The position numbers and the translations under genes were made by a program. Below the pieces are notes generated by a model, which was given only the letters and a program-made list of their open reading frames with translations, searched no databases and was not told where the DNA came from. Shown here in pieces: positions 1 to 43,029 of a stretch of 43,029 nt of DNA (within the stretch, counting starts at the first letter, position 1; each line of letters begins with the position of its first letter). Location of the stretch: positions 1 to 43,029 of the IMG/VR virus record IMGVR_UViG_3300042544_002266, one strand, 5' to 3'. This stretch comes from a virus.

Positions 1-4
1 TTGG

Positions 5-598
5 ATGGCTAAAGTGGCCGAACCTGCACTTAATGATATGGATGCCGGTAGTAAATTAGCTATCAGAGCTATGGAACAAGGTACTATGGCGGGTGTATAT
101 GGTGTTGCTCGTGGTGGTGAGTTGATGGCAGAATGGGTTGAAGCTAACTACTGTCAGATTGGTGTTAGTGCTGGTTTAGGTACAATATTCGCGGCTCTAT
201 TATATCGTCCAGAACCAAGTAGTCAAGCAACTACCGTAGCAGCAACCGCTCCATTAAGTTCAACGGCTATTGTTTATTTAGCAGCTAAAGAAACTGTGGG
301 TAAGGTTGCATTAGGTGCTGCCTGTGATTTGACAGCTCAAGCATTCGTTGAATTAATTTGGATGGCTCCAGATGTTCGTAAAGCTATTGGTGATTCTAAC
401 AAGAAAATCTTAACCGACGGTATTGCATTTACACTATGTAAGTCATTTGATGTTGCGGCAGGTGCTATGATTGTTCCTCAAAGTTGTGCGGCAGTTGTGG
501 CTGGTGTGGTAACAACACTAACCGCTCAATTAGCTTGTGAACAAACATTACCAAATGGCGCAAGAGAATGGGCAACTACAGGCGCAAGTGGATTATAA
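5..598 (+). CDS. Ala-rich hydrophobic phage protein, possibly 5' truncated
   Basis: I do not recognise this 197-residue protein. It is rich in Ala, Gly, Thr and Val and has hydrophobic stretches near residues 52-67, 83-93 and 150-178, so it may be membrane-associated or a compact helical structural protein. The frame stays open to the left edge of the window (a Trp codon precedes the ATG at 5), so the true start may lie upstream. It is followed 27 bases later by a small two-helix membrane protein on the same strand. A lysis or envelope role is possible from context only. Confidence 0.6.
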   Translation: MAKVAEPALNDMDAGSKLAIRAMEQGTMAGVYGVARGGELMAEWVEANYCQIGVSAGLGTIFAALLYRPEPSSQATTVAATAPLSSTAIVYLAAKETVGKVALGAACDLTAQAFVELIWMAPDVRKAIGDSNKKILTDGIAFTLCKSFDVAAGAMIVPQSCAAVVAGVVTTLTAQLACEQTLPNGAREWATTGASGL

Positions 599-625
599 TA
601 AACAAAAGACAAAAAAACTAAAACT

Positions 626-901
626 ATGGGATTTATTAAAGAATTATTTAAAGACAATAACGACATCAACGAAAAATCAGTAGTTGGTTTCTTATCATTC
701 GGTTGTATGGTAATTGCGTTAGCAGTTGACCTTGTTACTGGTTGGATGGGTAAACCATTATTAATTAATGAATACATATTCAACGGGTTTTTAGTAATCA
801 CGTTGGGTTCATTTGGTATCGCATCAGTTGACAAATATATAAACAGAAAAGCAGAGCACGATGCGGCAAAATTAGATGCTGAAAGTGAATCTGAGGGATA
901 A
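626..901 (+). CDS. Small membrane protein, holin-like
   Basis: This 91-residue protein has two predicted membrane helices, about residues 19-40 and 50-68, separated by a short loop. It ends in a charged tail rich in Lys, Asp and Glu. Size, two helices and a charged C-terminus fit class II holins, the inner-membrane proteins that time phage lysis. Holins share little sequence, so the call rests on architecture. Its neighbours are another small membrane protein and a secreted CsgG-like protein, which suits an envelope or lysis cluster. No endolysin is recognised in the window, which weakens the inference. Confidence 0.55.
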   Translation: MGFIKELFKDNNDINEKSVVGFLSFGCMVIALAVDLVTGWMGKPLLINEYIFNGFLVITLGSFGIASVDKYINRKAEHDAAKLDAESESEG

Positions 902-929
902 TTGACATTGACAAAAAAAATTAAACTTT

Positions 930-1157
930 ATGACAAAAATTTTAAAAATGATTGAGGAGAATCTATTACGTGGATTCTTAACATTAGGACTTGTTTGGAT
1001 AACATTTGCGTTAACTGTACAGGTATTTTTCGTTTATTTACAATTTTCAGGACAAGAAAAAAGAGCTGGTGAAATTGCAAATAAAGTAACACACAAGATA
1101 GACGGTAACTTTAAAAACGACCCAGATAATATATGGTATGAGGGTCCAAAAAAATAA
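930..1157 (+). CDS. Small single-span membrane protein
   Basis: This is a 75-residue protein with one strong hydrophobic helix at about residues 14-38, followed by a soluble, charged C-terminal half with several Lys and Asp residues. The family is not recognised. It sits 28 bases after the holin-like gene and ends 4 bases before the next start, so the three are probably co-transcribed. An antiholin or spanin-like role would fit the position, but no diagnostic motif supports either. Confidence 0.5.
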   Translation: MTKILKMIEENLLRGFLTLGLVWITFALTVQVFFVYLQFSGQEKRAGEIANKVTHKIDGNFKNDPDNIWYEGPKK

Positions 1158-1161
1158 AAAT

Positions 1162-1884
1162 ATGAGAAAACTATTTTTAACATTCATCATTGTGTTAATT
1201 GGTGTTGGGGCACTAAACGCACAAACAATAGGAAGAACTAAAACTGAAGAGTTTAAAGCCGAGTTTGAAAAAAAGAAAGACATTTCTGCATTTATGGATT
1301 ATGAAGGTCCACAAATCCCTATCCAAATATTGAAAGCAGGTATATCTGATGAGGTATATGAAATGTATCCTGAATTGAAGGAAAAAAGAGTTGGTTTGGG
1401 AGTTGCAAATATCTCTATGGAATATTTGGAAAACCTTAATCGTTTTATTTTTACTGAGGATAAAACTGAGATTAAAAATAGAATGGTTAAACAATTCCAA
1501 GCTTCTCAAGCCGGTATATCTGAAGATAAATTAGATGGTCGAGGTAAAATCAGATTGGCGAAGTACTTTGTTACAATTGAATGTTACGACTATTCAATAT
1601 CCGAGGATGAAACTATTAATTTAAAGGATGGTATTAAAGATAATATGGTGACAAGAATAGGTTTACAAGTTAGATTTACCGATGCGGAGACAGGAGCAAT
1701 GTTCGGAGCTTCAGGACTTGGTGAGGCTAAAACCACAAGAGAATTAACACTATTATCAGATGCCACTGTTGACCCGATTAAGTTTAATCAGTCGACTATT
1801 TCAATCGCAACGAAAAAGGCCCTTGATATTGCTTGTGCTAATATTCTTGATAGAATGATTAAAAAGGGAATTTTTACAAAATAG
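1162..1884 (+). CDS. CsgG-like secreted / outer-membrane assembly protein
   Basis: This 240-residue protein starts with a clear signal peptide (MRKLFLTFIIVLIGVGALNAQ region), so I chose the ATG at 1162 rather than an in-frame ATG 24 bases upstream. The mature part resembles the CsgG fold. A central region reads like a generic outer-membrane assembly domain, and around residues 170-190 there is a strand with V-R-F-T-D-A-E-T-G followed by Gly/Ala-Ser-Gly, matching the 'rlvDv.TGev' signature of CsgG. The C-terminus is a helix of the type found in that family. CsgG forms a nonameric outer-membrane pore for curli export. Here no lipobox Cys follows the signal peptide, unlike true CsgG. The protein could be a pore used for release or a periplasmic relative; similarity was judged by eye. 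Confidence 0.5.
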   Translation: MRKLFLTFIIVLIGVGALNAQTIGRTKTEEFKAEFEKKKDISAFMDYEGPQIPIQILKAGISDEVYEMYPELKEKRVGLGVANISMEYLENLNRFIFTEDKTEIKNRMVKQFQASQAGISEDKLDGRGKIRLAKYFVTIECYDYSISEDETINLKDGIKDNMVTRIGLQVRFTDAETGAMFGASGLGEAKTTRELTLLSDATVDPIKFNQSTISIATKKALDIACANILDRMIKKGIFTK

Positions 1885-1911
1885 TAAAATTTAAATATTG
1901 TTAATATTAAT

Positions 1912-1938
1912 AAAGGAGGACGAAAGACCTCCTTTTTT
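1912..1938 (+). terminator. Rho-independent terminator after the CsgG-like gene
   Basis: A perfect 8-bp stem (AAAGGAGG at 1912-1919 with CCTCCTTT at 1928-1935) closes an 8-base loop and runs into a T-tract ending at 1938. It lies 28 bases after the stop codon of the CsgG-like gene. The TATTTATA motif of the next gene follows only 2 bases later. Confidence 0.85.
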
Positions 1939-1940
1939 AG

Positions 1941-1948
1941 TATTTATA
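1941..1948 (+). promoter_or_regulatory. TATTTATA motif (putative late promoter) for the envelope cassette
   Basis: TATTTATA lies 5 bases before the ATG at 1954 and directly after a terminator. The same motif precedes many virion genes here. Transcription would start at or very near the start codon. Confidence 0.6.
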
Positions 1949-1953
1949 GGTAT

Positions 1954-2196
1954 ATGAGTTACAAAGTATTAGATGTCCCACAAAGTTTAAATTGTCAACA
2001 TTGTGTTCCTTGTATGAGAATTAGACTAATGGAAATGGGGTTTATCGAAGGTCAAGAAATTGAAATTGAAAATAAACGAATGGGTCTTTATATTGTTCAT
2101 ATGTTATCAGATAACGGTACTGTTAGTCAAACATTTGCATTAAGACCCGAAGAATTAGGTAGAATATGTTTAAAAGAAAATGATGAAAATATATAA
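1954..2196 (+). CDS. FeoA-like small protein with a CxxCxxC cluster
   Basis: This is an 80-residue protein resembling the FeoA/SH3-like fold. Residues about 21-37 read R-I-R-L-M-E-M-G-F-I-E-G-Q-E-I-E-I, the classic FeoA turn ('rL..mGl.pG..v.v'). It is followed by beta-strand-like segments and a C-terminal 'alRpeELgrI' ending. FeoA normally supports the ferrous-iron transporter FeoB in the cytoplasm. Odd here are three N-terminal cysteines (C14, C17, C20) plus C72, which could bind metal. It heads a packed five-gene operon, overlapping the PspC gene by 17 bases. No FeoB is in the window, so an iron-transport role is unproven; a stand-alone regulatory or adaptor role is equally possible. Confidence 0.65.
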   Translation: MSYKVLDVPQSLNCQHCVPCMRIRLMEMGFIEGQEIEIENKRMGLYIVHMLSDNGTVSQTFALRPEELGRICLKENDENI

Positions 2197-2362
2197 TAGA
2201 AAAAAAGACAATAAAAAAATATTCGGGGTTTGTGGTGGATTAGGTGAGTTTACAAACACAGACCCAACAATATGGAGATTACTTTTTGTTGGGTTATTTT
2301 TTACACCATTCCCGATTGGTATAATGTACATAATAACAACCTTAATAACCAATTCAAAATGA
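2180..2362 (+). CDS. PspC-domain membrane protein
   Basis: This 60-residue protein is almost exactly one PspC domain. It has a basic N-terminus, the signature F-G-V-C-G-G-L-G-E-F near residues 15-24, the 'tDPTIWRLLFV' segment, and a hydrophobic hairpin with a Pro-Ile-Gly turn before a final membrane helix. PspC proteins sit in the inner membrane and take part in the phage-shock envelope stress response in bacteria. In this phage it lies between a FeoA-like gene (17-base overlap) and a secreted outer-membrane-like gene (ATGA overlap), so the three are translationally coupled. A second ATG follows immediately at 2183. It may blunt or sense membrane stress late in infection; that role is inference. 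Confidence 0.8.
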   Translation: MMKIYNRKKDNKKIFGVCGGLGEFTNTDPTIWRLLFVGLFFTPFPIGIMYIITTLITNSK

Positions 2363-3189
2363 AAAACGTATTATTTTTATTAATGTTAATCCCAACACTA
2401 ACTTTTTCACAAGTTAGTAATTGGAGAAGTAATCCACCACAACAAAGAGTGGAAACCCCAAGAATTCAAACATCACCAACACCACAACGAAATGAGGTAA
2501 GTAGTTGGAGAAACGAAACACCGAGAGAGTATAACAGACCCCAACCAAATAGAGGTCGTTCTAATGTTATTATTAGAGACCCATATTGGAACAATTGGGG
2601 ATGGGGATGGAATAGATGGGATATGTGGGGAGCACCTGGATTTGGGTGGAATTATTGGTCACCAAGTTGGTATTTCAATGATTGGGGATATAGACAACCT
2701 GCAAGAATATATGTTTATGGTAATGGAAAACAAGACACAATTAGAGGTAAAAAACCTGTGATTAGTTTTGGTATTCAGAGAACAACTGACAAACAAATCG
2801 GTGGGTTCTTCACCATTGGTAATAAAGGATATCTTATTACCGAATACAATGCAAGTATTGAAAGAGATAAATCAACATTTTTTCCGTTTGGAAACATAAC
2901 CCAAGTTGATTTTCCGTTGGTTAATGATTTGGTTCAGAGAAATAGTTTTTACATTGGTGCAGGTAAGAGAATCAAAAGAACCGGTATTCATTTTATGGTT
3001 GGTACTGTAAGTGAAGATGTGAAATGGAGAGGTAGAGATGATATTGGTTATATCACCTTCCCGAAATATTTGGATAGGTTTACCACAATTAAAATAGGTA
3101 TGTTACACGATTATAAAAACTTCACATTAAAAATGGATTATGACCCGATAATCAGTAATGCCACATTTGGTTTAGGGGTTAATTTTTAA
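2359..3189 (+). CDS. Secreted outer-membrane beta-barrel-like protein, Trp/Gly-rich N-terminal part
   Basis: The ATG at 2359 overlaps the PspC stop codon (ATGA) and gives a good signal peptide ending in T-F-S-Q, so I prefer it to longer readings. The mature protein starts with two copies of a V-S-(N/S)-W-R element in a Pro/Arg/Gln-rich stretch, then a region very rich in Trp, Gly and Asn (about residues 75-115). The last roughly 140 residues look like alternating beta strands and end in G-L-G-V-N-F, a terminal aromatic typical of outer-membrane barrels. The family is not recognised. It probably changes the host surface, for example to block superinfection, but this is inferred from location and context. 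Confidence 0.65.
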   Translation: MKNVLFLLMLIPTLTFSQVSNWRSNPPQQRVETPRIQTSPTPQRNEVSSWRNETPREYNRPQPNRGRSNVIIRDPYWNNWGWGWNRWDMWGAPGFGWNYWSPSWYFNDWGYRQPARIYVYGNGKQDTIRGKKPVISFGIQRTTDKQIGGFFTIGNKGYLITEYNASIERDKSTFFPFGNITQVDFPLVNDLVQRNSFYIGAGKRIKRTGIHFMVGTVSEDVKWRGRDDIGYITFPKYLDRFTTIKIGMLHDYKNFTLKMDYDPIISNATFGLGVNF

Positions 3190-3198
3190 AATATTGTT

Positions 3199-3954
3199 AT
3201 GTTAGATTTTGATTTAAAAATATATGAAATGAAAGATGTTTTGGCAACTGAAGATTATAATGAGTTGTCAGAACTTGTCGGTGATTTTAAAATAGACTTA
3301 AATAAAATAATCTCATCTTTAGGTTTTTTACAATGGTCTAAAAAAATACAGGATGCAATGAAAAATAAACATCCTGAAGAATTTGAAAGAATCGTAACAA
3401 ATAATCAATTAACATATGAAGACTTTAAATTGCTTGCGGTGATTAATGATGAAGTTGGGTTAAACATAAGCGATAGAACGTTATTTCATACAGACTATGA
3501 TTATTTTAATTTTTTATTAACACATAGGGATGATGAATTAATGAGTAGTAGACTTATAAAACTTTATGATAAAGCATTTAGATTTATTTTAGAAGACTTA
3601 TTTAAAAAAGAAGTAATTTTTAAAGATGTCTTATTCGGTCATTTTAATGTGTACCCAAAAGATTCGTTTATTGTTAACCATACCGATGGACCAACGGCAC
3701 ACAATAGATATTTCACAATATTATTTTTTCTGAATAAAGGTAGAAAATATGAGGATGGTTCATTGTTAAGAGTGTACAAAGAAAATGAGGTAATTGAATT
3801 TATTCCTGATTTTAATAAAATAATTTTACTTGACCATATGAAGTATAATTACGAACACGAGGTAACTAAAAACTTATCTGATGATGTTCGTTATTCTTTA
3901 TACACACCATTTAGTATTGATGATTATAATAACAGGTTAAAACAAGACACATAA
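3199..3954 (+). CDS. 2-oxoglutarate/Fe(II) oxygenase-like protein (prolyl-hydroxylase type)
   Basis: The C-terminal half of this 251-residue protein matches the double-stranded beta-helix fold of 2OG-Fe(II) dioxygenases. A Fe-binding H-x-D is at H161/D163 (N-H-T-D-G), the distal His at H220 (Y-E-H-E-V), and a 2OG-binding Arg at R231, with typical strand spacing and an 'ilfFLNkg..yedGsLlr' middle segment. These enzymes couple oxidation of 2-oxoglutarate to hydroxylation of a protein, sugar or small molecule. The N-terminal 130 residues are helical and not recognised. It lies between two secreted outer-membrane-like genes, so it could modify a product of the same operon, but it has no signal peptide and would act in the cytoplasm. 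The substrate is unknown. Confidence 0.75.
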   Translation: MLDFDLKIYEMKDVLATEDYNELSELVGDFKIDLNKIISSLGFLQWSKKIQDAMKNKHPEEFERIVTNNQLTYEDFKLLAVINDEVGLNISDRTLFHTDYDYFNFLLTHRDDELMSSRLIKLYDKAFRFILEDLFKKEVIFKDVLFGHFNVYPKDSFIVNHTDGPTAHNRYFTILFFLNKGRKYEDGSLLRVYKENEVIEFIPDFNKIILLDHMKYNYEHEVTKNLSDDVRYSLYTPFSIDDYNNRLKQDT

Positions 3955-3958
3955 TTTT

Positions 3959-5383
3959 TTGAAAAATATAATAAAACCATTTTTAATATTATTTTTTATT
4001 TTCATTTCAAGTGAAGTGATTGGTCAAACTTATACTCAAACATTTATTGACAAATGTACGGGTGAAAAAAAGGTCGCAACCACGACAATGATAAGTGGTT
4101 ATGCAACAGTATCATTTTACAACCAAATTAGAACATTCAGCCCGATGGAAGTTCAGACCGGAGTAGTACAAACTTGGTTAGTTACCACAAAGGCAACGTA
4201 TGAAGCACTTACTTGTCCTGTAATTAATAATCCCGTCGTTCAACAAGCGGTAGCAAATGCTGCAACACAAGCGGCAGCATCTGCTGCAAGTTCTGCTGCG
4301 GCATCTGCCGCGAGTTCGGCAGCATCCTCATCTGCAAGTTCCGCAGCTAGTAGTAGTGCAAGTTCCGCAGCAGCAAGTTCCGCAGCATCAACACCTCCAC
4401 CTACAACACCTCCACCAACAAGTAGTAGTTCATCAACTCCACCACCTGCAAGTAGTGGAAGTTCGTCATCATCTGGCGGTTCGTCATCAAGTAGTAGTTC
4501 ATCGTCATCTTCGGAAAGTAAAACAGAAACAAAGACTGAAACTAAATCTGAAACAAAATCAGAAAGTAAGAGTGAATCAAAATCTGAAAGTAAGAGTGAG
4601 GAAAAGAAAGAAGAAACTAAATCTGAATCTAAAGAAGAAAAGAAAGAAGAATCTAAATCTGAGGAAAAGAAAGAAGAGAAGAAAGAAGAAAAAAAGGAGG
4701 AAAAGAAAAAAGAAAAGGTTGCAGCATCAAATCCGATGTTGTTATCTTCGGATTTATCAACGATTGAATCTCCTGACGGTAGATGGTTACAATCGGCAAC
4801 AATCGGTGTGTCTAAATCATCATTAATGGGGGACAAGAGTTATTCCGCAAACGCAGTTATTATGAGTGATTTAAAAACATTTATAGTGAGTGCCGGTTTT
4901 ACTAAAATGGATTTTTCAAATGGTAAATTAAATGCCATACACTCATACTCATCGGCATTTGCGTACTTGAATGGTAACTATATGAATCTATTAGGTTACA
5001 CATACATAAAACCGACATTGAAGAAGGGGGTATTTGGTTATAATGTTGGTCTAATTAACTTATTACTTAACAATGGTGAAAAGGGAGGATATGACCATAA
5101 TATGTCAACATCAGTAGTTGCTTTTTGGACTAAACCATTTCAGTATAGTAAAAAATTAAGTATTTCGCCACAGATATTCACAATGTTCGCACCCATATCA
5201 TATAACAGTGAAGCTAAGACCACAACAGTTAATAGACATATGGGATTCTTATTAGGGTCTTCGTTTGATTATAAATTAAGTAAACGATTTGGTCTTAGTT
5301 TGAACTATAAATTAAGCGGTAATACCGCACCAGGGTCACCATTCTTGAGTAATTTCTTGATTGGTAGTAGAATGATATTATAA
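3959..5383 (+). CDS. Secreted protein with Ala/Ser, Pro/Ser and Lys/Glu/Ser low-complexity spacer and C-terminal barrel-like domain
   Basis: This 474-residue protein begins with a TTG start (3959); no ATG is available before the obvious signal peptide ending in V-I-G-Q. A short N-terminal domain with two Cys (res. 33, 86) is followed by an Ala/Ser run (about 95-144), Pro/Ser and poly-Ser blocks (145-184) and a highly charged S-E/K repeat region (185-252). The last about 215 residues look like paired beta strands ending in a hydrophobic I-L, as in outer-membrane proteins. The layout suggests a small periplasmic or surface head held on a long flexible tether. It is the last gene of the envelope cassette. 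I do not recognise the family; host-surface modification is a guess. Confidence 0.7.
   Translation: MKNIIKPFLILFFIFISSEVIGQTYTQTFIDKCTGEKKVATTTMISGYATVSFYNQIRTFSPMEVQTGVVQTWLVTTKATYEALTCPVINNPVVQQAVANAATQAAASAASSAAASAASSAASSSASSAASSSASSAAASSAASTPPPTTPPPTSSSSSTPPPASSGSSSSSGGSSSSSSSSSSSESKTETKTETKSETKSESKSESKSESKSEEKKEETKSESKEEKKEESKSEEKKEEKKEEKKEEKKKEKVAASNPMLLSSDLSTIESPDGRWLQSATIGVSKSSLMGDKSYSANAVIMSDLKTFIVSAGFTKMDFSNGKLNAIHSYSSAFAYLNGNYMNLLGYTYIKPTLKKGVFGYNVGLINLLLNNGEKGGYDHNMSTSVVAFWTKPFQYSKKLSISPQIFTMFAPISYNSEAKTTTVNRHMGFLLGSSFDYKLSKRFGLSLNYKLSGNTAPGSPFLSNFLIGSRMIL
4260..4720 (+). repeat. Low-complexity coding repeats (Ala/Ser, Ser, Lys/Glu/Ser codons)
   Basis: This stretch consists of short tandem codon repeats such as GCAAGTTCC/GCATCT, AGTAGT and GAAAAGAAAGAA. 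It encodes the flexible part of the preceding secreted protein. Such DNA is prone to length changes by slippage, so size variation between related phages is expected. Confidence 0.85.
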
Positions 5384-5515
5384 AACGTCTTTATCTAACA
5401 CCAACGGTTTTATGTGTTGTCGATGCTTACGAAAACCATAATCAGTTGTTATTTTAGAAAGAGTAATTCCGAAAGAGGAACATAGTAAGAATAAACCTAT
5501 AATTAAATTTAACAT
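5378..5515 (-). CDS. Small hydrophobic-N-terminus peptide (45 aa)
   Basis: Reading the minus strand from the ATG at 5515 gives a 45-residue peptide beginning MLNLIIGLFLLCSSFGITLS, which looks like a membrane anchor or a lipoprotein-type signal, followed by a basic tail with several His, Arg and Lys. Its stop overlaps the last codons of the convergent plus-strand gene by 6 bases. An A-rich run precedes the ATG, the normal start context in this genome. Otherwise this 320-base stretch holds only a terminator. Short length makes the call uncertain. Confidence 0.45.
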   Translation of the reverse strand: MLNLIIGLFLLCSSFGITLSKITTDYGFRKHRQHIKPLVLDKDVL

Positions 5516-5610
5516 ATTGTATTTTTTTTATATAACTATTAGAAAAATACAACAAAAATATTAGAATACCAAGAATAATAGGATATTAACAAGAAGTTCT
5601 TTATATAGTA

Positions 5611-5648
5611 CAAATAAAAAATCCCCAATGTAGAAACATCGGGGATTC
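5611..5648 (-). terminator. Hairpin terminator for the minus-strand 116-aa gene
   Basis: Inverted repeat AATCCCC...GGGGATT with inner TGT/ACA pairing (about 5620-5646). Read on the minus strand it is followed by a T-rich run (complement of 5611-5620). It lies 60 bases beyond the stop of the minus-strand gene ending at 5708. Confidence 0.75.
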
Positions 5649-5707
5649 ATTGACAAAAAAACTAAACGTATCTCTTAACGATACATTTAAAATTTATACT
5701 AATAATT

Positions 5708-6058
5708 TTACAAAGTCAAGCTCTCGTGAAGTTTTATTATTTTCGAACAAGTTTCATAATCTTCAGTTTGTTCGAAATACGGCATCACATCTCTAATTAA
5801 TGTTTCTTTATCATTTTTAGAAAATGTGAAATCGGTGTCCCATTCTAATCCTCTAATTTTGGCAACAACAGATAATGTTAATTTCTTTTGTTTCGTCTCC
5901 AATAATGTGTCGAATAGATTTAAGATGTTTTTATAAATGATTTCTTTGTTCTCATCATAAAAATCAGTAAAGTCTTTAAAATTACCTTCTATGTTTAGCA
6001 CCATATCAGGTTTTGATTTTTTTCTTCTGGTCGGTTTTTGTGGGGTTTCTTGTGACAT
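5708..6058 (-). CDS. Hypothetical protein, 116 aa
   Basis: I do not recognise this 116-residue soluble protein. The first 18 residues are very basic (T-R-R-K-K-S-K), and the rest is mixed alpha/beta with many Lys and Glu and a central L-F-D-T-L-L-E-T-K-Q-K-K helix. The basic head could bind nucleic acid or the virion DNA. It has its own terminator downstream, and lies in a group of small minus-strand genes next to a lipoprotein gene. Confidence 0.65.
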   Translation of the reverse strand: MSQETPQKPTRRKKSKPDMVLNIEGNFKDFTDFYDENKEIIYKNILNLFDTLLETKQKKLTLSVVAKIRGLEWDTDFTFSKNDKETLIRDVMPYFEQTEDYETCSKIIKLHESLTL

Positions 6059-6119
6059 ATAGTTAGTATTTGGTTAGAGGTACAAAGTAAACAAAAACTT
6101 GTAATAATAAAAAATATTT

Positions 6120-6272
6120 TTACTTATTGTTAATAACCTTTACCTCTAAAGTGTCAATTTGTTTTTTCAATTTAAAAACTTCCTTTCTGTAATGCTCAAC
6201 CACAAAGAAAATTGAAACTAACATCGCTAGATTTACTAAGAATAAAATCGTATTAATTTTTTTCTGGTCCAT
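6120..6272 (-). CDS. Small membrane protein with coiled-coil tail (50 aa)
   Basis: The minus strand from the ATG at 6272 encodes 50 residues: a short charged start, one membrane helix (about residues 8-25, I-L-F-L-V-N-L-A-M-L-V-S-I-F-F-V-V), then a Lys/Glu-rich heptad-like helix. This layout is that of a small bitopic membrane protein; inner-membrane spanin subunits and initiators such as FtsB/FtsL have similar architecture but are longer. It fills a gap between two minus-strand genes and uses an A-rich start region. No family is recognised. Confidence 0.5.
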   Translation of the reverse strand: MDQKKINTILFLVNLAMLVSIFFVVEHYRKEVFKLKKQIDTLEVKVINNK

Positions 6273-6330
6273 AATCGTTTGTTTGAATGTTGATTAGAAA
6301 AATTAGGGGACCAAAAATGGTCCCCAAATC

Positions 6331-6516
6331 TTATTTAACTTCCGTAGCAGTTGAGTCTACAGGAATTTGGCTCGTTGTTGAATCCGTCGCAGTTACAGCG
6401 GTAGAATCAACTTGAGCAGCTGTTGAGTCAGTTGTTTCAGTTGTGGTTGACCCTGAACCACAGGCCGTCAATGTCATTGCGACACCAATAGCGAAAATTA
6501 AGATATATTTTTTCAT
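6331..6516 (-). CDS. Small Thr/Ser-rich lipoprotein
   Basis: The best start is the internal ATG at 6516, giving a 61-residue protein with a lipoprotein signal peptide (MKKYILIFAIGVAMTLTAC) and a clear lipobox L-T-A-C. The mature part is almost only Thr, Ser, Ala, Asp and Val, with several D-S-T-A repeats, so it is a short disordered tether on a membrane anchor. Such tiny Ser/Thr-rich lipoproteins are common in Bacteroidota. No Lys or Asp follows the Cys, so its membrane destination cannot be judged. A superinfection or envelope function is possible but not shown. Confidence 0.75.
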   Translation of the reverse strand: MKKYILIFAIGVAMTLTACGSGSTTTETTDSTAAQVDSTAVTATDSTTSQIPVDSTATEVK

Positions 6517-6563
6517 ACTAAAGTAAATATACATAATTTTTACGGGAAAACAAAATTTTTAGA

Positions 6564-6594
6564 AATAAAAAACCCCAACGTGATGTCGGGGTTT
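6564..6594 (-). terminator. Terminator downstream of the Clp gene
   Basis: Inverted repeat AAACCCC (6570-6576) with GGGGTTT (6588-6594), extended inside by AC/GT. On the minus strand it is followed by T-rich sequence (complement of 6564-6570). A second short inverted repeat, AGTGGG/CCCACT, lies close by at about 6606-6623. Confidence 0.7.
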
Positions 6595-6708
6595 AAGGTC
6601 TTTCAGTGGGTTCAACCCCACTTACTTATGAAAAAAAACGAAAAGGTAATCGACAAAGAGAACCTCTGAGAATATAAATATATATGATTTAGATAAAAAG
6701 TCAACTAT

Positions 6709-8727
6709 TTACAATATTTTTTTTGTAATTGTTAATTTTTCGTCTTTATATTTTATAGTCACTCCCGTATTTTCAACAATATTTCCACGTAAAATCTCCT
6801 CACTTAAAAAATCTTCGCAGAGATTTTGAATGATTCTTTTTATTGGTCGTGCACCATATTGTTCCTCTGAATTAAGTTCGAAAATTCTATTCACAACAGA
6901 TTTATCAAACACAATTTTATAGTTCTTTTCTTTCAATCGGTCATTTAATCTACCTAATTCGATATTGATGATTTTTTTCAACGTCTCATCGTTTAATGGG
7001 TTGAAGGTTATAATGTCATCAATACGATTCAAAAATTCAGGATTGAATTGTTGTTTTAGTGCTTTCTGAATGATTGACTTTTTAACTTCGGCTTTTTGTG
7101 TTTCTTTACTGTTCGTAGCAAAACCCATACCATCACCAAACTCCATAACTTTTTTTGCACCTACGTTAGAAGTCATTATGATTAGTGTATTGGTGAAGTT
7201 AACTTTTCGACCAAAGGAATCCGTTAAATGACCCTCATCAAGTATTTGTAATAGAATATTGAACACATCTTTATGTGCCTTTTCAATTTCATCAAAAAGG
7301 ATTACCGAAAATGGATTGTTCTTAACTTTTTCAGTTAATTGACCTCCTTCATCATACCCAACATAACCCGGAGGAGAACCGATTAATCTTGATACGTTGT
7401 GTTTTTCCATAAACTCACTCATATCAACGCGAATAATTTTATTAGGGTCACCAAATAAAATATCTGCAAGTGATTTAGCTAAAAATGTTTTACCAACACC
7501 GGTGGAACCTAAAAAGATAAATGAACCAATTGGTTTATTTGTGTCTTTAATCCCAACTCTATTTCTGCGAATTGATTTAGAAATAATACTAATAGCGTCG
7601 TCCTGACCAATAACTTTTGAAGATAATAGACCCTCTAAACTCAGTAGTTTTTCAGTCTCTTTAGAATCTAACTTACTGATTGGTACTCCAGTCATATTTG
7701 AAACGATTTCATACACATCCTCAACCGACACAGGAGTCTTATTATTTTTTTGATTTGATGTCCACTTTTCTTTCTCTTCGTCAAGTTTCTTTAGAATCTT
7801 TCTTTCCTCATCTCTTAATTTTGCTGCCTGTTCATAGTTTTGACTTTTGACAACCTGAACTTTCTTTTCTTTAAGTTCCTCCGCTGACTTTTTCAAAGAC
7901 TCAATAATTTCAGGAACCTTGCCTGATATTTTTTTATCTGAACCTAATTCATCTAAAATGTCAATTGCCTTATCAGGAAATTGTCTGTCAGTAATGTAAC
8001 GAGACGCCAAAGTTGTGATAGTTTCAACTACGTTATCTTGATACTGAACTTTATGGAAATCTTCATATGATGACTTTAAATTCTGAAGTATCTCAACTGT
8101 CTCTTCTTGAGTCGGTTCTTTCAAAACAATTTTTTGGAATCTTCTAACTAACGCACCATCCTTTTCAATATGTTTTTTAAACTCATCGAATGTGGTTGCT
8201 CCGATACATTGCATTTCACCTCTTGCAAGTGCCGGTTTTAAAATATTAGCAGCATCCATAGCACCACTAGCATTACCTGCACCAACCATAGTGTGTAATT
8301 CGTCGATAAACACAATCACATTTGGATTTTCTTGAAGTTCGTTAAGAATTGCTTTGATTCTCTCTTCAAATTGTCCTCTATACTTAGTTCCTGCAACAAG
8401 TGATGTTAAATCTAACGACACTAATCTTTTATCTAACAAACTACTTGGACAATTACCCTTACTGATTTGTAATGCCAATTTTTCTACAAGTGCAGATTTA
8501 CCTACACCCGCATCACCAACAATCACCACATTATTCTTTTTCTTACGAGAAAGAATTTGTGTGATTCTTTTTACTTCCTTTTCTCTCCCAACAACAGGGT
8601 CTATTTTTCCTTCTTCTGCAAGTTTTATCAAATCCCTTGAGAAATTATCAAGAATAGGTGTTGTTGAATTTGTTCTTTTGTTTTTTTGTACGGGCTTCGA
8701 ACCCTCTTCGAAAAAATCTACAGACAT
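6709..8727 (-). CDS. ClpC-like AAA+ protein unfoldase lacking the Clp N-domain
   Basis: This 672-residue protein has two AAA+ modules. The first has Walker A GDAGVGKS (71-78), Walker B V-I-V-F-I-D-E (137-143) and a pore loop K-Y-R-G (115-118). The second has GSTGVGKT (407-414), V-I-L-F-D-E (475-480) and pore loop G-Y-V-G (454-457). A UVR-like helical segment between them (about 283-320) marks it as ClpC rather than ClpB. M-G-F at 534-536 sits where ClpC carries its ClpP-docking loop. Cellular ClpC is about 810-850 residues; here the N-terminal Clp_N repeats are replaced by about 30 residues. It probably unfolds proteins, perhaps for the host ClpP; no phage ClpP is in the window. It is divergent from the Hsp20 gene. 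Confidence 0.92.
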
Positions 8728-8749
8728 ATAATACGATTTAGTGTTAGAA

Positions 8750-8781
8750 CAAACTTAAGAATTATTAATCAAAAAAACAAA
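8750..8781 (-). promoter_or_regulatory. Bacteroidota-type promoter for the Clp gene
   Basis: On the minus strand TTTG (complement of 8778-8781) is followed after exactly 20 bases by TAAGTTTG (complement of 8750-8757), matching the TTTG / TAnnTTTG consensus of the Bacteroidota primary sigma factor. The predicted start gives a leader of roughly 15 bases before the ATG at 8727. Confidence 0.6.
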
Positions 8782-8784
8782 TAA

Positions 8785-8840
8785 ATGTCAAAATGTCTAA
8801 AAAAATGTCTAACCGATGTCTAAATGTCAGTTTTAGACAT
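8785..8840. repeat. Cluster of ATGTC repeats in the Clp/Hsp20 divergent promoter
   Basis: Five direct copies of ATGTC begin at 8785, 8793, 8805, 8816 and 8824, and an inverted copy (GACAT) lies at 8836-8840. Most are within the longer element AAATGTC(T)AA. Steps are 8, 12, 11 and 8 bases. The array lies directly behind the -33 element of the Clp promoter and upstream of the Hsp20 gene, as expected for an operator or a replication-type iteron set. Confidence 0.65.
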
Positions 8841-8883
8841 TTGGCAAACAAATTGATTATATCGTAATAAAAATTAATATACT

Positions 8884-9252
8884 ATGATAACATTATTTAA
8901 AGACCCATTTTTCCAAGGTTTCGAAAGTGTGTTCGAACCATCAAAATTCCTAAAAACTCCTGAAACTCGTGTTCGTAAAACTGAAACTGAATACGTTGTT
9001 TTATTAAGTGTTCCCGGCTTGACTAAAGATGATTTAAAAATCTCCACCAAAGAAGGAATACTTAAGATTTCGTTTGAGAAAGAGGAGAGTGACGATAATC
9101 ACTACTTTACCGGTAGTTTCGTTAAATCATATAACATTCCTGACGATGTAAAAGAAAAGGATATTGTCGGTAAGGTTGAGAATGGTATTCTCGAATTAAC
9201 ATTACCAATCGACAAGAAAAAATCACTTGAACGTCTAATCTCCCTTAATTAA
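8884..9252 (+). CDS. Small heat-shock protein (Hsp20/alpha-crystallin)
   Basis: This 122-residue protein is a single alpha-crystallin domain. Motifs seen are V-P-G-L-T-K-D-D-L-K-I (43-53), the loop 'f.KsynIPddVke.di.gkveNGiLeltlP' and the conserved G-I-L-E-L-T-L-P (101-108). Hsp20 proteins hold unfolding proteins as ATP-independent chaperones and pass them to Hsp70 or disaggregases. The N-terminal arm is short (about 25 residues) and the C-terminal I-x-I-type tail is replaced by L-I-S-L. It lies head-to-head with the ClpC-like gene across 156 bases, so the two probably form one phage proteostasis unit. A strong terminator follows it. Confidence 0.93.
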   Translation: MITLFKDPFFQGFESVFEPSKFLKTPETRVRKTETEYVVLLSVPGLTKDDLKISTKEGILKISFEKEESDDNHYFTGSFVKSYNIPDDVKEKDIVGKVENGILELTLPIDKKKSLERLISLN

Positions 9253-9255
9253 ATG

Positions 9256-9280
9256 AAACCCCGAGAAATCGGGGTTTTTT
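9256..9280 (+). terminator. Strong terminator after the Hsp20 gene
   Basis: A 9-bp stem, AAACCCCGA (9256-9264) with TCGGGGTTT (9269-9277), closes a GAAA tetraloop and runs into a T-tract. It follows the Hsp20 stop by 3 bases. Confidence 0.92.
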
Positions 9281-9286
9281 ATTTGA

Positions 9287-9294
9287 TATTTATA
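9287..9294 (+). promoter_or_regulatory. TATTTATA motif upstream of the KTSC gene
   Basis: TATTTATA lies just after the Hsp20 terminator, 59 bases before the ATG at 9354 and 8 bases before an alternative in-frame TTG at 9303. It is probably the late promoter of the KTSC/nucleotidyltransferase pair. Confidence 0.5.
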
Positions 9295-9353
9295 TTATAG
9301 GTTTGATTATTAATTTAAAAAAGTTTATATTATTAATACTAAAAATTAAACAT

Positions 9354-9599
9354 ATGGGTATTATAAGTGAAAAAATAGATGGTAAGAACATCTTAGTTGA
9401 GATTAACTCAAGTAACATCAAAAGAGCGAATTTTAATACGGAATCGGAAGTTTTAACGATTACATTTAATAATGGTGCTATTTATGAATACTATGAGTTT
9501 CCTTGGGACAAGTTTACAAAATTTAGAATGTCTGAATCACAAGGTAAATTTTTGAATAGTAACATAAACGGTAAGTATAAATTTAAGAAAGTAGTATGA
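9354..9599 (+). CDS. KTSC-domain protein
   Basis: This 81-residue protein matches the KTSC domain. It has an N-terminal S-S-N-I-K-R-A-N-F strand, a central strand pair ending in Y-E-Y-Y-E-F-P, and the closing 'f...S.GkfLNsnIngkYkFkkV' segment; the usual K-T-S-C-like end is present only loosely. KTSC domains are small, often found fused to lysyl-tRNA synthetase or in phage proteins, and their function is unclear. I chose the ATG at 9354; an in-frame TTG at 9303 would add 17 hydrophobic residues. The stop overlaps the next start (ATGA), so it is coupled to the nucleotidyltransferase. Confidence 0.8.
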   Translation: MGIISEKIDGKNILVEINSSNIKRANFNTESEVLTITFNNGAIYEYYEFPWDKFTKFRMSESQGKFLNSNINGKYKFKKVV

Positions 9600-10387
9600 T
9601 GGAAAAATCTTTGGTTGACGAACTATTAGAAGATAGTGAATTAGACCAAAAGATAGTTAAATCCTTTTATTCTAAGGATTCCTTATCCTCTGAAATTTTT
9701 CAGGAGGGTAATGGTTCATTTACTATGAATAAAGATGTTAGAGAAAAGCTATTGGAAATCTCTGATAATTTCATCGAGTTTATTGGGGTCGATTTCTTTA
9801 TTCACGATATTCATCTAACCGGTTCATTATCCAATTTCAATTGGTCTGAGTATTCGGATGTGGATTTACACATATTAGTGGACTTCAATGAGTTTGATGA
9901 ATCAGGTAAAAAGGATTCATCGTCAATGCATAAAATAATTAAAGAGTTTTTTGATGCCAAAAAGAACGTTTGGAATTCGACACATAACATTAAGATAAAA
10001 GGTTATGATGTGGAACTTTATGTTCAGGATGCAAATGAAAAACATTTATCTTCCGGTGTTTACTCTATTCTAAATAATAAATGGATAATAGAACCTAAGA
10101 AGGGTAAAGAACATATTGACGACCGTACAATTATGGAAAAAGGTCAAGAATATGCCAATCTAATCGATTCACTATTGAAGTCTTCTGAATCAGGAAAAGA
10201 CGTTTCTGATGAAATTGATGATGTTAAATCAAAATTAAAGCAGTTTAGACAATCAGGTCTTGAGAAGGGAGGGGAGTATTCTTATGAAAATCTCACCTTC
10301 AAATTACTAAGAAGAAACGGTTACATTGAGAAGTTAATGAACATCAAAAAGGGTATCAAAAACAAGAAATTATCTATAGCGCAATAA
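9596..10387 (+). CDS. Nucleotidyltransferase-fold protein (pol-beta superfamily)
   Basis: This 263-residue protein carries the nucleotidyltransferase signature: G-S at 76-77, then D-V-D at 88-90 in S-E-Y-S-D-V-D-L-H-I-L-V, and a third acidic strand G-Y-D-V-E-L-Y-V (136-143). These residues bind two metals and the nucleotide. The N-terminal 70 residues and C-terminal helices are not recognised. Such proteins transfer a nucleotide to RNA, a protein or a small molecule, or act as toxin-type enzymes; the target cannot be read here. It overlaps the KTSC gene by 4 bases and precedes genes for virion proteins, so it may be a late or packaged enzyme. Confidence 0.8.
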   Translation: MMEKSLVDELLEDSELDQKIVKSFYSKDSLSSEIFQEGNGSFTMNKDVREKLLEISDNFIEFIGVDFFIHDIHLTGSLSNFNWSEYSDVDLHILVDFNEFDESGKKDSSSMHKIIKEFFDAKKNVWNSTHNIKIKGYDVELYVQDANEKHLSSGVYSILNNKWIIEPKKGKEHIDDRTIMEKGQEYANLIDSLLKSSESGKDVSDEIDDVKSKLKQFRQSGLEKGGEYSYENLTFKLLRRNGYIEKLMNIKKGIKNKKLSIAQ

Positions 10388-10416
10388 TAAACCATATTTT
10401 TTTTCATATATCTATG

Positions 10417-10424
10417 TATTTATA
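10417..10424 (+). promoter_or_regulatory. TATTTATA motif upstream of the acidic 451-aa gene
   Basis: GTATTTATA lies 33 bases before the ATG at 10458, leaving a short A/T-rich leader. It is the start of a head-gene operon running to 14298. Confidence 0.55.
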
Positions 10425-10457
10425 TGGTAAGAATAATTTCATTTAATAATATTAAAA

Positions 10458-11813
10458 ATGGGAGATTTAAAACCACTCGGTAGTGAGAAATTAAGCGGGG
10501 ACGACAAATTAAAGAGAATCCTTGAGCTTACCTACTATAACAACAATAAGAACACTTCAGCAACACAGAAAGCTGAACACATATCAGAATCCGCTACAGG
10601 AGTATATGGTATCGTTAGAGAAAAAGACGGATACTATGTTAAGAGAGGGTTAAACGAATCATCGCTTGATTATATCGGAGGTATGTTTATGAAGAATAAA
10701 AACAAATTTTCTTCATACGCAGAAGCACTTAAAAGATTAGAACTTTTAAAGGGACAAGAGATGTTACAAGAACAAACGAAATACGTTTTAAAAAGTAACA
10801 AACCGTCCGCGGCTCCAACTGAAATGCCACCTCCACCTGCAGAAGCGGCGGCTGAGATGCCACCAGCATTACCACCGGCAGACGGTGAAATGCCAGCAGC
10901 TCCTGAAATGGGTGATGAGATGGGTGGTGAAATGCCAGCAGCTCCTGAAATGGGAGACGAAATGGGTGATGAGATGGGTGGTGACCAAGAAACTGCACCT
11001 GAAGACGGTGAAGACAAAATGAAAGTCGTTCAAAAATTAACAGGTAAGTTAGGTCAAAAAATTAGAGACATCCAAGATGACTTGGAAAGTGACGATATCA
11101 AATACATCATTAATTCAGTTTTATCTGCGGTTAATTTAGATAAATTAGACTTAGAAGATAAGGAAGAAATTTTAGGTAAATTTGAAGATGAGGAAGAGTT
11201 TGCTGGTGAGGACGGAACCGAAGGTGGTGACGAAATGCCGAGTGAAGTTCCTGCTGAAGAACCTGAAGCTGAATTAGGTGAAGTAGACGGTATTGACGCA
11301 TTGGAGAATTTAGTTAATATGAGTTTTGACGAAGGTTTCGATGATTTCGACACTCAAGTACAATCTGACGAATTATCTTTCGATGATGAGATATCTTGGG
11401 ACGAAGAGGGTGAAGATGAAAATATGGATTCACCGGTTGGTCGTCACGATGCTTTAGACAATGTTGATGTCGAGAAAGAAAAAGTAAGAACAAAAACAAA
11501 ACACTTTGTGGAACCAGATAGTGAAGAAGATTTATATTATAGACAAGCTTCTATGGATTCTATGGGTGATTTTGATAGTGATGCAGATATTTTTGGTGAT
11601 GATGGGTATGGTGATACTTTCAACTTTGATTTGAAAGAAGAAGACCCATTAGGGGATGAGTTTGGTAATGAGATGGGAGACACTACAAGTGATGTAAATG
11701 ACCCTGATTTCTATGATGGTGACGAAGTAAAACCAAAAGAAATCGACATTAACGAATTAACAGATATCATTAACAATAGTGTTAAAGAAACATTAAGAAA
11801 ACACTTTGAATAA
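10458..11813 (+). CDS. Acidic virion-associated protein with Met/Pro/Glu repeats
   Basis: I do not recognise this 451-residue protein. It is very acidic (Asp and Glu dominate after residue 110). It has a basic, folded-looking N-terminal about 110 residues containing an 'E..GYYVKRGLNESSLDYIGGMFMKN' type patch, and a Pro/Ala/Met section at about 115-180 with imperfect E-M-P-A-A-P-E-M-G-D-E-M-G repeats. A long acidic tail with scattered Phe and Asp follows. The DNA repeat is visible at about 10888-10980. Acidic, repeat-rich proteins beside terminase often belong to the prohead core or packaged internal proteins, an inference supported only by location. Confidence 0.6.
   Translation: MGDLKPLGSEKLSGDDKLKRILELTYYNNNKNTSATQKAEHISESATGVYGIVREKDGYYVKRGLNESSLDYIGGMFMKNKNKFSSYAEALKRLELLKGQEMLQEQTKYVLKSNKPSAAPTEMPPPPAEAAAEMPPALPPADGEMPAAPEMGDEMGGEMPAAPEMGDEMGDEMGGDQETAPEDGEDKMKVVQKLTGKLGQKIRDIQDDLESDDIKYIINSVLSAVNLDKLDLEDKEEILGKFEDEEEFAGEDGTEGGDEMPSEVPAEEPEAELGEVDGIDALENLVNMSFDEGFDDFDTQVQSDELSFDDEISWDEEGEDENMDSPVGRHDALDNVDVEKEKVRTKTKHFVEPDSEEDLYYRQASMDSMGDFDSDADIFGDDGYGDTFNFDLKEEDPLGDEFGNEMGDTTSDVNDPDFYDGDEVKPKEIDINELTDIINNSVKETLRKHFE
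10888..10980 (+). repeat. Tandem repeat encoding EMPAAPEMGDEMG units
   Basis: The block GGTGAAATGCCAGCAGCTCC... GAAATGGG(T/A)GA(T/C)GA is present twice, followed by further GAAATGGGTGATGAGATGGGTGGTGA copies. It lies inside the acidic 451-residue gene and may vary in copy number. Confidence 0.75.
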
Positions 11814-11815
11814 TA

Positions 11816-12214
11816 ATGTTTTTATTATACATCAATGAATTAGGAAAAGACTATAAAGGTCAACCACAATACGAATTTATATTCGGTAATGATATTGATG
11901 TATTAATGGATGAATGGTTTATAATTCCATCTTCAGGCAGAGCAGTTCCACCTGAATTAGAACAAATAAATTTAGTCGGATTATTAAAAAACTCCGATTT
12001 ACAATTAGAATTAGTTCAAAATTCAGATTATTTCGGAATGATAGATGCGGTAGATGGAATTATTGCTTTAGGATGGGAACCTTTTGATATACACGCAGAA
12101 GAAAGACCTGAAAGGGTTTCTTTTCATTTTGGAGAAGATATTGATAGTGTAACTGAAAAGTTAGAATTAAAGGGTTTAAGATTAATAAATGAAGAAATTA
12201 AATACAGAATTTAA
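11816..12214 (+). CDS. Hypothetical protein, 132 aa
   Basis: This 132-residue protein is not recognised. It is acidic and mixed alpha/beta, with motifs such as G-K-D-Y-K-G-Q-P-Q-Y-E-F-I-F-G and a C-terminal 'edidsvteKLelkGLrlInee' helix-strand. It starts 2 bases after the preceding stop and its stop is directly followed by the next ATG, so it is part of the same operon as the acidic and EF-hand genes. Its location among head genes suggests a late or structural role only by context. Confidence 0.6.
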   Translation: MFLLYINELGKDYKGQPQYEFIFGNDIDVLMDEWFIIPSSGRAVPPELEQINLVGLLKNSDLQLELVQNSDYFGMIDAVDGIIALGWEPFDIHAEERPERVSFHFGEDIDSVTEKLELKGLRLINEEIKYRI

Positions 12215-13051
12215 ATGAAACGTAACGAAATCGTTGGTAAATTAATCAAAGAAGGGTTTTCTCAAAGTACATTAGTTAATATGTCTGATAAACAATTAGG
12301 TATGTTAGCGGAAAGACTTGTTGTGACCCCTGACCAATTAAAAAACCCTGCAATTGCTGCGGTTGCGAATGACCCTAAAAAAGATGTTGTAGTTAAATCT
12401 GCGGAAGTTACCGAAGAGAAACCAAAAGCAGGACTTTCTAAAAAAACATTAAAAGGAAAACAAACAAAAATCGATAAAAACCACAATGGTAAAATTGATG
12501 CTCAAGATTTTAAAATATTAAAAGGACAGAAAAAAGAAGTTAAGGAAGAACTAAAAGGAAATCAAGAAAAAATTGATAAAAACAAAAACGGAAAGATTGA
12601 TTCTGAAGACTTTAAGTTATTAAAATCCAAAAAGAAGACCGATATTAAAAAGAAATTAGAAGATTTAGATAAAAAAGAAGTTAACGAGTGGGTTGATAAA
12701 TTGGTAGAAAATGATTATCATTCATTAACAACCAAAGATGAAATTATGGAACTTATTAAAATTAAGTTGAACGAACAACCCGATGTAATGGAACCTGATA
12801 TTGATGTGGAACCAGATATTGATATTGAACCTGATATTGATTCGCCTCCTTCACCTGATAAAGACCCTTTCATTGACCCTTGGCAAAATCCTGGTGAAGG
12901 ACCTGACCCAAGACCTAAATTTGAAACGGGTAAGGGGATGCCGGAGTTTTTAAAATTTAAGAATATTTTAAAATCAATGAATCAACCAAAAAATCAAGCA
13001 GATACCATATCGGAATCTGTTATGAACAAAATCAGAAAAATATTAAAATGA
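12215..13051 (+). CDS. EF-hand-containing phage protein
   Basis: This 278-residue protein has two canonical calcium-binding EF-hand loops: D87-K-N-H-N-G-K-I-D-A-Q-D98-F and D121-K-N-K-N-G-K-I-D-S-E-D132-F, 34 residues apart, each with acidic or Asn ligands at 1, 3, 5, the Gly at 6, Ile at 8 and Asp at 12. The final Asp (not Glu) and loop spacing resemble dockerin-like or prokaryotic EF-hands. Flanking regions are Lys-rich helices; near residue 190-215 there is an E-P-D-I-D-(V/I) repeat and a Pro-rich segment. It could use Ca2+ to order or cross-link in the virion. The start directly abuts the previous stop and the end overlaps the next start (ATGA). Confidence 0.7.
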   Translation: MKRNEIVGKLIKEGFSQSTLVNMSDKQLGMLAERLVVTPDQLKNPAIAAVANDPKKDVVVKSAEVTEEKPKAGLSKKTLKGKQTKIDKNHNGKIDAQDFKILKGQKKEVKEELKGNQEKIDKNKNGKIDSEDFKLLKSKKKTDIKKKLEDLDKKEVNEWVDKLVENDYHSLTTKDEIMELIKIKLNEQPDVMEPDIDVEPDIDIEPDIDSPPSPDKDPFIDPWQNPGEGPDPRPKFETGKGMPEFLKFKNILKSMNQPKNQADTISESVMNKIRKILK

Positions 13052-14298
13052 CAAAAAAGGAATTTAATGAGGCAATGAAATTCGCTAACAATAGTAGACC
13101 TGACGCGGCTGTTGGGGATAAGTTAGCGAGTAGAGAAACGCCGTTTAAAAAAGTAGATTTTCCTGAACCGGATGACGAAGGTTATTCTAATTACGAAGAG
13201 TTATTAGCGACCGACGAATACGATACTGCATTACAAAGATTAGCGGAGTACACCGGAAACGCAAACATCGGTTCTGGTATTCAAGGAGGTTATTATCAAT
13301 TATCAATTCAAGCAAGTAGAATACTTTCTGAAATTCAAAATGCTGAGAGAACTCACGAAGTTGAATTAGAGGAGTTGTGTGAGAGAATGATACGTGAGTA
13401 TTTTAAAATTCCTGAAAATAGATTACAATTCGACATTAAGTTAGAAACTCAAAGTATGCAGGTGAATCAAGACCCTACAGAAGCTGAGGTACAGGAACAA
13501 GAAGAAGAATTAGTTGATGAGATATTAAACTTAGAAAGAGCAAAAAGAAGATTGTTAAACGCAATGACTCAAGGTCACGCAGTTGATGGGACTTGGATGT
13601 TTAAAAATGTTATACCTGAAATCCAAAGAATTACAGGTGTTGAAAATTTAACTGACAAGTATGCGATTTTCGTATCTACTATGATGTTAGGATATTGGCA
13701 ATTTCCTGAAACTATGATGGAAATGGTGATGTCGGAAGCGGGTGCTGCTGGTAAAACGAGACTTGATTCAACAACAAATCCACCAACAGTAGTTGCGAGA
13801 GCGGTTATATTCCCATTCTTAATTCACGAAGCAATTAAAGGTGTAATGGAATTCTTATCAAAACAAAGAAATCCTGAAAATCCTGAAATGGTTCAAAGAG
13901 CAATGGATTTAGAAGATAATGTTCGTGATGAAATATGGGACATTAGATTAGGACCAGCAATTTGGAGAAGATTATATTCATTATATCCTGAGGCAATCAG
14001 AAATGAAGAAGATAAAAAGAGATTACAATTCTACATTTATTCAAATGTTGCAAACTTACCAGCTAAAGAATTTTTAGTATTAATGAAAGAAGTAATTGGT
14101 AATACTGAAATGGGTAAGAAGTTAATAGGAGCAATGTACTATGACTTAACGAGAAAAGTAGATGATGAACAAGTTACAAAGTCAACTTCGGAGTTTAGGA
14201 AGTTGATTGACGAAATAACTCCCAAAGTGGAAGAAGACGATTTAAAGAATTTATTGTCAGGACTGAATATCAGTTTATCAAATGAAGGAGGTTCTTAA
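13048..14298 (+). CDS. Conserved-looking virion/packaging protein, 416 aa, family unknown
   Basis: I do not recognise this 416-residue protein. It is mostly helical with even composition; notable features are a 'N-A-E-R-T-H-E-V-E-L-E-E-L-C-E-R-M-I-R-E-Y-F' helix near residue 98-118, a hydrophobic M-M-L-G-Y-W-Q-F-P patch and an 'IWRRLYSLYPEA' motif. It starts with an ATGA overlap with the EF-hand gene and ends inside a strong terminator, immediately before terminase. That place, in T4-like phages, often holds small terminase, neck or head-completion genes, but none of those is recognised in its sequence. Confidence 0.6.
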   Translation: MTKKEFNEAMKFANNSRPDAAVGDKLASRETPFKKVDFPEPDDEGYSNYEELLATDEYDTALQRLAEYTGNANIGSGIQGGYYQLSIQASRILSEIQNAERTHEVELEELCERMIREYFKIPENRLQFDIKLETQSMQVNQDPTEAEVQEQEEELVDEILNLERAKRRLLNAMTQGHAVDGTWMFKNVIPEIQRITGVENLTDKYAIFVSTMMLGYWQFPETMMEMVMSEAGAAGKTRLDSTTNPPTVVARAVIFPFLIHEAIKGVMEFLSKQRNPENPEMVQRAMDLEDNVRDEIWDIRLGPAIWRRLYSLYPEAIRNEEDKKRLQFYIYSNVANLPAKEFLVLMKEVIGNTEMGKKLIGAMYYDLTRKVDDEQVTKSTSEFRKLIDEITPKVEEDDLKNLLSGLNISLSNEGGS

Positions 14299-14310
14299 CC
14301 TCCTTTTTTT
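14285..14310 (+). terminator. Terminator overlapping the stop codon before terminase
   Basis: A 9-bp stem AAGGAGGTT (14285-14293) with AACCTCCTT (14297-14305) closes a three-base loop and runs into seven T. The TAA stop of the preceding gene lies in the loop and stem. The GTATTTATA motif of terminase starts one base after the T-tract. Confidence 0.88.
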
Positions 14311-14311
14311 G

Positions 14312-14319
14312 TATTTATA
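14312..14319 (+). promoter_or_regulatory. TATTTATA motif for terminase
   Basis: TATTTATA ends 3 bases before the ATG at 14323 and begins 1 base after the terminator's T-tract. Any transcript started from it would be nearly leaderless. Confidence 0.6.
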
Positions 14320-14322
14320 CAT

Positions 14323-16089
14323 ATGAGTACCAAGATAGAACAATTAAAAGAATATGCTAAAATCATTAAAGATACACCGTATGCTTTAAGAACATATTTG
14401 CAAACGTATGATAATACTCAGAAGAAATACGTTCCAATGAATTTATTTCCTGACCAATTACAATTGATTCAGGATTATGAAGATTACAACGAAAACATCA
14501 CCAAAAAATATCGTCAAGCGGGGGTAACAACAGTAACCGCTGCTTGGTTATCTAAAAAATTACAATTAGCGAAACCTGAAAACCCTGAAAGAGTTCTAAT
14601 CATTGCAAACAAAAGAGATACCGCAATTGAGATGGCTAATAAAGTTCGTAACTTTTTAGAACAATGGCCTGAATGGTTAAATGTTGGTTTCTCACCTGAT
14701 AAAAACTCTGAAAGTAGATTTAGATTAAATAACGGATGTGAGGTAAAAGCCGTTGCAACATCTGCGGATGCGTTACGTGGTTATACACCGACAGTACTTG
14801 TATTTGACGAAGCCGCTTATATTGAAGCCGGCGAAGATTTCTGGGCAGCATCTATGGCGTCACTATCTACGGGTGGTAAGATTATCCTAATCTCAACACC
14901 AAATGGTTATGACCCAATTTATTACGGTGTTTACGACCAAGCTTTACGTGGTATCAATGACTTCCATATAACCGATTTAAGATGGTTTAAAGACCCTCGT
15001 TATACCAAAGACTTACGATGGGTAAAATGTAACGATATATGTCATTATATGTTGAATAGAGAACAATATAATGATGATGATGTTGTGTTAACAGAATTTG
15101 ATATTGAAAAATATCGAGAATTGGAAGAACAAGGTTATAAACCATTCTCATCTTGGTTTGAATCTATGTCTAAAAAATTCAAATACGACAGACGTAAGAT
15201 TGCGCAGGAATTGGAGTGTGACTTCTTAGGTTCAGGGGACGGTGTAATTCCTGGCGACATTCAAGAGAATATTGCCAAGAATATGATTAGAGTTCCATTT
15301 GAGAAGTATATGCAAGGAACTTTTTGGCATTGGAAGGAACCAGTACAAGACCATCGTTACATTATGGGTGTGGACGTGAGTAGAGGAGATAGTGAGGATT
15401 TCTCATCCATTAACATTATTGATTTTGATGAAAGAGAACAAGTTGCTGAATATATTGGTAAGATACCTCCGGATGATTTAGCAGCAATTGCTTATAAATG
15501 GGGGGTGTTGTATAATGCATTCATTGTGATAGATATTACAGGAGGTATGGGGGTCGCTACATCAAGAAAATTACAGGAATTAAATTATAAAAATCTATAC
15601 ATTGATGGTATTAATACTCAAAACATATGGGAGTATAATAAGAAAGCAATGGATAAGATACCCGGTTTAAACTTCAATAATAAAAGAACACAGATTGTTG
15701 CGGCATTTGAAGAACAATTGAGGAAGGGTTTTCAAGTTAGGTCAAGTAGATTGTTAAATGAACTTAATACGTTTGTTTATATGAATGGTAGACCTGACCA
15801 TATGAAAGGTGCTCACGATGATGCGATTATGAGTATGTCTATGGCATTATACGCTGGTGACTTATGTTTCAATCAATTACAAAGAACTGATGCACAAAAC
15901 AAAGCGATGTTGGATTCTTGGGTTTTATCTGAAAGAACGTATGAGGCAAGTAAAACCTTTTATTCTTATGGTACAACATTCGACCCAATCGGTTCGATGG
16001 CGAGTGAAGGTTTTGGTGGTGGTCAACCACAAACACCAAATAAACAGGCGTATGGTGAGTATAGTTGGTTATTTGGTAAACCTAAATAA
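14323..16089 (+). CDS. terL: Terminase large subunit (gp17-like)
   Basis: This 588-residue protein contains the ATPase and nuclease domains of a T4-type large terminase, the motor that packs DNA into proheads. The ATPase has a deviant Walker A, K62-Y-R-Q-A-G-V-T-T70, in which the usual G-K-T lysine is Val and a Lys sits at the front of the loop. Walker B is V-L-V-F-D-E (158-163) and the coupling motif I-S-T-P-N-G is at 190-195. RuvC-type nuclease acids are D351 (G-V-D-V-S-R-G), D404 (V-I-D-I-T-G-G) and D499/D500 (G-A-H-D-D-A). Length fits gp17 (about 610). It is preceded by a terminator and late motif; portal follows. Confidence 0.95.
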   Translation: MSTKIEQLKEYAKIIKDTPYALRTYLQTYDNTQKKYVPMNLFPDQLQLIQDYEDYNENITKKYRQAGVTTVTAAWLSKKLQLAKPENPERVLIIANKRDTAIEMANKVRNFLEQWPEWLNVGFSPDKNSESRFRLNNGCEVKAVATSADALRGYTPTVLVFDEAAYIEAGEDFWAASMASLSTGGKIILISTPNGYDPIYYGVYDQALRGINDFHITDLRWFKDPRYTKDLRWVKCNDICHYMLNREQYNDDDVVLTEFDIEKYRELEEQGYKPFSSWFESMSKKFKYDRRKIAQELECDFLGSGDGVIPGDIQENIAKNMIRVPFEKYMQGTFWHWKEPVQDHRYIMGVDVSRGDSEDFSSINIIDFDEREQVAEYIGKIPPDDLAAIAYKWGVLYNAFIVIDITGGMGVATSRKLQELNYKNLYIDGINTQNIWEYNKKAMDKIPGLNFNNKRTQIVAAFEEQLRKGFQVRSSRLLNELNTFVYMNGRPDHMKGAHDDAIMSMSMALYAGDLCFNQLQRTDAQNKAMLDSWVLSERTYEASKTFYSYGTTFDPIGSMASEGFGGGQPQTPNKQAYGEYSWLFGKPK

Positions 16090-16133
16090 TCCTTTATTTA
16101 TCCAATAAAAAAGAATATATTTTTAAGAAATAG

Positions 16134-16141
16134 TATTTATA
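16134..16141 (+). promoter_or_regulatory. TATTTATA motif for portal
   Basis: TAGTATTTATA ends 3 bases before the portal ATG at 16145, in a 55-base gap with no other gene. Confidence 0.6.
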
Positions 16142-16144
16142 GTT

Positions 16145-17980
16145 ATGGCAGAAAATAATTTAACGGTATTTCAGAAACTCACGAAGGTTTTTGGTTTTCA
16201 AGGAAAATCAAAAGACGAATCACCGTCATTCAATCTTAACAGAGATGAGATATTAAAAACCGACAGCAAGGAGGACTATGAAAAGGCGTTACTACAAGCC
16301 CAACAATCACAGTACGTTGCTGACAAGTGGACTAAGTTAGACCAATCATTATATAATCAATCGGTTTATTACGAACCAAATAGATTATCGGCATATTATG
16401 ATTATGAATCTATGGAATTCACACCTGAGATTTCTGCTGCGTTAGATATCTACGCAGAAGAATCGACAACAATGTCTGAAAAGGGTGAGATACTAACAAT
16501 ATATTCAGAGTCAAAAAGAATTAAAGGAATTCTTGAAGATTTATTTAAAGAAAAATTAGACATTAACACTAACCTACAAATGTGGGCTAGAGGTATGTGT
16601 AAGTATGGTGATGATTTTGTGTTTCTTAAAGTTGACCCTGAAAGAGGTATTGTAGGATGTCAACAATTACCGAACATCGAAATTGAAAGAGTTGAGGGAG
16701 CAGCACTTAAGAACTTAGCGGCAGCGCCTAAAGATTCTAAAATACCAACAAGAGAATTAAGATTTAATTGGAAGAATAAAGATATTGAATTCCAAGCTTG
16801 GGAAATTGCTCACTTTAGAATTTTAGGTGACGATAGAAAATTACCTTACGGTACTTCTATGTTAGATAAGATTAGAAGAATTTGGAAACAACTTTTACTT
16901 GCTGAAGATGCGATGTTAATTTACAGAACATCAAGAGCACCTGAAAGACGTGTATTCAAAGTATTTGTAGGTAATATGGACGATAAGGACATTGAACCAT
17001 ATGTACAACGTGTAGCAAACAAATTCAAAAGAGATACGGTAGTTGACCAAAAGAATGGTAACGTAGATATGAGATATAATCAGATGGCAGTAGACCAAGA
17101 TTATTTCATCCCTGTACGTGACCCCGCACAAACTAACCCAATCGAGACATTACCGGGAGCGGCTAATTTAGGTGAGATTGCGGATATTGAGTATATTCAA
17201 AAAAAGATGTTAGCAGCACTTCGTATTCCAAAAGCATTTTTAGGATTTGAAGAGGTTGTTGGTGATGGTAAAAATCTTGCGTTAATGGATATACGTTTTG
17301 CAAGAACTATCAATAGAATACAAAAATCATTAATACAAGAATTAAATAAAATTGCGTTAATTCATTTATATCTTTTAGGGTTAGAAGATGAATTACATAA
17401 CTTTAGTTTATCGTTAACTAACCCATCATCTCAATCTGATTTACTTAAGATTGAACAATGGAAAGAGAAGGTTACATTGTACAAAGATGCAACATCGGAT
17501 AACTCACAACTTGGTATATTACCGGTATCACATACTTGGGCTAAGAAAAATATACTTGGATTTAGTGATAATGAAGTTATACTTGATTTACAACAACAAA
17601 GACTTGAGAGAGCAATTGGTGGTGAGTTAGCAGCAACAGCTACTATCATTAAACGTTCAGGAGTATTTGATGAGGTAGATTCTAAGTACGGAATACCTGA
17701 AGAAGAAAGAGAAAAACTTGAAGCGTCAGGTGGAGCGGCACCGGCCGAAGGTGGAATGCCGGGTGGTGATATGGGAATGGGAGCACCGGCAGATATGGGA
17801 GCACCGGCAGAAGCAACCCCACCAGCAGGGGCAGCACCATTAAGTGAATCAAGAAAAGATAAGATTTTATCTATGTTAGGAGATGATTCTGAAAAATTAG
17901 AGGATTTATTTGATATTAATAAAGCCCAACAGAATATTTATGAGATAGAAAATAAATTGAAAGATATATTAAACGACTAA
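16145..17980 (+). CDS. Portal protein (gp20-like)
   Basis: This 611-residue protein aligns by eye with T4 portal proteins. The diagnostic segment R-A-P-E-R-R-V-F-K-V-F-V-G-N (about 260-275) is the gp20 signature, followed by the long stem helix with 'YIQKKMLAALRIPKAFLGFEE' and the 'NRIQKSLIQELNKIALIHLYLLG' helix. Twelve copies form the gated ring through which DNA enters and leaves the head. It follows terminase as in T4-like genomes, though sheath and tube genes that sit between 17 and 20 in T4 are absent here. The C-terminus has an added Gly/Ala/Pro/Met-rich linker (about 525-560) and a helical tail. Confidence 0.94.
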   Translation: MAENNLTVFQKLTKVFGFQGKSKDESPSFNLNRDEILKTDSKEDYEKALLQAQQSQYVADKWTKLDQSLYNQSVYYEPNRLSAYYDYESMEFTPEISAALDIYAEESTTMSEKGEILTIYSESKRIKGILEDLFKEKLDINTNLQMWARGMCKYGDDFVFLKVDPERGIVGCQQLPNIEIERVEGAALKNLAAAPKDSKIPTRELRFNWKNKDIEFQAWEIAHFRILGDDRKLPYGTSMLDKIRRIWKQLLLAEDAMLIYRTSRAPERRVFKVFVGNMDDKDIEPYVQRVANKFKRDTVVDQKNGNVDMRYNQMAVDQDYFIPVRDPAQTNPIETLPGAANLGEIADIEYIQKKMLAALRIPKAFLGFEEVVGDGKNLALMDIRFARTINRIQKSLIQELNKIALIHLYLLGLEDELHNFSLSLTNPSSQSDLLKIEQWKEKVTLYKDATSDNSQLGILPVSHTWAKKNILGFSDNEVILDLQQQRLERAIGGELAATATIIKRSGVFDEVDSKYGIPEEEREKLEASGGAAPAEGGMPGGDMGMGAPADMGAPAEATPPAGAAPLSESRKDKILSMLGDDSEKLEDLFDINKAQQNIYEIENKLKDILND

Positions 17981-17982
17981 AA

Positions 17983-18720
17983 ATGAACAAAATCGGGGTT
18001 TTAAAAACCAAAATATTAAAGAAACTTACAGAATCTTATTCAAGTCAGAACAAATCTGAAATGAAGGATATCCTAAAAACAATAAAGGAAAACAAAGATT
18101 TCAAAGAATTATACCTTTTCTACGAAGAGATTGAAAACAAATACTTTGAGGATAAAGAAGTTGCCAAACTATATGTTGAGGAACTAAACACAATCCTTAA
18201 GTCTAAATCAAAATCAATTGTTGAGTTTTGTAGTTCATTAAATGAAAAATTAGGTGATTTAGAAATTAACGAAAACGAAGTTTATTCAACACTTGACCAA
18301 TTATTGGAAGATGATAGTTTAAACAACATAGATAAGAAGGTAATTGCAAAGAAAAAATTAGTTAGTCATTTAACCACTAAAAAAGAGGTAAATGAATCCA
18401 CTATAGACGGAGTGGTTCCAAACGAAAATTTATTACACGCTGTATTGGCAAACAATTTCAACGTATTATATTCAAACAGTTTAAACGAAGAACAACAAGA
18501 AGAATTAAAAACAATCCTTTCAATGTCTCAAGAAGATTTAGAAAAGAACATCACAGAATTAAAAGAATCAGTACTATCCCAAGTGGGAACGATATTATCT
18601 GAAAATCAGGATAATGATTTAACAACAAAATTAAATCAAGTTCAAAAAGAGGTAAACGAAATGAATTTTAGTAAGTTTAATCTCTACAAACTTAAAGAAT
18701 TAAAAAATGGTCTTAATTAA
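17983..18720 (+). CDS. Helical prohead-core-like protein, 245 aa
   Basis: The family of this 245-residue protein is not recognised. It is almost entirely helical, Lys/Glu-rich, with leucine-spaced heptad stretches at about 50-75, 150-195 and 205-240, and no Cys-rich or catalytic motif. It starts 2 bases after the portal stop and precedes the protease, where T4 carries small core proteins (gp67/gp68), so an internal scaffold role is plausible. The last residues, ...K-N-G-L-N, are encoded by the palindromic terminator and repeat exactly at the end of the convergent bS21 gene. Confidence 0.6.
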   Translation: MNKIGVLKTKILKKLTESYSSQNKSEMKDILKTIKENKDFKELYLFYEEIENKYFEDKEVAKLYVEELNTILKSKSKSIVEFCSSLNEKLGDLEINENEVYSTLDQLLEDDSLNNIDKKVIAKKKLVSHLTTKKEVNESTIDGVVPNENLLHAVLANNFNVLYSNSLNEEQQEELKTILSMSQEDLEKNITELKESVLSQVGTILSENQDNDLTTKLNQVQKEVNEMNFSKFNLYKLKELKNGLN

Positions 18721-18734
18721 GACCATTTTTTTTT
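18702..18734. terminator. Bidirectional palindromic terminator between the core-like gene and bS21
   Basis: The sequence AAAATGGTCTTAATTAAGACCATTTT around a centre at 18716/18717 is a perfect palindrome flanked by A- and T-runs, so it terminates both convergent genes. Both stop codons lie inside the palindrome and the two ORFs overlap by 8 bases. Confidence 0.85.
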
Positions 18735-18904
18735 GACTCTATGTAAATCGCCTTTAATTTTTGTGTTCTTTTTTTAACTGACGGTTTTACAAATTCCTGT
18801 CTTTCTCTTAGTTTTTGGATTTGTTTAGTCTTTTGGACTTTTTGTTTATAAGTCCTAAGTGCAGACTCAATACCCTTTTCATTTTTAATTTCTATTATTA
18901 ACAT
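18713..18904 (-). CDS. rpsU: Phage-encoded ribosomal protein bS21
   Basis: This 63-residue basic protein matches bS21, especially the Bacteroidota form: I-E-S-A-L-R-T-Y-K near residue 12, then K-L-R-E-R-Q-E-F-V-K-P-S-V-K-K-R and K-L-K-A-I-Y. bS21 sits on the 30S platform next to the 3' end of 16S rRNA. In Flavobacterium johnsoniae it is known to help sequester the anti-Shine-Dalgarno. Genes for bS21 are known from some phages. It is inserted backwards in the head cluster, with its own TATTTATA motif 18 bases upstream, and ends in the shared terminator. A phage copy could replace the host protein and shift which mRNAs are translated; that effect is inferred. Confidence 0.9.
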   Translation of the reverse strand: MLIIEIKNEKGIESALRTYKQKVQKTKQIQKLRERQEFVKPSVKKRTQKLKAIYIESKKNGLN

Positions 18905-18922
18905 ATTTTACTTTTTGTATTT

Positions 18923-18930
18923 TATAAATA
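18923..18930 (-). promoter_or_regulatory. TATTTATA motif for bS21
   Basis: On the minus strand ATATTTATA ends 18 bases before the ATG at 18904. No Shine-Dalgarno sequence is present between them; the leader is A-rich. Confidence 0.5.
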
Positions 18931-19002
18931 TATTTTGGAAATACAAGAATTTTTCATTATATTTTTATTACACCATAAAATGAAAAAATATGTACAAAGA
19001 TA

Positions 19003-19428
19003 ATGAAAACTGGGAAATTTATACCCCTTGGATATTGTGAAAATGTAAAAATCGGTTACGGTACTGTAGATTTTAAAAATTTAAAGACTGTATACATAAA
19101 ATTAAACTCTTGGCTATTACCCGAAAATGAGACGGATGACTTTAATCAAATCCTATCAAAGACAAGAAGAGATATTAAAACCTATCTATATTATTTAGAA
19201 AATGACTTCTTTAGAAAAGAAAACATCGTCGATTTAGATGTTAGAACTAAAGGAATAAAATTAGAGAAAAAGTCATTTATGAATTTAGAGATTACATTAT
19301 TTGTTAAAAATCAATTCGATATTAGAGATGTAAATGTTAAAAAAACAATCAAATCTATATCGGAAAACATTATTAATAATAATTTAAAAGACAAAAATCT
19401 GTTTAATTTCTACAAGAACAAGAAATAA
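19003..19428 (+). CDS. Hypothetical protein, 141 aa, between bS21 and protease
   Basis: I do not recognise this 141-residue protein. The sequence is basic and mixed alpha/beta, with K-I-G-Y-G-T-V-D-F-K-N, a helix around T-R-R-D-I-K-T-Y-L-Y-Y-L-E, and an end rich in Lys and Asn. It is divergent from bS21 and precedes the prohead protease, the place of T4 core genes 67/68, but no similarity to either is seen. The start at 19003 follows an A-rich stretch without a Shine-Dalgarno. Function is unknown; a morphogenesis role is possible from position. Confidence 0.6.
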   Translation: MKTGKFIPLGYCENVKIGYGTVDFKNLKTVYIKLNSWLLPENETDDFNQILSKTRRDIKTYLYYLENDFFRKENIVDLDVRTKGIKLEKKSFMNLEITLFVKNQFDIRDVNVKKTIKSISENIINNNLKDKNLFNFYKNKK

Positions 19429-19443
19429 GTTGGGATATTGATG

Positions 19444-19451
19444 TATTTATA
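19444..19451 (+). promoter_or_regulatory. TATTTATA motif for prohead protease
   Basis: GTATTTATA ends 15 bases before the ATG at 19467 in the short gap between genes. Confidence 0.55.
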
Positions 19452-19466
19452 GTATAAAAACTGTAA

Positions 19467-20150
19467 ATGAAGATATTAGGTCCAAACGAGACGGGTAAAG
19501 GAATATTAATCGAATACGACGCAGGACACGTCTCTCCCGACGACAACAAAAAAATTATATCAGAAATGAAGGGTATGGACTTCTCAGAAGACCTTATCCT
19601 TTATGCTGTTTTACAAAAATACGACACACCTAACAAAAACGGGAGAATCTATCCCGAAGTTCTTCTTAAGAGAGAGAACGAAAAATACCAAACTCTTATT
19701 AAAAAGGGTGGAGCATTAAATGAGTTAAATCACCCTTCATCTTCACTTATCGATTTAGATAGAGTATCTCATTCTATTATCGAGACTTGGTGGGATGGTA
19801 AAATGTTAATGGGTAAAATTAAACTATTCACTTCTCCTGGTTGGAAGAAGATGGGTATTGTTTCTACCAAAGGGGACCAAGCGGCAATGTTAATTATGAA
19901 CGGTGCAACTTTAGGTATCTCTTCTCGTGGTGTAGGTTCACTTAAGAATATTAAAGGTCAAAACATTGTTCAGGAAGATTTTGAACTTGTGTGTTTTGAC
20001 TTGGTATCGTCTCCATCTACACCCGGAGCATACGTTTTCCCTGAATTATCTGATAGAGACAAGTATCAAGAATCCATCGAAGAAAAAGGTGAGGGATTTG
20101 ATAAAATGAAATCTTTAATGGGAAAATTAGATAACTTTTTATCTAAATAA
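19467..20150 (+). CDS. Prohead maturation protease (gp21-like)
   Basis: This 227-residue protein has the features of T4 gp21-type serine proteases. They are a His in G-G-A-L-N-E-L-N-H-P (H89), the Ser region A-T-L-G-I-S-S-R-G (S152/S153) and a central G-R-I-Y-P patch at about 59-63. The enzyme cleaves the scaffold and the capsid N-terminus after (I/L)-x-E during head maturation. It precedes the acidic scaffold and capsid genes, as in T4. The N-terminal 40 residues are less conserved. In T4 the protease activates itself; the same is expected here. Confidence 0.92.
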   Translation: MKILGPNETGKGILIEYDAGHVSPDDNKKIISEMKGMDFSEDLILYAVLQKYDTPNKNGRIYPEVLLKRENEKYQTLIKKGGALNELNHPSSSLIDLDRVSHSIIETWWDGKMLMGKIKLFTSPGWKKMGIVSTKGDQAAMLIMNGATLGISSRGVGSLKNIKGQNIVQEDFELVCFDLVSSPSTPGAYVFPELSDRDKYQESIEEKGEGFDKMKSLMGKLDNFLSK

Positions 20151-20204
20151 TGAATTTTATAGGGGTATCTATATTGAAAAAGTAAATTTTTCATAAAATC
20201 GTAG

Positions 20205-20212
20205 TATTTATA
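20205..20212 (+). promoter_or_regulatory. TATTTATA motif for scaffold and capsid genes
   Basis: TAGTATTTATA ends 23 bases before the scaffold ATG at 20236. The capsid gene at 21444 lacks its own motif, so it is probably transcribed from here. Confidence 0.55.
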
Positions 20213-20235
20213 AGATAATAAAACAAACAAAAAAG

Positions 20236-21411
20236 ATGAGTCAAAAATCTATTTTAGAACAAGCGTTACTTCAAGTACAAACACTTGAAGAAGCAGTAAA
20301 GCAAAATGCAAAAGGTATACTTGCTTCAACTATGAAACAAGAACTAAACGATTTGCTTAAAGAACAAGTAGAAGAGGAAGAATCTGACGTACCGGTTGTT
20401 GAACAACCAGAGGACGAAGTTAATCCTGAAGAAGATGAAGATGTAACAGATGATGAATCTGCTGATGATGAAACTTCAATAAACGACGAACCGGCTGACG
20501 AAGACGAAATCGCTGACGAACCTGAATCTGATGAAGAAGGTGAAATGGGTGGTGAAGAATTTGGAGCTGAAGATGAAATGTCTGATGACGAAATGTCTGA
20601 TGAAATGTCTGACGACGATGTTGTAGATATGACCTCAGCATCTGATGATGAAGTACTTAAAGTATTCAAAGCTATGAAACCTGAAGATGGTATCGTAGTT
20701 AAAAAGGAAGGTGATAAAATTTCACTTAACGTTGACGACCAAGAGTATATCATTAAATTAGATGGTGAAGGTGAGTCTCCTGAAATGGGACTTGCTGAAG
20801 GTGAATACAACGAAGGTGATGTGGACACATCAATGTTAGAAGGTGATGACGAAGACGGAACAGTTTACGAAATCACTCTTGACGAAGATGAAATCGCATT
20901 AGATAAAGAAGAATCTGAAGAACCTAAAAAAGTTGAAGCTACCGAAGCTGCCAGAACTCAAGCTAACGATGTTAGAGGTGAGGGACCACGTCAAGGTAAG
21001 AAATTCAAAGCAGGACGTCCACAATTAAATGAAGAAGTTGAAACTTTAAAGAAACAAAATGCTGAATACAAGAAAGCATTAGTATTATTCAAAGAAAAAC
21101 TTAACGAAGTTGCTGTGTTCAATGCAAATTTAGCTTACGCAACGAGATTATTCACAGAACATTCAACAACAAAACAGGAGAAATTGAGTATTTTAAAAAG
21201 ATTTGATTCTATTTCAACTATAAACGAAGCTAAAAATCTTTACAAATCAATTAAAACCGAATTAGACACTAAAAAACCAATGACTGAATCGGTGGTTGAA
21301 AAAATCACATCAACTCCACAAACTTCTTCTACTGAAGTATTATCTGAAGCTAAGGCTTACGAAAATCCTCAATTTAGAAGAATGAAAGATTTGATGAGTA
21401 AAATAAAATAA
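20236..21411 (+). CDS. Prohead scaffold/core protein (gp22-like, highly acidic)
   Basis: This 391-residue protein has a helical N-terminus, a long Asp/Glu-rich middle (about residues 48-235) containing E-M-S-D-D repeats, and a helical C-terminal third with coiled-coil character. Position between protease and capsid, acidity and helices fit T4 gp22, the internal core that is removed by the protease. It is longer than gp22 (about 270 residues) because of the acidic middle. It has several possible (I/L)-x-E cleavage sites, including near the acidic block and in the C-terminal helix. Sequence identity to gp22 itself is not demonstrable by eye. Confidence 0.8.
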   Translation: MSQKSILEQALLQVQTLEEAVKQNAKGILASTMKQELNDLLKEQVEEEESDVPVVEQPEDEVNPEEDEDVTDDESADDETSINDEPADEDEIADEPESDEEGEMGGEEFGAEDEMSDDEMSDEMSDDDVVDMTSASDDEVLKVFKAMKPEDGIVVKKEGDKISLNVDDQEYIIKLDGEGESPEMGLAEGEYNEGDVDTSMLEGDDEDGTVYEITLDEDEIALDKEESEEPKKVEATEAARTQANDVRGEGPRQGKKFKAGRPQLNEEVETLKKQNAEYKKALVLFKEKLNEVAVFNANLAYATRLFTEHSTTKQEKLSILKRFDSISTINEAKNLYKSIKTELDTKKPMTESVVEKITSTPQTSSTEVLSEAKAYENPQFRRMKDLMSKIK

Positions 21412-21443
21412 TAATAAAAAAACAAAAAAAATACAATTTTAAA

Positions 21444-23165
21444 ATGGGAGCATTATTAGAATCAGGTATGGTAGGTAACATCGGTCTTAAGCACCTTCGT
21501 GTTATCAAAGAAGATACCCTTAAAAAATGGGATGACTTAGGCTTTTTAGAAGGTCTTAACGGTCACCAAAAAGATAACATCGCGCAATTATATGAAAACC
21601 AAGCGTCTTATTTAATCAACGAAGCAGCAGTATCTGATGCTTCTGGTTCTTTCGAGACTGTGGTATTCCCTATCATTCGTCGTGTATTCTCTAAATTATT
21701 AGCTAACGACATCGTGTCTGTACAAGCTATGAACTTACCAATTGGTAAATTATTCTACTTCATTCCTAAAATTCAATCAAGAGATGGTGTTAACCACCGT
21801 CAACCTTATGGAATGCCAAGTAACAACGACGCAGCAGATGCTGGTTACACAGATAACAGAAACCTTTACGATAGCTTCTATGAGGCTGGTGATGGTAACT
21901 CTCCTTCTGAAGGTTTATTTGATTACTCTAAAGGTGCATACTCTGCAGTTACTTTAAACGGTGCAGCAGTTGTAGCATTCTCTAACGGTGTGGTTGATGA
22001 TGTAACAAGAGCATCTTTAACTGGTACAACTCAATCTAACTTAGTAATTAAATTCTCTGGTTTCACTAAAGACGGTCAAGGTAAGTTAATCGGACCTAAC
22101 GGTTCTGTAATGGATACTGAAGAATTCTTAGCAGGTGCTGAAATTTTCGTAAGTGGAGCATCTAAAAACTTTAACATCGTAACTCAAAAATACGGTAAAG
22201 GTATTATCGAGTACGGTTCTAAAGCAACTTCTGCTTTCCCTGGTGGTCGTTTCCAAGATATCTGTGATGAAGACGGTGTAATCTACATCAACGTAGACTT
22301 ACAAACTTACTCTGCAACTGCAGGTTTCGGTAACGCACAATTATCTAACACTTTCCAAGCTTCAGATGTAACTTTACAATTTAGAGTTTACAGTGACTTA
22401 GAATTTGAAGATAAGATTGGTGAAGTATCTTTCGATTTAGAATCAGTAACTGTTTCTGTAACTGAAAGAAAATTAAGAGCTAGCTGGTCTCCAGAATTAG
22501 CACAAGACGTAAGTGCATTCCACAACATCGACGCAGAAGCTGAGTTAACAGCATTGTTATCTGAGCAAATCGCAGCAGAAGTTGACCGTGAAATTTTACG
22601 TGACCTTCGTAAAGGTGCTGCTTGGACAACTAAGTGGGATTACAACGAATGGAGATATGGTAACGGTGGTGTTGCTTTCGCAGGTTACACTCAAAAAGAC
22701 TGGAACCAAACGTTAATCACTAAGATTAACCAATTATCAGCTCAAATCCATAAGTCTACTTTGAGAGGTGGTGCTAACTGGATTGTTGTTTCTTCAGAAG
22801 TTTCTGCAGTATTCGACGATTTAGAATATTTCCACGTATCAAACGCTCATCCTGAGCAAGACCAATACAATATGGGTATCGAGAAAGTAGGTACGTTAGC
22901 AGGTAGATATCAAGTTTACCGTGACCCTTACTTCCCAGCTAATAAAATCTTAATTGGACACAAAGGTAAATCATTATTGGACGCTGGTTACATCTACGCA
23001 CCATATGTACCTTTACAATTAACTCCAACAATGTACAATCCTTTCAATATGACCCCAATCAAGGGTATTATGACAAGATACGCAAAGAAAATGGTAAACA
23101 ACCGTTACTACGCGACTATCACAGTTAGAGGATTACAATCATTTAGCTTGGATACCTTAAGATAA
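21444..23165 (+). CDS. Major capsid protein (gp23-like)
   Basis: This 573-residue protein carries the gp23 N-terminal signature 'flegLnGHqKdNIAQLYENQ' (about 34-53) followed by L-I-N-E60/A61, which matches the prohead protease consensus (I/L)-x-E, as in T4 where gp23 is cut after residue 65. The rest has the HK97-type capsid layout with the familiar C-terminal 'MTRYAKKMVNNRYYATITVRGL' stretch. Codon use differs from its neighbours: more AAC, TTC, CGT, GGT and GCT, as expected for the most highly translated protein. Its leader is A-rich without a Shine-Dalgarno. A hairpin terminator follows. Confidence 0.95.
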   Translation: MGALLESGMVGNIGLKHLRVIKEDTLKKWDDLGFLEGLNGHQKDNIAQLYENQASYLINEAAVSDASGSFETVVFPIIRRVFSKLLANDIVSVQAMNLPIGKLFYFIPKIQSRDGVNHRQPYGMPSNNDAADAGYTDNRNLYDSFYEAGDGNSPSEGLFDYSKGAYSAVTLNGAAVVAFSNGVVDDVTRASLTGTTQSNLVIKFSGFTKDGQGKLIGPNGSVMDTEEFLAGAEIFVSGASKNFNIVTQKYGKGIIEYGSKATSAFPGGRFQDICDEDGVIYINVDLQTYSATAGFGNAQLSNTFQASDVTLQFRVYSDLEFEDKIGEVSFDLESVTVSVTERKLRASWSPELAQDVSAFHNIDAEAELTALLSEQIAAEVDREILRDLRKGAAWTTKWDYNEWRYGNGGVAFAGYTQKDWNQTLITKINQLSAQIHKSTLRGGANWIVVSSEVSAVFDDLEYFHVSNAHPEQDQYNMGIEKVGTLAGRYQVYRDPYFPANKILIGHKGKSLLDAGYIYAPYVPLQLTPTMYNPFNMTPIKGIMTRYAKKMVNNRYYATITVRGLQSFSLDTLR

Positions 23166-23187
23166 TCTTAATTATCAATAGTAAAAG

Positions 23188-23212
23188 ACCCTCGAGAAAT
23201 CGGGGGTTTTTT
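23188..23212 (+). terminator. Terminator after the major capsid gene
   Basis: Stem ACCCTCGA (23188-23195) with TCGGGGGT (23200-23207, one G-T pair) closes a GAAA loop and runs into a T-tract, like the terminator after Hsp20. Confidence 0.85.
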
Positions 23213-23215
23213 ATT

Positions 23216-23247
23216 TTTGGTATATTCCAGAATATTTCTTATATTTG
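23216..23247 (+). promoter_or_regulatory. Bacteroidota-type promoter abutting a start codon
   Basis: TTTG (23216-23219), 20 bases, then TATATTTG (23240-23247), a perfect TAnnTTTG -7 element, ends only 3 bases before the ATG at 23251. Transcription would therefore begin at or just inside the start codon. It lies directly after the capsid terminator. Confidence 0.7.
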
Positions 23248-23250
23248 CGT

Positions 23251-23568
23251 ATGGCGGAAAATATGGACTATAGCAAACTAAGATTAGACGTTCTTGAGAA
23301 GATGGTCTATTCGAGGGGTATTGAGTGTAAAATGAAAAAAGATGAGATGGTTAAGGTATTGAAACTCGATGATGAGGGTAAATACGAACCACCAATGAAT
23401 AACACGATATACGAGAAAGCAGAGGGTGGATTTAATGTAGGTGTGGATTTGAGAAATCAATCCGATTTAAATCAATTAGGAAAATTGGTTGAGAAAAAAG
23501 ATGCAAAATCACTTAACAGATATTCGGACAATAGGGTTTGGTATTGGTCGAAAGGTAAATTAATATGA
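23251..23568 (+). CDS. Small SAP/HeH-like protein
   Basis: This 105-residue protein has an N-terminal 'YSKLRLDVLEKMVYSRGIECKMKKDEMVKVLKLDD' type helix-extension-helix (residues about 6-42) resembling SAP/HeH DNA-binding motifs. The rest is unrecognised, with a V-G-V-D-L-R patch and a Trp-rich end (V-W-Y-W-S-K-G-K). It starts at 23251 just after a host-type promoter and overlaps the next gene (ATGA). In T4-like phages similar small proteins follow capsid and may bind DNA or the head; this is inference. Confidence 0.65.
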   Translation: MAENMDYSKLRLDVLEKMVYSRGIECKMKKDEMVKVLKLDDEGKYEPPMNNTIYEKAEGGFNVGVDLRNQSDLNQLGKLVEKKDAKSLNRYSDNRVWYWSKGKLI

Positions 23569-24749
23569 AAATATACGTACACAATTATTACTCAAAACAG
23601 TTATTTTTTAAATTGTGTCATAACACAACTGATAAGGAATTTAACATATCAGGAAGATTGGCAAACGTTAAATGTAATTACAATGGAATTACATACGAAT
23701 TAGTATTCAATCCGGATATTCATAATAATACCGACGGATTACACTTGATTGATTATTATTCAATTAGACAAGACTTTCAAAGTTATCCGGATTTTAAAGA
23801 TTGTGGAAGTTCAGATACTATGGTCGATGTTTCGGTTATGTCTAAACTATCCGATATTCTTGAGGATAAATTAAATTGGATAGTCCTTATTTTTAAAACG
23901 GAAAAAATATTCTCAAAATACGACGAGGAACCAAATCAACATATGGTTGAATTTGAGAGAAACATTGATAGGTTGTATAAACATAAAGTATTGACTGATA
24001 ATGTTTTATTAAACAAGGAGTACCTACATAAAAATCCAAATGTTTATTTTACATTTACCAATGTCATTTTTAATTGGAATGGACATAATGATTTAAGATG
24101 GTATTACGAGTTCAAATATATCTTCAATAGATTGGACCACGAATATAAATTAGGGTATTCAATAATGACCTCTAAGTCCCACAGGAAACTCATAGCCAAT
24201 GGGTTAAAAGACATTAAAGATGTTACTGTGTCTCAATCTGATAAACTAAGTAATGACTTTGTTGAGGGGGTAGAAATTAACAAATACAATGGTGAAACTG
24301 ATTTTGATAATGTTGATTACATAGTAAATCTACATAATGGTTTAGATATGTTTTTCAGAAGGTTATCCAAATCTAAAATGCACGTATTAGATGAGAGTCA
24401 CGGAGGAAAAAAATATGATGTTGTTTTTCATTATTTAACTGAAAAAACTCTTGGGTTTGTACTTGCGGAGATTCCGTTTATTTCAACACATTCATACCCA
24501 TTGGATTGTATTCACAAAATGATAGATATTGAGGAACATCCTTTTATGGATAGTTTCAGAAAACATAAGGGTGACCCGTTACTATTTGTTGAATTTGTAA
24601 AAGAATTTATGTGGGATTTTGACCACAACTATAACTTATGTAAAGAGTGGTCGATTAAGTGTCATAATAAGTTTATGGAAAAAATAAATAAAGAAAATTC
24701 ATTATTTGATTTAATACAAGAAATATGGAATGGACAGAATACTTTTTAG
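23565..24749 (+). CDS. Possible glycosyltransferase-like protein, 394 aa
   Basis: This 394-residue protein is not firmly recognised. Near residues 290-315 it has T-E-K-T-L-G-F-V-L-A-E-I-P-F-I-S-T, which resembles the (S/T)EKt...kPFi motif in exostosin-like and phage GT-type proteins. Its beginning (V-H-N-Y-Y-S-K-Q-L-F-F-K-L) and many His/Asp residues do not show a catalytic DxD. It overlaps the SAP-like gene by 4 bases and the deaminase gene by 25 bases, so all three are coupled. The weak call should be tested with profile searches. Confidence 0.55.
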   Translation: MKIYVHNYYSKQLFFKLCHNTTDKEFNISGRLANVKCNYNGITYELVFNPDIHNNTDGLHLIDYYSIRQDFQSYPDFKDCGSSDTMVDVSVMSKLSDILEDKLNWIVLIFKTEKIFSKYDEEPNQHMVEFERNIDRLYKHKVLTDNVLLNKEYLHKNPNVYFTFTNVIFNWNGHNDLRWYYEFKYIFNRLDHEYKLGYSIMTSKSHRKLIANGLKDIKDVTVSQSDKLSNDFVEGVEINKYNGETDFDNVDYIVNLHNGLDMFFRRLSKSKMHVLDESHGGKKYDVVFHYLTEKTLGFVLAEIPFISTHSYPLDCIHKMIDIEEHPFMDSFRKHKGDPLLFVEFVKEFMWDFDHNYNLCKEWSIKCHNKFMEKINKENSLFDLIQEIWNGQNTF

Positions 24750-25165
24750 GGATTGCGGAACAAGTAAAACTTAAATCTAAGGACCAATCTACACAGATAG
24801 GTGCAGTTATAGTCGGTGAGGACAATGAGGTACTCTCTACGGGTTATAATTCGTTTCCAAGGGGTTTGGACGATTCTAAACAAGAACGTCAGGAAAGACC
24901 TGAAAAGTACTTCTGGTTTGAACACGCGGAACGTAATGCAATTTATAATGCTGCAAGGGTTGGTATACCCCTAAAAGGGTCATCAATATATCTCACTTCG
25001 GGATTACCGTGTATGGACTGTGCTAGAGGTATAGTAAATAGCGGAATTAGGGTTGTTTACTGTAAACACATATGTACCACAAAAAATAAGGAGAAGTGGG
25101 GTGAATCTCAAAATAAATCCTACCAACTTCTCCTTGAATGTAATGTAGATGTAATTTTTTATTAA
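24725..25165 (+). CDS. dCMP deaminase-like enzyme
   Basis: This 146-residue protein has the zinc-binding motifs of deoxycytidylate deaminases: H67-A-E69-R-N-A-I and P95-C-M-D-C99, plus the G-Y-N-S-F-P-R-G loop (40-47) typical of dCMP deaminase/ComEB. The reaction turns dCMP into dUMP, feeding thymidylate synthesis. T4 encodes a similar enzyme. It overlaps the preceding gene by 25 bases, and its stop abuts the stop of the convergent gene. Together with the dUTPase at 35610-36245 it supplies dUMP by a second route. Confidence 0.92.
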   Translation: MEWTEYFLGIAEQVKLKSKDQSTQIGAVIVGEDNEVLSTGYNSFPRGLDDSKQERQERPEKYFWFEHAERNAIYNAARVGIPLKGSSIYLTSGLPCMDCARGIVNSGIRVVYCKHICTTKNKEKWGESQNKSYQLLLECNVDVIFY

Positions 25166-25930
25166 TTACCAAGTTCTACAAGCCCAATATCTCGCCTTCC
25201 AACGAGGACCCGGGTTGTCACAATTGTGTCTTGCTCTAAATGATTTTCTTCTTTCAGGGTTATTCTTTTTGATAACCATTCTCTTACCTTTTGCAGATTT
25301 ACCACCAAAACCAAAGTTTACTTTAACGACTTTACCTTTATCGTTCTTAACAAAAACTTTAAACTTTTTGATGTCCCCTTGCATAATTTTACCAAGTTGT
25401 ACTTTACGTCCTTGGTATTCCGCTTCGTTCAAAATATCGTCAGCAATTAAGTCAGTTTCCTCAACCGGTCCATATTCTAAACTCTCAAATAACTCAACAT
25501 CTTCTTTTGGTAGGTCGATGTCACCATTTAGATAAAGTTCGTAAGATTCCCAAATAAGTTGGTTATAACTTAATGAGTCTTTTTTGAATACACTACTTGT
25601 GATTGGTCTTTTAGATTGAATATGATATTTTAATCCGTCAGATAAATCAACACCTTCATTCATCAATGAGGGTACGAATATTTCGTTATTATCAGGTGAG
25701 AAATTAATTTTAATATCTTGACCTGTTTTATTTGTTTCATTCATAATAAAATCAAAGACTTGGTCTAAATTTTCTTTAGCCACAGAAACGTGGTCATCAG
25801 CCCAATCGTGACCATTTTCTAAAATTTGATTTATTTCATTTTCATCGATTTCAGATAGTAAATCACATTGTCTTTTCATCTGTTGTAGATTACCAAAAAA
25901 CATATAATTTCCTGATTTTTGTTCTTTCAT
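25166..25930 (-). CDS. Late protein with C-terminal basic Cys motif (DUF5872-like)
   Basis: This 254-residue protein has a poorly conserved acidic N-terminal part and a strongly conserved C-terminus (about 175-254). It has a strand motif G-R-K-V-Q-L-G-K-I, then K-K-F-K-V-F-V-K-N-D-K-G-K-V-V-K-V-N-F-G, and finally R-R-K-S-F-R-A-R-H-N-C-D-N-P-G-P followed by K-A-R-Y-W-A-C-R-T-W. This ending is shared by many phage proteins grouped as DUF5872; the function is unknown to me. The two Cys, His and basic residues suggest a metal site or nucleic-acid contact. It is the last gene of the minus-strand late block; no hairpin is seen at its end. Confidence 0.7.
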   Translation of the reverse strand: MKEQKSGNYMFFGNLQQMKRQCDLLSEIDENEINQILENGHDWADDHVSVAKENLDQVFDFIMNETNKTGQDIKINFSPDNNEIFVPSLMNEGVDLSDGLKYHIQSKRPITSSVFKKDSLSYNQLIWESYELYLNGDIDLPKEDVELFESLEYGPVEETDLIADDILNEAEYQGRKVQLGKIMQGDIKKFKVFVKNDKGKVVKVNFGFGGKSAKGKRMVIKKNNPERRKSFRARHNCDNPGPRWKARYWACRTW

Positions 25931-25937
25931 ATTTTAA

Positions 25938-27311
25938 TTATTTTTCAGATATTATTTCAAATTTTATTTCATCTCTATAAAAAATCTCTTCCGTGTGAGT
26001 TTTAGCTTTAACCTCAATCCAATATTCTCTTGGTATCATATAACTAGTGTCTAAAACAAATGAATTTTCGTTTGTTCTATCTAATTTAGTCCAATCAAAT
26101 ACATTAACTTGAGTGTGTCCTTCCTTAACATATATTCTATAATACACATCATCAAATAACACAGATTTAGGTTGGTTGATTGACCTTAAGGTCACTACTA
26201 CCTTTCTATTTTCACCTCTCTTAATTTTTTCATTTAATTTTACGCCGAAGAATTGAATTACGTATCTTTCCAATTCAGTTTGGTTTGCACCAATGGTGAA
26301 TAATGACGTATGTGGTTTTGGTATGAACTTTTGTGTAACATCACTAAATGAAACACCATCTAATTCAATACCCTTCCATTTGTCATAGAAGAACCTTTTA
26401 CCGTCACATAAAACCCCGCTAATACCGAAAGTCACTTTATAAACTCCCTTTCTGATTTTGGTTGTTGTTAAGTTTGATAACCCTGAAATTACGTTATTAT
26501 TACTGTCTAAAATATCTACAGTTGGTAATACATCTAAATCGTAAAAATTAGTTCCTTTGGTGATGTATAAATAAAGGTTTCTATCCACATCAGCAATGAA
26601 GTTTTCTCGATTATCTTCAATTGTATCATCGAACACAGTCTCAACAAACGGTTCAAAGAAAGTTTGAGTGTACATTGTGTAGAACGCAACTGATTGGTCC
26701 ACATCGTTTGTAACCGTCATAAAATCAGGTGAAAACGCCAAAACTAAACCGTAGTTTATTGACGTACCTGTTACTATTCCATTAACATATGACGTGATAT
26801 CTGCTTTTAAATTTTCATTACCATTGTCAAAATGTACGGTTGCAATTATTTCAGATGGAGTAGTTGAATACACACCTTCTTGAGTCCAAGTATCTAAAGT
26901 AGTTCTATTAAACCAGTTAGAAGGTCTTTGGTCAAATGTTTCGTTACCTGAGGTGTAATCGTAAGCCTGTTCATAATCAAAACCAACCCCCTCATCCCAA
27001 AACTCGTTTACCGGTGAAACGATTAAGTCAAATGATGTGGTTCTTTCTCGACCTTTACCATTTTTTTGACCTAATAAACTTTCATCACCAAAAATCGTAT
27101 TTGTTAAATGTAAATAATGTTTTGTGTTGGGTGTAATCACCAAATCACCGTTATCGATTTTAGTTTTTAAATCTGTTAAATCGACTCTAAAGATATATTT
27201 TGAAAATCCCGAACCGTAAAAAATCTCGGTATTTGGGTTTTTGGCAGTATTAATCTGCGAATCCTTGATAATCGTATTGTTTTTATTAAAATATGAACGG
27301 AAATATGACAT
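25938..27311 (-). CDS. Virion structural protein, 457 aa (family unknown)
   Basis: I do not recognise this 457-residue protein. Its composition is beta-rich with many Asn, Thr, Phe and Tyr, as in tail, baseplate or fibre-associated proteins. Motifs such as E-I-F-Y-G-S-G-F-S-K-Y-I-F-R-V-D-L near the start and a W-I-E-V-K-A-K-T-H-T-E-E-I-F-Y-R-D-E near the end suggest layered beta domains, with a middle region of Ig-like strands (about 245-330). It follows the gp5-like gene and has a TATTTATT element upstream, so it is probably a late baseplate or tail-accessory protein. Confidence 0.65.
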   Translation of the reverse strand: MSYFRSYFNKNNTIIKDSQINTAKNPNTEIFYGSGFSKYIFRVDLTDLKTKIDNGDLVITPNTKHYLHLTNTIFGDESLLGQKNGKGRERTTSFDLIVSPVNEFWDEGVGFDYEQAYDYTSGNETFDQRPSNWFNRTTLDTWTQEGVYSTTPSEIIATVHFDNGNENLKADITSYVNGIVTGTSINYGLVLAFSPDFMTVTNDVDQSVAFYTMYTQTFFEPFVETVFDDTIEDNRENFIADVDRNLYLYITKGTNFYDLDVLPTVDILDSNNNVISGLSNLTTTKIRKGVYKVTFGISGVLCDGKRFFYDKWKGIELDGVSFSDVTQKFIPKPHTSLFTIGANQTELERYVIQFFGVKLNEKIKRGENRKVVVTLRSINQPKSVLFDDVYYRIYVKEGHTQVNVFDWTKLDRTNENSFVLDTSYMIPREYWIEVKAKTHTEEIFYRDEIKFEIISEK

Positions 27312-27322
27312 CTTTTTTATTT

Positions 27323-27330
27323 AATAAATA
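27323..27330 (-). promoter_or_regulatory. TATTTATT variant of the late motif
   Basis: On the minus strand GATATTTATT ends 11 bases before the ATG at 27311, with an A-rich leader. One mismatch to TATTTATA. Confidence 0.4.
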
Positions 27331-27334
27331 TCAA

Positions 27335-28852
27335 TTAGTTTATTCTAATCGAGTTATTTATTAAATCATTATCCATTGAGTCTATAAGATTTTTTAAAAT
27401 GGACATATCTTCGGTGGTCATATGACCTGGAGCTGCCCAACCGTGTACGTGACCAACTAAAAATCTATACATTGTTTTAATAACCTGAATCAAAACCTCA
27501 CCCCTAACAGTTGAGTAGGTACAAGGTTCCATCTCAATTAGATAATCTTCTTGAGTGTATTCATAATTGTCAATTTTACTAAAATCGATACTTTTTTTAG
27601 GACCTTTATTAGTACTTGTTGAAACAAAATAAACTTTATCCGCTACTAAATTGGCAAAAGTTTGTTCTCCTTTATTGTTCTGAGCCTTTAATACTTTTAT
27701 TGTTTTTTCACTATTTTTGGTTGGCGGTGTGGCAAATTGTTTTGAAAAAATTAATCCACTACCTAAACCAACTCCACCTACTCCTTTAACTTGGATACCA
27801 TTAATAAATTTTGTTCTATTCGATATTTCTGTGGGATTCGTTGTAACTCTGGTTTTTAATTCTTCCGCAGGTCTAAAATAAAATGGGTGAATATCATCTT
27901 TAGGATATGATGTATTAAATTTTGACAAACCTTCTTCGGATAATGTATACAACAACTCTCGCATTTCAATATACGCATCTTGAACAGATGTGACAGAAAC
28001 GGTTATGGTTGAACCTGTGATAGTCCCATCGTTATAAATTTTAACTTTTTTTGTGTCTGTTACATCAACATATGACGATTCATTAAAATAATTAGAATCA
28101 AAAACAGGACCGTATGTGTCCAATATTTTATAAACATTAATTTTTATTTCTGTAGGTGTTGTTAAATTATCTAAAGAATATTCAATTAAATGATTAATTT
28201 TTGCTACAGGTATTTTTGTTATCTTTATTTTCTCATCCTTAACTTCCATTGTTCTTGGAAATTTCTTAAGTCCGAGTCTTGACATCTTCTCAGATAACAA
28301 TGGTACTTCAGATAATCGTTGTCTGAATTTTGGATTGGGTACGTCTTTATTAATAAGTTTACCACCTCTTAACATCATACCATTTTTTGTGAAAACTATA
28401 TCAGAACCATAATTCCCGTTTAAAGCGGTATCATTTAAATCGGCCATCGTGCCGTATGATTTTCTGTCAATATAGTTTCCTCCCTTATCTTTTAAATCAG
28501 GTAAACCTTCAACAATTACACCCCCATAAGTAGTGTCTTGGTGTTGAGCAGTAAATGATTGACTTTCAAAATCGTGAGGTGAGGTATATGGTCCCGATAC
28601 GTATTCTACGTTTTGAAAATCTTTATCGGTATCGTATTGGATAATTTTTACGGATTGTCCATATTGTGGTATTATATTAATATGTCCGGGTAAAAACGGA
28701 ATCGCAATAAAAGGGTCTTTACTATCCCATTCAGTATATTTCATACCAGCAGCCGCCTCGCTTTGAAATTGACCATAAGGTCGATACCTTATTCTCCCAA
28801 TACCCTTTGGGTCAATATTCGAAACACAAACACCAACATCAATTATTCTCAT
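27335..28852 (-). CDS. Baseplate/tail-spike protein with gp5-like OB-fold N-terminus
   Basis: The N-terminal about 95 residues of this 505-residue protein look like the OB-fold of T4 gp5 and VgrG-type hub proteins: G-V-C-V-S-N-I-D-P-K-G-I-G-R-I-R-Y-R, then F-I-A-I-P-F-L-P and P-Q-Y-G-Q-S-V-K-I-I-Q-Y-D. Gp5 sits at the tip of the tail tube. No lysozyme domain is seen here; the middle is unrecognised and the C-terminus has a helix with 'IQVIKTMYRFLVGHVHGWAAPGHMTTEDM' and a terminal helix. It overlaps the preceding small gene by one base. Baseplate assignment is fairly good; exact T4 equivalence is not. Confidence 0.7.
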   Translation of the reverse strand: MRIIDVGVCVSNIDPKGIGRIRYRPYGQFQSEAAAGMKYTEWDSKDPFIAIPFLPGHINIIPQYGQSVKIIQYDTDKDFQNVEYVSGPYTSPHDFESQSFTAQHQDTTYGGVIVEGLPDLKDKGGNYIDRKSYGTMADLNDTALNGNYGSDIVFTKNGMMLRGGKLINKDVPNPKFRQRLSEVPLLSEKMSRLGLKKFPRTMEVKDEKIKITKIPVAKINHLIEYSLDNLTTPTEIKINVYKILDTYGPVFDSNYFNESSYVDVTDTKKVKIYNDGTITGSTITVSVTSVQDAYIEMRELLYTLSEEGLSKFNTSYPKDDIHPFYFRPAEELKTRVTTNPTEISNRTKFINGIQVKGVGGVGLGSGLIFSKQFATPPTKNSEKTIKVLKAQNNKGEQTFANLVADKVYFVSTSTNKGPKKSIDFSKIDNYEYTQEDYLIEMEPCTYSTVRGEVLIQVIKTMYRFLVGHVHGWAAPGHMTTEDMSILKNLIDSMDNDLINNSIRIN

Positions 28853-29049
28853 TATATTACTCTATTACCAATTTCATTATTTATAGCTTCATAATATTCT
28901 TGAACAACATCTAAATGTCTCGTCAATTCTATTATTAGGTTTTTAGTTTTTTCGTGTTCGTCTAATAATATATCTCTTGCCTCGAATAAATCTTTATTCG
29001 ATTTATCCTTAACGTTTTCAAATACCTCAATTATTTTATTCTTGTCCAT
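28852..29049 (-). CDS. Small helical protein, 65 aa
   Basis: I prefer the ATG at 29049, one base after the stop of the preceding gene, over an upstream in-frame TTG/ATG reading. The protein is 65 residues, Glu/Lys-rich and helical, beginning M-D-K-N-K-I-I-E-V-F-E-N-V-K and with a likely coiled coil over residues 20-60. The family is not recognised. Its stop overlaps the gp5-like start (TAATG), so the pair is translationally coupled; a baseplate chaperone or accessory role would suit this position. Confidence 0.6.
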   Translation of the reverse strand: MDKNKIIEVFENVKDKSNKDLFEARDILLDEHEKTKNLIIELTRHLDVVQEYYEAINNEIGNRVI

Positions 29050-29050
29050 A

Positions 29051-30943
29051 TTAAAATAATTTACCTGCTCCAACTACCATTGGTGTAATGAATGCTTGTC
29101 CAACACCCGCCGGTATTACCGAAGGTTTTAGACCAATTTTTACAAACGAATCTTCATCCATTGTTTTACTGTACCCATCGATAGTCGCTTTTATGGCTTT
29201 ATTCCAAGTATTTTCCCTATCATATAACGGACCTGTCGGTATACCACTTCTCGTCATATTTTCAATTGTGGCCATATAAGCTTTGTCAGCACTAAAACCT
29301 GGAAGTTTATCTGCTAACATAAGTAATATACCAGGTATTGGTATTTTTAATCTTTGATTTATTGCACCGTTAATTGTTGATAAAATTGCGTTGAATATTG
29401 CCTCACAACTATCTAATTTGGTTGTTAATAATTTTAGAAGAAGGGTTATCAACGATAGTAAGATGGCTTTCCATCTTTTTAATTTCTTTAATATAATAGT
29501 TTTAGCAACTTTCTTAACAAAGTCTAATAAATCCTTTTTAATAAATTTCCAAAACGCTTGTATAAATTTCCAAAAGATTCTTTTTATGACATCAAAAAAT
29601 AGTTTTGCCATTCTTCTAAGTAATTCGGCCGCGGTTGTTACTGCACCTTTAAATAACTTGAATAGTATTACTATCGGTAAAAATAACTTTGGTGATAGGA
29701 TTGATTGTACGAGAGCTTTAGGTAAATTTAATATAAATAAACCTGTGATACTCGCCTGTAAATTATCTAACCCAACCGACCCACCAGATTGTTCATAACT
29801 TTCACTCGCAACCTTATTAAGTGTACTATTAATTATAGAATCTAAATTTTTACCAGGTTTTTTAGTGAAATGTACAAAATCCTCTAAGTGGTTTTTATTG
29901 ACCGGTGTTTCAAAATTATTACAATCGGCATACCTTAAAACTCTTCTTAATCTTGCGTTTTCATCATCAATATCAATTCCTTCCACATCGTCAAAATCAA
30001 AATAAGTTTCAGTATCATCCTCTTCATTATTAGTCGCGTCTACCGCGTTTTCATTTAAAGGACTTGAGTTTTTTTGTGGTTTACCGCAAATAGCAAATAA
30101 TTTCTGACAAATACGATTTAAATTATTCATACCAACCGTAAATGATTGGGGTGCGTCATCCATACCTTGTACTGTCATCATCATAGCCTGTTTCACCACA
30201 TTACCAATATCAGGATACTCAATTGCGGAATAATAATCTGTTAAAAAATTTTCAACAGTAGTTGTTCCCGAAATACCTTGTAAACCTGAAATATTATAAA
30301 ACTGTGATGAGTCGTTCCACTGCATACTAAAAATAGTTTTATAATCTTTGTTGTTAAAGAAATAAGCAGAAGACGAATCAAAAGTATTATATAATTCTTT
30401 GTTCATTTTTATGAAACCGGTGTTGTCACTTGTTTCATACATAATTTGTCCTGTATTACTATCAGGAGCAACTTTAAGCATACTTAAAAAATCAATCTCT
30501 TTTGGGGATATGTCAACATTGTTTGACGGCATAAGACTATTACTACCACATATACCTCCACCACTAAAAAATGACTTCTTTACGGAATCCATAACAATTT
30601 GTTTAGATTCTCTAAGAGTTATATTTGAAGATTCTTTTGCGTAATATTTTAACTTATTTTTTACAACCGGTTTTTGGTTTGAGTTAACACTATTGGTTTC
30701 ATTCGAACCTAAGAACCCCTCAAAAGTTTTAATCAGTTCACCAAAAATATCCTTTTTCTGAGTTTGTTTGGCTTTCCTTTTATCTTTAAAATCATCGATT
30801 TTTCTTTTAATAGAACCATCAATATCAGGCATTTGGTCTTTTACCAAATCAAATACGTCATCGACGTATGTTGGTTTCTCATCAGCCAATTTCTTAATTG
30901 CGTCAAGTTTTGCCCTAATAAGTGCTCTTTGTGGATTTGCCAT
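29051..30943 (-). CDS. Large tail/baseplate protein with hydrophobic-basic helical region
   Basis: This 630-residue protein is not recognised. The first about 380 residues look soluble, with a Gly-rich S-F-F-S-G-G-G-I-C-G patch and an acidic segment near 295-325. Residues about 405-535 are a run of hydrophobic and Lys/Trp-rich helices (L-F-K-G-A-V-T-T-A, W-K-F-I-Q-A-F-W-K-F, I-L-L-S-L-I-T-L-L-L-K-L-L). The end is again soluble. This mix is expected for a protein that enters or crosses a membrane during infection, for example a tail or tape-associated or ejected protein. It sits between sigma and gp5-like genes and overlaps both neighbours by 1-3 bases or less. Confidence 0.6.
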   Translation of the reverse strand: MANPQRALIRAKLDAIKKLADEKPTYVDDVFDLVKDQMPDIDGSIKRKIDDFKDKRKAKQTQKKDIFGELIKTFEGFLGSNETNSVNSNQKPVVKNKLKYYAKESSNITLRESKQIVMDSVKKSFFSGGGICGSNSLMPSNNVDISPKEIDFLSMLKVAPDSNTGQIMYETSDNTGFIKMNKELYNTFDSSSAYFFNNKDYKTIFSMQWNDSSQFYNISGLQGISGTTTVENFLTDYYSAIEYPDIGNVVKQAMMMTVQGMDDAPQSFTVGMNNLNRICQKLFAICGKPQKNSSPLNENAVDATNNEEDDTETYFDFDDVEGIDIDDENARLRRVLRYADCNNFETPVNKNHLEDFVHFTKKPGKNLDSIINSTLNKVASESYEQSGGSVGLDNLQASITGLFILNLPKALVQSILSPKLFLPIVILFKLFKGAVTTAAELLRRMAKLFFDVIKRIFWKFIQAFWKFIKKDLLDFVKKVAKTIILKKLKRWKAILLSLITLLLKLLTTKLDSCEAIFNAILSTINGAINQRLKIPIPGILLMLADKLPGFSADKAYMATIENMTRSGIPTGPLYDRENTWNKAIKATIDGYSKTMDEDSFVKIGLKPSVIPAGVGQAFITPMVVGAGKLF

Positions 30944-31317
30944 TAGTTATCGTAATTCGCGTTTTTAATGTTATTATCATCCTCACTCATTAGTTTCTCT
31001 AAGAGTTCTCTATCTTCTTCAGATAGACTCATTTTTGAGAATCCTTCTTTTCCGCCACCACCTGATTGTTTTAATAACACACCTTGTAGTTTTACTAATG
31101 ATATTTTCTTCTCTGTACAATCGTTTAGAATTTTTTGTTGTTCCTTAATTACAGGACCGATTGTACTCATATCTTCAGCGTCTTTCATAAAAGATAACAT
31201 CTTCTTCATAATTAAAGACGCAGTACTTCTGTTTTCAACAATATCGTTGTAAATCTCCTGCATTAGTGCCAATGCTGAGTCGGTGTCTAAGGATATGTTT
31301 TTTCTTCTATCTTTCAT
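30943..31317 (-). CDS. Hypothetical late protein, 124 aa
   Basis: I use the ATG at 31317 because the late-type motif TATTTATG then ends 3 bases before it, as at other genes; an ATG two codons upstream overlaps the motif. The 124-residue protein is helical and charged, with M-Q-E-I-Y-N-D-I-V-E-N-R near residue 18 and a Gly-rich G-G-G-G-K linker before an acidic C-terminal helix. The family is not recognised. It overlaps the 630-residue gene by one base (TAATG) and is probably a tail-assembly factor. Confidence 0.6.
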   Translation of the reverse strand: MKDRRKNISLDTDSALALMQEIYNDIVENRSTASLIMKKMLSFMKDAEDMSTIGPVIKEQQKILNDCTEKKISLVKLQGVLLKQSGGGGKEGFSKMSLSEEDRELLEKLMSEDDNNIKNANYDN

Positions 31318-31320
31318 ATA

Positions 31321-31328
31321 CATAAATA
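31321..31328 (-). promoter_or_regulatory. TATTTATG variant of the late motif
   Basis: On the minus strand TATTTATG ends 3 bases before the ATG at 31317. One mismatch to TATTTATA; its last bases also form an alternative ATG. Confidence 0.45.
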
Positions 31329-31334
31329 GATATT

Positions 31335-32036
31335 TTATGAATTTAGAAAACCAAAAATAACACCGTCGTACATTTTTCTGTATTTTTTGAGAGCTACCCT
31401 TATTTCTTTGGTATTAAGGGATGTCATTTCTCGTAGTGAAAGTAATATTAAATTTTTATTGAATTTGTTACCTTCTCCCACCTGAAAAATCTTTTCGAAA
31501 CTACTAAAAATCTCAAGTAACGCGTAACCAAGTTTCTGTTCGTTCTCGTTTAAATCCTCAGACTCAATGAATTCCTCAAGTTGGATTGTCATTTTAATTA
31601 TGACATCCTTATAGTCTAAAGTTGTTTCATCTAACGTATATGAGAACTCAGGATTGTCCTCCATATCTGATGATATGTCATCATAAGATACTGTTCTATT
31701 ATTATCCTTAGTATCTTTTTGGATTGCACCCATAAGGTAATTCTTACAGATAGTTCCAAAATATGAATAAGCCTTATGGTTTTTCGTATGGTCAAACTTA
31801 CTAATCTTAGTCATTAGAAACGACATCGTATCGGTATGTAAGTCTGAAAACTCGTAATCTTTTCTATATAATTTATAACGTCGAATAATTGATTCAACCA
31901 TTATAATCAGGGGTTCTCGTAAATATTCGTTGAATATCTTGTTTCTTTCCGCTTCGTCAGTACTTTCAAGGTACATAACTACCGCCTTCTCTTGGTCCTC
32001 CCCAAAATATATTTTTTGGGTTCTTTTTCTTGGCAT
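31335..32036 (-). CDS. Late-transcription sigma factor (gp55-like)
   Basis: This 233-residue protein matches the sigma-70 region 2 of T4 gp55. The core motif is K-F-D-H-T-K-N-H-K-A-Y-S-Y-F-G-T-I-C-K-N-Y (about 80-100), followed by A-I-Q-K-D-T-K and an S-Y-D-D segment; T4 gp55 has the equivalent 'nFDetKykn.hAYitqacfNAF'. Gp55 gives RNA polymerase specificity for late promoters (TATAAATA in T4) and needs the sliding clamp and gp33. The C-terminal part ends in a helix that could be a weak region 4. Its start overlaps the GT2 gene stop by one base (TAATG). Its target here may be TATTTATA. Confidence 0.85.
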   Translation of the reverse strand: MPRKRTQKIYFGEDQEKAVVMYLESTDEAERNKIFNEYLREPLIIMVESIIRRYKLYRKDYEFSDLHTDTMSFLMTKISKFDHTKNHKAYSYFGTICKNYLMGAIQKDTKDNNRTVSYDDISSDMEDNPEFSYTLDETTLDYKDVIIKMTIQLEEFIESEDLNENEQKLGYALLEIFSSFEKIFQVGEGNKFNKNLILLSLREMTSLNTKEIRVALKKYRKMYDGVIFGFLNS

Positions 32037-32830
32037 TAAGCTTCTACATAATTTATATCACGTTTATTTTTGAAGAAAAATTCTTTTTTTGCAGTCTCCA
32101 ACCAGAACTTAACTTCATTTTCATTAAGTCTACCGTCTTCAGCATTTCTATAATTCCAAAATAGAGAATCTTCTCTAAAATTAACGTGTTGGTACCCAAC
32201 TCTCGGGATTACCATAATTTTTACACCATTATGTGTTAATCTTAATAAAAATTCATAGGTGAATGTTAACTTAATATTGTCCTTCAATTTACCGTTTTCT
32301 TTTATCACTTCGGTTTTAAAAAGACCTCCACTTGTTTGATAATTTTGATATTCTAAAAGAACTTCATTATCAACATATCCTTGGTTGTCAGTAAATCCAT
32401 AAGCCCAAGCAGATTCATTAGTGTAAGATATGAAAGCACCTTCACTATTAATATCTTTAACAATTGGTAAAAATACGTCCACTGTTGGGTTGTTTTTAAT
32501 GTATTCATTTACAGACGATAACCATACATTTTTAAATTCGTCATCAATTTCTAAAATACTGAACCATTCTGTTGAACAATCTTCAATACCTAAGTTAATT
32601 TGATTACTGAAGCTACTGTCATTAGTTTTATTTTCTAATAACTTAACTTCTAATTTTTGACCAAATTCAAAATTATCTAATTTATTTTTTACGTCCGTCG
32701 GACAAATAATGGTTAAATAAATGTCATTATGAAAATCCTCAATAGATTCTAACGCATTTGATAACATTATTGATTCTTCTTCACCAATTTTGTGGATTGG
32801 TAATAATATTGTTATATTCTTATTGCTCAT
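32036..32830 (-). CDS. Glycosyltransferase family 2-like protein
   Basis: This 264-residue protein has the GT-A fold start I-T-I-L-L-P-I-H-K-I (5-14) followed by a Rossmann-like strand set, then W-F-S-I-L-E-I-D-D-E-F with a D-D at about residue 97 as the sugar-nucleotide/metal site. The rest shows 'sGGLFKtEVI' (receptor side) and a C-terminal helix rich in Lys. It would move a sugar from a nucleotide donor to an unknown acceptor. It overlaps the next glycosyltransferase by 11 bases, so the two probably act together, perhaps on virion proteins, phage DNA or host surface sugars. Confidence 0.8.
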   Translation of the reverse strand: MSNKNITILLPIHKIGEEESIMLSNALESIEDFHNDIYLTIICPTDVKNKLDNFEFGQKLEVKLLENKTNDSSFSNQINLGIEDCSTEWFSILEIDDEFKNVWLSSVNEYIKNNPTVDVFLPIVKDINSEGAFISYTNESAWAYGFTDNQGYVDNEVLLEYQNYQTSGGLFKTEVIKENGKLKDNIKLTFTYEFLLRLTHNGVKIMVIPRVGYQHVNFREDSLFWNYRNAEDGRLNENEVKFWLETAKKEFFFKNKRDINYVEA

Positions 32831-33878
32831 TTTCTTCTGTTTTTAATTTTTCAAGTGCATTTTTTATGGAATCTTTTCTAATTGAGATTAGAGAATTAAA
32901 AATTGCTAATGTATTATTGTTATGAGTTTCTTTATTATACGGTAAAACAGTTTCTCTCATTTTTTCTTTTACTTCACTTGTAAGTTCAACTCCTTCTAAC
33001 CAAGCTAAAATAAATGTTCCTAAAATCTCAACTAATTTATTTATATCGTATGTCCATAAACCGTTTTCACTTAACCAATCCGGTTCGGTATTTGGTATTT
33101 TACCAACTACAGGAACACCACACTTCATAGATTCTAACGGGAAGGTACCGAACGTTGATTCATCATCAACCCATACCGATACCATACATTCTTTTAAGTT
33201 ATCAGCGAATTCGTCATATGACATTTGAACCATATCTCTAAATGTTATCCATCTTAATTGTGGGTATTTAATGTAAAATTCAGAAATAAATTTTCTATGA
33301 ATTAACCTATCTCTACAACTAATAGCAACATATGGTTTCGTTGGTTTGTCACTCGGTGCAAAATTATCACCAATAAAAGGCGGAATTAAGTGAACTAAAC
33401 TTTCAGGAAAATATTCTGAGATGTATTTTTTAGAGGAGTTTGTAGTTGTGATACATTTATCAAAACCATAATCACTCCATCTACTACCAATTGGTAACGT
33501 TTCGAATATGTAATCTTTTTGTTGTACCAAAACAACCTTTACAGACTTAATATTAGCCAATTGAGGTAATACGTTCGAGTAATATTCAGGAACAACAATT
33601 ACATCCTCAACTTTAATTTCAACTTTATCTTCTTTAATTGCAACAACTTCGATGTCATTATATTTGTCACCTAACCATTCTTCGACACCACCATATGTTT
33701 TATCTTCAACTAAAATTTTTACGGTACGACCGTTTTCTTTTAGTGTTAATGCCATATCATAGATATTTTTAACGGCTGCTCTTGCATTGTTTTTAGTGTC
33801 ATATGTTAAAAAATATATGACGTTTTCGTTATTATCAATCCTACTTAGTGAGGATTCTAACTTTTCAAGGTTACTCAT
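32820..33878 (-). CDS. Glycosyltransferase, GT-B type
   Basis: This 352-residue protein has a GT-B layout. Its C-terminal half contains the nucleotide-sugar-binding W-V-D-D-E-S-T-F-G-T-F-P-L-E-S-M-K-C-G-V-P-V-V-G (about 235-260), where 'E..fgt.plEaMacG.PVv' is the family signature. The N-terminal half is a Rossmann-like domain with 'VKILVEDKTYGG'. No transmembrane helix is seen, so it acts in the cytoplasm. It overlaps the GT2 gene by 11 bases and the small upstream gene by 8. Together with the GT at 36722 it makes three glycosyltransferases among structural genes, pointing to glycosylated virions or DNA. Confidence 0.82.
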   Translation of the reverse strand: MSNLEKLESSLSRIDNNENVIYFLTYDTKNNARAAVKNIYDMALTLKENGRTVKILVEDKTYGGVEEWLGDKYNDIEVVAIKEDKVEIKVEDVIVVPEYYSNVLPQLANIKSVKVVLVQQKDYIFETLPIGSRWSDYGFDKCITTTNSSKKYISEYFPESLVHLIPPFIGDNFAPSDKPTKPYVAISCRDRLIHRKFISEFYIKYPQLRWITFRDMVQMSYDEFADNLKECMVSVWVDDESTFGTFPLESMKCGVPVVGKIPNTEPDWLSENGLWTYDINKLVEILGTFILAWLEGVELTSEVKEKMRETVLPYNKETHNNNTLAIFNSLISIRKDSIKNALEKLKTEENEQ

Positions 33879-34158
33879 TTTCTTCTTCTATTAATATGTT
33901 ATTTTTTAGTAGGGTATTGAAAGCAATTCTAAATGAAACTGTTGTTTCTTTTTGTGCAAATAATCCCATTTCTTCATCAGAATCTTCGAATTCATTTAAC
34001 ACTCTCTCAATACACATTTTTATTACTTCGTATTTGAAGATGTTGATTTCAAGAGTTTCTGAATCATCTTCTTCATCTTTAATTGTTTTACCGGTTCTAC
34101 AAACTTCACTAATCGAATCAAGGTCGATGTAATAAAGTTTTCCGAAGACTTCAACCAT
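33871..34158 (-). CDS. Hypothetical protein, 95 aa
   Basis: The family of this 95-residue acidic protein is not recognised. It starts M-V-E-V-F-G-K-L-Y-Y-I-D-L-D-S-I-S-E-V-C and continues with an acidic loop E-E-D-D-S-E, then helices. Its composition is regular and it seems the better frame in the shared region, since the overlapping upstream gene ends there in a Lys/Leu-rich tail. It overlaps the HAD-like gene by 136 bases in another frame on the same strand and the downstream glycosyltransferase by 8 bases. Confidence 0.65.
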   Translation of the reverse strand: MVEVFGKLYYIDLDSISEVCRTGKTIKDEEDDSETLEINIFKYEVIKMCIERVLNEFEDSDEEMGLFAQKETTVSFRIAFNTLLKNNILIEEENE

Positions 34159-34739
34159 AATTTATCTATTTCATTTAATTTATTGATTTCTATAGTATTT
34201 GTAAAGTATTGATTGTACGGAGTGTTAAATTTAATTGCCTTTTTATTTTTTGGGCAAGAATCGATAACTTTTTTATTGTCTGTAATCCATAAATCACATT
34301 TTTTCCAAAGATTGGGTATTTCAGATACTAAAGAAAATTTTATGTTATTTGACATACATCCATTTCTTGAGAGAAAGAAAAGAGTCGCGGCTTTCGCTTT
34401 ACCCAATTCATTAATACCAACTAATGTTATGTTATGTTCCCTGTTCTCGTAAATGAATTCATTAAGATGAATGAATGCATTTTGATAACTTAATGTTGCG
34501 TGTCCAAAAATTTCAATCGGATAATCAATGTATAAAAAATTATCATATTCCTCTTTAGATTGGAATTTATAATAATTTAAAAGATTATCATTTTGGATTA
34601 CACTTTCCTTTCCATACTCAAAAGACTCTCGTTCATCTCCCTCCTCAATTTCTGAGTCGATAAAATAGTCTTGGTAATGGTAATCGAATTTTTGTATGAT
34701 GTTTCTTAAAACACCATCTATGCTTATAAAAATCTCCAT
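34023..34739 (-). CDS. HAD-like nucleotidase-fold protein, probably inactive
   Basis: This 238-residue protein resembles the 5'(3')-deoxyribonucleotidase branch of the HAD fold. The start I-F-I-S6-I-D8-G-V-L-R matches D-x-D-G-(V/T) but the nucleophile Asp is Ser. K114 in E-L-G-K-A-K-A-A-T fits the conserved Lys, and W-I-T-D154-N-K with K-A-I-K-F-N-T-P-Y-N (168-177) fits the end motif. With Asp replaced it is likely a non-catalytic relative. The last about 45 residues lie in the overlap with the next gene. A late, structural-block location suggests a binding or regulatory role; this is inference. Confidence 0.65.
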   Translation of the reverse strand: MEIFISIDGVLRNIIQKFDYHYQDYFIDSEIEEGDERESFEYGKESVIQNDNLLNYYKFQSKEEYDNFLYIDYPIEIFGHATLSYQNAFIHLNEFIYENREHNITLVGINELGKAKAATLFFLSRNGCMSNNIKFSLVSEIPNLWKKCDLWITDNKKVIDSCPKNKKAIKFNTPYNQYFTNTIEINKLNEIDKLWLKSSENFITSTLIRLVKFVEPVKQLKMKKMIQKLLKSTSSNTK

Positions 34740-34779
34740 AAATAAAATATAACAATCCGAATGTTATAAGTAAACAATA

Positions 34780-34811
34780 AACCCACATCATTATGATAAA
34801 CGATGTGGGTT
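34780..34811 (-). terminator. Hairpin downstream of phoH
   Basis: A 10-bp inverted repeat AACCCACATC (34780-34789) with GATGTGGGTT (34802-34811). On the minus strand it is followed by T-rich TTTATTGTTT. It separates the phoH gene from the HAD-like gene. Confidence 0.65.
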
Positions 34812-34853
34812 ATACTAACAAATCTTATGTTAGTGTGCTAAATTATGTTATTA

Positions 34854-35564
34854 TTATTCGTATCTTTCTAAAATTTCAGAAATGATTGGGTTTCTAACAA
34901 TGTCTTGGTTACCAAATTCGAATACTCCGATACCTCTAACATCTCCTAATCTTTTCTTCGCATCATATAAACCGGATTTGGTTTTGTCTTTAAATTTATC
35001 CGATTGTTCCAAATCACCCGATAAAAAGAATTTTGAATTAAATCCAATACGAGTCAACAATAGTTTAATTTGTGCAGGTGTAGCATTTTGAGCCTCTTCG
35101 AACACTAAAATAGTATTGTCAACATTCCATCCTCTCATATACGCTAAAGCAGCAACCTCAATAAAACCTTCATCTTTTAAGGCTTCTCTCGCTTCTTTAC
35201 CAATTATCTTATTTAAAAGATAATATGACGGATAAATGTATGGGTCTAATTTTTCTTCTAAACCACCGGGTAATGAACCTAACTTCTCTTCAGCCTCAAC
35301 CGCCGGTCTAACAATGATAATTTTCTCATATTTGTTAGAGTCGTCCCAAAGTAAATCTACAGCTCTTTTCATTGCTATGTAAGATTTACCAACCCCTGCA
35401 GGTCCAAAACAAAGGGTGATTTGATTTTCACCAAGTATTTTCCAGTATTCTTCTTGATTTTTAGTTAAGAATTTTTCTTTAGGTCGTTTAATGAGTTCTC
35501 TAATTCTCTGTTTAGGTAGTGTTTTCTTATCTTCTTGGACGGTTTTTACTTTTTGTTTCAACAA
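34854..35564 (-). CDS. phoH: PhoH-like ATPase
   Basis: This 236-residue protein is a PhoH-family P-loop ATPase. It has Walker A G-P-A-G-V-G-K-S (54-61), the R-P-A-V-E-A-E-E-K-L-G-S-L-P-G-G segment (86-101) typical of the family, and Walker B T-I-L-V-F-E-E-A-Q-N (151-160), where the usual first Asp is Glu. PhoH-like genes are common in phages; their role in infection is unclear, possibly RNA metabolism. It starts at TTG (35564), preceded by A-G-G-A-G five bases away, the only clear Shine-Dalgarno of the genes inspected here. A hairpin follows. Confidence 0.9.
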   Translation of the reverse strand: MLKQKVKTVQEDKKTLPKQRIRELIKRPKEKFLTKNQEEYWKILGENQITLCFGPAGVGKSYIAMKRAVDLLWDDSNKYEKIIIVRPAVEAEEKLGSLPGGLEEKLDPYIYPSYYLLNKIIGKEAREALKDEGFIEVAALAYMRGWNVDNTILVFEEAQNATPAQIKLLLTRIGFNSKFFLSGDLEQSDKFKDKTKSGLYDAKKRLGDVRGIGVFEFGNQDIVRNPIISEILERYE

Positions 35565-35576
35565 AATATCTCCTAT
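35562..35576 (-). promoter_or_regulatory. Shine-Dalgarno with TTG start before phoH
   Basis: On the minus strand AGGAG lies about 5 bases before the TTG start of phoH. Nearly all other starts here have A-rich leaders and no such sequence. A TATTTATC element (near 35597-35604) lies further upstream. Confidence 0.6.
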
Positions 35577-35609
35577 TTAATTTGTATATTATTTTATGAT
35601 AAATATCAT

Positions 35610-36245
35610 TTAATTACCTGTAGAACCAAATCCACCATCACCTCTTTCAGTATTTGATAATTCATTAGATTCAACCATTCTTATTTGTGGATAAGGTAAA
35701 ATAATGATTTGTGCACCTCTGTCACCAACCTTATATTTTACTGAATCCAACCCATTGGTTTTTTTGAAAGTGGCTTGTAATTCACCTCTATACCCACTAT
35801 CAATTACACCGACACAATTTGATAATATCAAATCCTGATTGCGAACCGATGACCTCGGGAACACTAAACCAACATATCCTTTAGGGATTTCTAATGCAAT
35901 ACCAAAACCATATGATACACTAAATGACGTGTTTTCAATTTCTCTTGTTATCGTTAAATCCATACCCGCATCACCATCCTTTGAGTAGGATGGGATAACG
36001 GCTTCAGGTACTAATTTTTTAACTTTAACTTGTGTGAAAAATGTAGGTTGTGTTGGGGGATTAATTGATGCGTTTTCCATCATCTCCTTTTCCACATCCT
36101 TATTTAAAGAAACCAATACGTGATTTAAAGTTTGAATGAAATTCTCATCCAATTCGTCAGAATCATCTACTTCCGAATCTTCACTTATTTCACTATTAAG
36201 TTCCATTAACTTATTGATATAATCTTGGACTTTATCTTTTTCCAT
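35610..36245 (-). CDS. dut: dUTPase with N-terminal extension
   Basis: This 211-residue protein carries all five trimeric dUTPase motifs: D-A-G-M-D-L (92-97), P-R-S-S-V (130-134), G-V-I-D-S-G-Y-R-G-E-L (146-156), R-G-A-Q-I (176-180) and R-G-D-G-G-F-G-S-T-G (201-210). The enzyme converts dUTP to dUMP, keeping uracil out of DNA and supplying dUMP for thymidylate synthesis along with the dCMP deaminase. Unusual is an acidic helical N-terminal extension of about 70 residues, absent from typical 140-150-residue dUTPases. It may add a binding function. A small unknown gene lies 4 bases upstream. Confidence 0.94.
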   Translation of the reverse strand: MEKDKVQDYINKLMELNSEISEDSEVDDSDELDENFIQTLNHVLVSLNKDVEKEMMENASINPPTQPTFFTQVKVKKLVPEAVIPSYSKDGDAGMDLTITREIENTSFSVSYGFGIALEIPKGYVGLVFPRSSVRNQDLILSNCVGVIDSGYRGELQATFKKTNGLDSVKYKVGDRGAQIIILPYPQIRMVESNELSNTERGDGGFGSTGN

Positions 36246-36249
36246 AATA

Positions 36250-36465
36250 TTAATTACTTCGTTTTTCTGAAATCCATTTATCTAATGCCTTAATTCTTTT
36301 TTTAAGGTCTTCGTCTTGGGGTCTTAAACAAATCTCAACGAACAAATCCGTGATTCTGACTAATTCCTCTAATGTAACTGTAACACCAACAGATTGTACA
36401 TATTCCAAAGCCATCTTGCTTTGTGATTGACGCATAATCTGTATTTCACGACTGTAGAATTCCAT
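36250..36465 (-). CDS. Small hypothetical protein, 71 aa
   Basis: This 71-residue, mainly helical protein is not recognised. It contains L-E-E-L-V-R-I-T-D-L-F-V-E-I-C-L-R-P and a Lys-rich end (A-L-D-K-W-I-S-E-K-R). It lies 4 bases before the dUTPase start and 13 bases after the upstream small gene, so it belongs to the same operon. Its start region is A/T-rich with no Shine-Dalgarno. Confidence 0.6.
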   Translation of the reverse strand: MEFYSREIQIMRQSQSKMALEYVQSVGVTVTLEELVRITDLFVEICLRPQDEDLKKRIKALDKWISEKRSN

Positions 36466-36478
36466 TTTTTATTTTTTA

Positions 36479-36709
36479 TTATTTGTAATATTCAGGAGTA
36501 TTTTTTTCGTCGATTACACATTCAATCGGCATCTTAACCACGCTTAAACTTTCACTTCCGCGAATGTCACCGGAACGATATTTTCCTGCCACGATTGTTG
36601 CTTCTTCAACTGATTCTGCTTGAAGGACGTACTTAACTTTTTTAATACGTGGGTTACCTTCTCTGTCCATTTGTTCGGTCTCATAACCGATAGTTACTAA
36701 GTAATACAT
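36479..36709 (-). CDS. Small protein, possibly DUF4494-like
   Basis: This 76-residue protein begins with M-Y-Y-L-V-T-I-G-Y-E-T and shows K-V-K-Y-V-L-Q-A-E-S-V-E-E-A-T, a strand-helix pattern reminiscent of DUF4494 proteins found in Bacteroidota and their phages. The match is loose and by eye. It is an independent, short ORF between a glycosyltransferase and the small 71-residue gene, with 13-base spacing on each side, consistent with one operon. Function is unknown. Confidence 0.55.
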   Translation of the reverse strand: MYYLVTIGYETEQMDREGNPRIKKVKYVLQAESVEEATIVAGKYRSGDIRGSESLSVVKMPIECVIDEKNTPEYYK

Positions 36710-36721
36710 AATTGTTGTTTT

Positions 36722-37951
36722 TTATTTGTTAATAATTGATTTGAAAAATTCTGCTCTATTTTTATTGACTGTGTTTAAAGAATATGTGTCTTTTACAGTT
36801 TCGTAAAGTCTATTCCCTAAATCCTCAACCATATTAGGATTCTCAACTAATTTTTTCATATGTTGAGCCCATTGTTTGTGATTTTTTCTTGGCGAAACCA
36901 AAAGAGCGTTTCCCTTATTATTGAAAACACCTTGGTCTACCGCACTCACTAAATCAATTGTGTATGGGTCACACTCACTTGCAATAATTGCTTTTTTATG
37001 AAAACCTGCCTCAATAACTTTTAATTGTGATTTATTTCCATTAAATAAACTTTCAACTACAGGTGCTAAAGATACATCGAATAAATTATAATTCGTTGCA
37101 TATTTTGATATTTCTCTTGTCCATCTTCTTCTATATGGTTCATTAATATCGTTGTATTCTTCTTCCTTAAATGTTAATAAGAAATTTTTATATTCTTCAG
37201 ATAATATTTTGTAGTCATCTGTGAAGATTTTTTCATACTGATACCATACGGTTTCCATTGGTTTAATTTGTCTTTGTTTAATCTCTCCGGTTTGTTCGTT
37301 AATCTCATTAACGTTACCTCTTAAATCAAATCCACAAAGGACAAATTGTACTTTATCTTTAAATGTATGTAATGTACTTGAAATACCACTTTTAATTAAT
37401 TCTAAATCGTGGAAGTGCGATGAACCACCTAACCAACCAAATCTAACTTTGTCTGATTTTTCGGGATTAGGTTTAAATTGTGATTCAGTTTCGTCAACGG
37501 CATTTGGGAATACTAAAACATTCTTAACTCCCAATTTTTTCATAATGGTATCTCTAAAAACAGGAGTAGTTGTGGTTACATAATCTGCGGCTCTTAATAA
37601 TTGAACTTTCTTTTTATGAGTTTCACTTTTAATGATTTGTCTAAACATTGGGTGTCTGTGGTCAGGTTCCCAATAATCATCAATATCCACAACTACAAGG
37701 ATACCCTTTTTCTTTAACCATTCAATTCTTTGAATATTCTTTTCGAATGGTACGTTGTTGTGAATAAAGCTATGAAGAACAACAACATCGTAGTTATCGA
37801 ATTCAGAATCATTATCTTCGACACTATATTTGATATCGATATGAAAGTCGTTTCCGTAATTTTCTTGTAAATGGGTATAAGGTCCCATAATCCTAAATTT
37901 ACCGACACCATATTGGTCAGAAGGTACTGCTAAAATTCTAATTTTTGACAT
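36722..37951 (-). CDS. Glycosyltransferase family 4-like protein
   Basis: This 409-residue protein has a GT-B layout: an N-terminal Rossmann start (I-R-I-L-A-V-P-S-D-Q-Y-G-V-G-K-F-R), a V-V-D-I-D-D-Y-W strand with Asp-rich patch near 90, N-A-V-D-E and V-R-F-G-W-L-G-G-S-S-H (about 170-180), and the C-terminal helices with S-L-A-P and V-I-E-A-G-F-H-K-K-A-I-I-A-S-E. Such enzymes build sugar chains using nucleotide-sugar donors. It is the third glycosyltransferase in the minus-strand block; no membrane segment is seen. It could decorate virion proteins or capsule-like surfaces. Confidence 0.8.
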   Translation of the reverse strand: MSKIRILAVPSDQYGVGKFRIMGPYTHLQENYGNDFHIDIKYSVEDNDSEFDNYDVVVLHSFIHNNVPFEKNIQRIEWLKKKGILVVVDIDDYWEPDHRHPMFRQIIKSETHKKKVQLLRAADYVTTTTPVFRDTIMKKLGVKNVLVFPNAVDETESQFKPNPEKSDKVRFGWLGGSSHFHDLELIKSGISSTLHTFKDKVQFVLCGFDLRGNVNEINEQTGEIKQRQIKPMETVWYQYEKIFTDDYKILSEEYKNFLLTFKEEEYNDINEPYRRRWTREISKYATNYNLFDVSLAPVVESLFNGNKSQLKVIEAGFHKKAIIASECDPYTIDLVSAVDQGVFNNKGNALLVSPRKNHKQWAQHMKKLVENPNMVEDLGNRLYETVKDTYSLNTVNKNRAEFFKSIINK

Positions 37952-38016
37952 AATTTAATATTCCCACTTATGTTGGGTTATATCAAAAATATAATGAAAA
38001 AAAATGAAAAAACAAA

Positions 38017-38610
38017 TTACTTGGACTTATTTACTCCAGTAATTTTTCCTTTAAAGATAGAATCCCCAACCTTTAACACAAGATTCTCATTAATTGATTG
38101 TGTTTGTTGAGCCGTTAGAATTTGACTTAGTTTTTCATCCATCACCTTACGAACAGTATTTTCAATCAAAGTAGCTAACGCATTCATATTCACACCACTA
38201 TTTCCTGTTGGGGCTGTTTGTGTTTGTTTTTTAGGTGCTGATTGTTTAGATTGAATCCCTTCTTGTTCCATTAAACGTTTGGCCCCTTTTACAAAATCCA
38301 TATCTAAACTATCATTCAAAGATATTTGAGGTATTGGGTTTTCTCTCATAGCCTTTTTAATTGCTTCAGGTAATTTCGATTGTTCAATCTTATCAAGACT
38401 TGGAGTGCCGACAGGTCTTGTATTAACAACTGGTTGTTGATATTCTTCAGAAATGTATCCGGTATCTTCAGAAGGTGCCATTAATCTACTCTCATCGATA
38501 TTACCCTTCTCGTAGTTGCCCGTATCAACTTTATTCATTACTTTTTTAGCTTGAACTAATTTTGACATTAGGTCATTCGCCGATATTGGTCCGTTATTTA
38601 ATTTTGACAT
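38017..38610 (-). CDS. Virion-associated protein, 197 aa (family unknown)
   Basis: I do not recognise this 197-residue protein. It is helical and polar, with a Lys/Gln-rich section (K-Q-S-A-P-K-K-Q-T-Q) in the middle and a C-terminal helix with V-N-M-N-A-L-A-T-L-I-E-N-T-V-R-K-V-M-D-E-K-L. It has the motif TATTTATA only 2 bases before the ATG, the closest spacing in the window. It follows the WYL-like gene and precedes a glycosyltransferase. Late structural protein by context. Confidence 0.6.
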   Translation of the reverse strand: MSKLNNGPISANDLMSKLVQAKKVMNKVDTGNYEKGNIDESRLMAPSEDTGYISEEYQQPVVNTRPVGTPSLDKIEQSKLPEAIKKAMRENPIPQISLNDSLDMDFVKGAKRLMEQEGIQSKQSAPKKQTQTAPTGNSGVNMNALATLIENTVRKVMDEKLSQILTAQQTQSINENLVLKVGDSIFKGKITGVNKSK

Positions 38611-38612
38611 AC

Positions 38613-38620
38613 TATAAATA
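38613..38620 (-). promoter_or_regulatory. TATTTATA motif, minus strand
   Basis: ATATTTATA ends 2 bases before the ATG at 38610 on the minus strand, so any mRNA would start at the ATG itself or inside the first codons. Confidence 0.6.
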
Positions 38621-38630
38621 TATTTTTTAT

Positions 38631-39539
38631 TTATGAATTTATCAAGATTTTAAATCTTTTAATTGCTTCTGATAAATTCTCAGGTGTTTGATTTGTTTGA
38701 GTCTCATCCTGAATTTTCACATTGTCTTGTGACATTAAAGTATCTAACTCATTTCTTGAAGACTTATCAAAACTGGCTCTTGTTCCTTCGCCAGGTCTCT
38801 CGTTACCACTAACTTGTCTTTGGTAGTTTTTCCAATCACCTTCTTTTTTACTATATAAATCTTTAACGGCAGTTTCATAATCTTGTTTGTTTATGACTTT
38901 CTGTCCGTTAACGTCTTGTATCTTATTTTTTAAAGTATTGTAAATCTCTTGACCATACTTTGGTTCGGAGGCTTTAGGTTTTTCAATCACTTTATCAACT
39001 TGTGGCGTTGGTGGTACAGATGCTGGTGGTGTAACCTCAGGTTTTGCTTGAGGTGTTGGTTTAGTAACTACTTTTTTAGGTTGTGGAGGTGCTGGTTGAG
39101 TTATTTGGTCTTTTTTAAATCTTGGGTCATCTTCAAACCAATATGGTGAGAAAACGTCAACTTGACTTAATGACTTCATAGCGTTTGGTGCTTTACCTTT
39201 TTGATAATCGGGTAGGTCAGTTAATTTAAATGGATTTAAACCTGGTTTTGTTTTTACTTCTTTAACCCTATCAAGTCTAAACATTTTCCAACCCGGTAAT
39301 CCTTTTTTCGAAGCACCTTTAAAAACATAAGCCCAAAATACTTTATTGCCTGATTTAGAATTTGTTCCTAAAACTACAGGTTCGATATCGTATCTAACAC
39401 CAGATAATACTTCATCGGATGGACCTCTATAATCAATTGTAATTGGTTTCCTTTCACTAATGGCGTTTCTAATCAGCAGAGTTTTAGTATCTGTCTGTTC
39501 GTTTAATAATAATTCTAATATGTTAGAGATAATACCCAT
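38631..39539 (-). CDS. Phage protein with WYL-like domain
   Basis: Residues about 20-97 of this 302-residue protein match the WYL layout: I-R-N-A-I-S-E-R-K-P-I-T-I-D-Y, then V-R-Y-D-I-E-P-V-V-L-G, V-F-W-A-Y-V-F, and G-W-K-M-F-R-L-D-R-V. WYL domains sense ligands such as nucleic acids and are usually part of transcription regulators with an HTH domain. Here no HTH is found; the rest is Pro/Lys-rich and disordered with a Gln/Thr-rich end. It is embedded in structural genes and its start abuts the 219-residue repeat protein gene. The unusual context makes a virion-linked role possible. Confidence 0.6.
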   Translation of the reverse strand: MGIISNILELLLNEQTDTKTLLIRNAISERKPITIDYRGPSDEVLSGVRYDIEPVVLGTNSKSGNKVFWAYVFKGASKKGLPGWKMFRLDRVKEVKTKPGLNPFKLTDLPDYQKGKAPNAMKSLSQVDVFSPYWFEDDPRFKKDQITQPAPPQPKKVVTKPTPQAKPEVTPPASVPPTPQVDKVIEKPKASEPKYGQEIYNTLKNKIQDVNGQKVINKQDYETAVKDLYSKKEGDWKNYQRQVSGNERPGEGTRASFDKSSRNELDTLMSQDNVKIQDETQTNQTPENLSEAIKRFKILINS

Positions 39540-40198
39540 TAAAAATCAGGATAACCTTTGTTTTTGTTAAATTTATTTGTTGCGACAACTTGATTTCTTG
39601 TATTAATATCTGTTACTGAACCCACTTGCCCACTATTTTCACCCTTACCTTTCTCATCATTATCTGAAATTGCGTTAGGGTGGGTTAATCCGTATGAATT
39701 ATTACTTCCATACATATTCTTACTTAAGTTTTGTTGTCTTAAATTAATATCAGTAGATGAACCAACCTTTCCGTTATTTTCACCTTTTCCTTTTTCGTCA
39801 CCATCAGAAATTGCATTTGGGTTTGTACTACCATACCCAAAATTATCACTATATTGATTTTTAGTTAATAAAGATGTTCTTGTGTTAATGTCCGTAAGTG
39901 AACCCACTTGTCCGTTGTTTTCACCCTTACCTTTCTCATCATTATCTGATAATGCGTTTCTGTTAGTATCGGAGTATTCGTTTGCAGAATTATAAGTATT
40001 TCTCGCCAAACTATCAATTCTTGAGTTAATGTCAACGTTAGAACCTATTTTACCATCGTTATCACCTTTACCCTTCTCATCTCCTGTTGACAAAGCATTT
40101 TCGTGCATTGAACTATAGATTCCCTTATCAGTATAAGGGTTCTTACTCATATTTTCTTTTCTAAATTTATCTGCAAGTATTTCGAGCTGTGTTGCCAT
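39539..40198 (-). CDS. Repeat protein with four 47-residue DEKGKG units
   Basis: This 219-residue protein is made of four tandem repeats with the exact period 47 residues. D-E-K-G-K-G lies at 40, 87, 134 and 181, each followed by (D/E)-N-x-G-(K/Q)-(I/V)-G-S-x-x-D-I-N and a short variable part ending in K-N-x-Y or similar. The four repeats are similar but not identical at protein and DNA level. The pattern is new to me; a regular, charged, Gly/Asn-rich repeat suggests an elongated or metal-dependent structure such as a head or tail decoration. It lies in the late structural block; its end is 1 base from the WYL-like gene. Confidence 0.7.
   Translation of the reverse strand: MATQLEILADKFRKENMSKNPYTDKGIYSSMHENALSTGDEKGKGDNDGKIGSNVDINSRIDSLARNTYNSANEYSDTNRNALSDNDEKGKGENNGQVGSLTDINTRTSLLTKNQYSDNFGYGSTNPNAISDGDEKGKGENNGKVGSSTDINLRQQNLSKNMYGSNNSYGLTHPNAISDNDEKGKGENSGQVGSVTDINTRNQVVATNKFNKNKGYPDF
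39581..40111 (-). repeat. Four 141-bp coding repeats of the DEKGKG protein
   Basis: The block TCACC(C/T)TT(A/T)CC(T/C)TT(T/C)TC (complement encoding D-E-K-G-K-G-E) recurs every 141 bases. The repeats differ at many third positions, so they are old or under coding constraint rather than freshly duplicated. Confidence 0.75.
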
Positions 40199-40199
40199 A

Positions 40200-40679
40200 T
40201 TACATTAATTTTTTAATTCTTTCTATTTGTTCAAACAATCCCAAAGAACTTATTGGTGTCTTAAATGAGTTATTCTTAACCATATTAAGTTGTGGTAAAA
40301 AATCAGGTTTTTTGGAATGTTTCTTTAAATAACTATTTTTTCTTTCTCCTGTTATCCCACCCATTTCATCTGCATTCTTTCTACCTTCTTTTCTATTGGT
40401 TATTTGGTCTCTATCTTGACCTAAAACAGACCAACCAAAAGTTTCCATAGGTTCACCACCATATAAATTATATGTTTGTGCGTTGTTTACTCTATCGACT
40501 GATTTAATGTCGTGTAGTATTCTTTTTAATTGTCCGTAATTAACTTTACCTGTTTGAATTAAATTTTTTGCCCTATTGACACCTTCGGTATCATCAGAAC
40601 TTGCACCTAATTGTACATTTAAATGTCGTATCACGTTTTCAGGTAAATCATATTCCTTACCTTGTAATTCACTATTCAT
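40200..40679 (-). CDS. Virion-associated protein, 159 aa
   Basis: This 159-residue protein is not recognised. It has a helical N-terminal half with a N-V-I-R-H-L-N-V-Q-L-G pattern, a Gly/Pro-rich W-S-V-L-G-Q-D-R-D segment, and basic K-K-H-S-K-K-P-D near the end. It overlaps the upstream gene's 3' end by 8 bases and ends 1 base before the repeat-protein gene, so it belongs to the same operon. Probably structural by context. Confidence 0.6.
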   Translation of the reverse strand: MNSELQGKEYDLPENVIRHLNVQLGASSDDTEGVNRAKNLIQTGKVNYGQLKRILHDIKSVDRVNNAQTYNLYGGEPMETFGWSVLGQDRDQITNRKEGRKNADEMGGITGERKNSYLKKHSKKPDFLPQLNMVKNNSFKTPISSLGLFEQIERIKKLM

Positions 40680-41463
40680 TATCTTTTACGTGTTTTAATA
40701 TGACACTCGTTGGGATTCCGTTATCTTTTAATGTGTTAAGTAGAACTTTAATTTGTCTTCTGATAATTGGAGACACATTACCTTCTTCATCTTTTTCTAA
40801 CACATCGTTTTCTTTTGTTTTTTTAGATAAAATACTTTCCAAATACTCCTCAACGAATTTTTTAGGATTCTCAACCAATCTAACTTTATCAGTATCCTTT
40901 AATTTTTCGTCATAACCCATTTTCTCCATTCTTTCTTCTGCCTCGTCATCAGGTAAATCTAATTCGTCTTTAAAATGTTCTTCCGCAGAATCGTAATCAG
41001 CATCGACACCCATAGTCTCGTCATAACCTAAAGAATTGTTCATTGCAATCTCAAGAATATCTTTTTTACTTAATTCTTCACCTTCTGCCCAATACTTTAA
41101 TTGTGAAATATTTTTACTTGCCGGCCCAAATGCACCAAAAGTACCAATCGTATTCATATATGATTGAACGTAATCATCTGTTGTATCTTTAACAGTTACC
41201 CCTTTAGTTGCTAAATTTGTTGGTTTATCACTTGATGCAATATTACCATCAGCATCCACAATTTCGTCAACTTCGGTTTCTTTTTCCACCTTTTCAGGTA
41301 TTTTTTCAAAATCTGTTTTGTCTGAAAATTCTTTAGCCCACTTAGACCATTTCTTCTTTTCCTTCTTTGAAGCACCCTTTTCATTGGCTTTAGCGTAGAA
41401 AAACCTTTGTTGTTTTTTCGACACAAACTTCTCTTCAATTACTTGTTTTAAAAATTGATTCAT
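40672..41463 (-). CDS. Phage protein with DUF3008-like N-terminal motif
   Basis: I take the ATG at 41463, as an in-frame TTG just before it is less likely. The 263-residue protein starts with S-K-K-Q-Q-R-F-F-Y-A-K-A-N-E-K-G (about 15-30), resembling the 'SKAQQRFMG' element of DUF3008-type phage proteins, followed by a Lys/Trp-rich stretch. The middle is Asp/Thr-rich and the C-terminal half is acidic with N-P-K-K-F-V-E-E-Y-L-E. It is the first gene of the minus-strand late block, divergent from a structural gene across a 52-base gap with a late motif on each side. Confidence 0.6.
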   Translation of the reverse strand: MNQFLKQVIEEKFVSKKQQRFFYAKANEKGASKKEKKKWSKWAKEFSDKTDFEKIPEKVEKETEVDEIVDADGNIASSDKPTNLATKGVTVKDTTDDYVQSYMNTIGTFGAFGPASKNISQLKYWAEGEELSKKDILEIAMNNSLGYDETMGVDADYDSAEEHFKDELDLPDDEAEERMEKMGYDEKLKDTDKVRLVENPKKFVEEYLESILSKKTKENDVLEKDEEGNVSPIIRRQIKVLLNTLKDNGIPTSVILKHVKDNE

Positions 41464-41477
41464 CAATATGGTTTTTA

Positions 41478-41485
41478 TATAAATA
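41478..41485 (-). promoter_or_regulatory. TATTTATA motif, minus strand side of divergent pair
   Basis: On the minus strand GATATTTATA ends 14 bases before the ATG at 41463. Confidence 0.5.
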
Positions 41486-41502
41486 TCAAATGATACGAAA
41501 GA

Positions 41503-41510
41503 TATTTATA
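41503..41510 (+). promoter_or_regulatory. TATTTATA motif, plus strand side of divergent pair
   Basis: GATATTTATA ends 5 bases before the ATG at 41516. Together with the minus-strand copy at 41478-41485 it forms a compact divergent late-promoter region. Confidence 0.6.
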
Positions 41511-41515
41511 ATAGT

Positions 41516-42934
41516 ATGAATACCCAAAATATTTTAAAGTTTTACGGCTCAAAGTTGGATGTTAAGTTAGATAGTTCAGAATTTTACGATTATGAGGTGT
41601 CAAAAGTCCAAGGAGATTATAATACGGACGTTTTAGATTTAACGACTCCTATAACATACACCGGTTTGACAATTGACACCGGTTTAGGGTATGCTAGCTG
41701 TTCAAGGAACACAATTAGACTGATTGAATACGATAATTCATCTAACGATTCATCTTATATCTATTCAGGATTATCATATACAATGGACTATGATGATTTC
41801 ATTAGTAATTTTGACTATCCTTATGAATATACAATCCTTAACAATAATATATATACATATACAGGGATTACTGATGAATCACATTATTTTAGAATTGGTG
41901 GATTTAATAATACTTTAGATTCTCCTTCTACGGGGTTCACTAAAGATATTATCGACTGCTCTCAAATATTAGGAGGAGCAAGTTGTTGCCCAACCCCATC
42001 ATCGTTATCAAACAAACCTTGGGCATATAAAATTAATGAAGGGACCGGAACAGGAAATTGTGAATCAATAGTACAAAGAAGAACCGAAAAAGGGTGGACA
42101 TTAGATTTCATATTCAATAGAGAAGGAGTTGATTGGTATTCAAATAACGTGTTTTATTATCTTGGGGTTAGGGGTGATGATAATCCCGACAATTATGTCG
42201 ATAATAATTTGTCGTTTCAATTTACCTCAGATAGAAGAATTAAATGGGTTTCTTATAGATACTCAGGAGTATGTGACCCATCATTAGGGTATTCTGATTC
42301 ATATTATTTAGACCAAGATGTAACACCAAGACTTTGTACCACCGGTTCAACTAAAGATTTTAATGTTACAATCGTATTTGACAGATATAAAAGATACACA
42401 GACTGTAATATTGAGAATGATGGTGGATGGAATGATATGATTCCCGGTATAAAAACAATACCATATACACCTGAATCGGGTAGTTCTGTTACATCTACAC
42501 AAACAACCGTCTATTCTGAAGACGAAGAATTAAGAAAGAAATGGGCAAGTGAGAGAGAAAGAAGATTAGGTGTTCTAAAAATATATTTAAATGGTCGACC
42601 AATTTATAAAAAAGAGGATTGGGAGGAAGTGATTCCGTCAACAAGAGGAGTACAACCATTTATACAATCTTGGGGTGGTGGAACAGGTTTAATGAACAAT
42701 GTACATAACGGTACTTGTTGTTTTAATATGAAAACAATTAAGTATTATGAAGAACCGTTAGACTTTGTTCACGTTCGTCATAATTTTTTAACAAGATTAA
42801 ATCAATATGATTTCTTTATTTGTGGATTAGATTGTGAAGATGATGTCTACACAATTGAAGGAGGTCACATAATCAATCAAAATGATGAAATCATAACAAG
42901 TAGTGATGGAATACACATACTATATAGAACATAA
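41516..42934 (+). CDS. Large virion structural protein, 472 aa (lectin-like region)
   Basis: This 472-residue protein is not firmly recognised. It is rich in Asn, Asp, Tyr, Ser and Thr with many short beta segments, as in tail or baseplate surface proteins, and contains several Cys pairs (about C161-C162 and C375-C376). Near residue 350 it reads L-G-V-L-K-I-Y-L-N-G-R-P-I-Y-K-K-E-D-W, a pattern seen in concanavalin-A/LamG-like domains, so sugar binding is possible. It starts directly after a late motif and precedes another structural gene with the same kind of start. Tail-adhesin or baseplate-wedge role is inferred. Confidence 0.65.
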   Translation: MNTQNILKFYGSKLDVKLDSSEFYDYEVSKVQGDYNTDVLDLTTPITYTGLTIDTGLGYASCSRNTIRLIEYDNSSNDSSYIYSGLSYTMDYDDFISNFDYPYEYTILNNNIYTYTGITDESHYFRIGGFNNTLDSPSTGFTKDIIDCSQILGGASCCPTPSSLSNKPWAYKINEGTGTGNCESIVQRRTEKGWTLDFIFNREGVDWYSNNVFYYLGVRGDDNPDNYVDNNLSFQFTSDRRIKWVSYRYSGVCDPSLGYSDSYYLDQDVTPRLCTTGSTKDFNVTIVFDRYKRYTDCNIENDGGWNDMIPGIKTIPYTPESGSSVTSTQTTVYSEDEELRKKWASERERRLGVLKIYLNGRPIYKKEDWEEVIPSTRGVQPFIQSWGGGTGLMNNVHNGTCCFNMKTIKYYEEPLDFVHVRHNFLTRLNQYDFFICGLDCEDDVYTIEGGHIINQNDEIITSSDGIHILYRT

Positions 42935-42941
42935 AAACTAA

Positions 42942-42949
42942 TATTTATA
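42942..42949 (+). promoter_or_regulatory. TATTTATA motif for the last gene
   Basis: ATATTTATA ends 3 bases before the ATG at 42953, the same spacing as at terminase and portal. Confidence 0.6.
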
Positions 42950-42952
42950 GAA

Positions 42953-43029
42953 ATGGCAGAAAATAAACTAATCTCAGAACTATCAGGAATTACAAATCCA
43001 AGTCTTACGGGTTATACCATATACGACGA
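42953..43029 (+). CDS. Structural protein, N-terminal fragment cut by the window edge
   Basis: An ATG at 42953, right after the late motif, opens a frame (M-A-E-N-K-L-I-S-E-L-S-G-I-T and onward) that runs to the end of the window without a stop. The short sequence is too small to identify. Its start M-A-E-N-x-L is also found at the portal start, probably by chance. Placement suggests a late virion gene. Confidence 0.7.
   Translation, partial: MAENKLISELSGITNPSLTGYTIYD

Follow-up and report, generated by a model that had tools for sequence, protein, structure and literature searches.

Five consecutive genes at positions 1941 to 5383 of the window (the whole 43,029-nucleotide stretch of viral DNA analysed here, IMG/VR record IMGVR_UViG_3300042544_002266) encode a FeoA-like protein, a lone PspC domain, two exported proteins (OM1 and OM2) and a 2OG-Fe(II) oxygenase. 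This locus raises the question of whether these genes act together on the host envelope or are chance cargo. An initial annotation, made from the sequence letters alone, had proposed a functional set. All five open reading frames were present on the plus strand as claimed, and Pfam confirmed the FeoA, PspC and 2OG-FeII_Oxy_3 domains. The boundary at 1941 coincided with the first base of an TATTTATA motif; however, it omitted the gene at 1162-1884, which is the one most tightly linked to the set. The features of the region are:

626..901, + strand: small holin-like protein with two TM segments; its homologues, present in 72 loci, usually precede the CsgG-like gene
930..1157, + strand: small single-TM protein, often between the holin-like and CsgG-like genes
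1162..1884, + strand: exported protein of the CsgG superfamily (predicted fold, transitive Pfam match); core gene
1912..1937, + strand: intrinsic terminator, AAAGGAGG-ACGAAAGA-CCTCCTTT and a T run (predicted hairpin)
1941..1948, + strand: TATTTATA motif 6 nt ahead of the FeoA start codon (ATG); probable late promoter
1954..2196, + strand: FeoA-domain protein (Pfam FeoA, 24.8 bits; cut-off 23)
2180..2362 or 2183..2362, + strand: single-domain PspC protein (Pfam PspC, 59.3 bits; cut-off 25)
2359..3189, + strand: OM1, exported protein; disordered Trp/Pro/Arg-rich N-terminal part, then a predicted OmpX/Ail-like barrel (residues 131-276)
3199..3954, + strand: 2OG-Fe(II) oxygenase (Pfam 2OG-FeII_Oxy_3, PF13640, 32.2 bits; cut-off 27); optional member
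3959..5383, + strand: OM2, exported protein; TTG start, signal peptide

Transcription signals and gene overlaps

The motif TATTTATA was found 17 times in the window against 8.5 expected, and 10 of the 17 copies were on the coding strand no more than 60 nt upstream of a gene start (background 7%, p = 3e-8); it also abutted the terminase and portal starts. The T4 late promoter form TATAAATA was not the enriched one; its reverse complement, TATTTATA, was, with 10/17 in coding-strand orientation compared with 3/17 for the T4 form. Relatives carried TATTTATA at the same place, and a hairpin with a T run of the same kind was located 3' of the CsgG-like gene in about 23 distinct relatives. The conserved terminator at 1912-1937 and a motif shared with the terminase and portal starts, directly before the FeoA gene, indicate that the five genes look like one late transcript, in agreement with the late-type operon originally described. 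On sequence grounds, TATTTATA at 1941-1948 is the probable late promoter of the unit.

The PspC gene probably starts at ATG 2183, since this position matches the start in relatives, and its overlap with the FeoA gene is then 14 bases; the 17 bases first reported hold only from ATG 2180. The ATGA overlap between PspC and OM1 (2359-2362) stood unchanged and was identical in 16 of 16 loci, the window counted.

Recurrence of the module in related loci

The CsgG-like protein was encoded in 474 viral stretches. Among 100 related loci, the CsgG-like gene and OM2 were found together in 97. All five genes were retained in the order of the window in 4 loci, and a further 11 carried FeoA-PspC-OM1-OM2. 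However, the commonest arrangement was OM1-OM2 without FeoA, PspC or the oxygenase (37/100), followed by OM2 alone (34/100). The module core is the CsgG-like gene plus OM2, and FeoA, PspC and the oxygenase are optional extras. The proposed functional set is supported by the recurring order and the constant ATGA junction, but not by the commonest arrangements, from which the three optional genes are absent; the five genes are a real, recurring, ordered set, yet no obligate unit.

FeoA, PspC and the oxygenase are repeatedly gained and lost, with 9, 6 and 3 state changes, respectively, on the CsgG-like gene tree; these counts come from a quick method on one gene and may be inflated by recombination. 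Within the slot between the CsgG-like gene and OM2, FeoA accompanied PspC in 10 of the 11 distinct PspC-bearing rows among 79 rows (Fisher p = 7e-9, kinship ignored), and oxygenase homologues always lay between OM1 and OM2. Separate carriage, named at the outset as evidence against a set, was observed in part: of 33 viral PspC loci, 16 had the gene outside the slot or at a contig end, and the same held for 8 of the 39 FeoA loci recovered by a FeoA alignment search. Single-sequence scans with FeoA and with the oxygenase gave no matches, and PHROGs returned no significant family for the module genes. Other genes also used the slot (clusters 41, 30, 45 and 72); its occupant in some relatives was a phage-encoded TonB-receptor-like barrel. 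For the FeoA, PspC and CsgG-like genes, dN was lower than dS. The idea that FeoA, PspC and the oxygenase were random cargo unique to the window had been based on relatives found with OM1, and was rejected when relatives found with the CsgG-like protein showed a conserved slot.

Core proteins and the OM1 barrel

The AlphaFold2 model of the 1162-1884 product (pLDDT 77.8) retrieved CsgG for all of its top 16 chains in Foldseek (E 1.9e-7). Its VIA score against CsgG was Z 12.3 (rmsd 3.4 Å over 162 residues), about 3 above that for PelC (Z 9.5); PelBC (Z 8.9) and the surface-exclusion lipoprotein TraT (Z 7.7) also matched more weakly. Judged by this model, the product has the CsgG fold. The window protein gave no direct match to Pfam CsgG (PF03783), its hhalign result was not significant, and a PDB profile search with the CsgG-like alignment returned no matches. 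A chromosomal Ignavibacteriales homologue (38% identity) scored 28.6 bits against Pfam CsgG (cut-off 20.8), so that kinship with the family is by transitivity only. The signal peptide of the phage proteins ended in AQ, GQ or SQ with no lipobox Cys, whereas Cys at +1 was present in the chromosomal homologue and in most reference CsgGs. The two hairpin segments, delimited from sequence, were 24 and 26 residues long compared with 27 and 33 in CsgG, more charged (fractions of 0.35 and 0.26 versus 0.19 and 0.23) and less hydrophobic (0.39 and 0.43 versus 0.58 and 0.51). The missing lipobox and the short, charged hairpins, unlike those of a pore, suggest that the protein is probably periplasmic and forms no curli pore; pore formation is doubtful. 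No csgE, csgF, csgA or csgB homologue was recognised among the scanned window genes and the scanned neighbours of loci L042 and L020.

OM2 consists of a conserved N-terminal domain, an Ala/Ser-rich and then Ser/Lys/Glu-rich linker, and a conserved C-terminal region. Fold and family searches (Pfam, PDB) revealed no relative, and the matches obtained look like artefacts of linker composition. OM1 homologues numbered 78 in 77 loci. The AlphaFold2 model of OM1 had eight strands in residues 134-275 (pLDDT about 83-97), matched Ail (Z 14.2) and OmpX (Z 13.8) in VIA, and its C-terminal residue is Phe; OM1 is thus a predicted 8-stranded OmpX/Ail-like barrel, by fold rather than sequence kinship. Profiles of OM1 and OM2 showed no relation beyond their signal peptides. 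Both had been described as exported and barrel-like: the barrel is predicted for OM1, while OM2 is exported and a barrel, not established there, is suspected for its C-terminal region. A hydrophobic-alternation barrel test was discarded when OM1, the positive control, failed it.

Optional slot proteins

Pfam matched the FeoA domain in 14 of 14 family members. The extra Cys reported for this protein proved to be a C-x2-C-x-P-C motif, invariant in 14 distinct homologues; it lies in a segment that replaces the N-terminal part of FeoA, the Pfam match beginning at profile position 24. FeoB_N was absent from the 13 related viral records searched, several of which are possibly fragments, and a host FeoB is a possible partner. 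The PspC domain was nearly full length in a 14-member alignment. PspA, PspB and PspF were not recognised near phage PspC, and a lone PspC without PspB may act unlike the Yersinia protein. The HxD...H...R residues, read from the sequences, were intact in the oxygenases of the window and of loci L054 and L092.

Comparison with known systems

As the initial annotation had supposed, the literature yielded no described phage system that combines these genes. PelC forms a ring in the periplasm, and its partner is a separate outer-membrane barrel protein. PelC/PelBC exopolysaccharide export shares the CsgG-like fold with the module and offers a working analogy; however, the likeness seen is one of fold, OM2 has no recognised TPR or barrel, and no polysaccharide genes were recognised near the module. 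Phage CsgG modules are already known from pelagimyophages (HTVC008M) and Methylophilales phage Melnitz, which carry curli-like csgFG loci (PMC7029224, PMC9004378), and the present module is a distinct variant. Both kinds occur in T4-like myophages, and in both the CsgG-family gene shares an operon with genes for other exported proteins. By contrast, the pelagimyophage and Melnitz CsgG proteins are 37-40% identical to E. coli CsgG, have a lipobox-like Cys and lie beside csgF, whereas the CsgG-like protein of this module has diverged much further, lacks the lipobox and CsgF, and is accompanied by OM2, OM1 and the optional FeoA-PspC-2OG slot.

The nearly full-length PspC domain is shared with the Psp (phage shock) response, but here it belongs to a lone phage gene overlapping that of an outer-membrane barrel. 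Likewise, the FeoA domain is shared with FeoAB, but not the N-terminal part or, in the 13 viral records searched, the FeoB partner. The core had a counterpart in the cultured T4-like relative Flavobacterium phage vB_FspM_immuto, where gp16, gp17 and gp18 (a small membrane protein, a CsgG-like protein and the OM2 homologue adjoining it) are encoded by overlapping genes and are all annotated as hypothetical. OM1, FeoA, PspC and the oxygenase were absent from that locus.

Proposed role and alternative explanations

The suggestion that these genes point to the envelope was supported. Our preferred reading, held tentatively and at somewhat below an even chance, is that T4-like Bacteroidota phages express an envelope-remodelling module late in infection, and that this locus is its accessory slot. 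By sequence and structure prediction, the core pair of the module is the CsgG-fold protein and OM2, both exported, the latter with a long charged linker. The slot between them, under the late-promoter-like motif, takes the small OM1 barrel and, in some of the loci, also FeoA, PspC and the oxygenase in fixed order. The CsgG-fold protein may form a PelC-like periplasmic ring or cap beneath the outer membrane and, with OM2, could weaken or open that membrane near lysis or alter the infected-cell surface; a lysis role has been proposed for phage CsgG modules (PMC9004378). PspC, whose translation would be coupled to that of OM1, would sit in the inner membrane and is probably a guard, by analogy with Yersinia, where PspBC is enough to counter mislocalised secretin multimers (PMC5596341); it would shield the inner membrane from misinserted outer-membrane or oligomeric proteins until the cell is ready for lysis. 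Such a guard is not obligatory, since the commonest arrangements have no FeoA, PspC or oxygenase. The Cys-bearing FeoA protein might conceivably tune host ferrous-iron uptake or bind metal for use by the oxygenase.

The same genes might instead serve superinfection exclusion, the barrels and the CsgG-fold protein changing the surface late to block adsorption or injection while FeoA, PspC and the oxygenase modify the state of the host. The likeness of OM1 to the small surface barrels OmpX/Ail, the weaker TraT match, the TonB-receptor-like barrel in some slots and the lectin- and cohesin-like exported proteins encoded upstream are consistent with this, and coinfection avoidance, proposed for pelagimyophage islands (PMC7029224), is a precedent. 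However, the late-promoter-like motif suggests expression at a time when exclusion counts less, and holin-like and endolysin genes are close by in several relatives; we regard exclusion as possible but rather unlikely. Recombination at a hot spot between two conserved genes, with FeoA, PspC and the oxygenase landing by chance, would fit the state changes on the tree, the separate occurrence of FeoA and PspC elsewhere and the other slot occupants. The constant order, the FeoA-PspC co-occurrence and the unvarying ATGA overlap between PspC and OM1 argue against it, although a single exchanged block with flanking homology would yield the same constant pattern, and we consider such loose cargo unlikely.

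Least probable, in our view, is a type VIII- or PelBC-like secretion device in which the CsgG-fold protein and OM2 export or display the upstream lectin- and cohesin-like proteins and lipoproteins. In its favour, CsgG and PelC/PelBC rank high in the structural comparison, the genes for exported proteins and lipoproteins that lie upstream are conserved, and curlin-like repeats also occur in pelagiphage csgF-csgG loci. However, the scanned genes included no recognised curli partner, the hairpins differ from those of CsgG, and the upstream proteins have their own signal peptides and could exit via host systems.

The preferred remodelling reading has a bolder form, which we think quite improbable: large Bacteroidota phages would make their own outer-membrane machine late, in which a periplasmic ring like that of CsgG or PelC works with exported partners of its own, and to which some lineages add a PspC guard, locked in translation to a barrel protein, and a new Cys-bearing type of FeoA, the inner membrane staying energised meanwhile. 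If true, phages would encode a system that controls envelope stress so as to time the opening of the outer membrane; should PspC guard the cell, they would also bring an antidote to envelope stress of their own making. Little is known of how large Bacteroidota phages open or control the outer membrane. The module is widespread and is the first link found between phage-encoded CsgG-fold proteins and phage-encoded PspC; the presence of its core in a cultured phage makes deletion tests of that core possible.

Neighbouring lysis genes and other settings of PspC

The 626..901 product is a putative holin. Its homologue in immuto, gp192, is encoded directly upstream of the annotated endolysin. An endolysin gene was also located in the module neighbourhood of some relatives (L018/L023, L107 and L130), and the genes upstream of the module in relatives encoded C-type-lectin and cohesin-like exported proteins. 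PspC was found directly 3' of a lysis enzyme in two other contigs; the enzyme was an endolysin C-terminus by profile in L003 and amidase-like by eye in L002. In other phages, PspC was located beside thymidylate synthase and metK-like genes.

Gene content beside the CsgG-like gene

In the 43,029-base viral window, the encoded terminase, portal and major capsid proteins were of T4 type. The closest named relatives of the capsid protein included Flavobacterium phage immuto and Rhodothermus phage RM378, pointing to a Bacteroidota-type host as likely. The five open reading frames of the initial annotation were present as it had described them, downstream of a CsgG-like gene.

1162-1884 (+), CsgG-like gene
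1912-1937, intrinsic terminator
1941-1948, TATTTATA motif
1954-2196 (+), FeoA-like gene
2180/2183-2362 (+), PspC gene
2359-3189 (+), first exported protein (OM1)
3199-3954 (+), 2OG oxygenase gene
3959-5383 (+), second exported protein (OM2)

A scan with the 1162-1884 protein returned 474 stretches (80 retained), and an OM1 scan gave 31 viral loci. Gene content was compared in 100 loci with the CsgG-like gene, many on near-duplicate contigs; the tree set held 79 distinct sequences.

Genes downstream of the CsgG-like gene (loci of 100)
OM1-OM2: 37
OM2 alone: 34
FeoA-PspC-OM1-OM2: 11
OM2-OM1: 7
All five: 4 (window and relatives' loci L054, L092, L094)
FeoA-OM1-OM2: 2
PspC-OM1-OM2: 1
FeoA-OM2: 1
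None of the five: 3 (2 near a contig end)

Where they followed the CsgG-like gene, FeoA and PspC shared one slot and the oxygenase occupied another, in invariable order; in L069 and L097, FeoA lay immediately upstream instead. The ATGA overlap of PspC and OM1 was found in 16/16 loci, and FeoA was present in 10 of 11 PspC-bearing rows (Fisher p 7e-9, uncorrected for kinship). State changes on a quick CsgG-like gene tree numbered 9 for FeoA, 6 for PspC, 3 for 2OG and 12 for OM1, counts possibly inflated by recombination. In all pairwise comparisons dN was below dS (dS near saturation), most strongly for the CsgG-like gene and most weakly for OM1 and the oxygenase.

Alignment-based scans retrieved 39 FeoA and 33 PspC viral loci. 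FeoA adjoined the CsgG-like gene in 31 of the 39, and PspC occupied the region between that gene and OM2 in 17 of the 33, 16 of these with FeoA. Elsewhere, PspC adjoined thymidylate synthase-like and (by eye) metK-like genes, or lay directly 3' of an endolysin (L003) or amidase-like gene (L002), both identified by eye. Judged from these positions, FeoA and PspC are mobile accessories that strongly favor the slot; they do not form an obligate unit, and they are not random cargo either. The proposal of a functional set rather than random cargo was partly supported, for recurrence in fixed order with a preference for the slot; both genes also occur elsewhere.

In relative L020, a phage gene for an 825-aa TonB-receptor-like outer-membrane protein (4240-6714; OMP_b-brl_3 89.9 bits, Plug 35.1 bits) occupied the same slot; its cluster (41) recurred in L031-L033, L075, L083, L084, L105 and L107.

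Transcription

The terminator lies between the CsgG-like gene and FeoA, with TATTTATA directly after it. A similar hairpin, T run and TATTTATA occurred 3' of the CsgG-like gene in ~23 distinct relatives, irrespective of the next gene. Of the 17 copies in the window (8.5 expected), 10 preceded a gene start on the coding strand by no more than 60 nt; the background among other AT-only 8-mers with equal base content was 7% (p 3e-8).

TATTTATA near gene starts, (+): 1941, 9287, 10417, 14312, 16134, 19444, 20205, 41503, 42942
TATTTATA near gene starts, (-): 38613, 41478

The motif stood 4 nt ahead of each ATG of terminase and portal, and the gap was 3-6 nt for FeoA, terminase, portal, 41516 and 38017-38610. 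Judged from position alone, TATTTATA is the probable late promoter of this phage and may give near-leaderless mRNAs; T4 late promoters have this sequence in reverse complement. With the terminator preceding this putative promoter, the five genes look like one late transcript.

Encoded proteins

The 1162-1884 protein had no direct Pfam match, and its profile comparison with CsgG was below significance although most of both proteins aligned. CsgG was the top structural match of its AlphaFold2 model (pLDDT 77.8, pTM 0.71), and the top match among predicted viral proteins was named CsgG. An Ignavibacteriales homologue with chromosomal neighbours (38% identity) passed Pfam CsgG and carried a lipobox. 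The phage protein lacked a lipobox, and relative to CsgG both its hairpin segments were shorter, with more charge and lower hydrophobicity. It is therefore placed in the CsgG superfamily, but probably not as a curli channel. PelC, a periplasmic ring serving a separate barrel, is the preferred working analogy. On an Ignavibacteriales contig (L132:8001-14037), the lipobox CsgG homologue lay near a CHASE2-cyclase gene, along with another related gene and one encoding an 825-aa protein; pelagiphage csgG loci likewise end in a cyclase gene.

In OM1, a signal peptide was followed by a disordered N-part, in which two S-x-W-R motifs are invariant, and by a predicted 8-stranded barrel nearest to Ail and OmpX. 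OM2 comprised a signal peptide, conserved N-terminal domain, strongly biased linker and conserved C-terminal region; its homologue is immuto gp18, which overlaps gp17 by one base. Every FeoA-like member matched Pfam FeoA. The window match began at profile position 24, and an invariant C-x2-C-x-P-C replaces the N-terminal part in the phage family. FeoB_N was absent from 13 related viral records, so phage FeoA would have to act on a host target or elsewhere. PspC was an almost full-length domain, and the oxygenase retained HxD...H...R.

Possible functions

Phage CsgG loci are already published, with lysis control, uptake or sibling capture proposed by the Melnitz and pelagiphage authors (PMC9004378, PMC7029224). 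Searches of mostly non-subscription literature returned no paper on this divergent family of CsgG-fold proteins from Bacteroidota phages, on coupling of phage PspC to a barrel gene, or on the CxxCxPC type of FeoA. The best-supported reading, still a tentative one, is a late envelope module for lysis or remodelling, in which the core (CsgG-like protein and OM2) would act on the outer membrane and PspC would limit inner-membrane damage. PspBC suffices against mislocalised secretin multimers (PMC5596341). A holin-like gene was among the module neighbours, its immuto homologue lying directly upstream of endolysin, and an endolysin gene stood beside the module in L018, L023, L107 and L130. Surface exclusion is a doubtful alternative. 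Loose cargo, which would fit the occurrences of FeoA and PspC elsewhere, is unlikely, and export is slightly less likely again.

Other genes near the module

Upstream of the module, large exported proteins bearing C-type lectin or cohesin-like domains were conserved (L042:179-4112; L117 gp13-gp15), and the immuto gp15 C-terminus resembled, by eye, a type IX secretion sorting domain. A conserved small membrane protein (L042:6829-7449, cluster 4) had an acidic Asp/Gly-rich tail, DEDGDGVMDGLDFDGDGKID, resembling repeated Ca-binding loops. The phage module was also present in L130 and L131, binned as Flavobacterium and Bacteroidetes MAGs, and both contigs look phage-derived. Phage genes encoding an AAA+ unfoldase of ClpA/B/C type (window 6709-8727, by eye) and an Hsp20-like chaperone (8884-9252) were conserved next to the module in several relatives.

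Follow-up and report, generated by a model that had tools for sequence, protein, structure and literature searches.

What does a gene for ribosomal protein bS21 do inside the head-gene block of a phage, transcribed against all of its neighbors? Phage ribosomal proteins bear on how viruses redirect translation, and the locus examined here, part of a 43,029-nucleotide stretch of viral DNA (IMG/VR record IMGVR_UViG_3300042544_002266; the window), raises this question. A preliminary description had proposed that exchange of host bS21 for the phage version could retune translation initiation. We compared the protein, its leader, and its surroundings with those of phage relatives and of cellular bS21 (rpsU) genes. 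The features considered are as follows.

14323 to 16089, plus strand: terminase large subunit (TerL), by profile matches; TATTTATA 11 nt upstream of the start codon
16145 to 17980, plus strand: T4-type portal protein (gp20 family), by profile matches; TATTTATA upstream
17983 to 18720, plus strand: orfA, a helical protein of 245 aa, convergent with bS21 with an 8-nt overlap
18702 to 18731, no strand: palindromic hairpin AAAAAATGGTCTTAATTAAGACCATTTTTT, seen in the sequence and in relatives, which spans both stop codons and encodes NGLN at the C termini of bS21 and orfA
18713 to 18904, minus strand: phage rpsU (bS21, 63 aa, ATG start, Tyr54 conserved), by open reading frame and family matches
18905 to 19002, no strand: divergent bS21/gpB intergenic region, no Shine-Dalgarno sequence (SD); TATTTATA at 18923 to 18930 on the bS21 strand
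19003 to 19428, plus strand: gpB, a conserved protein of 141 aa, divergent from bS21
19467 to 20150, plus strand: prohead protease (S77, gp21 family), by profile matches; TATTTATA upstream
20236 to 21411, plus strand: acidic scaffold-like protein, function presumed from position and composition; TATTTATA upstream
21444 to 23165, plus strand: major capsid protein (MCP, gp23 family), by profile matches

The window encodes a constrained bS21 of Bacteroidota type

The 63-residue product passes the curated bS21 family cut-offs over nearly its full length (PF01165, Ribosomal_S21, E = 3.4e-12, 46.3 bits versus a cut-off of 27; TIGR00030, 37.5 bits versus 28.95) and matches phrog_21469, "ribosomal protein S21" (1.4e-6). 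Its best PDB match is Flavobacterium johnsoniae bS21 (7jil chain z, E = 1.1e-12), to which residues 1 to 62 align without a gap. The Bacteroidota-type aromatic residue at position 54 is present as Tyr54, the residue that reportedly blocks access to the anti-SD in F. johnsoniae; every distinct sequence compared has this tyrosine (39/39 from phages and 51/51 from hosts). The assignment to a Bacteroidota-type bS21 in the preliminary description is thus borne out; its left edge at 18702 also took in the terminator hairpin, and the edge of the reading frame is 18713.

All 39 distinct phage proteins group in a single clade (100% SH-aLRT). Among the distinct phage genes the median dN/dS is 0.12, which indicates purifying selection. 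The nearest cellular bS21s in a genome scan, about 50% identical to the window protein, were mostly from Flavobacterium; this similarity and the literature suggest a Flavobacteriia-like host. These results confirm that the window gene is a real, constrained phage bS21 belonging to a published phage group (Chen et al. 2022, PMC9723584).

Conservation is unevenly distributed along the protein. Across the phage and host sets (39 versus 51 sequences), there is little or no variation at residues 38, 40 to 43, 46, 51, 52, and 54, which include KPSV, R46, K51-A52, and Y54. Near-complete phage/host differences fall at positions 5, 8, 9, 10, 14, 17, 18, 21, 23, 24, 28, and 30, so that the N-terminal half holds nearly all phage-specific substitutions. 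Anchoring of bS21 and covering of the anti-SD have been ascribed to the half kept in the phage. The phage-specific half is the one reported to lie where mRNA binds (PMC9723584), in agreement with Chen et al.

bS21 has a fixed antisense place in the head-gene block

TerL, portal, orfA, gpB, protease, the scaffold-like protein, and MCP all lie on the plus strand, with bS21 alone on the opposite one. As described preliminarily, the gene runs backwards between portal-linked genes and the protease, and its immediate neighbors are orfA and gpB. A scan of IMG/VR found 295 stretches encoding relatives of the window bS21; in 80/80 fetched loci the gene was antisense, between orfA and gpB where these were covered. 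In a second sample, found through the portal gene and partially overlapping the first, bS21 was antisense in all 68 loci in which it was detected, including 61/61 with both flanks, and the other 12 contigs appear to stop short of its position. No relative with both flanks and without bS21 was found in the portal-based sample; two outgroups without bS21 are described by Chen et al. (PMC9723584). The bS21 frame is open in all relatives. Antisense placement within the head block is therefore a fixed feature of this phage group.

The flanking proteins gave no PDB fold match at E ≤ 0.001 from predicted structures of gpB (pLDDT 86) or orfA (pLDDT 75.5). In one relative (L053, 638 to 1708), gpB and the prohead protease form a single 357-aa frame, which may be a fusion or an assembly effect. 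No near-identical phages were found in GenBank for the segment from 14000 to 24000, and the window contains no Rfam matches or tRNAs. Other genes in the window encode a 2OG-Fe(II) oxygenase domain protein (3199 to 3954, plus strand), an EF-hand/dockerin-like repeat protein near the head module (12215 to 13051, plus strand), and a glycosyltransferase-like protein (36722 to 37951, minus strand, phrog_7162). A Clp/ClpB-like double AAA+ ATPase is encoded at 6709 to 8727 on the minus strand (phrog_4871, "ATP-dependent protease," 1e-242). This ATPase is a candidate for the phage-encoded protease against host bS21 on which McNutt et al. (PMC9976891) speculate.

The stop ends of bS21 and orfA share a putative terminator

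The 8-nt overlap between the stop ends of bS21 and orfA falls inside the palindrome at 18702 to 18731, which has T-runs on both sides and is likely a bidirectional intrinsic terminator. Across 21 distinct sequences, pairing within its 11-pair stem stands at 98.7%. Changes on both sides occur at three stem pairs (10 cells; 0/500 shuffles as high; none in slid controls), although 8 of the 10 covarying cells are a single U-A/A-U swap and may represent few events. In four relatives (L045, L051, L052, and L069) the hairpin is kept and the coding overlap is gone. Both proteins end in NGLN, NGLS, or similar in relatives; they share these ends because the hairpin writes both. Chen et al. suggested that conserved bS21 C termini matter for ribosome substitution (PMC9723584). 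For the last residues at least, the putative terminator would explain conservation at the DNA level, and some of the C-terminal conservation read as functional could have this cause instead.

Phage bS21 leaders lack the extended SD of host rpsU

In a paper that also discusses phage bS21 briefly, McNutt et al. (2023, PMC9976891) report autoregulation of host rpsU through an extended SD that bS21-free ribosomes use best. We calculated pairing of bS21/rpsU leaders with the Flavobacterium 16S 3′ tail, which was found in 9/12 host genomes searched. Host leaders paired strongly (n = 35 distinct; median −19.6 kcal/mol, with 25/35 below −13), whereas phage leaders did not (n = 29 distinct; median −0.9 kcal/mol, best −7.4). 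An extended SD, defined as pairing below −13 kcal/mol, was absent from 29/29 distinct phage leaders, none of which fell below −7.4. Leaders within the phage set and within the host set are related sequences, so any p value would overstate their independence. Among the 80 nearest host rpsU loci, 10 had a leader without an extended SD against the Flavobacterium tail. Two weak host leaders (L107 and L131) contain GAGATG, for which the alternative anti-SD of Chryseobacterium-type hosts is a possible partner.

The lack of SDs is shared by the other genes of the window. Over the window genes, 46 leaders did not differ from mock windows in SD signal (P = 0.38, with a 16S tail slightly off that of Flavobacterium), and the preliminary claim that nearly all phage genes lack an SD holds. 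The simplest reading is that the bS21 gene is SD-less because this is the default in its genome. That this fits retuned initiation, as had been argued, we reject on the leader tests, the conservation of Tyr54, and published work: Bacteroidota mRNAs, those of the host included, are SD-less anyway (PMC9976891), so SD-lessness says nothing about retuning, and the anti-SD is predicted to stay hidden since phage bS21 keeps Tyr54. Should the host be one with autoregulated rpsU, its feedback loop would not reach the SD-less phage gene.

The late-type motif is weak on bS21

An exact copy of the late-type octamer TATTTATA lies 26 nt upstream of the bS21 start codon, and the octamer also precedes the TerL, portal, protease, and scaffold genes. 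The window holds 13 copies of RTATTTATA versus 3.7 expected (maximum of 11 in 200 simulations); 11/13 are in the sense direction close upstream of genes. Among relatives, none of the TerL, portal, or scaffold leaders examined lacked the octamer, which also occurred in 29/30 protease leaders, whereas just 11/37 bS21 leaders carry it exactly. Scored with a weight matrix, the window bS21 leader reached P = 0.015; of the bS21 leaders in relatives, 22% passed the 5% threshold. Of the preliminary claim that bS21 has its own late-type motif, the octamer itself is retained; a strong late promoter is not upheld. A different element, TAnnTTTG, occurs in 27/38 bS21 leaders of relatives (2.2 expected from shuffles). 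We take it to resemble the −7 element of Bacteroidota vegetative promoters, and it would allow earlier bS21 expression.

Two further observations concern this region and its neighbors. The octamer lies 11 to 14 nt upstream of the TerL and portal starts in all relatives checked (14312 to 16141 in the window); if it is a −10-type element, these mRNAs would be nearly leaderless. The intergenic region at 18905 to 19002 contains a conserved TTATGGTG element towards gpB; across this region in the window and in relatives, strong conservation is seen for TTATGGTGT, which reads ACACCATAA on the gpB strand.

Proposed competition with host bS21 outside its feedback loop

The explanation that we favor, and for which we judge the chances evenly balanced, is that a functional phage bS21 competes with host bS21 and evades its feedback during infection of a Flavobacteriia-like host. 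Its sequence-level part is in place: bS21 identity, the kept half with Tyr54, a short divergent leader of its own, and no SD. Substitution into host ribosomes, as Chen et al. propose (PMC9723584), is plausible. From the sequence we infer entry into ribosomes, and for timing and effect in the window phage we suggest the following course. Phage bS21 would be made together with the head genes, as metatranscriptomes of relatives suggest (PMC9723584), and would take the site of host bS21 on the 30S platform by competition. It would escape feedback because the extended SD of host rpsU favors bS21-free ribosomes (PMC9976891) and the phage gene is SD-less; the phage mRNA would be translated by ordinary replete ribosomes, outside the loop. 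As phage bS21 filled ribosomes, the anti-SD would be capped and translation of host rpsU would fall. Ribosomes would then drift to phage bS21 while staying competent for SD-less mRNAs, including those of the phage. The leader comparison offers a concrete regulatory reason why bS21 replacement could run one way; the full sequence of immunity to autoregulation, capping of the anti-SD, silencing of SD-dependent host rpsU, and one-way conversion of ribosomes is a tentative proposal and, taken whole, somewhat doubtful.

Several points count against the favored explanation. The bS21 gene may be SD-less simply because genes of the window phage are so by default, and not as an adaptation. Should the true host be of the weak-leader type, as in the 10/80 rpsU leaders without an extended SD, the feedback argument fails. 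The late motif on bS21 is weak, and TAnnTTTG is present in most relatives. The preliminary idea that exchange of bS21 could retune initiation keeps part of its basis, in a protein that is of Bacteroidota type, constrained, and in possession of Tyr54, and loses the argument from SD-lessness. Retuning, if any, more likely acts through the N-terminal half and through regulation, given the missing autoregulatory SD.

The proposal of Chen et al. that the phage N-terminal half specializes ribosomes for late phage mRNAs over host mRNAs draws on this half. Phage-specific residues cluster on this reported mRNA-binding side, and relatives show late coexpression (PMC9723584). However, we found no feature of the mRNAs by which phage and host leaders could be told apart, both groups being SD-less (PMC9976891), and drift in a separate clade or fit to rRNA could account for the substitutions just as well; we consider specialization unlikely. 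Alternatively, the phage copy could top up bS21 once host synthesis stops, with unchanged specificity and no regulatory takeover. Conservation of the C-terminal functional half agrees with such a supply role, under which the phage would need replete ribosomes because F. johnsoniae ribosomes without bS21 or its C terminus initiate poorly on SD-less mRNAs (PMC9976891). It leaves the dozen consistently phage-specific N-terminal positions unexplained and seems to us improbable. A role outside the ribosome, for example in head assembly, virion packaging (raised as a possibility by Chen et al., PMC9723584), or RNA binding, would suit the fixed linkage to orfA and gpB, but retention of the rRNA-binding half and Tyr54 fits ribosome binding and makes such a role very unlikely. 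A nonfunctional relic of host gene capture, suggested by short length only, is exceedingly improbable given a dN/dS of about 0.12, a frame open in all relatives, and a fixed position.

Relation to known systems

The core finding, a phage bS21 antisense in the head block, is already known: Chen et al. (PMC9723584) describe the same gene, strand, place, phage type, host group, and Tyr54 conservation, together with N-terminal divergence and late expression in relatives from metatranscriptomes. The main text of that paper does not take up the leader, terminator, or promoter of bS21, which are described here. In the literature searched we found no published comparison of phage and host rpsU leaders, although other papers or supplements could hold one, and no published report of (i) phage bS21 leaders without the autoregulatory extended SD, (ii) NGL-ending C termini encoded by a covarying, bidirectional putative terminator, or (iii) a late-type motif that is clear on TerL, portal, protease, and scaffold and weak on bS21. 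What these observations on regulation and the terminator add is modest, and it can be tested.

Among known systems, the closest are the huge freshwater Bacteroidetes phages of clades a to e (PMC9723584). In these, as in the window, two hypothetical genes inside the block of TerL, portal, protease, and MCP flank a Bacteroidetes-type bS21 with Tyr54 that is encoded on the reverse strand, and the genes reported include a Clp protease. Their genomes span about 290 to 335 kb, whereas the window is a 43-kb linear fragment; a relative with a 78% identical bS21 lies on an IMG/VR contig of 335,630 bp. The rpsU of host Flavobacteriales (PMC9976891) belongs to the same family, aligns without gaps, and has Tyr54, but the phage gene lacks the extended SD, and its product is about 50% identical and differs at a dozen positions in its N-terminal half. 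The bS21s of uncultured phages of 630 to 735 kb (LR756504, LR756501, LR745206, and LR756502) are 47 to 57% identical to that of the window and fall outside its clade; in contrast to the window's clade, the gene of the 735-kb phage (L246, 4001 to 4171) is preceded by a strong SD (−12.1 kcal/mol). Pelagibacter phage HTVC008M, whose host belongs to a different phylum, likewise encodes a bS21, likened here by description, and according to PMC6375957 as cited in PMC9723584 that protein enters Escherichia coli 70S ribosomes.
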